From Nymphaea colorata (Eukaryota > Streptophyta > Magnoliopsida > Nymphaeales > Nymphaeaceae): 64,000 bases of DNA. Where the stretch lies: positions 870,001 through 934,000 of the forward strand of contig NC_045141.1 in NCBI RefSeq assembly GCF_008831285.2, written 5' to 3'. Below, in pieces: positions 1 to 64,000 of this stretch (position 1 is its first letter; each line of letters starts with the position of its first letter). The translations under genes and the position numbers were made by a program. The notes below the pieces were generated by a model. That model ran no database searches, was not told where the DNA came from, and was given only the letters and a program-made list of their open reading frames with translations.

Positions 1-809
1 GCGAATTCTTGGAGACTGGCTCGGCCTTGGGTGTGTACTGTTGAGGTGGTTCTTTCTCTTGAATATTTGAAAGATTTTTGAGAAGGGAGAGAAGTACGCT
101 CACGTCTTGGCTAATTGAAGCGGGAGAGGATCAGCTTGATTGGGGCTGACCCGAGGAGATTCATGCCATTTCTAGGATTTCTGAAGTTTTAAACCTAGGT
201 TTTCATCTCTAGAAAGAGTCAATTTCTATATTGACTCCAAATTTGTTCAATATAATTTTGAAAATTAGGAAATCCTTGCTCCAAGCGAGTCATTCCTGGA
301 TTGCTTTGATCTGCATCAATCTTCTTTTGTTGGGTCTTTCTAGAATAATTCTAAAGAAGCAAATAAAGAGAGGGGGGAGGGAGAGAGAGTCATGCCGAAC
401 CATTTCTTCTCTAAATGTCTGGACTTTGAAGTCGAGAAATTTTTAATTCTCTTTAGTTGTTCTTATTAGTTGGGGTTTTACCCACTACAGAGAATTTTGA
501 TTTTATTTATGAAAATTCTTGGATTTAGTTATTGGGCCTCAATCCGGATTGATCTCAGAATTTTAGTTAAAGTTCTAGTTGAATTGACAAAAACTTTAAC
601 TTTGCGACTCATAATTCTAAGTTGCTTTACAACTGAAATTGTAAATGTTTCCTAGACTTGGATCTAGGATTGGATTGGGTGGACTTCGACTCCTGCCCGA
701 CATATTTCCATGGAATTTTTAAAATTTCCATTGAGAAAAATTTGAGAAATTTTGAGGTGGTAACAAGATTAAAACAATCTTGAAGGAACTTGTTTTATAA
801 ATTATCAAC
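1..809. other. Unclassified left-edge sequence, possibly copia leader
   Basis: No credible coding region is visible. The stretch leads directly into a copia reverse transcriptase fragment on the + strand, so it may be the remains of the same element's LTR or leader with gag, protease and integrase deleted. No primer binding site of the TGGTATCAGAG type was found here, so this assignment is a guess from position only. Confidence 0.3.
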
Positions 810-1850
810 TGCCCTAAAGGAATTCGGTTTCACAAATCTAAAGCCGACCACTCTCTCTTCATGTATAGACAAGGTAATATGTTCCCTCCAGTCCTAGTAT
901 GTGTAGATGATTTATTACTAGCAAGACATGAACAGGCCACTATTGCAAAGTTCAAAGCATTTCTCTGCAAAAAAAAATCCATATGAAGGACTTGGGAAAA
1001 CCTAAATATTTTTTTAGGCATCGAAATTGTGGATCCTCCAAAAGCATTTATTTATCACAACAGAAATATGCATTGAATATTATTCAAGAAGGTCTTTTAG
1101 AAGTCAAACCAATACCAATGGAGCAAAGACATGGACTAGATATTGATGAAAGAGAACTTATCAAAGATCCCGCTACTTATTGTCGACTGGCAGGATGGAT
1201 GATTTATCATAGCATTACAAGCCCAGATATACAGTTCGCAATACACGTTTTGTGTATTGCTATGTAGCAACCATGCATGTCTCACATGCAAGCAGCTTCA
1301 TGAGTTGTTTGCTATCAAGTCAAACTCGAAGCAAAAAAATTTGATAAGCAAACAAAACAACATGCAATTAAGTGCATTTTGTAACTCGGATTGGGCAGCT
1401 TGTCAACAACAAACTAGGCAATCGGCCATAGGTTATTGTGTGTTTCTTGTTTCAGTAACCATCTCTTAGAACACCAAAAAGCAGCAAACTGTATCACGAT
1501 CATCAGCTAAAGCTGAGTATAAATCAATGGCTAACGTGTTGTGTGAGATCACTTGGATGAAAAAATTATTACATGAACTGAGAGTTTATCAAGCACAACC
1601 AGTCACTGTCTAGTGTGATAGTCAAGTCACATTTACTTATTATGAAAAATCCAGTTTTTCATGAACGAACTAAACATATTGAATTATATTGTCACGTTGT
1701 TCATGAAAAGCTACTTCAAAGAGTAATAAGCACATGCTACATTTGCAGCAACTGGCCGATTTTCTTACTAATGGCATTAGGACGTGAGGCCCTTCAACAT
1801 TTATTATGCAAACAGGGTGTCAGACCTTCACGCTCCAGTTCGCGAGGGAG
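810..1850 (+). pseudogene. Ty1/copia pol remnant: reverse transcriptase and RNase H
   Basis: This is a decayed copia pol 3' half. Translation in changing frames gives SKADHSLFMYRQ, then VCVDDLLLA in place of the YVDD active-site motif (about 895-925). MKDLGKPKYFF follows, and then the thumb region with LAGWMIYHSITSPDIQFA. RNase H remains are CNSDWAACQQQTRQSAIGYCVF (1378-1445), a SRSSAKAEYKSMA motif (about 1495-1530) and FHERTKHIELYCH (about 1650-1690). Several frameshifts and in-frame stops separate these blocks, so no functional protein can be made. Gag, protease and integrase are absent upstream. The family assignment rests on the order RT then RNase H followed by a polypurine tract and LTR. 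Confidence 0.85.
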
Positions 1851-2290
1851 TGTTAACAATAAACGTTAAATTTTAATAAACGTTTTATTTTAGAACATTG
1901 GAGTACTAGTGCCGAATGAAGAAGGTTTCAGATTCCAGAGTAAGGTCCTTCCTTCCTAAAGAGCGACGACTTGGGTGCTTTAGGAAAGAAGTTCTAGGAC
2001 GTTGTGTTCTTAGACGTCAAGTTAAAATTAACGTTCTACGTTGTGTAAAGTTTATATGTCCCTTGTACAAGAGTCTAACAATAATAATAATAGCAGAAAA
2101 TCACCGTAAGAAGCTCTAGGACGTTGTGTTCTTAGACGTCAAGTTAAAATTAACGTTCTATGTTGTGTAAAGTTTATATGTCCCTTGTACAAGAGTCTAA
2201 CAATAATAGAAGAAAATCACCGTTTCTCACCCATCTCTTTTCTCCCTCATCTTCTTGAGTTGCACGAATTGTAATAGGTCTCCTACATAA
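1851..2290 (+). repeat. Probable 3' LTR of the left copia remnant
   Basis: The LTR is proposed to start at TGTTAACAAT, immediately after the purine-rich tract CGCGAGGGAG (1841-1850) and just downstream of the RNase H remnant, as expected for a polypurine tract and 3' LTR. The right boundary is uncertain; a CA near 2287-2292 is possible. The matching 5' LTR is not in the window. Confidence 0.5.
1994..2222. repeat. Two-copy tandem duplication (offset 121 bp)
   Basis: The block starting CTAGGACGTTGTGTTCTTAG at 1994 recurs at 2115 with only a few changes and a shorter AAT run. It lies inside the proposed LTR and looks like a local tandem duplication. No coding meaning is seen. Confidence 0.85.
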
Positions 2291-3330
2291 AACATTAAAG
2301 CATCGCACGCACACCAACATGTCACCGTCCTCACCGTAAAGAGTCGCCAAGATCCGATGAAAACCAATCTCTATTTTCATGCCTTCTCCCTTAGTGAAAT
2401 CCTAGCTTTCGACTATGCAACTAAATCCCCTACAAACAAAACCCTCACCCAAAACGTAACTTAGCACTTTGCCAAGTTGCAGAGAGAGTGAGTGCATATA
2501 TTTGTGTTTACATATCAAAAGTGATGTAGTCCACTATTTTTCTCTCACGTACTCAAATCTTTTTGTAGGGTTAATCCTATTCTTTTATATCTCCAAAAAA
2601 CAAGAATATATGTTAAGAGCTGCATATCATTTCAAAAGGATGCAGCCGATCTATTTTTAATAAGTGTTGCCCCTCAAATGTTTTAATAAGAATTATTTCA
2701 AATGTATCCCGATCTTCTATGCAATTAATACATTATTTATGCCTAGTGATGGACATCATCCGAACATCTTCCCTTCACAAACTTGTCTTCTTATTACTTT
2801 AACCGCAGTTAGCACAACTTATGTAAAATGGGTTTATGTCATTGAAAAATGCTCAATGTGGTAAGGATTCTTCACAGATTCTTATGTCATGTTGTTGAAG
2901 CAAAAGTTTTCATCAACAAGTTTAAGTCAAACACTAACTTGGCAAATAATAATAATAATAATAAAGCGAAGGCAAGTTTTGATATTTTTCTGTTGCACTG
3001 TAATGAAGACGCATCTGTCAATTGCCTATTTAATTGGTAAATATTTTTTTAGCAGAGACTAATTAGCTAGAAATTGTGATAGTCAATTTAACCTCTTTTG
3101 TGTTTAAGTAGTTATGAATTTTGCAAGGCCATCAATCACATTTTGAATTCGCTGACAGCAGATTATTGTCTTCCTCAATGTCGATAGCATTGTCAGAACA
3201 TGCCTGACTAGTAACAGTCTGAGCATCAGGAATAAGAGAATCAAGCAGTCCCATCTAATGGCTTATTTTATATATGAGTGCCATTCAACCATTTTATTTT
3301 AACTTGATGATATATGTATGAACGTATGTT
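2291..3330. other. Intergenic, nothing recognised
   Basis: AT-rich sequence with a short (AAT)n run near 2947-2964. Only short unsupported open frames are present and no known domain is seen. Confidence 0.6.
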
Positions 3331-3740
3331 TTTGTATATTGCAAATATTAGGATTTATCAATATCATAATTTATTTAAAAAGAGTAAGTGCTTACCGATG
3401 GGGGAAAAAAACGTCAGCAGAGAGACAATTATTGAGACGAAGCTCATATCAAAAATGAGGAAAACCATTACTAATGTGCTGAGGACGCGTCAATACTTTT
3501 TTAATGTATTACTGATCCTGCTTTTCACTTACGTCTAGAGCGACATCAACAACGTAATACCTATCACTAACGCTCAAAAAAATATCAGCATTTTTACCGG
3601 TACTAACGCTGATACAACATCAGTAAATAAGGTCTTCTTTAGCTCACGATCATCGTTAATAGCTTCACTGACATATAAATTACTGACATTTTGGAGAGAG
3701 TGTCAATAAAGAGTCCGGTAGCATTGTTTTAGAGGTTTTT
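3331..3740. mobile_element. Possible CACTA-like subterminal repeat region
   Basis: Short motifs recur in both orientations: CACTAACGCT, TACTAACGCTGAT, ATCAGTAAATAA, ACGTCAGCAG and GCGTCAATAC. Clusters of such 8-12 bp repeats are typical of En/Spm-type (CACTA) subterminal regions. I could not fix terminal inverted repeats or a 3-bp target duplication, so neither extent nor class is established. Confidence 0.3.
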
Positions 3741-4700
3741 CTGACGTCAAGAAGGGTCGGTTTGATTGCAGAGATAAAACTAGAGGGGAGGGAAAAATTG
3801 TACGGGCAGGTAATTTCACCCGCTCGTATTCCTTGCCATCAAATGGGGTCAACTTTCACCCGTTTCTCGTCGTCAACTTTCACCCGTTTCTCGTCGACCG
3901 ACTGAACGACGCAAAGGGAGAAGGACGAGAAGAAGAGAAATGGGCAAGAGATAGTTGGAAGGGAGGGGCCTCCTGTTCACCATTCCTCTTGCTGATTGAA
4001 GTAGAGGGGGAGAAGAAGAAGCGGTAGAAGTAGAAGGGGAAGGACGAGAAGAAGAAGAAGAAGGGGTAGAAGAAGGAAGACGTTTCTTCCTGCGTCGGTT
4101 GGGTGCTTGTTGAAGGAGGAAGACAGACGGACACTTGAAAGGGCGAGGGTTTAACATGTCCGTGCGATCTGCCCTCGTCTCCTTCATAATTTGCTGCTCT
4201 TCTCCCCACCCTTTCTCTTCTCTGTTCTCTCTTCCCTTCCTTCCCCTCCTCTGTCTATGCTATTCCCCCGTTTCAATTTTCCCAATCTTCCTGGTCATCG
4301 GCCACCGGGCAATTTCTCATATACCCACCTCTTGTTCTCCCTCAGGAAGAACAGGAACACCCACGAGTCAAGAAAAGCTCTTTTAAGTGATTCGCTCTTT
4401 TCCGCGGCTGTATCATCTTCATAACCGTAATCACCGTCCAATTCTTTACTCGTTCTGGCACTGCCCATTTTAGGTATTAGGGAAAGGAGGCCGTTGATCT
4501 CTTGCAGTCATGGCGGTGATGGAGAATGGCGGCGTGGATTTGGGGGTGAAGGTTGGATCGTTGTTGGCCGGCGGAATTCAGTCATTTTCCAACCGTCACC
4601 TAAAAAGTCTCTCCTTCATTTTATCTCCTTAAAAAGTCTCTCCTTCATTTTATCTCCTTCATTTTATATTGTGCATCAAACACACTGAAAAAAATTTTCC
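3741..4700. other. CT/GA-rich block with a short ATG frame, possible captured gene 5' end
   Basis: The stretch resembles a plant gene leader: long pyrimidine-rich or purine-rich runs (3900-4260), then a frame from ATG at 4510 to TAA at 4631 (40 codons, beginning MAVMENGGVDLGVKVG). I do not recognise the product. A 21-bp unit with core GTCAACTTTCACCCGTTTCTC is tandemly repeated at about 3848-3892, and a second local duplication of AAAAAGTCTCTCCTTC lies near 4598-4660. The block follows a CACTA-like repeat cluster, so capture of a gene fragment is possible but unproven. Confidence 0.3.
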
Positions 4701-6316
4701 TACAATTAAACAGAACCTCAAATCGGAAAAGAGTTAACATCATGTATTTTTTTCAGAAAAATATACCGTGATAAAATTAAATGAGCCCTAAAGAAGAGGT
4801 TTCTTACATGCACGAATTTGAGATATCTATTTTCTTTTTAATAATTATTCTCACTAAAAATTAATGTGGGGTGGGGCCATATTTGTTTTTCCTTTTAGCA
4901 CGAAAAGCATTCAAGGCGTAGTGGATTGCATTAATATATAGATGGCAGCGTAAATTGCCAATGGCTGTCAATATTAGTTCAAAATTCTTCTACTTTGAAA
5001 TTCTTTTTACTCGTGCACTTACTGCAATTCTAACTTTTAAAGCACTAGAAATATACGTCTAACTTATACTCGTGTTCTTATTTTTAAGAGAGAGAGAGAA
5101 TAAATGCACCTCTCTCCCTATTTCCCTTTGCTTGTGGAGTCCAAGGCTTTTAGATTGTAGATGCATTTCAGCTCAGTGGCAGAGCCGCATGACAGTCTCA
5201 CAAAGGTCTATTTACTTTTATATATATATATATATAAGTGCCTATAACAAAATTAAAGTTGTTGAATTAGTGCTCCCACCAACTAAAATTTTTTTTCTCT
5301 GCTAGTGCCCCATCTCCATGTAGACTATGAGGTTCTCGGTCACCTTCTTATTTCTAAACAACTACCTCCAAGTCCTACCCATGAATCCATCCATGAACCA
5401 TTGAAATCTACTGGGTAGCAAATCCATTCCACTGATCGCCCCCCTATATCTTACAAATGCCACGAATGCTATTTTCCTTTTTCAAAACAAAAAATTTAAG
5501 TGATTTTTTCCATTATTTTCTCAAAAAAATATATGAAAGAACAGCCTTGGTACTCGTTTCATATGTCTCTTCGGCCGGTTCAATTTTATTCAGTTTCGAC
5601 TCATAAACCCATCCAACGCTCTACTTATGAATTAACATCAAAAAGCTATTGGATTTGATTTTGCTTAAACGGATTTTGAGTGGCAGATCTTTTTTATTCC
5701 TGTCACTCAAGGGAACTGTAGACACGACTTTTCGTATCAAAGTTCAAGGCGAAGGCGAAAGGTAAGAGGGGCCTTACTTAATTGGCAGGCCATACAATAA
5801 ATAGGAAGACGTTGACATGGCATGGGATGGGGGAAGAAAAAGGCCGCTTTCTGAAATTAAATATTTTGAAGGGCATTTATTTTGAAAAACAAATCTGCCA
5901 CGTCTGAGCACGTCCCTTTTTTTATTCGTCAAAGATTTCGAGGCCCGCGACCGTTGCGGTCGCCCGACGGTTTTCGCGAGTAATTCGCCGGCCTTAGCTA
6001 ATTGGACGATTATACGCCCATGCAGCACAAGGAATGACAAAACTGCCCCTTCTTCATCTTATGTTATGTTGGGTTGTGTTCGTTGTGCCACAGACTTAAA
6101 GATCTACAATGATTTACATGACTTTAACGTCAGACTTTCCCTTCTTCTCTCCTTCATTTCATCTTAAATTCATGGATTTTAACACGTAAAATATACGTTA
6201 CTATCTTAAATCGATTTTACCTTAAATCCATGGATTTTAACATCTAAGTTGATCTTTTTTTCAAAATACACTTTTTTTTATGCAGTCTCAGTTTTTATCA
6301 AAAGCAAACTTAAGAA
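4701..6316. other. Intergenic, nothing recognised
   Basis: AT-rich non-coding sequence with a short (TA)n tract at about 5220-5236. Near 5940-5985 a GC-rich patch contains the self-complementary CGACCGTTGCGGTCG. No supported gene. Confidence 0.6.
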
Positions 6317-6799
6317 GTGTCTGGATGACACTCTCTAAAAACTTAGTTTTGTGAAAACCAATTTCTTTGAAAACCTGATTAAAAAATCAGGTATCCAAAC
6401 TTTATTTAAATGTTTGGATGACAAGTGAAAAACTTAGTGTAGTGGTAAAATTCGATTTTGCCTGAAAAATATGGAGGAACATAGGCATTTCAAGTCCTTT
6501 ATGAAAACTGGGTTTTGTCAAAACTCAACCAAATTTTAATGTCATTCAAACATTCTTGAAATAGTGTTTTTGGTGCAAAACCAAAACCTGGTTTTAGGTT
6601 GTCATCAAAACACCCGCTTTGGTAGACACATTTGAAAAAATGATGTTTGTAAAAATGAATTTTTTGAATGAGTTTTTGTAAAACATAGTTCTTAAGTTTA
6701 GGTGGGGAAAGCGAAAACTGGTTTTAGATCAATAACCTGGTGGGGAGAGAAGTTTTTCCACTTGCTTATGAAAACTCTGTTTTTGAAGTCATCCAAACA
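6317..6799. repeat. Candidate MITE
   Basis: The segment is bounded by imperfect inverted ends: GTGTCTGGATGACA (6317-6330) and the inverse of TGTTTGGATGACTTC (6785-6799). Internal sequences related to the ends recur near 6407 and 6599. It is AT-rich and non-coding, about 480 bp, which fits a miniature inverted-repeat element. No clean target duplication could be assigned, so the class is unknown. Confidence 0.4.
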
Positions 6800-8140
6800 A
6801 ATAAAAAAGGGCAAAAGAAGTAAAAGATTTTGAAATGTCAACTTCATTTCTTCGGTCAATTAAGCACATCCCAGTAGTTTTAATAACATCATTTATTTGT
6901 TATGTTGTACACTGAATGTGTCGCTTTTCAGCTAAAGTCAAGACTATGAGTCTAGGCATTATGCTTGCAGGGTTCAATTTTTTGCAAGCAGCTGAGGTGA
7001 GCTGAACTGAGAACGGCCAACATGTTAAAATGGATCAACAGCAAAGTTCATTTTTAAAGTTGCAAATCTCCTGATGCCGCTCTCATATCCAAACGCATGT
7101 TTTCCAATTGATTATTTTTGTGGGCCGGGCTTTTGATTCATTCAAGTGTCTCACACAACATTCCGTTGGAGAAGCTTTGGCGGGGAAAAGGAAGAAAAGG
7201 AAATGGAGGTAAATATATTAACCGTTTCTTTTGAGAGGGCAAGTGTGAAATCCACCAACTGTAGCGTAAAGGGTAATGGTACCACCCACTTTTTCTTCGC
7301 TTTCCAAGTAACTGGGCCATCCCATCCGCACATGCATGAGCTTTACAAGGCTAATTTCGACCGCAATGGAATGACTAGTTTAATTAACCTGGATCTCAAG
7401 TTTCCTTTTTTTTTTTTTTTTTTTGGATCTCGAGCCTCAAATCTCGACATCTGAAAACCCAACTACTTAGACAGCTGATTTCGGATGTGAAAGAAAAAAC
7501 CCACGTTTTAGACAAAAATTACGACCGCATACTTTTTGGCAATTCACGAGAAATTGTGCATATTTCACCAATTATTTGAGCACTGGTTCTCATTTAATAG
7601 GTAATGAGTACATCAGTTACATGCAATTTGGATGAGAAAACGAGTAGGAGAAATATTTATTTTGTCCTAGTCTCTCTCTACTCTTGAACGAGCCTCCAAG
7701 GCAAAGATACTGATTTGATTAAATTTAACCAAGGGCTCGAATCAAATTCCCGCTAAAATAAGCGGATCCAAAGTTGGGACACCAAAATGTTGAGTCCTAC
7801 TCAGAAACCAATTGTGACATAAGCACGATGAAATGAAGGAGTCTGCTTGAGAAGTAAGAATACTAAACAGAGTTCATGGTCCAGGAGTTTGCTGAATCGG
7901 TTGCGATCCGTTACCATCCCTTGCAAGGGGACACGGATGGTCGAGGGGAGATGGGATCTTCCGTCCCCTCTTCCTTCTCCCCTGACGCCGCCGAAAGCGC
8001 GAAAATGAACAATAAACAAAAGAAAGGAAAAGGAGACGGCGGACCCTCAAAAAGCCAAGGAAAGAAAAGCCATTCGGGGTCCACGTGTACAAACAGCGGG
8101 AGATCGTCGTTGTGCACCCCGTCGTGCCGGACGGTCAGAG
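6800..8140. other. Upstream intergenic region of the formin gene
   Basis: No supported coding region. A poly-T run lies near 7407-7424. Several short frames overlap on both strands around 7800-8120, where the sequence becomes GC-richer, but none shows a known domain. Part of this may be distal promoter of the formin gene. Confidence 0.5.
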
Positions 8141-8574
8141 ATTAATTCTTCCGGCCATGACATCACCAGAGGATCCACTCGTTGCAGCGCTTACAAGAGT
8201 CTTTTTCCCTTCTCTCTCTCTCTCTCCCCCCACAACTCCCATGGCCGGACCCCATTGGACCTCTCCCCAAGTGTGAAGCTATGAAGCCCAAACAGGAAAT
8301 GTATGCCCGAGCGAGAATTGGTCATGCTAACCAGTGATTTCTTTGAAACCAAGATGATCACGAGAGACATTATTAACCTGTGACTTCTTCTTCGAAGACA
8401 CCATGCACAGAGACAGAGAGAAAGCCAGAGAGAGAGCGAGGGTGAGAGAGTTGGTTGAGGAGAGAGCAATTAATTCTTCTTTCATGGCTTTAGGCCTCTG
8501 CCTCGATTACCGTTGAACCTGTTACATTCTGTCAGGCCCTGAGTCAGTAGCGAGAGAGAGAGAGAGATTCCGCC
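8141..8574 (+). promoter_or_regulatory. Proximal upstream and 5' UTR region of the formin gene
   Basis: The region before the formin ATG contains a CT run (8212-8228) and GA runs (8415-8445 and 8550-8567), features common in plant core promoters and 5' UTRs. The transcription start cannot be located from sequence alone and no convincing TATA box was assigned. Confidence 0.45.
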
Positions 8575-11500
8575 ATGAAAGCACCTGTCGAGTTCTTCAC
8601 CCTTCTAGTCGTGGCTATTTCGATCTTTTACCCTGTCTTCTCTGCCATTTTAGTTGATTATTCAGGTGACCACCGACTCAGGAGGATACTGCACCACCCC
8701 CTGTTCCCTGCTGACCCCCCTTCTCCGCCTGCCCACACACCTCTCCCTCCAACTCCGACCATCGCTGCCCAGAACCCACAGTTTTTCCCTCACACGCCTC
8801 CGGGACCGCCACCGAACCAGACCCAGACCCTCTCCCCTGCCGCCAATGCCTCTGACCAGAACCGGACCGACATGTCCGATCAGAGGAAGATAAAGCCTGC
8901 TGGGAAGGTCTTCATTGCGGCTTCAGTCTCAATTGTGGCGCTGGGCAGTCTGATCGCATTGACTTGTTTCCTTTATTATCGCCGGAGACGGAATTCGGCT
9001 GAATCAGAGAAGTTGGTCGGACAGGGAGCTGCAGTCAGGCATGTCTCCGGCGAAACTAACCGGATTCGACGACCTTCAATGTCCGCAGCATCGCGTTTCC
9101 TCTACATTGGAACGGTGGAGCCATCAAAAAGCAGAAGCGGGGAGATAAAAGATTCACCTTATCACAGATTGAATGAGAGCCACGTAAGGCTTGGTTTGCA
9201 CCAGCCAAGCCCGGAGCTTCAGCCGCTTCCACCACTTTCAGGACCGCCACAGTGGAGTCCTTCGGCGACCATGTCCCCTGATGAGGAGGATTCCTACTAC
9301 AGCGCTAAAGCATCGCTAACCGGGAGCAATTGGAGCCCTGGCAGACTGGCTTTGCAGCAGAGATTTCCTACCTCCACCACCACCACCACCACCACCACCA
9401 CCACGACGACCACCACCAACAGGAGCAGCACAAACACGAATAGCAGCATCAACACCATCATAAGCAGGGACAGAGCTATGGTGCACAGCAGAGATGGTAG
9501 ACTTTCAGCAGAACGGTGCCCCACTGAAAGCCGAGATACCGCTCCTAGGATCAGCATTGCGTCATCGCCAATGTTGCAGCCAATGACTGTCACGGACCTG
9601 CTACCCTCTCCTCAACATGATATGCCATCACCGGCCATTTTTTCTCCGCCTCTCTCTTCTGCGGCAAGCTCGCCACTTCCCCTTCCAATTCCTGCATTTC
9701 CGTCAACATTGTCCGAGAAATCCGGCCTTCCGACATCACCGCCACCAGCTCCACTCGTGTCGCCATCACAAACACAACTGCCGGTGCCACCACCAATATC
9801 TCGTCAGCAGCAGCCGCCGCCACCACCGCCACCGCCACCACGGCCATCACAACCACCGCCGTCGCCACCACCACGGCGGCCAACGCAAACACCACTGCCA
9901 CTGCCGCCGCGGCCACTGTTGCAGCCGCAGCACCTAATACTCAACAAGGATAGGCTGCCGAAATCATGCCCTCCACCCATGGCTGCTCACTTTCGGAATC
10001 AAGTTCTCTTTCCGGAGCCTAGCAGCCCAAAGAATCAGAATACTGATTCCATGGGCCAAGCACCTGCGGTAAATGACAACAAAGAGGCGTTTCCGGAGCA
10101 GTTAACTGACACAGAAGGTGCTAATTCAAGGCCCAGACTGAGGCCTCTGCATTGGGACAAAGTCCGAGCTAGTTCAGATCGTGCGATGGTCTGGGACAGA
10201 CTGAAATCAAGCTCTTTCACGTAAAAATTTCAAACTCAAACATCCTGCTTGTTAATTCATCTTCTGATATAAATAAGTTCAGGCAGAGCAATTACTTGAA
10301 GGAAGAGTTTGTAGTCGGAAATTGCATGACATTAGGATGAGTCCCGATTCATATCTTACTTGGACATCATCATTGAAAATCACTTCCTACATTTATGAAT
10401 CTGCTCAAGTTTATTAGTTACTAGTTGGTAGAAATGAGTTCCCCTATAATATGGCTGGATGTTGTGGCCTTGTTGTGCAGTTTCTGTATATGATTCAGCT
10501 GTTAAAGTTCTAAGTTGTGCGCTGCTCTAATATATCGTTTATGAATAGTTCATGTGCAGTTTCAGTTGCAAATCTGTAGTAATTTTTTTTTGCTACCTTC
10601 CTGCAGACTGGACGAAGATATGATTGAGACTTTATTCATATGTAAACCTTCAAATTCCTCCCAGAAGGAATCACTAAAGAAAGTTGTGCCTCCTACCGAA
10701 AGGGAGACCAGAGTACTTGACCCAAAGAAATCCCAAAACATAGCCATACTTTTAAGAGCACTGAATGTCACAAGAGATGAAGTGTTTGAAGCACTCGTAG
10801 AAGGTGAAGATCATGCTGTTCCTTGCATTTTTTTTTCTCTTAATTTGTGATTTCAATTAATGAGATGAAGCTTGATGCGTGCATCATTTTGTTGAGATAC
10901 AGAGTATTAGTGTTGGGGGCAAGATTTCTTAACTGTCGGCCTAAATCCTGTCACCTGTAATTTCTGAAGTTTAAAACCCATGGACTGACCAAATTGGGAA
11001 CACCAGGAAGACCAAGACAGATATATTCTATACATGCTGGTTTCTATTTAAAAAGCATGAAGCATCTGTGACGAAAGTACAAGGGCCATGATGCTCGAAA
11101 GGACAAACATCAAATATTCTGCACTTACAACTTAGGTTGTGGCTCAAATCTATTCATCTTGCTCCAAGATTGTACCAAGTTGGTCTAGTGAGATGAACAT
11201 GAGCTGGCTCATAGGACTGGATGACTATTCAGCTTGGATACTTATGCCCTTTTATTATACAGGCAGCTTACAAAAATTTTGATATATATGATTACTCAAA
11301 CCTTACAATTCCTATCACTATGTTCTATCCATTAATTTTATTTTTTTATCAAGTCCTAATCTCATCATCTAAATGATTGCTCGCTTGACCTCGGCAGCTA
11401 AATCAGACCTACAACCTACTAAGCCTGAAGTCATGTTTCAGCTTGGCTCATTATCAAACAGATTAGAGATGAGCTTGAACCAGTTTTTCATGATTTTTTT

Positions 11501-14500
11501 TTAGATTGACCTCAATGTCTGATGAATGTGAACCAAGCTAATCTACTTTATGGAGTTAACAAACTGAGAATGAGCGTCTGCCATGCAGTTCATTTACCCA
11601 CAAATTTAGCAGGTTCATGTGCAAAATTAGATGTCTATATCCGAAGCATATTGCAGCAATTGCATGATTTTATTGTTTTCTCTACAAGAGTTATTCTTAG
11701 CGAATCATATCTTCTTTCTTTTTATTCTCCAGCTTTTCTTTGGTTCTAGCAACGATTATATGCTATATGCATATACTTGTATTTCAAAAAGAAAACCTAT
11801 AAATTAAGTAAACATATATGAATAGAAAAACTGACTATCTCTTGTGGATTGTACATGTCTTCATATTCTACATAGGAAGGTTGATTCATGTGCTCATTCA
11901 TTTAATCTAATTGACTAGAGTCAGATAAATGTACTGCATGCATGTACATTGATGTTAGTTCTGTATTATGTTTTGTTCCAAAGAAATAGTTTGCTTTTTT
12001 TTGTCGGAACTTACTTAATGATATATTGGCCTGGTGTTCCAAGCTGTTTGTTGGTAAAAAAAATTCAGTGTGTTTTTGCTATAAAAAGTACTAGCATGGT
12101 CAGTATTAAAGTTCATTTGTGCTAGAGCTAACATAGTACTGCAATTGTTTATCTTCTCGTGGATATCTTCTCCACCAAATTCAATTGCAGTAAGTTAGAC
12201 ACTGGTTCTGAAACAATTTCAGGTAGTCTAGGCTTATTTGTCTCTAGATGTCATTCCTTGGTCGATTCTGTACATGTGACCAATATGTTTCTGAATTATT
12301 CTTATTACCCTTTTCTTTACTTAAATCTAAGCCAAGGTGCCTCTGGATTTTCTTGTGTATTTTCATTTTCCTTATAAACATGGGTTAATTCCTCTACCTT
12401 AGTGAAATGGGAAAACAAAAGCTCTGTCAGCATTTCTTGCACTTCATTAGGTAACTGGGTTTACTCTTTCTGAGAAGTAGAGATAATGCAAAACACATTG
12501 GTGCAGAAATCACTGTCACCTGTAATTTCTGAGTAGTCCTTTTCAGTGAGTGGGTGTTTTGGTCATTCTTCTGCCTTTGATGGTATGACAAGAAAGGGAA
12601 GGGTTTTTTCTAAAAGGATAATGAAATCGTAAGAATATGATGGCCTCATATTTGGCCTGTAACAGCACATTAGAAAGCCAAAATAATGTGGAAGCTTAGG
12701 TAGATCACGGACTATAGAGAGAAGTGGAGGGAGATCGGAAGCAGATGGGTGTAACCTTTGGGCAGAGGGAATGTGAACCTTTAGGTAAGCCAATCTATTG
12801 CTTATGCGAGAGCTTCAGTCACATAACTCTCCATAAGTAGTCAAGTAATGGGAACCCAAAGCCCTCATAGGACATAAATATAGCATCCATTGAGAGAGAT
12901 GGAATGTCAACTCTTCAGAAATTTTTTTTACAGCAAAATTTGAACTCCAAAATGCTGACTTGTCCCTTGTATCAGAATTTGTTTGTCCAGTAGATATGGA
13001 GGAGAGATGCATCAAACATGCTCTGTAGCTTTTTCTTTTTTCTGTTTTTTTTTTCATTGGTAGTACTAGCTTAGCTCTAGATTGTTACATCTGTTACATT
13101 TGTGCTAGAGCTAAGCTAGTTACTAGGTTTTTTACAGACCTTAGCCTGAAACAAATATGGGAACTTCAGTGCAATGAAAAATAGAGTAACATTATATCAG
13201 CAAAAATATAACTGACATTTTCTTTTACTTCTATTTCTATTTCAATTCATGTTTAGGACAGATGATATTTAAGAGAAATTTTTATTCCATATATATTACT
13301 AGTAAATTAATGTGAAGGAACCAAATTAAGGAATAAACTTTTAATGGGGGAAAGGCAATAAGTTTTTGTGAAATGAGTTATTGGGCTTACAGAGCAGGAA
13401 AAGGGAGATTCTTATGCATTCATATCAATATAATGAACGACTGTGGAAAATGGTACTATTAGCTGAAATATCCATCATTAATTTCGTTGGTATTTAGGAA
13501 TATACTGTGTTTGCACAACCATGATGGACAACAAGTTCTGTCCTCCATTTTTACTCTTAGTAAGCACAGAAACATAGCACATGCACGTAGGCCATAGATA
13601 TAAGAACCTTAGAAGCAGGAGATGTTATAGATAGCCAGTACATGCTTCCATGCGAAAGTATAAGTCTATGGCTCCATTTTTTTCTCGGCTCACGCAGCCA
13701 TATGAACACCTTCTTTTCTGACAGCTTTGGTTGTCAATCTCTTTTTTGCTAAAAAAGATCAGTATGGGATCTCATTACACATAATCCAGTTATCTAACAG
13801 TTTTCTAATTGTATGAGAAGCTTTTCACCACAACAGGTAATCCTGAAGGTTTAGGTGTGGAGCTTCTGGAAACTTTGTTAAGGATGGCCCCAACAAAGGA
13901 GGAAGAACTACGACTTAAGGAATATAGTGGAGATATGTCAAAACTTGGCCCAGCAGAGCGGTTTCTCAAGGCCATCTTGGATATCCCATTTGCCTTCAAA
14001 AGGATTGATGCATTGCTTTATGTAGCCAACTTTGAATCGGAAATGAAATACCTGAGACAATCCTTTGAGACCCTGGAGGTAATTCTTGTGGATCCTTTAA
14101 TTCTTGTACTTTCCTATGCTTGGAATCAAAAAATTTAGTAATTTATTGTAAAAAGCTGCATTGAGAAGTTAGGATATTCTATATATATCCATGGAGGCTT
14201 AGCACGTACCTGCATAATCAACCCCAGAAAGGGGGGCAAGACGATGGAAAAAATGATGTAAACAATGTAAGCAGGCCTTTGAAATTTGCACATATAGTAT
14301 GCTTTTCATTTGTAGGATGAGCTGCAAATCCATTTCAATGAATAACACTCAAATGAAATGGGATTCTGATAAATACTGTATTAATATTGAGGTAACATAG
14401 CATCTTTTCAATTAACATGCTTAGTGACATTTCCTTCAAAAACATGTTCAGGCCGCATGCGAGGAACTGAGAAGCAGCCGACTATTCCTCAGACTGCTTG

Positions 14501-15282
14501 AAGCTGTACTTAAAACGGGAAATAGGATGAACACTGGGACAAGCCGAGGTGGTGCTGAAGCATTCAAGCTCGACACACTTTTGAAGTTAATTGATATCAA
14601 AGGAACAGATGGCAAAACAACGCTACTCCATTTTGTTGTTCAAGAGATCATCCGATCAGAAGGTCAAACAGTTTATAACAATGAAAAGCACCAGCAATCT
14701 GATCTTAAGGTTGAAAATACCCTCATTAAAGTACGCTCATGTGTGATTGAGGACAACCTCAAGAAGACAGGTTTGCGAGTTGTTTCTGGACTAAGCAATG
14801 AACTCAGTCATGTGAAGAAGGCAGCTGGGATGGATTCAGATGTCCTAAGCAGCTACTTGTCCAAGCTTGCTGCAGGATTGGAAAAGGTAAAGTCAGTCAT
14901 GCAACTGGAGGATTCACAAAGAAACAGAGAAATCTACAACAGGAAATTTTGTGAGTCAGTGAAGCAATTTGTTGATAAAGCTGAGATGGAGATTCTTAGA
15001 GTGAAAGCTGAGGAAAGTGTGGCACTGTCATTGGTCAAAGAGATGACAGAGTACTTTCATGGTGATGCAGCAAAGGAGGAAGCTCATCCTTTCAGGATAT
15101 TTATGATAGTAAGCGATTTCCTTTCCCTTTTGGATAAAGTTTGTAAAGAGGTAGGGATGATGCAGGAGAGAGCAATCATGGGTTCAGCTAGGACCTTTCT
15201 GATTTCAGAAGCAGCTTCCTTACCAGCCTTCCTGAGATTTCAAAGGACTGGTAGTTCAGACGATGAAAGTTCAGCACCATAG
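8575..15282 (+). CDS. Group I formin (FH1/FH2 actin nucleator), four exons
   Basis: Formins nucleate and elongate actin filaments; plant group I members are membrane-anchored. The exons I infer are 8575-10220, 10607-10803, 13837-14078 and 14452-15282, all with GT-AG introns and conserved phase, giving 971 residues. In order the protein has a hydrophobic signal peptide (about 1-24), a Pro/Ser-rich extracellular part with [15 protein letters not shown], a membrane helix (about 112-134) followed by RRRR, and a Ser/Pro-rich cytosolic region. That region includes 14 Thr (268-281) and a polyproline FH1 stretch (about 410-440). The FH2 domain runs from about 518 (RPLHWDKV) to about 950. It contains [23 protein letters not shown], the core [18 protein letters not shown] (718 onward) and [13 protein letters not shown]. 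The start is the first ATG of the frame and directly precedes the signal peptide. The FH2 domain looks complete and undamaged. The subfamily member cannot be named safely. Confidence 0.95.
9376..9417 (+). repeat. ACC/ACG trinucleotide repeat encoding polythreonine
   Basis: Fourteen consecutive Thr codons (ACC with two ACG) lie in formin exon 1, between the membrane segment and the FH1 region. The near-pure ACC run is prone to length change by replication slippage. The antisense frame reads as polyvaline and is a shadow. Confidence 0.95.
10804..13836 (+). other. Formin intron 2 (3,033 bp)
   Basis: The intron is defined by donor GTGAAG after the codon for EALVEG and by acceptor AACAG before the exon starting [14 protein letters not shown]. 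It is about eight times longer than introns 1 (386 bp) and 3 (373 bp). It is AT-rich with scattered short repeats and a strong hairpin near its middle, but I see no transposon coding sequence in it. Confidence 0.85.
13065..13120. repeat. Perfect 16-bp inverted repeat (hairpin) in formin intron 2
   Basis: ACTAGCTTAGCTCTAG at 13065-13080 is exactly reverse-complementary to 13105-13120, with a 24-bp loop. A partial copy of the arm (GTGCTAGAGCTAA) occurs near 12119. It could be a small MITE remnant. Confidence 0.85.
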
Positions 15283-17599
15283 GCTTATGCTCAGCAATCC
15301 ACTCAATTAGAGCAACCACACAATGCTTATTTTGTCCGAGCATTTTAAATTCCACTCCAACATTTCAAATCGGAAGATTGCATGTTAAAGAAATTATTTT
15401 TGTTTGATGGAAAAATCCTGACATCAATGAAGACTCAGAGAATCAAACTAACAATGGTTGTCAAGGTATCCACAAGACTGCAGCTCCTATGGCGACACAA
15501 GGGAGTGGAATTTTTCTGGTGCAATTCTATATAAAAAATCCAATGATGTGTAACAGAGAGAAGGCGCCTTGAAGAAGGTCCTTGTTGTCCATAGCCTATC
15601 CACTACCAATGGAACGGAACATTCTGCGTTACGTTTCAATATCTCATGCTGCTAAAAGGTAACACTTCTGATGAGAATCCGTTGGGAAGCAAAAATATGA
15701 GCTTTCTCTTCTTTATAGTGAGCTGTATAAAGTCCACGTTTTTTTTCGCATGGATAAATAATATTCATTCTTTTTCTTTTCTTAATTTTGATTTGTGAAA
15801 ATTGGGTGCAACCTTTTTTGCCTTGCCCACCATAAGAACCGTTAACTTCAAGTTACATGGGAACTGGAATTAAGCCTCAAGCATCAAAAGAACAAGCCCA
15901 CACTCAAGGTAGGATGAACCACCCGTCCATTCCTTAGTTTTAGTATTTCTAAGTTCTTTAGAAACCACGAGGACCGTTCTTAACGAGGTTTTATTAAGAT
16001 GGTTCTTAATTGTGTTCTTTAGAGTAAGTTCTTATATGTTAGGTTGTTTATTGGACTAGCTAAATTCTTAGGAGCCGATAGCAAGACACTTCAATATTAC
16101 AGCAGAGCATGACACGCCAAGACTCTTTTCTCTGTTCCTCGCATTCAAAAACTCCAAAAGTAAACTAATGAAGGATCATCTTTGACACTGTAAACCAATT
16201 ACTGATTTTTTACATTACCATCGCTAGCAAGCAGCGGCATGGTTTCTACTTCGTTTAGTGCACCCTTCAAATTGCATGAACCAATCAGTCAGTTGCTATC
16301 CAAAGCGAAGTTCTAATTCTAACTGGACACAAAATTTCATAATCTCAAGATTTTCAACTACTATGTCACATGGGTTCTCTTAAATGGCTGCCGCACCCAT
16401 GTCAACACTTGAGCCGGTTCTTCTCGGACAGCACCTGACCGAACTGTTTTAAATGTACATATAACTAAACTAGCTCTAACATAACAAGTTTATATGTAAA
16501 TATAAAAAAATAAGATTACTAAACTGTTAGATAACTATATATATTTATACATATACATACACACATATATATGCAACATCGCTTAACCCACACCTAAATT
16601 TATTCGACATCAATTGGGACTATAATTTTTCAAACATGTAACATGCAAACAGCCAAGGAAAATATAACTTAAAATTTGAAGTTTTGAGATTCATATAAGA
16701 GCATAATCATTTTATGTAGAGCAGGAAAAGTAGCTTGAAATAAAGAAGCTATGATCCAATCCGTATCAAGTCAACGACTAAATGTTCTACAGTAGCATGA
16801 TTAGCAGGCCCAACTAGGTAGCAGAAAGTAGTGCTGAGAAGAGTGTGGCTTTAGAAACCAAAACAAAGAAGCAATGCCAAGCCCCCTAGTGGAAAATAGT
16901 AATAGACTATGATGGTAGTACTCTCGGATTTTATTGAAGGTCCTCGCCCCCAAAGTTTATTGCCTGAATTTGGTTGCAATTCTTCTTCAAGTAATGATTT
17001 TCCAATGCTTTGATGAATTATGTATATTTTCAATGAGGATTAATTACCTTTAAAACATGATTATGCTTAAATTGCATTTGGTCATTATCTTATTTTAAAA
17101 CTTAAATTGTGTTGATTTAGTTTAGCTTATCAATTATGAGCCTTTTTTAGATCCACTCATTTATACCATTTTAATATTGCGTAAAAAGTTCACTTCAAGT
17201 TCAAGGCCATACCACACAATTCAATCCTTTCGGAGACCAAGTATTTATGAGATCCAAATTCATCTAATCCAATCTATGTCAGAATGATCTAAGAGAACGT
17301 TCCAAAACAGACCCACATCAAATCAAGAGCTTTTAGTCTCTATATAAAATCAACTAAGCCAAAATAATTATATGGGATCCATGCAAGGACCTACTGCTTC
17401 TAAAATGGTCTATAAGGATCAATAGCTGTAGGATCTAGTTACTAATTTTTTCAAAATGATCCATATTTTACCAAATTATTTAATGGATTGCCTAACACAA
17501 TTATTGTAAACACCCCAAATTTTGCTTTTATAACTTCCGTTTTACCTACAGTCCCGACCATATATCACCATTCTGCCATTCACTTGAGCATCATATCTA
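15283..17599. other. 3' flank of formin and intergenic region
   Basis: The first few hundred bases probably include the formin 3' UTR; no clear AATAAA could be tied to the gene. The rest is AT-rich with only short unsupported frames. Confidence 0.6.
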
Positions 17600-18240
17600 A
17601 TTTAGGTCCAAATCCACGCCTTAGATCAGGTTTAGATACAAGTTCAGGTCAATATACTACTTTTGGATCCAATTCAGATCCAAACAACCACTTTTGGATC
17701 CAGTTCAGATCTAATTTACCACTTTCGAATTTAATATGGATTTAGATTTCACTTTCATATCAAATTTGAACCCAATCTAGATCCAAATTTCACTTTTGCA
17801 TCCAATCCCGATCCAAACTATCTCCATCAAATCAAACATGACCAAATATCACTTGTAGATTGAATTTGGGTGAAATATCACTTCTAGATCCATTTGGACC
17901 CAAATTATCACTTTTTGATTCAAACCATGTTCATGCTGCCACTTCCAGATCCACCTGGTTCCAAACTATCACTGCTGGATGTAGTTCGAATCCAAATTCT
18001 CATTTTTAGATCCATTTTAGATCCAAACTATCATTTTAAGATCATTTTTTAATCCAGACCCTCATTTTTACATCCATCTGAAGCTAGGATATCACTTCGA
18101 GATCTATTTTGGTTCCAAACTATCACTTCTAGATCTGATTCAATATGAACTATCACTTACGAATCCAATCAGATCCAAATTATCAGTTGTGGATTCATCC
18201 ATATCCAAATCTCACTTTTGGATCTGGTCTGCACTTACCA
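17600..18240. repeat. Degenerate GATCCAAA / TATCACTT repeat field
   Basis: Variants of AGATCCAAACTATCACTTTTGG recur about every 30-50 bp, too diverged to give a clean unit. Similar GGATCTAAATTTGG strings are found at 22180-22220 and 28570-28610 in the LTR tails, near 29840-29960 and near 47310-47500. This suggests an old LTR-derived sequence expanded by slippage. Confidence 0.5.
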
Positions 18241-19663
18241 TTCAAGGGTGCATTATGTGTGCTAAGTATACCAAATCATGTCTTTGAGAGATGATTATTT
18301 CCTTTCATAATCTTAGTTGGTTACCACAAATTAGGGAATTAATCACTCTTTAAGCAAGATTAAGTAATGTGCAAATGTATTAAGCAAAGATGAATGGAAA
18401 TCTTGTCTAAATGGAAATTAGAAAAGATAATTAACATCAAGATTAAGGAAAGAAGGCATACCTAACCCTAGTTTTCACTCACTCCTCGATACTAACGCAA
18501 CAAGTTAACCTTGACCTTCAGGGCATTGCTTTGGTTTAACATGCTTTCACCCTCTTGATCAAGAAAGAAAGATGTAGCTCCCACAATTTTTTCTTCCATC
18601 TCAAATTATCCTAATCACATTTAGAGTGAATCTAATCCTAGTCTAAAGATGATTAATAGATGAATAACAATTATTAAACACATAAATAAAGAAAGAGTGG
18701 CCAATCTCCATGAGCTTAATGACTAGTCCTGGAATATAAAGTTGAAATGAAAGCTAAGCTAATCTTAATTAATAGGGCCTAAGCACAATTAAAATTATTA
18801 TTTAAGTTAAGAAAACAAATCATAACTGAAAAGCATGGCTTTAAATTAAAACCCAAAGCATGATACTAATCAAAATTAAAGAACCAGGGTTTGTGGGCTG
18901 ACCTGGAGGGCTCGGGCGGGTGTAGGTGTAGAATGGCGGTAGAGCGTTGCTAAAGTGGTGTTTGAGTGTAAACATGCCAAATTTTTCATGCTGTAAAATG
19001 ACTCATTTTTTATTGATTTTAGCATTAATCCAAACCCAAAAGGACTCCAGCCCTTGGTTAACCCTAGATCACTGTCACCATTTTACCCTGATACTCTAGA
19101 AGACACTATAAACAACCTTATTTGAGTGCATTGACCTCGACCAACCCATTTGCACCCTCCAATTAGGTCTCATGACCATTACTTTTGGTTTACTGATGCT
19201 TGACCAAGCAAATTTTGATTTAAAGCAATTCAATTGAGCTTGATGGGTCTCATTTGACAAGAAATGGTAGGTTTTTAGTTTCAATTTTCATCCTCAATGG
19301 GAACCAAGCCAAGGGCTGGTCCTTTATAGTCTATCCAATCAAACTTTAATGGCTCTGGTAGTACAATTTTCAAATTTTAGTTCTACTGAGTCCAGACCTT
19401 AAAAGGTAGGTTATGTAGCCACCCATTTTAGTAGTTTCAGCCCAATTTCACCATAGTTATGTTGAGTTAACCTAGATCGAGTGAGGACCTATTAATCATA
19501 CTAAGAATAGTTAAATACCCATTAGAATAAGGTAGATAATGCCAGATTTAGTTCAATTGAGTGTCCTAGCTGTTAGGAAGTTACTCCCCTGGCGATAGTC
19601 ACTCCATTTCTAATGTCTGAGCTCAATTTCTTTATATCATCATGTAAATTCTTATCGAGCTGG
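18241..19663. other. Intergenic sequence left of the large LTR element
   Basis: No coding potential recognised. This flank and the one at 28686 onward were contiguous before the LTR element inserted. Confidence 0.55.
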
Positions 19664-22292
<2,629 letters not shown>

Positions 22293-22306
22293 ATGTCCCT
22301 CTTTGT
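22293..22306 (-). promoter_or_regulatory. Polypurine tract of the LARD-like element
   Basis: The - strand reads ACAAAGAGGGACATC immediately before the LTR start TGTAATCACC. A purine-rich tract at this place primes plus-strand synthesis in LTR retrotransposons. Confidence 0.65.
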
Positions 22307-22389
22307 TAATAAGCCAGTGTTAGCCATGCTTAGTGACAAAGATAAGCGCCACAAATTTTTCAAACAAAACATGTTGGGAGAGATGTTTC

Positions 22390-23290
22390 AAGCTTAACCC
22401 CATGCCTGAATGGGTTGTTTGAGCTTACATTGCAGGTTTAACCCCTTGCCTGCGTGGGTTTGCCAATATGAAATTCAGGTTTACCCCCCTGAGTAGGTTG
22501 CCTTGACTTGCATCGCAAATTTATATCCTTACCTGTGTGGGTGGCATTGGCTTGCAGTGTAGGTTTAACCTCTTTACCTGTGTGGGTTGCTTTGGCATGT
22601 AGTGCAGGTTTAACCCCTTACCTGTGTAGGTTGTTTTCGCTTGCAGTGCAGGTTTAACCCCTTTACCTACGTGGGTTGCTTTGGCTTGCAGTGCAGGTTT
22701 GACCCCTTACCTGCGTGGGTTTGCCGATATGAAATTCAGGTTTACCCCCCTGAATAGGTTGCCTTGACTTGCATCGCAAATTGATATCCTTACCTGTGTG
22801 GGTGGCATTCGCTTGTAGTGCCGGTTTACCCCTTACCTGTGTGGGTTGCTTTGGCTTGCAGTGCAGGTTTAACCCCTTTACCTGCGTGGGTTGCTTTGGC
22901 TTGTAGTGCAGGTTTGACCCCTTACCTGCGTGGGTTTGCTGATATGAAATTCAGGTTTACCCCCCTGAATAGGTTGCCTTGACTTGCATCGCAAATTTAT
23001 ATCCTTACCTGTGTGGGTGGCGTTCGCTTGCAGTGCAGGTTTACCCCTTATCTGTGTGGGTTGCTTTGGCTTGTAGTGCAGGTTTAACCCCTTTACCTGC
23101 GTGGGTTGCTTTGGCATGCAGTGCAGGTTTAACCCCTTACCTGCGAGGGTTGCTTTGGCTTGCAGTGCATGTTTAACCCCTTACCTGCATGGGTTGCTTT
23201 GGCTTGCATTGCAGGTTTAACCCCTTGCTTGCGTGGGTTGCTCTTTTGTCCATAATGTCAGGTTTTATCCCCTTCCTAAATGGGTTGCTC
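22390..23290. repeat. Higher-order minisatellite with ~44-bp monomers
   Basis: About 20 diverged copies of a roughly 44-bp unit, with core CAGGTTTAACCCCTTACCTG followed by YGTGGGTTGCTTTGGCTTG. A distinctive unit containing GATATGAAATTCAGG recurs near 22464, 22724 and 22937, so blocks of about 260 and 215 bp are themselves repeated and differ by about one monomer. It lies wholly inside the LARD-like element, next to its 3' LTR. Open frames across it (for example 22979-23176) are by-products of the repeat. Confidence 0.9.
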
Positions 23291-23639
23291 TATAACAAGT
23301 GGCAATGCCAGGAAAGAACCCTCATCTCCTTGGATACCTCTGCTGAAACAAGGAATGAAGCCCTATTGCTCTAACATTAGTTGTGACAAGAAGATTTTCC
23401 TATCACGTCGAGTGCCTTTTAGTGAAATTTTTGTTTTCACCCAAGGCTGGATTTTGAACTTGTTAAAATTCCCCAAACTAGCGCTTGGGTTGAGCTTGCT
23501 TCGAAAAAGCCCTTAGCGAAACGGCCAAGTTGCGCTTGCTCCATAAAATTTCCTTGTCTAGTGACATGGTTGAGCTAGCTTTAGAAAGCTCCGAGCCTAG
23601 CGGCCGGATTGCGCGTGATCAAATATTTAGCTTAACAGC

Positions 23640-25140
23640 TGGTTGATTTGATTGGGATATGATCCCTTTTTCTATGGATAATGATAATTGTGTATGAAAA
23701 TATTTGTTGCGAAAGCAATTTGAAAATGTCTCGAAATAATAAAAATGCCACAGTATTAGGAATTTGCCATGATTGATAAAGGAAAGAATGGTAGGTAGAA
23801 GATTGAGACTGAGGCAGAGAAAGTAATGGAAATTGTCTCAATCAAATAAGGTATGAGCAAAATTATATAAAGGAAATTGATATAGCTTCCACTAACAGAA
23901 AAATGTGGGTGCAAGGTAATGACATATATATGAACTTTGGTATGCAAGAATTTATGTTTTGTCTCTAAGGTAAAGAAATTGAGACAAAGCTTGTAGGAGA
24001 AAAATTTGTTATAAGAATATGATAGGTAGATGGTAATTCTCATGGCGAGATATCTAGTTGATAATGCAGCAAAACAAAGAATCTTAGTTTTGCGATTAAA
24101 TCTCGAGTAGAGTATGAATATATGAGGTTTGACTCAGGAAGATATAGATTGAACCAGGGTGAATGAATGAGTCAAAAATTAGATGTCCAACGATTGAAAA
24201 TATAATATATAGAGCATTAGCAAAAAATCTTGGAATAAATGATGACCCAATAAAATCATGGAAGTAGTAAAATGGAAAGAAATACATTCCATATGTATTG
24301 AAGTTGAAAAATTATTGGGCTAAATGTAAGTGAGAAAACAAGGAATGTATGGCCCGAGTCAAGCACGTGTTGATCTGAGACTGAACTTGAGGCGAAGAAA
24401 ATAATGGAAATTGCCACAAATGTATATAAAAAATAATTGATATGTAAGGGTGAAAGGTAATATCACGTGTCTGCACTTGGATATGAAAGAATTTTGACAC
24501 GTAATTGGGACAAAGCTAGTATGAAAGGAATTTGTTGTAGAAATATGATTGGTAAATAGTGATTTTCATAGCAAGATAGGAAGTTGATAATATAAGAAAA
24601 TATAGAGAATTATTAGCAATTTATCACTTGTAAAGAGAATCTTAATTTTGAAAGGATTAAACCTCCAATAGAGTATAATGAATACATGATGTTTGATTCA
24701 TATGGATCCAATAAATGGAAACCACGTGTCTGACGATTGAAGATGGAGTATAATTGAGTAAAGCAAATATTGATATTCAATTTGGGATAAATGATAGTTC
24801 AATGAAATAAGGAGAAAGATATGGGTGTTGAGGCCAAAATAATTATGTATGACTTGAGTCATATAAAGTTAGTAATTGAACCAATAGATGGGTCACATAC
24901 TTGATAATAGGAAATTAGACAAATAAGGGATTGACAAGATATAGATTTTGAAGCCATTCTAAAAAAAGATTTGACAAGGAATAATTGATGATCCAATGAA
25001 ATTGTGGAAGAAGTAAAATATGAGGAAAGATATCTCATAAGTATTGAAGCTTGAAAAAATGTTTGGCTAAAATGATGGCAAAAGACTGCCTGACCTAAGT
25101 CCAGCCAAGATTGGTAATTGAGCCAATAACTAGCCATCAT
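23640..25140. repeat. Diverged internal repeats of about 550 bp
   Basis: Blocks beginning near 23790 and 24365 share a series of strings in the same order: GAGACTGA-GGC-GA-AAA-TAATGGAAATTG, then ATGATTGGTA or ATGATAGGTA, then AGTTGATAAT, and later GATGTTTGA or GAGGTTTGA. A third partial block follows from about 24860. The interior of the element therefore grew partly by duplication. Function unknown. Confidence 0.55.
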
Positions 25141-26069
25141 GTTTAAGAATATGAGGTAGGACCAATGAAGAAATGAGTGATTGAAAATGTAGATCTTGAA
25201 ATGATTCTTGAAAAATGGATGACAATATTTGAAAAATCAATGTCATGTAGATAATAGGGTCCAAACATGATTTCATAGCATGATCATGTTGAAGTTTATA
25301 TAGAAATGATTGAAAAAGACATTGATTTAAATAACAAAATGAGATGCAAGATTATTAATTTGATCAAAGATTGCATGAAGACACACATGTATTCATCATA
25401 TAATGATAAAGTATTTTTGAAAGTTACCTTTATCATGCATATATTTGAAAATGAGCTTAGGACCCTAATTGAATTTGGTTTGATCAAATTGTTGCATATA
25501 AGATATGCCAATATACCTTAGCCAAAAGGCTTAGTACGAGCATAGAATTCTCCATTAGGCAACTAAGGGTAAGGTTTATCCACTTCTTCTTGATCACTCG
25601 TCGATATACCATAAATTACCACTCATGGTACTAACGAGGGGGCATTCCCGCCCAAGGTATGGTCTAATTGTAAGGCTTAGTCTTATGCTACCGCCTAAGA
25701 CCAAGCCCGGCAACATGATGACCGTGACAAATAGGTATTGAAATTTTGAAATATGAGAAATCATGAAAAATCAGTTGTCTCTAATGCAATGTTGCCTAAG
25801 ATGGTGATTAAAATAAATAGAAGAGCAAACATGGTTTTCAAACAAGTCCTAAATTGAGGAGAGTTGTATTTGATCCTAGATCTAGGTGAACATGATTGAT
25901 CATCCTCAATTAGTCTTATATACAAGAGAGAAAACATAATCATCAATCAATGTAATGAAATGCCGATGGGGTCAAGGCCAAAGAAGGCAACATGCTTTAT
26001 CATCGGCAATATATGAGATGTTCAAGTTTGTAGAAGTGCATTAATTATAATCATAGCTAAACGATGACG
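25141..26069. other. Interior of the LARD-like element next to its primer site
   Basis: In the element's orientation this is the leader downstream of the primer site. No gag-like frame is present. A GC-richer patch at 25520-25740 is the only change in composition. Confidence 0.6.
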
Positions 26070-26088
26070 GGTCCCATCACGGTCGCCA
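26070..26088 (-). promoter_or_regulatory. Primer binding site, tRNA-Arg-like
   Basis: The - strand reads TGGCGACCGTGATGGGACC two bases after the LTR terminus. Sites starting TGGCGAC with a GGGGA/GGGA tail are typical of Ogre/Tat-lineage elements primed by tRNA-Arg. The exact tRNA match was not computed. Confidence 0.65.
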
Positions 26089-26090
26089 TC

Positions 26091-28685
26091 TGTTTGCATC
26101 TCAAAATTTTCATTGGTTTTGGAGTGCTCTAGAAAAATGAGGTTTAGTTTTGAAATAGGGAAGAAAGAGACTCGCCCGTTGGTACGAGGATCGACCGTTC
26201 CCGGTGCCTTTACCGGGGGTAATCAACCCAATTTATCATTGATGCATTTCATTTTGACTTAAACAACTTTTTGATTTTATATGTGGTGTTGAAAAATGTC
26301 GAAAGTTTGGTGTTTCAAACTTTTGAAAAGATTCTTGAAGAATCGCTTGAAAATGTGAAATATTTTGAGGAAAAAGTGGAATTAGTAAATATCATTTGAA
26401 AAGCTTGTGAAATCATTTTAAAATCACTTTAGTGTTCTCTTAAGACTTTAAGTATGTTTGAGATTTTGCTTTAATTCGGTTACCACCTATTTAGAGCTCT
26501 ATCCCCTCTTACTTAAATTCTTTTGGAGATGTGTTTGTGATCATAAATGAAATAAAGTGAGTGAGAATGCATAGATGCATTTATCCAATATGATTGGAAG
26601 AATGTAAAACATTCCTACCATAACATTTATCTAAAGTCATTCCTACCACAACATACATATAAGAATTTTGTTTTTGTAAATATCATATATATGAAGGAAA
26701 AGTTTTTAAAAATGGATTGGGATTGTAGACCTATCAAGCATGAATCCAATATTGGGTCATTACTTGGTTTGTGGTCTTAATGAAGTCAGTAAAATTTTAA
26801 AATCTTAAATGGTAAGATATTGAAAGAACGGAAAAGATGAAAGACTACATTTCAAGAGAGATATAGAAAATAAAAGAGAGAAAAAGATCTTGAAAATCAT
26901 AAAATCATATGTTTTTAAAGGAAGAGAGATACATATTCATACACATAATTTATATATATATATATATATATATACATATATGAAATCTTGTAAAAATGAG
27001 GTTTAAAACAAATAGAGAAGAGAAGATCGTTTTAGAAAGAGAGAGATTTAAAATGGAATACATGTACATATATTCATATATACATATACGAGAGTTTGTA
27101 AAAGTATGATAAATCATCAAGAAAGAATAATAAAGAAAAATATTCATGTGCACACATACGTATATAATATGTATATACACATATGTCTTCATGCGTATTA
27201 AAATCAAGAAATGAATTGAAAATAGCCGACTTCAATTTTTGATATAGGCCGGAGGGAAACTTGGGCTCATGCAAGAACCTAAGTTGAGTCTCCAAGGCCG
27301 TATTAGAGAAGTTTCTTTTAAAAATTTTTTGGAAAATATGATTCATATCTAAACATGGAATGTTATGATTTAGTTTGCCACAAGGGATATATTTCTTCCA
27401 CCATTGGGTATGGAAGAAAAGCAAGCAATATAACGAGACACTCGTTAGGGTTCCTAATGGGGTGATTAGAAAAGAAACTAGCGTAAAATGACATGCAAAT
27501 GCATATTAACATGTACATATTTCGTGAAGGTTTTCCCGGGTTGGACAAGTCCCAACCTCAAAAATCACAAGGAGAAATCACAACCCCAAACACTCACTCT
27601 CATCGTGCATTGGCTCATATAAATGGAAGATTAGAATATCATGCATGAGCATCATTTCAAACATGAATGATGAATGAAGACAATATATCAAGTATATTTT
27701 TGGAGATAAATGAAGATATGGATTTTGTTTGTCTTGCTCATACTCCCGGTGTACTCAAGAGTAGCTCTTGATTCCGGATCATTTGAGCTATCTTGCATGG
27801 CCATGGGGAGATGACAAAAGGAAAAGGACAATATGAAAAGGAAAGATTGCATGATATAAGCATGAACATAAAATATCATCTCATTTTCTCATGCTCCCGG
27901 TGCACTTGAGCATAGCCTCTTGACTCCAAAAATAGAGATTAAAGGTTATCTCATATGGCCATGGGGAGAGGAAGAAGAGAGAAAATGATGAAATGAAAAT
28001 AGAGGTTTACATACCACGGATATGAATGATACTGGAAATGCCATGGAGAGGAGAAAATGAAAATAGAGGAAGATTAAATATCTCGAATGTGATTGATATT
28101 GGAAATAAGTCCTCTTTTGAATGATCTTGGACTTACCTTGAATGAAGCTCCCATGATGTTGAAGATGAAGAGAAATGGAAACAGGAAGAGGGAGAGAGAA
28201 AGAACTCAAGAGAAACTCTAAGTCTTCAAGTGAGAATACTCTAGAATTTCTCTCAATGCTAACTCTTGCCCAAGAGGGGGGAAGTATGAGGTATTTATAG
28301 AGTATTTTGGAGCCAAAATTTGAAATTCGAATTTAAGAGGGAAAACTTTTAAGAGCCAAAATTCGAAATTCAAATTCAAGATTTGAATTCAAGAGGGAAG
28401 AGTTTTAGAGCTAAAATTCAAAATTCGAATTTAGGATTTGAATTCAAGAGGGAAGAGTTTTAGAGCTAAAATTTGAAATTTGAATTCAAGATTTGAATCC
28501 GAAAGGAATGAGTTTTGGAGCCAAAATTCAAAATTTGAATTCGGCTTTAGAATTTGAGTTTGGAATTCTCAATTTGGATCTAAACTTGGATTTTGGATCT
28601 AAATTTGGATTTAAAATTTATTTTAAAAATAATAGGACCAAAATTTTAATAGCCCCCTTTTTTTGAAAAATTTGGGGTGATTACA
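26091..28685 (-). repeat. 5' LTR of the LARD-like element (2,595 bp)
   Basis: Begins TGTTTGCATC and ends GGGGTGATTACA on the + strand, so has the canonical TG...CA ends. It aligns along its whole length with the left LTR, so both derive from one insertion event. Confidence 0.9.
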
Positions 28686-31600
28686 ACTGATGATATCATT
28701 TTAGTAAGTTGATTCAGCTTCCCTCAGCCCAATGTAGTTACATCATTCATAGTGGAAGACCATTTCTGTTATACATATCCACCAACCTTATCTATTTCAC
28801 TCACCCGATCAATTCACTCTATTTATGTCTGGAGTTCATTTTAACTCAATTTCCATTAGAATTTCCTGATCTTCCAATTGATAATAGTCTGGGAGTCACT
28901 GATTGGGGTTCCCTTTGTTCAACCTGTTGAAACTCCACCTAGAGCCATCCAAATTTACCAATTTTTTATTCTCACCTAGTGATTTTAGTAAAACAGACTT
29001 TTTGGGCATACCCAATAGCATTTTTGAATTTCGTCTGAACCAGGCTAGCATTTGGGATGTGATGACTGGCCTTGTCAAATTTAAGGACCATACTTCATTG
29101 GTCACTAATTTTGGCATGAACCTACAAAAATATGCTCAATAGGGCCCACAAATCCTAACCCCCTCAAAACTACCATAATAGTTGCTGCAGGTCTCCCAAA
29201 CATTCGTTTCTGAAGACCACCTAGAAATAACTCTAGTGGGACACATAGATCCTAGTATAATCGTTCTTGTCAGAAATAGATAAACTTGAACGTAGAAGAG
29301 CCAACTCAACTCAGCTTGCAAATTTAGCCCCCACAAAACCCCACCTAGTTCAATCTACCAAAACCTGCCTAATTTAGATCTGGTGGGAACCATCAAGGCT
29401 ACCACAACTGAACTTGGCTAAACCCATTGAACCTTAAAAGAAATTAAGATTTAGTCAATTCAGCTCAAGTCACCCAGACCAACATAAAGTGACCTACCCA
29501 TGGTCCAAGGCTCGTCAAGCACATCTCTCACCTTGGCTCAAGCCAAATAAATTTCCTATTGAATAAGCTTAAGTTTACTGAACTTAATTTCTAAAGCTAT
29601 AGACTTCGTTTTGCCAGGTTCAGTCAATGAAGCCCAATTCTATCAAAACCAATTATAGTTTGACCAGTACCTAACTCAAGCTCAGTCAATTGAGGTTCGT
29701 TTGCTCAAACAAGTGCTAGTTTGACTTGGTTTGTCTAGACTCAGTCAACATTGGACCCAAACCAAACTCACCTACCTCAGTGGGACCCAAAAAGGGGCAC
29801 CTCCATGTTTCAGTTGAAATGTTCATCCAAATTTGTAATTTAGATCCAAAATCTACAATCTGAGTCCAATTTTGGATCCATATTAGACATACATCCTTAT
29901 TTCAAATCCTATTTTGAAACTTCAATATTTTGACATCTGAACTAAATCTATATTTCAAGTTCAAATATTGATATGAATATGGATCTAAGTCCTATCATCA
30001 CAATATGAAGCTCCCAAATGATGACACTTCTCATTGGGCTAATCCTAACTATCCAAATCAGGGTTATATTTTTCAATGATGCAAATCCTAGCCACCTTGT
30101 TGTGATGCCCTTTAGGGTTAAAACCCTCCAAAAATAACCAAAATGCCATAAACAACAATTGTAAATAGGGGTGAGAAGTAGACGGATTATTCATTGTCTT
30201 AGCACATTTCAGGTATGTCTCTCTGTTTTCTTAGTTTCTTCAAGCTCTCTTTGTAGATTCTCTGACTTAGCCAACTTTGAGGTTTTGAAAAGACCCAAGT
30301 TGAGGCTGCCATCCACCCTAGAAATCTCTAGTTGGGACATCCAGTAGGAAGAGGAAAGAAGAAGAAGAAGAAGAAATAGCTGTTTCCTAAGTAGGCTATC
30401 CTTCTCCCTCTCCATCCCTCACACTACAAGTTGCATGAAGCTCTCTATAGAGGCTTCATTATTTGTTTATCTTCTTGTCTATGGCCATTAATGAGAAGAG
30501 TTCGTATTCATGGATGAAGCTCCTTCTCAACACCAACATACTGCTTTCTTGCTCCTTCCATTATTATTTTAAGTTTTTTGCCTTACTAGTCATCTTAGTT
30601 GAGGCTACTTGCATGGACGTTGTCTCCCTCTTGAGGAACAGAATGCATGGTTTTATTTATTTTCTTACCAATTTTTTCGCATGTTGCATTTTCTTAGTGT
30701 TAAGAGCATTGATAGGTTGATACTACCTTTATGGATGTATCTCCCTCTTGGCCAACAAGGATTTATTATGTTTCCCTCATTGTGTGGCATATTAAGCAGG
30801 TTCTCGAATGGATCTTCAAGTTACGTTCAATATAAGATTAACTTAATCCATACAAAACTGCTTTATGCATTCTTATTTGCCAGTACAGTTATCTATATCT
30901 TTATGTTATTTTTTATTTTGGCATGCATGCATGCATTATATATGTTCGATTATGCATTATAGGTCTAGATATGCTCTATTCCATGATTTGCAAGTGGTCC
31001 ACGTGATTAGTCTTGGTTCTTATTAAGAGTCTACATTTTGAGAACCTAGGTTCTTAAGGTCAAAATCTGTTTTCCAAAGAATCCACATTTTCGTCTAACT
31101 TGAGAATCCCTTTTCTCCCAGTCCACTAGCTAGTTTAACTAATCATAAGAGGCAATTGTTTTATTCCATGTGCCCAATAAGGTCCCACCAAGTTTTGTAA
31201 GAATTAGACTTATTTTGGCCCTCAGTTTGCATGATTTTCTAGATCATATTTTATGCAATTACAAGTATCCGAAATTTGGTCCTGAAATTTCATCAAATTG
31301 GGAACTCAATAAGTTGAGTTCTACAAGTTAGACTTCTGTTTTGTCAAAGCCACTGACTTGCCTCATGTGCCTAGTTAGCTAACACTAATTTTCAGCCTAG
31401 TCCAAGATGTTTTGGTTTTTTTAGATCGATTCCTTAGAGTCTGTTTTTTGCTGAATTTCCAACTTTCAGTTAAAACTGTTTCTGTCCCAATTTTGTCACA
31501 TCATAGTTCCTGTTCTAGCTATAGTTTTTTCAGATTTTTTCACTTAGGATCACTTTGATAGACCAAGCAACTAACTACACTATTTAAGCCCATCCCAGTT

Positions 31601-32600
31601 CATCTAGGCATCTAAATGTGGTCATAAATTTGGCTGTTGGATCATTTTATCTGTCATTTTCCTGCAACTTCTGTTTTCTTACACTAAGTTTGCAACATCG
31701 TAGTTTTCGGTCCAAACCTTGTTATTCAATGTGTATACGAGGGTAGATTGATGATGTACGGAGAATATAGACATCAAATTTCAAGTCAAAGCTAAGGTTG
31801 TTTGATAAGATTTTCATTGTTCTAAATAGTTATGCTTGGTATGATATCATAATGACTTCCACAACACATGAAAACAATGTCATCTAACCATTGTCTAATG
31901 GTGTTAATCGTTTTCCTATCCAATATCTTCATTTATCAGCTTTCATATTTGCTGGCCTCTTGTCGTCAATGGGTGCATACAAATCATTACAATGGAGTAA
32001 ATCCTTCATTTTTGCTTTTCATATAATCTAGTTTTTTTTTTTTTTTTTTCATTGAGAGAAATGATCATAGTGGTAGACAACTCCATCTTCCTATAAAAAT
32101 GAACACCACAAACCTTAGGCACAGTGATGCCACTATGTTATGATGATTCACAACTCACAAACCTTGAGACAAACTCGTAAAAGCTCTCCTAAAATAGATA
32201 GATTCTTATGAAGAATAGATTACCAGTACAAGTGTATACTTAAAGAGACAATACAAGTTTGTTTCAATACTTAATGTTGCCACAAGAGATCTCAGACATA
32301 AAAGATGCATAGATTGAATATTTACGCAGCGAGCGACAACTTTAGCACCAATATAGCAGGCCAAACAAAAAGGGATTGCACTAAACTGCTGAAACTGATT
32401 TCGAACTGCGAGAATAGATGTGATGCTGAAATTTCAATTAAAAGTGAAGATATTGCAGAAATAAAACAGTAGAAAACAGTCACATTGAAAATGCCTAATT
32501 TTTAGGATGAAATAAATAAATAAATAAATAAATTAATAACTACACACACACACGTTAACATCAATATATGTGTTGTTCTTCTTGCATAAAATAGCAAAAA
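28686..32600. other. Intergenic, no gene recognised
   Basis: AT-rich, rich in short CAATTTTGGATCC-like strings to about 30010, then featureless. A GAA run (30355-30378) and a poly-T run (32032-32050) explain several low-complexity frames. Confidence 0.55.
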
Positions 32601-34264
32601 TCATCTAAGGGAATGAACCTAAAAAGAGAAACCGCAAGAAAAGATATCACCGAGAATTCTTCTTTTCTTCCGCTTATTCTTCTCATTTTATTTCACTCCC
32701 TCTTTCTCTGCACATGCACCCACGCAGCAGCACGATTCTTCATCGTCTACAGCTGCGTTCTTTCTCCTCTTCCTCTCTCGCTGCCTTCACCGATGGCACC
32801 TCTCCCAAGCTATCCTATTTGTGGTTTTGTGAGAGACCAACGTAGAACTCTCGTTCCCTCTTTCTATTGGAGATCCCATGCTCCTGCCAGTTCTGCCCAA
32901 TTCCAGCAGTCTATGGGTGAAGGCACGACTTCATTCAACTCTCATGAAGTCTAATTTGTTGATGTTGATAGAAGAATGCTTGCTGAAGCCGGATGTTGTT
33001 GTTAGCATCCCTCTTTTCTATCGGCATGTGTGCCAGTCTGCAGACATCAATGGCTGACCCTATTGTCGTCATCAGCCACCGTCATTCCATTTCCTTCCTC
33101 CTTTTCCTAACCTACGAAAGCCACTGTCTTCACTTCAATGGTGAATGATAGAAATATGGTGGCTGGGATCAGCCAATTTAATTGCATCAAGGTTGCAGGT
33201 AGCAAACAGATCCATTGCGGCTGAAGCAAGACACTATCGGACCCTCTTCCATCATACTGGATCTCAAGAGGCCCTATAATCTCATCGAGCAGTCCCTATT
33301 TGCTTGCAATCGAATGCTCACCACACTGCCGCTGCCATCGTTCCCAACTGCCAAAGGTTCCCCTGTTTCAGGCAGCCATTATCCCACTTTCTCCATTTTT
33401 GTCGCCAATCCACCTTCATCTGCTCACCGTCAATTTACTCTCCATTTGGCACACCCATTGTTCATCGTTTCATTAAATATCAGTTACCAACGAGATTGAC
33501 TGGAGCAACCTTGGTCAATTCTACTCCCACGAACAGCATTACTCTGCCAAATCCCTAAATCAGACGTGGATTCTACCAGCATTGTTCTCAGCTGCTGCTG
33601 ACTTTCACCAATCATTCGTCAGCCCCTGTTCGATGCTAGCCATTGCCCACCATTCCATATCATTCCGATCATTGCAGGCAATCATGGGAATTCTGGATGA
33701 AAAACTGCATTTCCCTGTTCATAACTGGCCTTTGAAGTTCTGGCTGAACATGCAACAATGGCTGCCCTTCCGAAAAGGTGTGTATTGTGACTTTAGATTT
33801 TGAGAATTTAGGCGTTTACAGTTCCCGATTGCTGCCGGTTCATCTTCTTCTGTCATAGGGTCGGCGGTCAACACTTCCAAATCTTGTGGACCTATTATCT
33901 CAGTTAAGAGTTTTCATTCCATTTTAACTTGCACGAGGATTTCAGTTCGCTTGCACCTTTCTTTGTATCATTAATTGCCATAGATCTGGTTGTAGGTTTA
34001 TTAATATATGTTCTGGTTCTTTTCAGGGTGATTTGCCATGTTTCTATTGCAGTTCATCTAAACTTAGCTCAGATACATATTAATTTTCCTTTCAATCTGT
34101 TAAATATGTGTTTCATACCATTACATTTTTTTCTAAGCCATGTGACCAATCTCATGCTATCCTTTTGTTTTAATTCCTCTGTAGGTATGCATATAATTAA
34201 ATTTATATTTATTAGATGCACGTCTACAATACGTTTTTCAATTTTTTGTTAGTCCAAGACATGT
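32601..34264. other. CT-rich then mixed sequence, no gene recognised
   Basis: Composition becomes more even and several frames of 70-110 codons overlap on the + strand (32613-32954, 33215-33558). None shows a recognisable domain or consistent splice pattern. This could be an old retroelement or gene relic, but I cannot name it. Confidence 0.35.
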
Positions 34265-34560
34265 GTCCCTACAAAAAAAACAGGGTTGTACCAGTGAAGA
34301 AGAGTCACCAGCAAAGACAAAGAAATTATACCGGTGGAGGATTTCACCGGTATAATTGTGCCCGGTGATAAACTTCACCGGGATATTTTTTGAGAGAGAA
34401 CCACCGCTATAGTCTTTTTTTTTTTTTTTTTTTGAAACCCACGTGGTGGGAAGTCTATACCGCTGAATTTTCACCGGTCTAGGCAGGAAGATTTATAACG
34501 GCATTCCTACAGCGGGGAATACATTGACCGCTATAGTTGAGATTTTACACCACTCAAATT
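34265..34560. mobile_element. Possible CACTA-type terminus with ACCGG motifs
   Basis: The end CCCTACAAAAAAAACAGGG resembles CACTA termini (CACTACAAAAAA) with one changed base. It is followed by repeated subterminal motifs in both orientations: TACCGGTGG, CACCGGTATAA, CCCGGTGA, CACCGGGATA, ACCGCTATAG and CACCGGTCTA. A possible opposite end, ATCACCGCTTTTTTGTAGGG, lies at 36713-36732, overlapping the start of another element. No transposase or exact target duplication was found. Confidence 0.45.
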
Positions 34561-36727
34561 TTTCGCTGGCAGTCTGTTTTTCCAGTCTCCAGTATAAGTA
34601 ACTTTTTATACAAACCCACTCCCCCCACCTCCCTCCACAACCCTCGGATTTTCTTCCCGAATTAATTTCTCTTTCCTTCCCTCTAAAAATTTCTCTGTGC
34701 ATTGTCGAAGGTTTCCATCCTCTTTCTTGTGGGGATTGCCGGTAGTAGATTCCGGCGATCATGCTTTTCTCTGGTAAGTGTTCTCTTCCTCCTTCCATTG
34801 TTGCTGCGTAGGAAGCTGAAGAGCCTGCCGGCTTCACCTGTGCCATTGAGGTTAATGAAAGGGAGCACCGGCGAGCCCTCCTATTCTCACTCTCAGGCTA
34901 TGGCTTGCCCTTTTAGGGTTCTAAAATTTCCCCTTCGTTGATTGTGGGAACGCCCAACTGATCCTCTTCTAGCTGGTCGACCAGCAGGAGCGATGGAGGA
35001 AGGCTTAGCTTCCTCATCCACTGGTTCCGGCTTCTTGCAGTCGGATTCAGGGTGATCGGTGGAGGGAGGTAGAGCAGCGGATGATGCAGATGGAGGCGAG
35101 GCAAACAGCTGCGAAGGCGTAGGCTAACCACCCGCTCTTGGCTGCCGACGCCAAGATGTGGGAGATAATGGAAGCCAAGTGTTTGTTGAAATCTTTGAGA
35201 GCGGATGAGAGCGGAGTGTGGGTGCAGGTGCCGAAGTGGCACATTTCAAAAAATTTAGTTGCGGTGGTGGTGAAGAGAAGGTATTTTGTTATTATTATTA
35301 TTATTATTAATTTATTATTATATTATAAAATAAGAATATATATATTATTATTACAATTTAGTTATCAATGTATATAAACATAGTTGCATAATTGTATTAC
35401 ATAAGAAAATACCATAACAACATATATTATATATATTATATTATATATAGTAATTTAGTAACATGACATACTAACGGTCTAACATAAAACATAAAAATTG
35501 ATAGAATCATAGAAGTAGAAATTGAAAATTTGAAATTAAAACTTTAAAAGAACAAGACAATATAAGCTTAGATTATATATTATAAGTTTATAAGATGACA
35601 ATATATCACTATATCACTTGCAAAGTATATATGCACGACTGTATATATACACGACTGACAATATATATTTGTTAGTTGAACTTTGAAACTTTTATAAGAG
35701 ATTCAAAAACAACTCAACAAGCATCTAAAATAAAATGCTAAAAATGTATATAACAATAGTACCAAAAGATGAGACACATTTAGACCGAACGCGGGTTGAC
35801 CACACCTGACTTGAGTTTGACATGAGTCAGGTGTGTGTCAAAAATGGACAAATATAGTCTGGTGCACCTGAGATTCACGTTGACTGGGTTCAGGTGTGAG
35901 TCGGAGCCGCACCCATGTCTGGTGCACATGCGACTCGGGTGCAGTAGTAAAATAAAAGAGTCCGTGTGACTTAGATTGAAATGTGTCAATGAACATTTAA
36001 TCATTCCTTCACAATGGTCGAGCAAGCATGCTTTAGATTGTAGACTTTTCAGGCTATGTTATTTTGATGTGTTCCTCTTCCTGTTAACGTTTCTTTTGAT
36101 CTTTCATACTTCTTGTTCTCTTGCAAATCGAGGCTACTTTGGGGCATCAGATAAGTTGAAGGTTTTTAATTCCCGCTAGAATTTGTCATCATATATCAGT
36201 GTGCTATTGGTTTGGGCCCATTGCTGCTTCTTAAAGTATCCAAAATTCTCCTTGCAGAACTAAATTCTACAGGTCCGTAAAGGAGAGCCACCTGAACATC
36301 ATGGAACCTAATGTATGGTGAACACCGATTAGAGAACCACCAAGTGAAAACAGAAGACCAAAGTTCCTCCTTCTGTCAAAAAAGGTGTCTCCTCTAAGAT
36401 CAAAGAGTAGAGGGTCTTTTACTAAGTCCACGGATTTCAAATTCTGAGTATTCAAGACTTGTTCAGATCAGAGGTAATCGAACACCTTTGTAAAAAACGG
36501 CTTGCTAGCATCCTTGGCTTGTAATCAAGGACAATGTTTCTTAGGAAGTTCCGGTATTAGGTAAACTTGTGAAGTTGAAAACTGATTTTTCCGCAGGTTT
36601 AACTTCAAGTCTTACGTCCAAAATAAGAGTGCAGTCGCAGAAGAAAATGAGTTCCAGCCAAAAAATGTGGCACTCAATTTATGGCACAAAGGAACCATCT
36701 CCGACCAGCAAAATCACCGCTTTTTTG
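34561..36727. other. Possible CACTA interior with an unidentified coding-like fragment
   Basis: Between the two candidate CACTA ends, 34690-35290 is GC-richer and gene-like. One + strand frame includes DAKMWEIMEAKCLLKSLRAD and then WVQVPKWHISKNLVAVVVKR (about 35140-35280). I do not recognise it, and stops precede it. The rest is AT-rich, with (ATT)n at 35288-35330 and a GT/CAGGTG-rich patch at 35780-35945. Nothing further is supported. Confidence 0.3.
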
Positions 36728-37109
36728 TAGGGCTGAAAACGAGCCGAGTCGAGCCCGATCAGCTCGACTAAGTAAGACACGAGCTCGACTCGGCTTGAAC
36801 TCGAATATAGCTCACCTATCCTGACTCGAACTCGACTCGATAGTCACTTGTCGAGCTCAAGCATTAAGCTCGATAAGCTCGTTTAAAGTATACTCATCCT
36901 TGTTGAGCTCGAGCTCGATTAACTCGTTTGGTACTCATCCTTATCGAGCTCGATTAACTCGTTACCAAGGAAATCAAATGTTCCATTAATGTTTATCCTC
37001 ATAATTATTTTTTGCCTACGATTTCCTGAAAAAACTTCAACTTAAAAAAATAATAATAATAAGAGGTCCTATTTGAGTTGACAAAATTAAACATCATAGG
37101 GGTTGGGAG

Positions 37110-37849
37110 TCAGATCTTGTGAACATTATATATTTTCCTATTTGCAGCTAATGGAAACTGTTGTTGTTGTTGCTGTTGTTGTTGGACAACACTTTGTTGT
37201 TGCTCTGGGATCTGCTTTTGGAGTTGCAAACTTTGTTGCAGAAGAGAAGATTGGAGGGGATTCTGATTGGAAAGAAGTAATTGCTGCTGGTTCACTCCAA
37301 GCAATTGCTGCTGTTGCAGTTTAGACTGGATGAGATTCTGTTGCAGCAGCTGGTTTTGTAGCTGAGATTGTGTCAATGGTTGACTGATAAGGCACTGAAG
37401 AGCTGCTTGTGACACTTGTTGTTGTTGCTGCTGCTGCAGCTGTTGTTGCTGTTGCTGCAGTTGTTGACCAGCGATTCCTGGTTTCTGTGTCTGTGTGAAG
37501 GGGTTTGCCAAAGTCCTATTTTGCTGTTGAAGACTATCTAGTTGTTGAGTTTGCTGCTGCAAGTTGGGTAGTCCAAACTGCAGGTTAGATAATGGTAGGA
37601 CATGGCCCTGAAGGGCTAATTGCTTTGAAGGATCATCCACACCAACATTATGTAATTGTGATGGTGTCATGGAGGGAAAACAGTCAGCTTGAATAACCGA
37701 ACCAAGAATCTGGAGGTTCTGCTGCATATTCATCCACTGAACCAAACTCATACCATGTTGTATTGGGTTTTGAACATCTTTGATGCCAATATCATCAGTA
37801 AGCCAAGGCATTGCATTTTTAAAGGCATTCTCTATCTCTGACTCTTCAC
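37110..37849 (-). pseudogene. Auxin response factor middle-region exon fragment (ARF7/19-like)
   Basis: ARFs are nuclear transcription factors that bind auxin response elements; activating members have a Gln-rich middle region. After a plausible acceptor (TTCTTCAG, - strand, at 37850) the frame reads GEESEIENAFKNAMPWLTDD, then IGIKDVQNPIQHGMSLVQWMNMQQ. It continues into long Gln-rich stretches (for example LQQQQQQLQQQQQQQ and QSQLQNQLLQQN) and stops at 37110. The SLVQWMNMQQ signature and Gln content match the activating ARF7/19-type middle region. The DNA-binding B3 domain and the C-terminal PB1 domain are missing, and the frame ends soon after the last Gln run. It is therefore a gene fragment, apparently captured by the surrounding hAT-like element. 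The Gln-rich frame itself is unbroken. Confidence 0.8.
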
Positions 37850-38363
37850 CTGAAGAAAAGTAAGAGATCATGGTTATAAACGATTTCCAAGAAGCCTCAC
37901 AACATCTCAAATTCAAGATAGACCATCAAATATTCATCGGCAACATAACTGGAATGAGGGTTAAGATCCTCAAAAATGTGGAAGCAACAAAAGATTAAAG
38001 AACTTTACACACATAAAAAAACAAAGGAAAGGCTATGTAGTAATCCTAAGTTCCTAACCTTGGATTATAGATCACAGTGACAGGACTAATTAAGCAAGCA
38101 TAACAAGCAAAGACAAAAAGAACCATAAAACCAGATTGAAAAGGGACAATGCATCGATTGAAAGGAGAACCTGGCATTCATAAACAGGTCAGGGAACAAC
38201 AAAGTACAAAGCAAATAAACAGTCGTTCTCTCTTTATCGGCACTTGTATAATGGTTTTACATCATGATAGATCCAACTGGACGAACATACAATTGACAGG
38301 AGGCGAGGTCACAAAGAAAGGATCAAGGAACCCTGATAACCGAATCGAACCTTGTGACTAATG

Positions 38364-38888
38364 CTACTTCTTGTTAGTGCCCTTATTGCCTCCCGCATTC
38401 CCGGATGCTGCTGCTTCTCCCCCCCGCAGCTTTCTTCGCCGCCTTCTCCTGGAGCGCCTTGGCATCCAGGGGGGACACGACGCCAACACCAACCAAAAGG
38501 GAACCATCAATCAAACGAAATAAAGTATATTATAATAGAGAAGACGAACACATCGCAACCATTATCACCATCTTAAAAAAAAACGAAAAACCAACTCACT
38601 CCAAAAACCTAAATACCCAAAATGCAGAAACAAAACAAGAACGAGTCCACACACAAGCAATCAAAGATTCAAAAGCACAACCCAGTTCACAAGACCAGCT
38701 CCCGCACCATGAGCAATTGAAGAAAGCCATTAACAGATGAAAACAAGAGCAAAAATGGGATAAGGGACAAAGGAGAAGATTACCTTTCCCTTCTCTGTTC
38801 CGGAGTCAACCCATCATCTCCGCCCTTCCCCTTGGGGTTCCTTGCCTGAGCCCTCTCCAGATCTCGCTCTCTCTGGTTTCCCCGTGGG
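38364..38888 (-). pseudogene. 4F5/SERF-like small protein gene fragment, two exons
   Basis: The 4F5 (small EDRK-rich factor) family are tiny basic proteins. On the - strand, exon 38888-38784 encodes RGNQRERDLERAQAR then NPKGKGGDDGLTPEQRRER and ends at a good donor (G|GTAATC). The next exon, 38467-38364, encodes DAKALQEKAAKKAA, and in a shifted frame AAASGNAGGNKGTNKK plus stop. Two lesions are visible. The expected AG acceptor before GGATGCC is absent (the sequence reads CCCCCCT). One extra G in a G run shifts the frame after KKAA. The first coding residues should lie in a small upstream exon that I could not find. CT-rich sequence (- strand) further upstream to about 39540 looks like the gene's own leader. 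Confidence 0.8.
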
Positions 38889-39580
38889 CTATCTCGTCAA
38901 GGTAAAGCACATCTCAATCACAAAACCAATAAACAGTGAAGAAAAAGAGGGGATAAAATATCAATAAAGGCATGTCTTGAGACGCAGAAACGGCATTAGA
39001 TTCTCACAAAAAATACACGAAAAACACGGATTATTGGGGTTTTGAATAGAAGATCGCCGAAGGAAACAGGTATTCCCACGATTACTTTTTCCGACACAAA
39101 CTACCATCGAGCAAATAAACACTAAAAAGGAGAAGACATTTAAAATATTCTCAGTTTATCAAGGATATGAGTCATTCTGGTATCGTCGCCGGGAGGAAGA
39201 AACGACGACTCCGCCTGTCAGCAACAAACCAAAAGATCGTGACCAATGGAAAAGAAAAGGGTTCCAAAGATCATCACACCAACGGATCAGAAAATATGCC
39301 AATGATGGTCTTCCTCCTAAGATCGAGCAACTGATTTCTTTTTCTTCCTCAGGAAACAAACAGAGAGAGAGAGCGCGAGGGAGAGACCTGGAAGTGCAGA
39401 CGTCGGAGACGGGAGAACTAGAGAAGAGAAGGTGAAGTCGGAGAGACCGAGAGGCAAGAGAGGGAGAGTCGGAGTCGGAGAGAGCTCAGAGAGGGAGAAG
39501 TGAGAACGAAAAAAAGAAAGTAGGAAACCCTAAATTCTCGAAAAGAGTTTCCCGCTTTCTCATTTGAACCGGTTTTAAAA
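38889..39580 (-). promoter_or_regulatory. Probable captured 5' region of the SERF-like gene
   Basis: On the - strand the sequence upstream of the SERF exon contains an intron-like stretch and then a dense CT-rich block (39360-39540), as in many plant 5' UTRs. This would place a host promoter or leader inside the hAT-like element, pointing toward the SERF and ARF fragments. No start site is assignable. Confidence 0.4.
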
Positions 39581-39932
39581 AAACCGGTTCATTAACTAAT
39601 CGAACCGAGGCGAGCTGTAACCACTCAAATGAACTCGAACTGGACTCGATTAGTTAAACGAGTCGACTCGTCAACTCGAGCTCGACTCGTTTAACTAAAT
39701 AAGCAGCTTGAATGTGCTTACGAGTCGAGCTCGAGTAGCCCGACTCTTTGTGCAGCCCATATTGCATGAAGGTATTCTTTCCCAACGTGGAAGAATTTTT
39801 TCTTGTGCAGATAATAGGCAAAGAAACTGTGGCAAGGTTGGAGCTGCAGCATCCTTTCAGCTGTTATAAAGGAGGAACATTCTGGTCTTTGCTGAGGACA
39901 ACAACATGTACGGGTGATAATATCTAGTGGGG

Positions 39933-40070
39933 TCAAGTCTTCACTTCGTCTATTGAAGAAGAATTGCAAGCAGGGGATTTGTGTGCGATTATATGACAAT
40001 GGACCTCAAATGTGGTACCACAGTCATTGCAGAGTATCCACATCATCTTGTTTTGGTACATTTCAGGCAT
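39933..40070 (-). pseudogene. Zinc-ribbon end of a CHY/RING-type E3 ubiquitin ligase
   Basis: On the - strand the frame reads MPEMYQNKMMWILCNDCGTT, then FEVHCHIIAHKSPACNSSS. This matches the zinc-ribbon module at the C-terminus of RCHY1/MIEL1-type CHY and RING finger ligases (ILCNDC ... HIxxHKCxxC). One zinc ligand is lost (HKSPAC instead of HKCPxC), and the following conserved Asn-Thr-Arg segment is out of frame. A hAT element is inserted 31 bp upstream and another hAT-like element lies about 170 bp downstream. I did not find the CHY or RING exons in the window, so I call it a pseudogene remnant. Confidence 0.7.
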
Positions 40071-40092
40071 GCTTATTATTGGCATTATCTTT

Positions 40093-40100
40093 CCTGCTTT
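40093..40100. repeat. Left 8-bp target site duplication (CCTGCTTT)
   Basis: Identical to 42801-42808 on the other side of the hAT element. An 8-bp duplication is the hAT superfamily signature. Confidence 0.9.
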
Positions 40101-41099
40101 TAGGGAAGTCAACGGATCAGATTCGGATTGGATATCCATTCGAAATGCCTTTAAAAATTTGGATATAGTAAGCAATTTAACATCCGAATAAGAAAATCAG
40201 ATTGGATTCAGATTTAAGAAATAACATCCAATCGGATTCGGTTTTAAGTAAATATCCGATGGATACTCAACCATCTTATCCGATCGGATACGAATTCAGA
40301 TTCAGTTTTAAGTAAATATCTGATCAGATACTTAACCGTATATCCAAATCCTGAGTTGATATCTGAATCTGAATTACATCTTGATATCTGAATCCAAATC
40401 ACGAGTTGATATCCGAATCTGAACCACGAGTTGATATCCAAATCCAAAATGCAAGTGTTGAAATCCGAATCCGAACCTTGAGTTGGTGTTCCCACGTTTT
40501 GAAGTTGAGACTATGAATGGTTGGGCAAAATGGCTAACCAAACACACCAACTTAAAGTTCTGATTGAATAAAAATATGAGTTGTATATGAAGGTATAATC
40601 TGATTAAGAGGTAATGTTTTCCATAAACTTACATATAATAATAGTCAAATAGTTACCATATACAACATTTAACTTAAAGTATTCAAAACTATATCACATA
40701 AAACTAATTAATTAATAATTCATATAATATTTAATTAAACATTTTTTTGTAAACAAGCAAACTATTATAATTAAGACATCAACTAAACAAGATTTCTTAA
40801 ATAATGTATTTATTTAATTAAAATAATAAAAAAACTTGTATTAAGAAATTTCAATAAAATGAGCGTTTTTAAAAATATGAAAATTAACCGTTAATAAATA
40901 TATTTAATATGAAACAACTAGTAACTCATAAAAAAGTTTCATTTATTAAACTATCAATTATTTATTTAATTAATCAAGTAAATTATTTTGTATAATCATA
41001 TAATATGTCCAAAAGTCTTAAATATTTGATATACAAAACATAATTCACAAATTTAAAAACAAAAACCTTTAACTAGTAAGAAAACAATAAATTGTTTGA

Positions 41100-41770
41100 T
41101 TTAATAAATTATATGGTTTGATTGAATAATACAAATTTATGTAAAAGAACACTTATTGCAATAAAGCTAAGAGGGCTAACCCAAAAAGTTAGTGAGAATG
41201 TGGAAGAATGAAGGTTTGACATCATTGAAACACTCTTTTTACAGATATAAAATAAAAGGTTTTTAATTAACTCAATGAAATTAGAAAAAACCATTAAATA
41301 ATGTTTTTGTTAAATGAGAAATAATAGAGGTCACTTGATATTATCATCAAATAATAGTTTACTCCATCAAAATATGTTATTATTTAAAAATAATAAAATC
41401 AATGTTCAATACGCACAATTGATATGAAAAAAGTATGAAATGTCATATGAATAACCTATGGAAAAAATATACAAATTATATGGAAAACTTGTGGAAAAAA
41501 TATAGAAAACATATAAAAAAATATGTTTTATAATAAATTGTTCGATTTAATAACTATTTTATATATAATTAGAGTAATTATACATTTTTATGTAAAAAAA
41601 ACTATTGTAATAAAGGTAGGAGGTCTAATAAATTATCTGATATATCATTAAACATTCTTTTTACGGATGTGACACAAATTATTTCAATTAACTCAATGAA
41701 ATAAGAAAAAATTATTAAATGATGTCTTTTTAATGAAAAATAATATGGGTCACCTGATTTAACAATTATT
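41100..41770. repeat. Internal direct repeat of about 215 bp in the hAT element
   Basis: The block at about 41120-41340 (TTTATGTAAAAGAACACTTATTG ... GGTCACTTGAT) recurs at about 41588-41765 (TTTTTATGTAAAAAAAACTATTG ... GGTCACCTGAT) in the same orientation. Confidence 0.7.
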
Positions 41771-41864
41771 ATGAAGAAAGTATGAAAGTCGAATATACTA
41801 GTAAAAAAAAGAATTACGAGTTGTTTAGATGACACACTTAAATTCATTTCTTTAAAATGTTAAG

Positions 41865-42070
41865 TGAAGCCAAAATATAATTTTTTTTTATACGATAAAC
41901 TTACGAGTTGTTTTGTTGTAAAAGTCAAACTATAATTTTAAAATTTTAAGTGAAGCCAAAACATAATTTTAATTTTTTTTTATATTCGATAAACTTACGA
42001 GTTGTTTTGTTGCAAGAGCCAAACTATAGTTTTAAAATTTTAAGGGAAGCCAAAACATAATTTTTTAATT
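41865..42070. repeat. Three-copy tandem repeat (~75-80 bp) in the hAT element
   Basis: AAATTTTAAGTGAAGCCAAAAC-type strings alternate with ACGATAAACTTACGAGTTG three times. The unit contains CAAACTATAATTTTAAAATT. Confidence 0.75.
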
Positions 42071-42800
42071 TGTTTTATACACGATAAACTTACCAACAAT
42101 TATTTCACATTAAATATATATTTTTAGCGATTAATTTTCATATTTTTAAGAACACTCATTTTATTAAAATTTCTTGATACAAGTTTTTTTTATTAATGTT
42201 AATTAAATAAATATATTATTTAAGATATAATGTTTAGTTGATGCCTTAAATATAATAGTTTGCTTCCTTGTTTACACAAAAACGTTCAATTAAATATAAT
42301 ATAAATTATTAATTAATTAATTTTATGTGATATAGTTTCAAATTATTTAAGTTAAATGGTAATATGGTAATTTTTTATTATTATTATATGCAACTTCATA
42401 AAAGTCATTACCTCTTAATGAGATTATACTCTTTCATATACAATTTACATTTTTTAATGTCATAACTTTAAGTTGGTGCATTTAGCTAGACCTTTTGCCC
42501 AACCATTCATAGGTCACAACTTCAAAACGTGAGGACACCAACTCATGCTCTAGGTTCGAATTCAGATCAGATTTGGATATAATTTAAAATTCGGTTCGGA
42601 TTCAGATATAACTTAAAATTCGGATTCAAATCAGATTCAAGTATAAATAAAACTCGGATTCGGATGTAGATTTTAAAGTCGGATTTGGATATGGTATAAA
42701 CTTCTTCTCATCTGAATTCGAAACCTAATCCGAATCCGAATATATGAATATCCGAAAAATCGGATATTAGGTATATCTGATCCGAATCTTGACATCCCTA

Positions 42801-42808
42801 CCTGCTTT
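42801..42808. repeat. Right 8-bp target site duplication (CCTGCTTT)
   Basis: Exact copy of 40093-40100. Confidence 0.9.
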
Positions 42809-44172
42809 ATCCCCCATTCAACCCATAGGTGAAAGTGTAGTTGCAACAAATTATAGATATGCAGTTGTTCTATCAATGGACTGGACGTTCATGCTAATTT
42901 CTCACAATTTTGTATGGCATTTAACTATACTTAAATTACCCTCATGGATAGGCTCATGCTGCCTCCCCCACTGGTTATAACTGAGGCAGCATACAACTCC
43001 ATCATGGAGGCCTTTCTGTTAATATGTATATATTTTAATTATTGTAACTTCTAAGTAGGGTTCAACAAACCCCAGCTTGCCTGTTGAAAAGAGGTTATTG
43101 TTGTGTCCATTATATGGAAAAGTACCCTTATTGTTATGGCTTGGAAGTCTAACAACCTAAAGAAACATAAGTAGATGCATTCTGATGCTATGTCAATTGC
43201 CAACAAAAATTATCTAACTCTTTATTCAGGGGCAAACAGTTGGAAGTTTGCAATAGAGTTGAAATCAGCTGATTCAGCTCCAACCAGCAAAGGAGCTTGG
43301 CTGATGAAAAATCAGTAGGGGACCAAAACTGGGCAAACTGCTGAGAAGTTTCTCTTCTCCAAGTCTAGAAGGTCACTCCTTGAATACCTTGCAACTTCAC
43401 CTAAAAAACCAAAAACGAAAAGGCTAAACATGTCACGGTCTCCAATTAGCTTGTGTATTTCTTATTGCAGAATAACAATGTAACAACTAAAAATTTCGAT
43501 AGTCAGATACATCAATATAAGTGCTGAAAATTAAACAAGCACGTGAAAATAGAATGAGTTGATCACAGATTCATGTTATACTTGTGCACATTTTATTTCA
43601 CATCTTTAGAAATTTCTGGTCACTTTCATCCCAATTTGACCTGGAAACCTCCTTTGTCTTAAATCTGCTTTCATTTTCTTCCTTAATTTCACTTTCCTAT
43701 TTGCACAGAATCTTGTTTTACCATAAGCCATTGCCAAGGCAGGAGAAATTCTTGATTTTCTGCTGCCTATCTCCCTATTAGCATGCACTGTCCTTTTAGC
43801 AACTACATTCATACAAGGCTGATATCATAATAAGGAAACCTTTTGATTGTCTGAAATGTGCAACATTTTTATATTTTCTGCATCACAACTTAAAATGGGA
43901 TACTGCTACTTGTCTGAATTTTTAAGGTACGATGGCTGTGTAAGGGAACTTTTCAACTTCAGCATGTACTTGGATATCAGCAATGAGATCAAGTTTGCAT
44001 GGAAAATTCAGGTCTATGAACAAGTATAAAACATAGTCAGAAACACTTGAACTTGTTAGGACTCAATTTTTTTCTTTTTTCTCCATTGTTTTTCTCTTAC
44101 TTGGTTACTAATTTAAATTTTACACAAGTTACCTTTATGAAGCAAAGGGTATAACTCAACTTGGCAGCCCTA
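42809..44172. other. Intergenic, nothing recognised
   Basis: Before the hAT insertion this was continuous with the sequence at 39760-40100, so it would contain upstream introns or exons of the CHY/RING gene if that gene were intact. I could not recognise CHY or RING cysteine patterns on the - strand. Confidence 0.45.
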
Positions 44173-47100
44173 TGCCCCAAAATTTGTTTTTGTTTTTGGA
44201 GTGCTTTAGAAAAGTAAATTTTATAGAGGAAAAGGGGACTCGCCCATTGGTGCATAGATTGGCCATTCCTAGTACCTTTACTAGAAATAATTAATCTAAG
44301 GGCTATGTTCGCTCTCAATATATTTCATGTTCACTTGAACATCTTTTTCATCCTAAATGCAATGTGGTGGTTAGTAAGGAAATTCTTTTAAAGATAAGTA
44401 TCTCACAAACATTTATCTAAAGATGAGAAAAGTTTGAAGTAATTTTCAGCGAAAAAACCATTTCAATTTGAGAAATCTTTTAGAACTTTTGCAAGTAGCC
44501 TTGAAATTTGGGAAGCGAAGGTTGATATTTTAATGACTTCTTTTGCAATCGATTTAGAGTTCTCTTGGAATCTTAAATAGGTTCAAAATATTGCTCTAAT
44601 TTGGTTAGTACCTAATTAGTGCTCCATCTCATTTTGTTTAAGTTCTTCAGAGAAGTGCTTATAATCATTTGTGAATTTCATAAGTGATTGTGAATGTATG
44701 AATACATTGATTTTATATATTAAAAAATAAATTGTTTATTCCTACCATAACATTCATTTAAAAACATTTGTACTATCACATCTACATTTTCATGCCTTTG
44801 GTGTATGTCTTTTATTGAACAAAACTTACTACCATGATATTCTTTTCAAATAAAAAAAATTGAAAATATATTGGCATTGTAGTCCATCAAACATGGCTCT
44901 AATGTTGGATGCATTACTTAAGTTTTGGCCTTTTTGAAGTCAATAAACAAAAATCGAAATTTGAGATTTTAAAGAAAAAACATTTGGGGGAGGGAGAAAG
45001 ATTATAGTAGAGAAAGAGTAATTGGAAAAAATGATGATTGTCAACTGCAAAAGAATTTTTTTTGAGAAAAAGACAAAATAAATAGAGCAAACTTATAAGT
45101 GAGAGAAATTTTAATTAAAAAAAAGAGAATGAAAATTTAAGAGAATGAAAGAAATTGGAAGAGAAACTAGAGAAAGAAACTTTAAGAGAAAGCTAAAGAG
45201 TGATAAAAGAAAGAAACGATGAAAGAGAATTGTAAGGGAGGGAGAGATTTTAAAACTAGGTGTGAGAGAGAAAGATGTTCAGGAGAGTGAGTAAAATAGA
45301 GAAACTAATAAAAAGAGAATTTTTTATGACATATATGTATATATATAATATAAAAATTTATAAACGAGAGATTTTAAAGTTAAAGAAAAAGAGAGAGAGA
45401 GAAATAAAGTAGAGAAACTTATAAAAGGAGGGATTTTAAAATTAAAAAATAAAGAAAGAGAGACGTAGATAAAATACAAAAACTTTTACAAAAAGTGATT
45501 TTAAATTTTTTTATAAAAAGATATAAAAGTTTCAAGAGAGGGAGAAAAGAAAGAAGTTTTAGAGAGAGAGAGAGAATATGAAAATTTATAGAAAAGAGCT
45601 TTTGAAGTTAGAGAGGGAGACAAGAGAGATTTTAAAAGAAAATCAAAGAGAATGAGATAGATATCTTAAAAGAGAAGAAAATATAGAAAAAGAGAAACTA
45701 GTAAGAGGGAGATTAAGAATCAAGACAAGAAAATTTTCCAGCAAGGAGATATTTCATCTCTAACTTCTTTTTTGTAATTTTGAAACTAAGATCGAGAGAT
45801 AATTTTGAGAATTTTTGACTTCAATCTTTTTATGTAGGCCATAAAAGAACTTGAGCTCATGAGAGAGCCTAGGCTAAGTCTTAATAGCCTTTTTAGAGAT
45901 AACTTTTACTTTTATATTTGTTTTTAAAAACAAGATTCAAAAGATATTTATATACATGTACATATATAAATAAATAATCATATTTCATTTGCTCTTATCT
46001 ACTACAAGAAAGCATGTCTCTCCTTTTGTTGGGTATGAGAGGGAATCTAGCTATAATGAAATGAAAAATTAATGGCAAAGAGATCTTCTCTTAGAATCAC
46101 TAATCGGGTGATTAACAAGTGATTTATCATGAAAAATAAAGTAGTCAATCTTAACTGTAGGGATGTTATGAGAATGCATTTTAACATGCACATATTCATA
46201 GGGTTTTTCTAGGTTGGACATGCCTCAACCTCAAACATCAATGCATTAGAAAGGAAATTTCATCTCAAACTCTCATTCTCACCATTCATTCACATATGAA
46301 TTAAAAAATCAAATAGCCATGTATGCATATTATCATAAAGACATAGGATATGCCTACATCCAACGAGCATAGAAGGAAAGAAACAGATTTTGTGTCTATT
46401 TGTATTGATAATAGAGGAAGAAAATATAATTTTACTTCACTTTGCTAATGCTTCCGGTGCACTTAAAAGTTTCTTGACTCCAAAGAGGAGATTTTTAGTG
46501 CTTTCTTTCATGGCTATGAGGAGATGATGAATGGAACAAAAAAGAGAAATGACTACATACCTCTAGATAGCTTAGTTGAAGAAGGGTGAATCCTCTACTT
46601 TGGATTATCAAGAACCTCTCAAAAAGGGACACCGAGTTGTTGATGAAGCTTTTCAAGGGATCTCCACCTGCTCCATTGAAGAATGAAGATTGAAGAAGAG
46701 GATGGAAGCCAAGGTTGAAGAAGCCTAAGTGTTAGAAGAGGGGGAGAAGAGAAGAGAAAGGGAGAGAGCTAGGGAAAAACTTCTAAAACTTTAAGTTTGA
46801 GGGCTCAAGAAGTTCCCCAAAGGTTAACTCATACCCAAGGATGAAGAAGTGTGGGACACTTATAGAGGATTTTGAAATAAAAACCCAAATTTTGATTTTT
46901 TTTTTAATTTATCAAGATTTCAAGCGAATTTCATTTTTTGAATTTTTTTTATGCTTTTTTGTTTATTTTCATAGGCTTTAACTAAGAGGGATGCTTTGCC
47001 CCCTTGCACTGCCAAAGACTGGGATTATGAATTAAATAGCTGTTTTTAGGCTAAAAATACATTTTAAACACAGTTTTTAAATTCTATGAGGCAAGATTGT

Positions 47101-47641
47101 GTTGAAAAGCAAAGAGGAGGCTCCTCGGCATGAGCCTCGATAGCGTCTGAATTTGATTCTTGGACTCCTTTTAGGATTTTAAGTTGGAATTTTGATTTGA
47201 TCCAAATTTTGGGTTTTGAATCTAATTCAGATGCATGACCAATTTTTTATATTCTGGACATGATTTCACTTTTCGGGTTCAATTATGGACTTTGGCTTTT
47301 TTAGATCGAGGTATGATATTGGATCTGGATCTAGATCTGATATTGAATTTTGGATCTGTACCACAAATTTGGATCTAAATCTGAGATTTGAATTCAGATA
47401 TGATTCTAGAGATCTGTTTTGGACCTAGGGCTGAGATTTGGACTGGATTCGTATTTGAATTTGGATCAAAAGCATGGAACAACTCTAAATTGGGGTTGAG
47501 CTTGGGTCCAAAGTTCGAAATTAGATCCAAATGTGATGCACGTGTGATCAGTCATCAAAGCGAAGGATGAATTGATCAAAATCATGGAGATTTGTCCAAA
47601 TATATTGAATATATTCTTTTTTTTTATTTGGGGTGGTAACA
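44173..47641 (-). repeat. Diverged LTR related to the LARD-like element (solo LTR or 3' LTR)
   Basis: Begins TGCCCCAAAATTTG and ends GGGGTGGTAACA, parallel to the LARD LTR ends. Collinear shared landmarks include GGGACTCGCCCATTGGTGCAT (44231), GAGCTCATGAGAGAGCCTAGG (45853), TTTTTCTAGGTTGGACATGCC (46205) and GCTTCCGGTGCACTT (46448). Each corresponds to a site in 19664-22292. It is about 3.47 kb, longer than its relatives because of an A/G-rich expansion at 44980-45720. No second copy is in the window. The + strand flank CAGACATACCTGGACC gives a purine-containing stretch on the - strand before the LTR, so part of an interior may follow. Confidence 0.75.
44980..45720. repeat. A/G-rich expansion (GAGAGAAA-type) inside the diverged LTR
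   Basis: Almost purely purine on the + strand, with repeated AGAGAAACT, AAAGAGAGAGA and GATTTTAAA strings. The LARD LTRs have no equivalent of this length. Confidence 0.75.
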
Positions 47642-50600
47642 GACATACCTGGACCTTCCTCTGGAGTTTGTTCAAATCATGGATCTTCTGAAGGATAGGG
47701 GTCCTAGTTAGGCATCACAAACCCTTACAACAGATGGATTAGTAGGTATGTCTGACGAAATTGAAGAGCAGAAGCGGAAGGGAGATAACAAAGTTTAGTA
47801 GATATTAAGGGCTCCATGTAGGGATGCAATCTTATAGAGAGTTTAGTAGTTGTAAAACAGTGTATCAGTCCAAGAATTTATACTGCTATTAACCTCTTTG
47901 GTACTGGCTATCATCTATAGCAGGAACTAGATCAGTTCCTCCCCAGAACATACCTTTCCATTAACCAACATACGCTTAGCCACATCTCATGGTTATCATA
48001 CAAAATAGAAAATTAATTATTTGTTAAAAGAAATAATTTTCATTATAACAATAACTAAGTTACTGCTCCCATCGTGACTTGAGAAAGAGGGCCCATATCC
48101 TCAAATGAGGTTGGACCTACATACAAGTGAGGCACCATACCACTCTAAATTTATAATATAAAACCAACATCCTCACCTTGCCAACAACAAAGTTTGGTGA
48201 CCAAAACCTTTTTTGCACAGGGAAAAAAATTTAAAACTGAAAGGACCATTTTATAGGGCTTATTATTTGTCAACCCATAACTTACTTTTACTCTTAATAT
48301 GTAGTCCGTCCAAAAAATCAACAATGTATTGTTATGATGGAGAGGAACTATCATCTTAAGATGGATGCAACAAATAAGGAAGGAAAAAGAATCACAAGGA
48401 CTTGAGATGCTGGTGGGAACCTAGACCCGGCTAGCGATTTCTACGCCTGAGAATAGATCCCAAGTCCAGGATCAACTCGCGGGAGCCTAAAGTCCACACT
48501 TAAGCAAATTATATTTACAAAACTTTTCCCGCCGGACAGCAACCCCGGCTTAATAGTACCCTGGGTATAAGATACAAGTATGTTTTCCCTATCCCAAGTC
48601 TTCAATCATATTACAAAACTGAGGGGATTAAGGCTAGTACAAACGCGAGCGATACAGATTTAACTCTCACAACTCACTCATCATTCGTTCCCAAACCATG
48701 CATACAATCCCTAAGAATGGCCAAACCATGCCCTTTCCCATTGGTGGTCTAGCTACTCACAGTCGTGTCCTTGGCAAGGTGCCTTGGAGGGACTACCGAC
48801 AGTAGCAAATGGCTAGAGCCTGGCTTAGAAAGCAAATGCACCCAATAACCCCGTTCTATAGGATGTTTAGAAGTTACCTAGCCGATGAGAGATCGACTTA
48901 AACAGCAATAGGATCCGAGAGAAAACCAGCGGCTTAGCCACTCTCGGATATCTCAGCAAGGAGGTGGAGGGGAGGCTAGACCCGCCTTGTCTAGGACGCC
49001 TGGTCTTCTAGTAAGATCTGGCCGAGAGTGATCGTGGATCTCGGCAATAGGAGTGGATGGAGTGTGGCTGCTGCAGGCCTCGGTCGGCCGAGAGAGGCAG
49101 CAAAGTGATGGAGGAGCGCCCGGATGGAGGCAGGGGCTCGGCCCACCTGGCCGAGGTCACCTTGGCGCCTAGGAAGATGTCGGGAGATGGTTGCAGCGAG
49201 GGAGGCTGCAAGATGTCTTACTTGCGGTAGTAGAGATGCTAACTTGATCACGTGCAATCCTTGGAGATGAACCTAGCTAATGGACTCCAAGGGGTCAAAC
49301 CGAGCCCGGAACAAGGAGTGAGCTCGGAGTGGGATTAGGTAGGCTCGATTTGGGTTAGGTTGTATAGAGCCGGGAGATGGAGATTAATTGCTAAGGGGTT
49401 GGTTATGGCTTAGAGATAGACTAAGGGTCAGGCGTATGTTGGTGGAGGGTTAATCCTACGAGAGAGTGAAATTAAGGCTAGGTGAGATGGCTCCTAATGA
49501 TGAGAGGTGGCTCTTAATGAGTATGGTCGGTTATGAGGATGGGTTACACCAAGGGAGGAAACTAAGAGACTTGGATGGAAAGGAGCTTAATTCACGTGAG
49601 GGCTGGATAAGGTCATTGAGTGGAGAGTTAATGTGAGGCTAATGATGAGAGGCAAGGTGGCGTGAGGAGTGGAGCACTTAAGATGGTGCCGGTTTTGGTT
49701 TGGGGAGAGCCAAAGGGTCATACAAGAGGGTATAGGTGTTATGCACAAGGGGGAGATGGGGTTATAACTCAAAGTGGGGTAATGATGAGGATTCAAGAGT
49801 TAGACAAGTGGCGAGTTAAGAGGGTAAGACTCTTGGGCTGGTGAGGCTTTAGGGACAGTTTCAAGAGGAGGTGAAGAGGCTAATGGTGTGGGTGGAGAGG
49901 ACTGTTGAAGTTGAGAGGTGATAGGGAGAAGTGTAACTCCCAGCGTTAAGGCGAGAAGCCCCAAAGGGAGCTGCTGCGTTTAACGCTCACTGCTGGTTTC
50001 CTTTTCTTTAAGGGCTTATGAGGTGGAATGACTACAATGCCCTCGCCAATTAAATTCTAACTTAATAACCAATAACACTGACCATGGGCAAGTTGGGAAA
50101 ACCAGAAGTTATTGAGTGCCTCTCGGTTTTGGACTGAAAAATTGCAGCGTTCAAGATTCCGGCGAGCAGGGACGGAATTTCTACCGAAAGCTGGTTCTCC
50201 GCGATGGTTGGACGGATTTGCATGCAATTTGGTGGGGATGTTGCTAAGGCCAGGGCGATGCTACTGGAATAAGCGAGAGAGTGAAACCCGCCCTGCTTTG
50301 CTTCAGAATTTGCCTGCAACGTCCGCCCGATGGCTGTTTGATTCCGCCAAGTCGTGAATACGAATTTGCTCACTTTTGGGGAATTTCTATCTCCTTCTTC
50401 GACAGCAATCCCTTTACTGAGTGGGGTTTGGATTGCTGCTGCCGTGGACGAGTTTCCAAGGGAATTAACCGATCAATTTCACTGAAATTCTATTGGCCGT
50501 CTACCAACAGAATTCCGACGAGCTCTCTCGGTTTCTTACCGTGAAAATCAGTCTCCTAAGAGCTAGTCTCGATCCTCCTTTCCGGCACTCTTTCTCTCTG

Positions 50601-51806
50601 TTTTTAGCAGAGATCAAGTGGCCTACTAGGGACGATTTCAACTAGTCCTCTGCTCTGCTCAAGTAGGGAAGGAGCCGGGATATTATCGGCACCTACCTCT
50701 TCTCTTGCAGCCGGAGTCGTGCGCTTGGGTACTAGGCGACTAGAGCCACGAGTCGCTCTCCTCCAAGCCTTCCCGATTATCTTCTCCTGCCTCTAACTCC
50801 TTCCGGGGATGAAGAAGTTGCACTGTAAGAAGATGGCGATTCAGTCGGGGAATTATGCGTAGGATGAAGTAACTCCAAGAGAAATTCCGGTAGCCTCGAG
50901 GAATGTCTACAAGCTTGTTTTGCTTCAACCAGAGCCACCGGTTGGAGCCTTTGGATTCCGATCACCGGCGGTAAGACGATGAAGGGAAGAGAGAGGCAAG
51001 AGCCAATTCACACGAAAAACTCAACTTCTAATTCTTGATTGCATAATGAAAAAAGACTTACAAAAGAGTTTAAGTACTTGAAATAAAACCGGTTCTTAAC
51101 ATGAGAACCGAGACACTTGCTGAAATGAAACGACTCAACTATAAAGCAAAAGCATAAAAGGAGACCGAGACGAGACGTCTCGAATGTTTAGTGAGTTTGG
51201 CCTCTCCCTCATGGGTTCAGCCATATAACTTGCCTAAGTTAGGCCTTAGGCTTGCCACGTGTGGACTGGGTCAGGACTAGACTCAGGGTTCGAAATCGCT
51301 ATAACCGGATCTAGGTCTAGTTCCCGTGCCTATTCTGCCTTGAAGTCTTCAGCCCGCTGCCCGCGCTCCGCTGATGATGCTCCGCCCACACCGCCCGCTA
51401 CATCAACTTCAAGTTCTATGTTAGCCTCCCTTAGCTCATCATTGCTTTTCATCATGTTGGCCGATGGTGCTTGACTCTCTTGGCCTTGCTGGCCCTAGTT
51501 CTCGGCCTCCTGGTGGGAAGGTTTGCATCAGATGCCACCCAAAGCCTTTATTTCAATGAGAATAGAACAAAATACAAAAAAAGATGGGAATGTATAAAAT
51601 TTACAAACTAGAAGACATTGTGTCTTTCTATACTAAAAAAGTTAGCCTCTTGAAACTCAAAATGACCTTGTCTGAAAAGAATTACAGCAGAAACAACTTA
51701 ATGTCTCCACTTGCTTGGACCTGGAGCAAGACCAATTTTCCCTTGAGTTATCCTGCTACTTGTAACAAAACTGCTAAGGAATTGCTGGGCATTCCATGCT
51801 TGATTG
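47642..51806. other. Unclassified repetitive-looking region
   Basis: No known domain. Composition is more GC-rich at 48400-51540, with purine-rich prose-like sequence at 49260-49940 and many short frames on both strands. The segment about 50990-51110, with ATAATGAAAAAAGACTTACAA, resembles the transcript-end part of a copia-type LTR read on the - strand, so an uncharacterised LTR element may lie here. I could not find matching ends. Confidence 0.35.
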
Positions 51807-52197
51807 TTGTACACTCGGCATCAACACAATCAGCTCCAAGATTGTCGCTGTAAAAGATAATGCCCATGTCAACAAGACTGCAGCTGAAGGAGATCACGCT
51901 CATATCAGATCCAAAATTATAGCTACAAGAGATCACATCCATACCAAAGATAACATTGATCTATGTATAGCAACAGAAAAAAGGGAAACATGTGATTCTG
52001 TAATTAAATCAAACCCCAAGAAATGTGGGACTGACAAATGTGAAAATTGACTATAAAATCAAATCTCTTGTCTTGTAAAAAAAAATTAATAAGAAAAAGA
52101 TATTTCCTTTCGTGGATGTAGACCAAAGGTTGAACCACGTTAAAACATTGTTGTTCTCTCTCTTAAGTTTTTCTTCTCCTTGGTGTGTGGTTTTGTA
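51807..52197 (+). repeat. 5' LTR of copia element A
   Basis: Similar over its length to 59366-59782, from CACTCGGCATCAACACAATC to TCTCCTTGGTGTGTGGTTTTG. The 3' copy is longer because of an extra repeat of about 27 bp around AACAAGACTGCAGCTG. Confidence 0.8.
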
Positions 52198-52210
52198 TGG
52201 TATCAGAGCC
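52198..52210 (+). promoter_or_regulatory. Primer binding site of element A (tRNA-iMet)
   Basis: TGGTATCAGAGCC lies directly after the LTR, the usual copia primer site complementary to the 3' end of initiator methionine tRNA. Confidence 0.9.
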
Positions 52211-52223
52211 AAGTTATTCATAA

Positions 52224-52618
52224 ATGGCACCAACAGTCAAACCCATACAAAATAAACCTACACTCCCCTTAGTCATCACCATGCCTCCCCAAACCATACC
52301 ACATCCACCAAACTGTCCCTCAATCAAAACCGTGCTACATCCACCAAATATTATATCACCCCTAGCACCCGATCTCTCAACTCAACCAACCTCTCCAATT
52401 CATTCACCTTCTACCATGATCTCCCCTATCCAAGATACAAAAACAGCCACCACCGAACCCTCCACCTCCTCCAACATTCTCAAACCACACCGATCTCATA
52501 CCATGCTCACTCGATCCCAAACTGGCTCTCTAAAACCCAAAACTTATACGATCTCCAAATATCCTCTCCCTAAATCTCATTTCGCCCATCTAACCATTGA
52601 AACCGAACCTCATACTAC
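52224..52618 (+). pseudogene. Element A pol fragment: linker before reverse transcriptase
   Basis: The frame opens with ATG only 14 bp after the primer site and encodes a Pro/Thr/Ser-rich stretch ending HRSHTMLTRSQTGSLKPK then THFAHL-like sequence. HxMxTRxKxGxxKP is the conserved stretch just before the copia RT domain, so a deletion has joined the leader to the middle of pol. It is cut by element B at 52619 and resumes at 57895 with [20 protein letters not shown]. Confidence 0.75.
52614..52618. repeat. Left 5-bp target duplication of element B (ACTAC)
   Basis: Identical to 57890-57894. A 5-bp duplication is typical of LTR retrotransposon integration. Confidence 0.9.
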
Positions 52619-52950
52619 TATGAAAAGTGACTATAACAGTCACAAAAGATGCATATAACAATAAAGGCACTAAGGCCAAGTGGAGAAGAAACTCATTCAA
52701 TAAAATATATGAAGGCTGTAAAACACAGCTTGCCTTATACAAGAGATTGCTTGGATATTTATACAAGAGACAAAGAAGAAGAAGAGGGTAAAGATAGAGA
52801 GGGTTCTAGCCGTTGGGAGTTCCAACCTCCAACGACTAGATGCAAAAAGGAAATAAAAAAAATAAGGGAAAAAAGAAGAAAATAAAATGTAAAACCTACC
52901 TAAGCTAAAAACCTAATTATAATATTACTAAGAAATCTTATTTCTTAACA
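52619..52950 (-). repeat. 3' LTR of copia element B
   Basis: Highly similar to 57553-57889. Its outer end has lost the terminal TG (TATGAAAAG versus TGTGAAAAA). The adjoining - strand sequence TTTCGGGAAGA is the probable polypurine tract. Confidence 0.92.
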
Positions 52951-54993
52951 TCTTCCCGAAAGTTTATCTAAAAAAAAATTGAATCTAGGAGAACATAAAG
53001 GCTTTGTGAAGAAATCAGCTAGTTGAAACTTGGAGGAGACATATGGAAGCTTGATAATCTTCTTAAAAAATTCTTCACGAACATAGTGACAATCCATCTC
53101 TATATGCTTTATTCGTTCATGGAATGTTTGATTCTTGACAATGTAGATAGAACTCTTGTTGTTGCAGCACAAATCAGTGGGTTCTTAAATTCTTGTTCCC
53201 ATATCAATGAGCATTTGATGAAGCTAGATAATTTCCACAGTTGTAGTAGCCATGACTCGATATTCAGCTTCAGTAGAGGATAGAGAGACTTTCTGTTGTT
53301 TTTTGCACTTCCATAAGATGAGTGATTCCCCTAAAAAAAACACAAAATCCAGTAGTTGAGTGTCTATCATTTGAATCTCCTCTCCAATCAACATCAGTAT
53401 AAGCAATCAAGTTTAAGGAGGAAGAGGAAGACATAAATACTCCCTTATTTATTGTTCTCTTAATGTATCTAATGATACGAAGAATAACTCCCATATGAAC
53501 TGTTGATGCAACATGTTGAAATTGACTCATAGTATCAACTGCATGAGCAAGGTCAGGCCGAGTGATGCTAAGATACATTAAGGAACCCACAAGCTGTCGG
53601 TAAGGAGTGAGATTCGTAAGTGGAACTCCATCATCAATCTTCATTTTGTTTCCTACTGCTTCATGAGTTTCTGTGGCCTTATAATCTATAATGCCTGATT
53701 TAGCAATGATCTCTACAACAAACTTAGTTTGTGATAAAAAATAGCCTCTAGTGGAGTATGCAACCTGAATACCCAAGAAAAATGTTATAAAACCTAAATC
53801 TTTCATTTCAAAAAGTTTTTTGTAGTAATCTCTTGCATTCTTTAATACCTTCTTTATCACTACCTGTAATGATCATGTCATCAACATATAGTAGGAGGAT
53901 TATGATACATGCAGTAGTGTTCTTAACAAACAAGGTAGTGTCAGTTAAACATGAATGAAATCCATAATAAAAAATAATAATGAAAACGGTCAAACCAAGC
54001 TTTAGGAGCTTGTTTGAGGCCATAAAAAGCTTTCTTAAGTCTAAGAACTTTTCATGTAGTAGTGTTCTTAACAAACAAGGCAGTGTCAGTTAAACATGAA
54101 TGAAATCCATAATAAAAAATAATAGTGAAAACGGTCAAACCAAGCTTTAGGAGCTTGTTTGAGGCCATAAAAAGCTTTCTTAAGTCTAAGAACTTTTCCT
54201 TGTGGAATAGACAAACCAGGTGATACTTTCATATAAACTTCTTCCATAAGATTTCCATTAAAAAGATATTTTTAACATCCATTTGATAGATGTTCCAGTT
54301 TTTAATAGATGCTAAAGAAAAAGGAGTCATAACAGTAGTCATTCTAGTTACAGGGGCAAAAGTTTTCTCATACTCAATGTCATATTCTTGTATATAACCT
54401 TTTGCAACAAGCTTCACCTTATATCTTTCTAGAGATCCATCACTTCTAGTCTTCACCTTGTATACTCATTTGCATCCAATAGTCTTTTTTTCTATAGGTA
54501 AATCTTGTATTTCCCAAGTTTGGGCTTTCTTCAAGGCATCTAATTCTTCTTTCATGGCATCTTTCCACTCAATATATTTGGAGACTTCATTAAAAGTGGA
54601 AGGTTCAAGGTGAGAGTGAATGACATTAATTCTTGCTCTATGTGTTGGAGTAAAAGTTTCATATGACACAAACCTATTAGGTTGTCTTATATTTCTAGTG
54701 GATCTTCTAAGGTTTTCTTCACTTGAGGTTGGTTGGGGATTGATAGTCTCATGATGTTCTTCTTCATCAATATCTTGTTGGTGGTTTCTTTTTTGATATG
54801 TGATTATGTCCTTGGCTACTTTGCCATCACTATTGTCATCAATATTACAATCATCAATGTCATGCATTTCATCATCACATTGAGAGAGATACTTAAATAA
54901 AAAGGAATATTCATTGTCGTGTTGTGACTCTTCACAACTTTTAAATCCACTTTCATCTTCACAAAACTTTACATTCCTTGAGACTATGATCAT
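52951..54993 (-). pseudogene. Element B reverse transcriptase and RNase H
   Basis: Reading from 54993 down: the linker RRSTRNIRQPNRF, then the RT start WKDAMKEELDALKKAQTWEI. A TGG-to-TGA stop follows IGCK, then VYKVKTRSDGSLERYKVKL and VAKGYIQEYDIEYEKTFAP. After a 145-bp tandem duplication come LLLYVDDMIITG (YVDD at 53888-53877), MKDLGFITFFLGIQVAY and TPYRQLVGSLMYLSITRPDL. RNase H is seen as YTDVDWRGDSNDRHSTTGFC, SLSSTEAEYRVMA and FHERIKHIEMDCHYVREEFF. The core YVDD is intact, but stops, frameshifts and the duplication prevent a full product. Confidence 0.9.
53913..54197. repeat. 145-bp tandem duplication inside element B RT
   Basis: Sequence starting AGTAGTGTTCTTAACAAAC at 53913 recurs at 54058 nearly unchanged. 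As 145 is not a multiple of three, it shifts the RT frame. The near identity implies a recent event relative to the element's other damage. Confidence 0.9.
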
Positions 54994-55045
54994 GTCTTTG
55001 ACTGGGTCATAACATTTGTAGCCTTTTTGAGTTTCAGAGTAACAC

Positions 55046-56038
55046 TTAGTTTGTCAGTCTTGTCATTAAGAACAAAACATTTGCATCCAAAAATAGAAAG
55101 TCTATTGAATCGGGTTCATACTTGAATAACTTTTCAAATGAGATTGTACTATTTAAAACTTTTGAAGGCGTTCTGTTTATGAGATAAACAGAAGCAAGGG
55201 CTGTTTTTGCCCAAAAGTTCTTAGGCACATTTTTTGTAATAAGAAGAGTTCTTGTTGTTTCAATTATGTGCCTATGTTTTCTTTCAGAAAGTCTAGTTTG
55301 TTGATGTGTTCTTGGAAATGATTTTTGATGGACTATTCTATAGTTTTTCAAATATCTCTTGAACTCATTTGAAATATATTCACCCCAGAATCAGTCCTTA
55401 AAATTTTTAATTTAGCATTGAACTGTGTTTGTACCAACATGTAAAAGTTTTGAATATTTCAAAAACTTTGGATTTATATCTTAGGAAATATATCTAAAAT
55501 ACCTAGTGAAGTCATCAACAAAGATCACATAATATGATAGCCCTCCTTTTGACATGATAGGAGATGGTCCCCATACATCAGAATGAACAAGCTCAAAAGG
55601 TAAATAAGAGAAGAAGTTTCTTTGTCCGAAAGATAAGGATTTCATTTTTTCATGTATACAATCATTACATTTAAAGTTCTCAATACAAATATCCTTGGTA
55701 GGACTCATCATAGACAATTTTCTAATGTTTGGATGACCTAATCTTTGGTGCCAAATATTGATGTTCACATTTTCGACATAGTGACAAAACTTTTCTTTAA
55801 GGATACATAAATTGTCTATGTAGTAAAGGCCTCCTTTTCTAAAACCTTCTCCAATCAATCTCCCGGTTTGATGATTCTGCAACAAACATTTATTTGGTGA
55901 GAAAACTATGTGAAAACCAAGATATGAGATTTGTGCCATGAAGTAAGTTAAGATTAAGTCTAGGGACATAACTAACTTTTGGAACAAAAAATTTTTGTTT
56001 TCCAAAATCTTTTTCAAAATTCTGAATCCCTTTAACAC
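55046..56038 (-). pseudogene. Element B integrase
   Basis: The zinc-binding HHCC module is seen as WHQRLGHPNIRKL followed by CNDCIHEKM. The catalytic core begins PFELVHSDVWGPSPIMSKGG and continues YYVIFVDDFTRYF. After a break near 55480 it resumes with QTRLSERKHRHIIETTRTLL, then FWAKTALASVYLINRTPSK. The order and motifs match copia integrase. Frame changes around 55350-55480 and near 55046 interrupt it. Confidence 0.88.
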
Positions 56039-57383
56039 TCAAAGAAGTTCCATCAGTGCTAACTACGTTTAATTCTTTTCTTGTTTGTTCAAAATTGTTC
56101 AAAGATGATATATTTGATGTCATATGAAAAGATGCACCAAAATCTAAAAACCAAGAAAACATATCGGAAGTGTTGGAGATGGATGCCGTTGTTGCTAGTG
56201 CTCCGGAATATGACTCATTGATCATGGGTTGAAGGGCCGTCATGATTTGATTCAACGTTGTGGAGATCGATGAACGATCACATCCTTCATTTGCAACATT
56301 TGCAGCCTTTCTTTGATCAAATTGTCTATTGTTGTATTGTCCACCTTGGGGATATGAAATTCCCCAGTTGTATTGCCCTCCTTGAGGATATGAAGTTCCT
56401 CCTTTGAGAAAATTTCCTCCAAGATTTCGTGATTGTCCTTCATTGTTGTTCAACTTAGGACAACTAGGTCATATGTGACCGGGATTATGACAAAAGAAGA
56501 AAACAACTTTATATTCTCATCTATTTTTATTCTTAAAGTGAGGTCTAAAAGATTTGATGTTGTTTCCGGGTCTAGAGGCTGCTAAGACTGTTTCTACTTC
56601 TTGTTTTGAAAAAAGAACACTATCTTTATCCATTTCTCTGGATAGTTTCATTCTAGTTTCTTCTCCACTTAGCTTTGTAAGGAGTTCATGAATGGGTGGA
56701 GGAAAGGCTAAGGAAAGAAGGGCTGACCTTATTTGTTCAAATTCGGGTTGTAGCCCTTGAAGAAATATTGAAAAAACCTAAATTCATTAACTTCAATTCT
56801 TCTAATCTCATGGCACTTGCAATCTATCCTTAGTTCGGGACTAAGTTGATCTAGCTCATTTCATTACACTAGAGATTTTCATAAAATATTCTCTAACATT
56901 TTTCTCTCCTTGTTTGGTACTTTAGGCTTTTTGAATCAAAAGATACTTTCGGGCCATATCTTTTTGGGTAAACATTCCTTTGAGATATTCTCAAACTTCA
57001 CTAGCTTTTTCATAATACATAAGATTTTGGGCAATCCTAGGTTCAATACTTCCATAAATTCATTCTTTGATCCTAGAATTCTTGGCTTCCCAATCGCCTA
57101 ATTTTTTGTAATATTCATTCATGGCATTTTGTCTTTCCTCTCCATCTAGTTGTTTCTCAATCTCATTTTCAACTTTGGTTAACTTAGGAGAATGAGGGAT
57201 AGACGTACCTCTTATGAAGCCCCATAAATATTTTCCTTTGATATGCATCTCCAAACATTTCATCCATAACATACAATTGGTTCCATCAAGCTTGTAGGGA
57301 GCATAATAACTTCCTCCTTCAATTGAAACTTTGGAGTCCTCCATGAGAGCAATATTTGAAACAATAATCTCCAAGGAAGTCAA
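56039..57383 (-). pseudogene. Element B gag and protease
   Basis: Gag begins near 57343 (MEDSKVSIEGGSYYAPYKLD) and continues CMLWMKCLEMHIKGKYLWGF, a copia gag start. In-frame TGA stops replace Trp in KE-W-IYGS and SEV-W-EYL. The zinc knuckle near 56490-56450 is damaged (CHNPGHI, stop, PSC, first Cys missing). The protease motif reads LDFGASFHMT in place of LDSGASFHMT (about 56138-56110), losing the active-site Ser of D-S/T-G. The product would be inactive. Confidence 0.85.
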
Positions 57384-57540
57384 GAAGAAATTCTTCTAGG
57401 AGTTTCACCAAACAGTTGGTGAGCAACCATTGCAATAGCCTTCAAAGGATGATATCCACCAGCCAAAAAATTTCTTCAACTAACCAGCAACTCAAAATAA
57501 CAGCAACAACCTTTAATAAGCTTCAAGAATCAGCCCAATG

Positions 57541-57552
57541 GCTCTGATACCA
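57541..57552 (-). promoter_or_regulatory. Primer binding site of element B (tRNA-iMet)
   Basis: GCTCTGATACCA on the + strand is the reverse of TGGTATCAGAGC and abuts the right-hand LTR, fixing the element's - orientation. Confidence 0.92.
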
Positions 57553-57889
57553 TGTGAAAAATGACTATAACAGTAACAAAAGATGCATATAACAATAAAA
57601 AGGCACTAAGGCCAAGTGGAGAAGAATGAAACTCATTCAATAAAATATATGAAGGCTGTAAAACACAGCTTGCCTTATACAAGAGATTGCTTGAGTATTT
57701 ATACAAGAGACAAGGAAGAAGAAGGGGGTAAAAAGAGAGAGGGTTCTAGCCATTGGGAGTTCCAACGGCTAGATTAAAAGGGCAAAAAGAAAATAAAAAA
57801 ATAAGGAAAAAAAGAAGAAAATAAAATGTAAAACCTGCCTAAGCTAAAAACCTAGTTATAATATCACTAAGAAATCTTATTTCTTAACA
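57553..57889 (-). repeat. 5' LTR of copia element B
   Basis: TGTGAAAAA ... TTTCTTAACA on the + strand, with intact TG...CA ends, next to the primer site. Confidence 0.93.
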
Positions 57890-57894
57890 ACTAC
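57890..57894. repeat. Right 5-bp target duplication of element B (ACTAC)
   Basis: Exact copy of 52614-52618. Confidence 0.9.
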
Positions 57895-59365
57895 GTCCCA
57901 AGCCTTGAAACATATTCAGTGGGTTCAAGCCATGAAAGATGAACTTGCAGCTCTACACAAACAATCACACAAGAGACTCTTGTTCCTCCGCCTCCCTCTA
58001 CTAATATTATTGGTTCGAAATGGGTTTTTCGCATCAAAAGGAAAGTTGATGGCATGCTTGAAAGATACAAGGCTCACTTAGTTGCCAAGGGCTATACTCA
58101 AGAACATGGTATTGACTACTTTGAAACCTTCGATCCAGTTGTCAAACATACTTCTATATAGGTTTTTCTCACAATTGCCCTCACCTTTGGTTGGACTGTT
58201 CGACAACTTGATGTTCACAATGCTTTCCTTCATGGCATTCTCACTGAAAAAGTATACATGGCTCAACCACCGGGTTTCATCGATCACTGTTTCCCTCATC
58301 ATATTTGTTAGTTGCATAAGGCTATCTATGGTTTAAAACCTCTCTTTTTATGAGGTTGCGGCAAGATTCAATATTATATATTTTAATCTATGTTGACGAC
58401 ATCATTATTACAGGCAATAATGATACTATGATTCAGTCTATTATTCACAATCTAGATCAAGGGTTTGGCATCAAAGACCTTGGACTCCTGCACTATTTTT
58501 TGGGCATACAAGCAACGTTCTCGTCCAAAGGTCTGTTTCTTTCTCAAGAAAAATATATGCTTGATCTTCTCCAAAAAGCAAATATGGTTGATGCAAAACC
58601 TCACTTGACGCCTATGTCGACCACTTTTAAGCTATCAAAACATGCTGGGAAGCCCTTATTAAATTCCACTCCTTATCGACAACTTGTTGGCGCACTGCAA
58701 TATCTTACGCTTACATGGCCCAATCTCTCTTTTGCTGTTAACAAAGTGTGTCAGTACATGCAGCATCCTACCACTTTCCATATGACTGCAGTCAAATGTA
58801 TTTTACGTTATGTTAAGGCCACATTATCTTGCAGTCTTCTTTTAAAACCAGCCACCAAATTTCAAATTGATGCTTACATTGATGCAGACTGGGCTGGTAA
58901 TATTGATGATCGAAAGTCTATTGGAGGATTTGCCATTTTTTTTGGGTTCATACCTTGTCTCTTGGTCTGCTTGCAAACAGCTTACTGTTACTCAATCAAG
59001 CACCAAAGCTGAATATCATACTCTAGCATCCTATTCCTCTGAGGTTTTATGGCTCATGTTTTTACTTAGGAATTAAACTTCACTATGCTGCATGTTCCCT
59101 GTTTGTGGTGTGATAAGATCAGTGTTGCCTCTCTCTCCAGCAATCATGTATTTCATAATAGGACAAAACATATTGAGATCAATGTTCATTTTGTTCGAGA
59201 TCACATCGCCAAGAATCATCTTCAAGTACACTATATTCTTAGTGCTAATTAGCTGGCAGACATCCTCACAAAACCTCTTGCTCAACCTACTTTTGACAAC
59301 CTTGGATTCAAGCTAAATGCTCTTTCCCAAGTGTTCATCTTGTGGGGGGATAATAAACCACAACA
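57895..59365 (+). pseudogene. Element A reverse transcriptase and RNase H
   Basis: RT starts [20 protein letters not shown]. After a frameshift it reads [19 protein letters not shown]-like sequence, [20 protein letters not shown], a stop, then [20 protein letters not shown]. From 58350 an open frame contains ILIYVDDIIITG (YVDD 58389-58400), LGLLHYFLGIQATFSSKGLF, STPYRQLVGALQYLTL and the RNase H start IDADWAGNIDDRKSIGGFA. A frameshift near 58950 leads to WSACKQLTVTQSSTKAEYH. The C-terminal part degenerates before the purine tract TTGTGGGGGGA (59339-59350). It is broken, though the RT catalytic motif survives. Confidence 0.88.
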
Positions 59366-59782
59366 TGGTGCACTCGGCATCAACACAATCAGCTCTAAGA
59401 TTGTCGTTGGAAGAGATAACGTCCATGTCAACAAGACTGCAGCTGATACCAACCATGCCGACAAGACTACAGCTGGAGGAGATCACGCTCATATCAGATC
59501 CAAAATTATAGCTACAAAAGATCACATCCATATCAAAGATAGCGTTGATCTATGTATAGCAATAGAAAAAGGGAAAACATGTGATTTTGTAATTAAATCA
59601 AACCCCAAGAAATGTGGGACTGATAAACGTACAATTGGTTATAAAATCAAATCTCGTCTTGTAAAAAAATTAACAAGAAAGAGATATTTCCTTTCATGGA
59701 CATAGACCAAATGGTCGAACCACGTTAAAACATTGTTGTTCTCTCTCTTAAGTTTTTCTTCTCCTTGGCGTGTGGTTTTGTA
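59366..59782 (+). repeat. 3' LTR of copia element A
   Basis: Counterpart of 51807-52197 with an internal duplication of about 27 bp (GACAAGACTACAGCTGG after AACAAGACTGCAGCTG). The exact right end is uncertain by two bases (TA or TACA). Confidence 0.8.
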
Positions 59783-60257
59783 CATATCTTACCACTGTCT
59801 AGATATACAAACTTTTGCCACCTTTTCTGACCAAGCAAACTATTGAGGAAGGCTCCACGACCTCTCCACGAATAAAGGAGCAGTTCCTGTGCATGTTCTC
59901 ACGATAATGAGAGGAGCAATTACAATACATGACACCAAAACTAGTGGAACCACCACCATTACTGGTACCAAGATGGTTGACGAGAAGAAAGGGAACAAAG
60001 AGTTTGGAGAACGTGGCCAAAATGAAAATCTGGAAAACAAACCTGTCATGCCTCTTTGTTGTAACTAAAACTTGAACTGCTGTGGTTGTGGTAAACAGTT
60101 AAATGCGACCACTCTTGCTCACTGTAAACAATGAGAGAGATATAAATTTTGAGTGAGCAAAGACTCCTATGAGGATGTAGCTTTAAGACGAACCTCATTA
60201 AATTTCTTATGTTGTGTGAATTTTATCATTGGTAGTGCCATTAATCCTGTCTTTTTA
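59783..60257. other. Sequence between elements A and C, probably including the LTR of C
   Basis: A primer site follows directly at 60258, so an LTR should end here, but its start cannot be placed because the partner LTR lies outside the window. Confidence 0.45.
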
Positions 60258-60268
60258 TGGTATCAGAG
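60258..60268 (+). promoter_or_regulatory. Primer binding site of copia element C (tRNA-iMet)
   Basis: TGGTATCAGAG precedes a copia gag by a few bases, marking the left end of the interior of a third copia element. Confidence 0.85.
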
Positions 60269-60277
60269 GCCAGTGAG

Positions 60278-61195
60278 CTGTTCCCTTCTCGTGGCATCTC
60301 CAAGCTCATCATCATCATCCACAAGATCTCCTGATTCAACACAAACGGGTATGGATGTCTCTCAAGCTCTTTTGCAGTCACCCAATAGCCTTCAATAATT
60401 TCTCTCAACTCAGCTGAATGGAGGAAGCTATCATTTGTGGGAGTCTTAGTTCACTCCCATTTTACTTATGATCTTATGGGTTTGGTAGACGTTAACCACC
60501 CTACTTCTCCAGGAAAAAGGAGTGGTACTAATGAGATAAACCCTGAATACCGTGAATGTTTGAGGCATCACCAACTCTTGGTCAGCTGGATTTTATCATC
60601 ACTTACAGAAAATGTGCATGGTCAGATCATGGACTAAAAATGTCTTATGACTGGCAAACCTTAAAATAGTCTTATGCTGCTCACTCTCATTTGAGAGTGA
60701 TGCAACTTAAATTTCAATTTCATGACATGAAGAAAGGTCACAAGACTATTGATGAATATATTCAGCGAGTGAACTCTCTAGCTTATCAGCTTGCTATTGC
60801 CTGAAGACCAGTTCCTGAGGGAGACCTAGTTATACAAATACTTAGAGGTCTTCCACCATAATATATGGCATTCAGGACTTCCATTGAAACTCGACCTGAT
60901 CTTGTATCTCTTAGTGAGCTTCATAGCATGCTGCTCATTCAGGAAGCACACTTCAATGAAAATGATTATCAAAGTTACTTAATTTCAGCCAACTCTGTTG
61001 TGAATCCAACAATGGCAAAGGTCAAAATCAATATTATCATAATAACAGTAATATAAACCAGAGTTACAACAAGTTAAAATATCAAAAGAGTTGGAGGAAA
61101 GGGTCTGGTCAGAATAGTTGTGACAAACCAATATGTCAGATCTGTGAAAAAATCAGTCATGCAGTGAAGACGTGCTATAGGTTCACAATCTATTG
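60278..61195 (+). pseudogene. Element C gag
   Basis: The frame starts near 60293 (MASPSSSSSSTRSPDSTQT). Damaged copies of the copia gag domain follow: HDMKKGHKTIDEYIQRVNSL, LAYQLAIA, a stop, then GDLVIQILRGLPP and TRPDLVSLSELHSMLLIQE. The CCHC zinc knuckle is seen as CQICEKISHAVKTC (61134-61175), with the usual GH changed to SH. Several stops interrupt gag (around 60398, 60450, 60636, 60801 and 60858). Confidence 0.8.
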
Positions 61196-62560
61196 AAGAA
61201 AGGCAACAGAAATTCAGGTCCACAGGCATACACAACAGCCCTTCAAACAATTCTAGTGGATAAAAGGATGAAACAAGGTATCCTAACTCAGGTGCGAGTC
61301 ACCATGTTACCAATTATTTGAACAACCTTTCAGTTTACTCACCTTATCATGGTAATGATGCAGTAAAGATTGGCAATGGATCAGGTTTGGTAATCAACCA
61401 TATTGAATATTCTTGCACTTCTAATAATTTTAAGCTTAATGGTATTCTACATGTACCTAGTATTGCAAAAAATTAATTTTAAGCTTAATGATATTCTACA
61501 TGTACGTAGTATTGCAAAAACTTTCTCTGCACTTGTTTGTGATGGACAATAATGTCAGCTTTGAGTTCACACCATCTACTTGTTACATTAAGGAACAGGG
61601 CACAGGGAAGATAATCCAGCAAGGACAAAGTAGAGGATGACTCTACAAAATCAAGTTGCGATGTCAAGAAAAGGAGGCGAATAATGCTGATCGTCAGTCT
61701 ACAGTCAAGTGGCATGCACACCTAGGTCATCCTGTGTTGAAAGTAGTTGAGTTCATATTGAGTTCTATGAACGAGTCTTACAATGCTTACTATCACGGTT
61801 TAATTTGTGATGCTTGTCAAAGGGGTAAATCACACAGATTGCCCTTCCAAGGTAAGGTTGAGTCGTATGAGGAACTTTTAGAAGTTATTTCCTCCAATGT
61901 TTGGGGACCTGTCCCAGTCTTAAGTCCTAATGGATTCAAACACTATGTCAACTTTAATGACAATTTTTCAAAGTATATTTGGCTCTATTATATGAAGTAC
62001 AAGTCTGATGTTTTCAGTATTTTTCAGTTATTCAAAACACATGCTGAATATATAACTAGCCCAAAACATAAAAAATTCCCTCATTACGATTGAGGTGGAA
62101 AGTTTTAAACATTAACAGATTTTGTAATGAAGCATGGAATTGGACATCGTGTCTCTTGCCTTCATATGCCTCAGGAAAACAGAATGTCAGAACAACAAGT
62201 TTATGTATGATGGAAACTGCAGGGGTTCAAAAAAGATTATGGGCACACGTGTTTCACTTGTCAGTCTTCTTGATTACCCGACTTCCTACTAAAATCTTGA
62301 ATTTCAAGTCGGTTATAGAAGTTATATTTCCTCAAGAACCAGATTACAACTTACAAAAATTGTATAGATGTGTGTGCTATACATGTCTAGTTGATTATAT
62401 AACAAAGATAAACTAGACTATAAGAGTGATCTATGCACGTTTGCTGGTTATGCACCAAATCATAACAACTATATATGCTTGAGAATGCAAGATAAAAAAG
62501 TATTTGCCTTTAGACATGTAGTTTTTGATGAAAATATATTTCCTTTCCTTGAGTAGCAAA
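61196..62560 (+). pseudogene. Element C protease and integrase
   Basis: The protease motif reads NSGASHHVTN (61285 onward) where D-S-G-A-S is expected, so the catalytic Asp codon has become Asn. A 49-bp direct duplication (61428 and 61477) breaks the frame. Integrase follows: VKWHAHLGHPVLKVVEF, LICDACQRGKSHRLPF, then SSNVWGPVPVLSPNGFKHY, where catalytic HSDVWGP has lost Asp. The second Asp region reads VNFNDNFSKYIW. Further remains include QKRLWAHVFHLSVFLITRLP (about 62225-62290). It cannot be active. Confidence 0.85.
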
Positions 62561-64000
62561 AGAAAAAGAACTCAATGGAGGAAAGAAAAAATAGCAACAG
62601 TCAAGGACATGTCATCCAAGTGCATTCATTTCTCATTTTAACACAAGGCAAACATGACAACCAAGCTGGTAATGGTACTGTCGACTCTCAAGATAACATC
62701 ATAACAAGTGAAAATGAAAGATGTTCACATACGATCAAACATATCAAAACAGATCAAAAAGTTCAATGAACCAAAAAACTCTAGAGTAGCCATGACTAAT
62801 AAGAAGTGGAGGGCAGCGATGCAAACTGAATTTCAAGCTACCATGAAACTGGACACTCATGCCACCCGAACAGGCCAAGAGCGTTTTTGGCTATAAGTGG
62901 ATATTTAAAATAAAGAGAAAGGCAGATGGAACTTTGGAGAGGTACAAAGCACGGTTAGTTGCAAAGAGGTACAATCAAAGAGATGGGTTGGATTATTTTG
63001 AGACATTCAGTCCTATAGTCAAGCCCATGATAATCCGAACAGTTCTAACCATTGCAGTTAGTAGAAATTGGTGCATTCAACAGCTTAATTCAAAACACTT
63101 ACTTCCATGGAAATCTGAAGGAAACAGTTTATGTGCAGCAGCCTCCATTATTTGAAAACCCAAGTAAACCTGACTATGTGTGTAAATTAAAGAAATCCTT
63201 GTACAGACTCAAACATGCACCAAGGGCGTGGTACTCTAGGTTAAGTTCTCATCTTCAAAAACTTGGTTTTAAGAAAGCCAAAACTGACACATATTTCTTT
63301 ATTCTTGTATCAGGAAATATAAAGTTGTTTGTTTTAGTATACATAGATGATATTGTTATTATAGATAATGATAGTAAAGAGGTGATGGAACTCATCTCTC
63401 ATCTTGATCATGAATTTGTAGTCAAAGATTTGGGAGTTCTACATTTCTTCCTACGCATTCAAGCCAAGAAAGTACCAAACAGGCTATATCTAAGTTAGGA
63501 AAAATATATTATGGAGATGCTACTCATAGTGAAAAGGCAAGGAGGGCATCCTATTTTGATGCCCATGGCCACAACTAGCATTAGAGAATCCGAGGTAATG
63601 ATAAGTGACAGTGCTCTATGCCATAGCACTATGAGAGGTTTACAATATGTTACTCTTACTCATTTGGATAACAGTTTTATAGTAAATCGAGTATGTCAAT
63701 TCATGCACAACCCTCGGGGAGTCATTGGACAGCTGTAAAGAGAATTTTGAGATATGTTAAGGGCCACCATGCATGATGGCATTCTTATTTAGAAAAAAAC
63801 TAACTTATCATTGTCTGACTTCCCCGACGCAGATTGTGCTGGGTTACACTGATGGTCCATATGGGGATATGTTGTCTTTCTTGGAGACACTTTTGTGTCA
63901 TGGAATTCAAGAAACCAAAATGTGATAGCAAGATCAAGTACAAAAGAAAAATAATGTTCACTACACAATGCCGTTTCAAAATTATTATGGATGAAATACT
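62561..64000 (+). pseudogene. Element C reverse transcriptase and RNase H, cut by window edge
   Basis: After a degenerate linker, RT reads YKWIFKIKRKADGTLERYKA, RLVAKRYNQRDGLDYFETFS, then (frameshift near 63100) KKSLYRLKHAPRAWYSRLSS. The catalytic motif follows as LVYIDDIVII (YxDD kept as YIDD), then KDLGVLHFFLRIQAKKV. A stop after LYLS leads to thumb and RNase H remains (YVTLTHLDNSFIVNRVCQFM; then, broken, DADCAGLH and VSWNSRNQNVIARSSTKEK). The element continues beyond 64000. Confidence 0.88.

Follow-up and report, generated by a model that had tools for sequence, protein, structure and literature searches.

A Pack-hAT element carrying ARF and SERF gene fragments in Nymphaea colorata, and the direction of recognizable cargo in its family

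Composition, insertion site, and class of the element

The analyzed window is a stretch of 64,000 nt from Nymphaea colorata (NC_045141.1, positions 870,001–934,000, forward strand). Positions 36728–39759 of the window are a non-autonomous Pack-hAT element that holds fragments of an ARF (auxin response factor) gene and of a SERF/4F5 gene, host genes with no relation to each other. The original prediction of a hAT-like element with captured ARF and SERF pieces is borne out by the donor loci, a sibling element, an element-free paralogous site, and transposase-bearing relatives. Its predicted span holds as well, with the left end starting as TAGGGCTG at 36728 and the right end closing with CAGCCCA at 39753–39759, and both fragments share one orientation, each lying on the minus strand.

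A search of the 408-Mb genome with 36728–39759 returned the element itself and then separate loci for its separate parts: ARF on C11 (96%), SERF on C3 (91%), and SERF on C10 (95%), the last with both ends adjoining; many further loci match one of the two ends. BLAST comparison with the fetched loci gave the order of parts, namely the left end (36728 to ~37142), two ARF pieces (37140–37970 and 37965–38088), SERF DNA (38087–39394), and the right end (39395–39759). The features of the locus are as follows.

36372..36727, no strand: left flank, 75% identical to the paralogous site and colinear with it as far as base 36727
36728..37142, plus strand: left end of the hAT element, with the TAGGGCTG terminus, CGAGC-rich subterminal repeats to ~36965, and then a stretch common to other left ends
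37140..37849, minus strand: ARF middle-region Gln-rich exon, truncated, frame open, aligned to the donor on C11 (L009; BLAST, 96.5%)
37850..37970, minus strand: ARF intron adjoining the exon, including the 3' splice site; 5 differences in 121 bp, 4.1%
37965..38088, minus strand: second ARF piece, exon tail and intron (BLAST to L009 3364–3241, 96%)
38087..39394, minus strand: SERF/4F5 segment with 5' part, exon 1, intron, exon 2, and 3' flank (BLAST to the donor L010 on C3, 90.8%)
~38467–38364, minus strand: SERF exon 2, from the three-way alignment with C3 and C10
~38892–38784, minus strand: coding part of SERF exon 1, from the same alignment
39395..39759, minus strand: right end of the hAT element (alignment with 10 further right ends)
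39525–39531, minus strand: AGGGTTT motif in the right end
39549–39555, minus strand: GCGGGAA motif in the right end
39582–39589, minus strand: AACCGGTT palindrome in the right end
39779..40070, minus strand: right flank, colinear with the paralogous site, 82% (39779–39945) and 92% (39959–40070)

The paralogous site (L054, C4:24.76 Mb), found by a left-flank search, matches both flanks and lacks the element. The right flank contains a remnant of a zinc_ribbon_6 gene (39760–40140, PF14599, 4.6e-11). At the joint this site reads ...CTTTTTGAATACATGAAGG, and the window reads ...CTTTTTTG, the element, and TATTGCATGAAGG. The paralogous site is not a perfect empty site, as ~0.2 kb of additional sequence separates the joint from the point where similarity to the right flank picks up again. 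No target-site duplication was detected around the window copy, which also has a degenerate right terminus, so the case for insertion is made by the paralogous site together with the sibling. The preferred reading of the locus is one insertion whose target duplication would later have been lost at the right side.

The lack of a duplication at the window copy would also fit two ends from unrelated elements, with the genes between them left by an old local rearrangement. This reading is extremely improbable, because left and right ends occur together, bounded by matching 8-bp duplications, in the C10 element and at seven other loci (the C10 duplication, CAAGCCTA on both sides, is perfect), the sequence on either side of the window element is colinear with the element-free paralogous site, and the ARF and SERF donors are on other chromosomes. 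A BLAST search with 36001–40500 further gave no homology to either donor locus beyond 36728–39759, so that neither of the two findings named at the outset as contradicting capture was obtained.

Assignment to the hAT superfamily and to the Pack-TYPE elements follows from several features. Other copies with the same ends were found, comprising the C10 sibling and sister elements that end in TAGGGCTG and CAGCCCTA or CACCCCTA, i.e., in short terminal inverted repeats. Of 15 loci examined, 8 have an 8-bp target-site duplication, perfect in 6 and with a single mismatch in 2; none was found in the stretch examined at the window copy and six other loci. The eight loci with both termini and the duplication are 3.3–8.0 kb long; interiors vary among elements, with blocks shared in some pairs only. 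The left ends of five loci (L012–L016) are 79–85% identical to that of the window, and the match stops at 37142–37150. Elsewhere in the window TAGGGCTG or its complement occurs at 47426 and 44165, where CGAGC-rich repeats do not follow. The cargo is host DNA of identifiable origin (ARF from C11, SERF from C3), the same SERF block is found in elements on C4 and C10, as expected for transposition with cargo, and none of the nine Pack elements matched the three transposase pieces of L043, a transposase-bearing relative described below (tblastn, 1e-3).

A Pack-MULE was considered and rejected, as the relatives with the same ends appear to encode a hAT rather than a Mutator-superfamily transposase. 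The 8-bp duplication alone would not separate the two, given the 7–11 bp duplication criteria used in the available text of PMC4858842.

Donor loci and capture history

The parental ARF locus was found on C11, another chromosome, and carries the ARF_AD domain (Pfam, 5.5e-26). The predicted ARF exon (37849–37110) is present, but the captured ARF DNA is larger, including an intron and a second piece. The two window pieces correspond to donor positions 3241–3364 and 4428–5273; they are joined across ~1.06 kb of donor DNA absent from the window, and their homologies overlap by 6 bp. The exon frame is open over 271 codons stop to stop, in line with the predicted unbroken frame. Among 235 codons compared with the donor, 9 carry nonsynonymous and 3 synonymous changes against a neutral site ratio of 3.9:1, so no constraint was detected and the exon looks unconstrained. 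The divergence of noncoding ARF DNA from the donor is 3.4–4.1% in the window and 5.5% in the C10 element.

The SERF donor locus lies on C3, again another chromosome, and carries SERF-like_N (Pfam, 5.7e-11); among the scored candidates of the genome search, SERF DNA matches only at C3 and C10. Both SERF exons and the intron between them are matched, which indicates copying from genomic DNA, and retro-copying from spliced mRNA was ruled out by the introns present in the ARF and SERF pieces. Judged against what we take to be the SERF N-terminus, an apparent 2-bp insertion after the start is common to the window, C3, and C10, and on the same assumption it takes the ATG of C3 out of the SERF reading frame. 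This shared insertion points to C3 or its lineage as the donor. It also suggests that C3 itself is not an ordinary intact SERF gene.

The window copy of SERF is broken: it has ATA in place of the start codon, and exon 2 has lost its acceptor (CCCTGG vs. CCAGGG in C3). Of the two-exon SERF gene with a CT-rich leader that had been proposed at 39540–38364, the exons and intron stand, whereas the leader does not belong to SERF. Beyond 39394 it is the end of the element itself, which in relatives is the transposase side.

The sibling on C10 (L011, 3557 bp, termini TAGGGCTG and CAGCCCTA) contains glutamate dehydrogenase (GDH) DNA in three pieces from C2 (91–96%), one ARF piece (91%), and two SERF pieces (92 and 88%), the ARF and SERF pieces coming from the same donor loci as in the window. 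Close to its left end there is also a 0.3-kb segment, so far unexplained, with 78% identity to C6. GDH, ARF, and SERF in this element all read in the direction of the window's cargo. Alignment, proposed as a way to date the capture, gave SERF substitution divergences of 4.4% between the window and C10, 6.0% between the window and C3, and 7.9% between C10 and C3, and the ARF noncoding values of 3.4–5.5%. Since SERF divergence is lowest between the two elements, they appear to share a captured ancestor, and since ARF and SERF occur together in a sibling with the same ends, both were probably captured once, in the ancestor of the window and C10 elements. The C10 ARF piece (donor 4020–4152) does not overlap the window ARF pieces and the ARF–SERF joints differ, so that we infer this single capture rather than see it. 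The ARF noncoding divergences are compatible with a capture of ARF later than that of SERF.

The non-overlapping ARF pieces and unlike joints are what independent capture by two related elements from the same donors would leave, and the window ARF noncoding divergence also falls below that of the window SERF (6.0%). Such a repetition is nevertheless unlikely, for two unrelated donors adjoin in the same order and orientation in both elements, their SERF blocks diverge less from one another than either does from C3, and these blocks share stretches absent from C3. Under a single capture, one ancestral element would have taken up ARF and SERF, with GDH joining before or after the split; it would then have moved, and its descendants would each have lost different internal segments. 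The abrupt joints, with overlaps of 0–11 bp, suggest that the cargo was probably acquired by template switching or gap repair at the element.

Transposase-bearing relatives and the right end

The search with the right end gave at least 40 main places (best 40 of 545 candidates scored). The transposase search covered the best 150 of 1113 candidates, of which 147 were used and three on small contigs dropped; pairing used 40 of 54 right-end rows, the 14 shorter secondary rows being dropped. A hAT dimerization domain (PF05699) lies 4.26–4.74 kb inward of 8 of the 40 right ends, and all eight domains read from the right end inward; two other transposase matches lie outward of right ends within 10 kb. 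About 0.14 inward pairs are expected by chance at the scored density, or about 1 if all 1113 first-look candidates are counted, and chance pairing would fix neither the distance nor the strand of the transposases. The uniform reading direction of the eight inward transposases identifies the right end as the 5' side of the transposase gene, as judged from this arrangement.

The eight transposase-bearing ends may include duplicated copies: two are on C16, and those on C3 and C13 have the domain at an identical distance.

Two relatives were characterized by their domains. From its right end inward, L043 contains zf-BED (3.8e-5), hAT-like_RNase-H (3.4e-30), and Dimer_Tnp_hAT (1.4e-17), in frames broken by stops. 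L040 contains Dimer_Tnp_hAT (6.5e-27) and hAT-like_RNase-H (1.3e-9), and has a window-type left end (79% identical) located 3' of its transposase gene; its transposase is 85–87% identical to that of L043 over two of three pieces. Thus, the relatives with the same ends have the BED finger, RNase-H-like domain, and C-terminal dimerization domain of a hAT transposase. The left end of L043 and the right end of L040 were not found in the stretches examined, so the presence of both ends in one autonomous element is pieced together from the two loci. The window element would presumably have been mobilized in trans by the zf-BED/hAT transposase of such same-ended relatives.

The 11 aligned right ends share the terminus, subterminal repeats, and a CT-rich stretch. 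As exact words, AACCGGTT, GCGGGAA, and AGGGTTT each occur in 9 of the 11; we take GCGGGAA to be E2F-like and AGGGTTT to be a telo-box. A leader splice donor, AG|GTGAG, is located 472–489 bases from the terminus in 4 of the 10 ends checked (L043, L045, L046, and L048) and is absent at the expected place in the window copy. The right end may be expected to hold the 5' leader of the transposase still, and presumably its promoter too; transcription would run inward from it through SERF and then ARF, in sense. A transcript entering from the transposon leader is plausible, with the anatomy of the element in its favor, and the window copy would give a chimeric, probably non-coding RNA.

The original prediction had gone further, to a chimeric message or to small RNAs acting on the parental genes. 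A protein product from ARF and SERF is unlikely, given the loss of the SERF start and splice acceptor and the unconstrained ARF exon; a sense non-coding fusion RNA is possible. The sense arrangement behind a transposase-side leader and the 271-codon open ARF frame are compatible with a functional chimeric gene, or with small-RNA regulators of the ARF and SERF parents. We nonetheless hold either function to be very unlikely in view of the two SERF lesions and the 9:3 ratio of nonsynonymous to synonymous changes in the ARF exon. The account as a whole, i.e., a Pack-TYPE hAT element with a probable ancestral capture of ARF and SERF, a right end on the transposase side, and cargo in sense direction, is held with high confidence.

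Direction of captured genes and relation to known elements

The direction of captured genes was compared on both strands in the interiors of 8 sister elements, using stop-to-stop ORFs of at least 50 codons and Pfam at E 0.01; the set consisted of sister elements other than the window copy, and of ORFs lying at least partly in the interior between the two end regions. Stop-to-stop ORFs were used since full-frame Pfam scans, with stops read as X, had found a single PPR match in 8 frames. The 97 plus-strand ORFs gave no Pfam family, whereas the 104 minus-strand ORFs, which read in the transposase direction, gave 12 families with six to eight credible host genes among the matches. Six of these matched at 1.5e-5 or better (GDI, ribosomal L18A, PDS5, GDH, PPR, and RRM). 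Two were weaker, Tub (7.1e-4) and a protein kinase (0.0089), both in L046, the kinase being no stronger than the matches set aside as due to chance. Seven of the eight were located: PPR in L039, L18A and RRM in L041, GDI in L042, PDS5 in L045, and the kinase and Tub in L046. One GDH ORF gave no match when rescanned, though the GDH donor matches. PPR_2 and PPR_3 among the 12 families represent the same PPR ORF.

Three of the 12 families, DUF5989, FN-plug_TEN1-4, and CTE_TERT, were taken for chance matches.

Searches of solved structures added two minus-strand genes, a piece of an ABCG/PDR transporter in L039 (8.7e-12) and of an ERL1-like LRR protein in L047 (4.6e-7). A third chosen minus-strand ORF, in L042, had no match among solved structures; a separate ORF of this element had at best a weak similarity to response regulators (0.034). 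The three ORFs compared with solved structures were picked by eye and so stand outside the symmetric comparison of strands. At the DNA level, the donors known for ARF, SERF, and GDH agree in direction. The two-sided sign test gives ~0.03 for six genes and ~0.008 for eight, including Tub and the kinase, values weakened by cargo shared by descent rather than acquired independently (the window with L011, L039 with L042, and L041 with L047). The recognizable cargo of the elements examined lies in the transposase sense direction, an observation that rests on few elements.

The sense-only cargo suggests that cargo direction may be imposed or selected; a possible reason is that antisense cargo would silence essential parents or disturb the element's own RNA. 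We tentatively propose, with well under even confidence, that this hAT family acts as a directional gene trap, which would keep the transposase promoter and 5' leader, and in several copies a splice donor, so that sense captures would be expressed as fusions and antisense ones excluded or purged. That the bias arose without any mechanism, by accident in a small number of lineages or through the way genes were detected, is itself possible but doubtful. It would be in keeping with the scanning of only 8 sister elements with cargo partly common by descent, the lack of a located Pfam gene in L047 and L048, the small exons missed by ORF-based detection, the only six genes (~0.03) that remain at E ≤ 1.5e-5, and the level of the kinase match, no better than matches attributed to chance. 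Against an accident are the like treatment of the two strands, with 0 families from 97 plus-strand ORFs facing 12 from 104 minus-strand ORFs, the value of ~0.008 for eight genes, and the concordant direction of the three DNA-level donors.

With a directional trap of this kind, every new capture would yield a fusion RNA in sense. The question of random versus filtered cargo orientation matters for how hATs escape silencing and for whether they make new genes. This one genome holds the donors, an element-free site, a sibling with extra cargo, differently loaded sisters, and transposase relatives, and the direction bias and order of capture are thus directly testable with RNA data and the remaining copies.

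Several known systems resemble this family in part. Rice Pack-MULEs are terminal-inverted-repeat elements carrying several gene fragments with introns; the multi-fragment cargo with introns is alike here, whereas the superfamily differs, the present relatives encoding a hAT transposase. Pack-hATs of maize and rice were reported in 2022 by Gisby and Catoni. These elements (PMC8903248) are similarly non-autonomous hATs with 8-bp target duplications and host coding DNA, and their growth by joint mobilization of neighboring insertions is proposed there. The available text of that paper treats the orientation of neighboring insertions, not sense cargo behind a transposase leader. In the literature searched, which lay largely outside subscription journals, we found no hAT family described as holding its cargo in sense only.

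In grapevine, the hAT Hatvine-6 described in 2008 (PMC2528002) likewise combines common ends with interiors that vary and match exons and introns of the host, but its elements are described, in the text available, as sharing transposase coding sequence; the opposite-orientation example given there is a CACTA element with a PPR fragment. The frog hAT-N8_XT (PMC8277862) offers host sequence captured by a hAT and amplified to three places with distinct target duplications, and a template-switching model, although its cargo, as far as the available text goes, is one 291-bp UTR piece and not several genes in one direction. Pack-hATs as such are therefore already known, and the notable part of the family described here, seen in few elements, is sense-only cargo behind a retained transposase 5' end.

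Donor locus and relatives of the element

In the stretch 4722-4830 of the SERF donor locus on C3 (L010), an apparent 2-bp insertion lies 3' of the ATG and places the start codon out of frame; the same insertion is present in both transposon copies, that is, the element in the window and its sibling on C10. The C3 locus may be a pseudogene, or an alternative start may be used. One outer flank is common to three right ends on C3 (L020, L021, and L022), which correspond to the transposase-side terminus of the hAT family; they therefore look like products of segmental duplication and not of separate transposition events. In the C10 sibling (L011), element bases 319-655 share 78% identity with C6:8470174-8470572.

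Gene remnant adjoining the element

Directly beside the hAT element, a gene remnant on the minus strand (window 39760-40140) matches the zinc_ribbon_6 domain (4.6e-11), and a paralog of this remnant is located at C4:24.76 Mb.

Gene-like ORFs and repeats elsewhere in the window

Plus-strand ORFs at 8551-15282 resemble by eye a gene with a proline-rich region and an FH2 domain, presumably a formin. The regions 20500-22200 and 27000-28600, spaced approximately 6.4 kb apart, contain very similar ORFs and have a 55-bp tandem repeat in common, and these features suggest a segmental duplication. A further tandem array (22394-23242) is formed by approximately 20 copies of a 44-bp unit, with a higher-order period of 215 bp. 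Between 51500 and 63500, ORFs on both strands resemble, again by eye, pieces of several retrotransposons, presumably of the Copia type.
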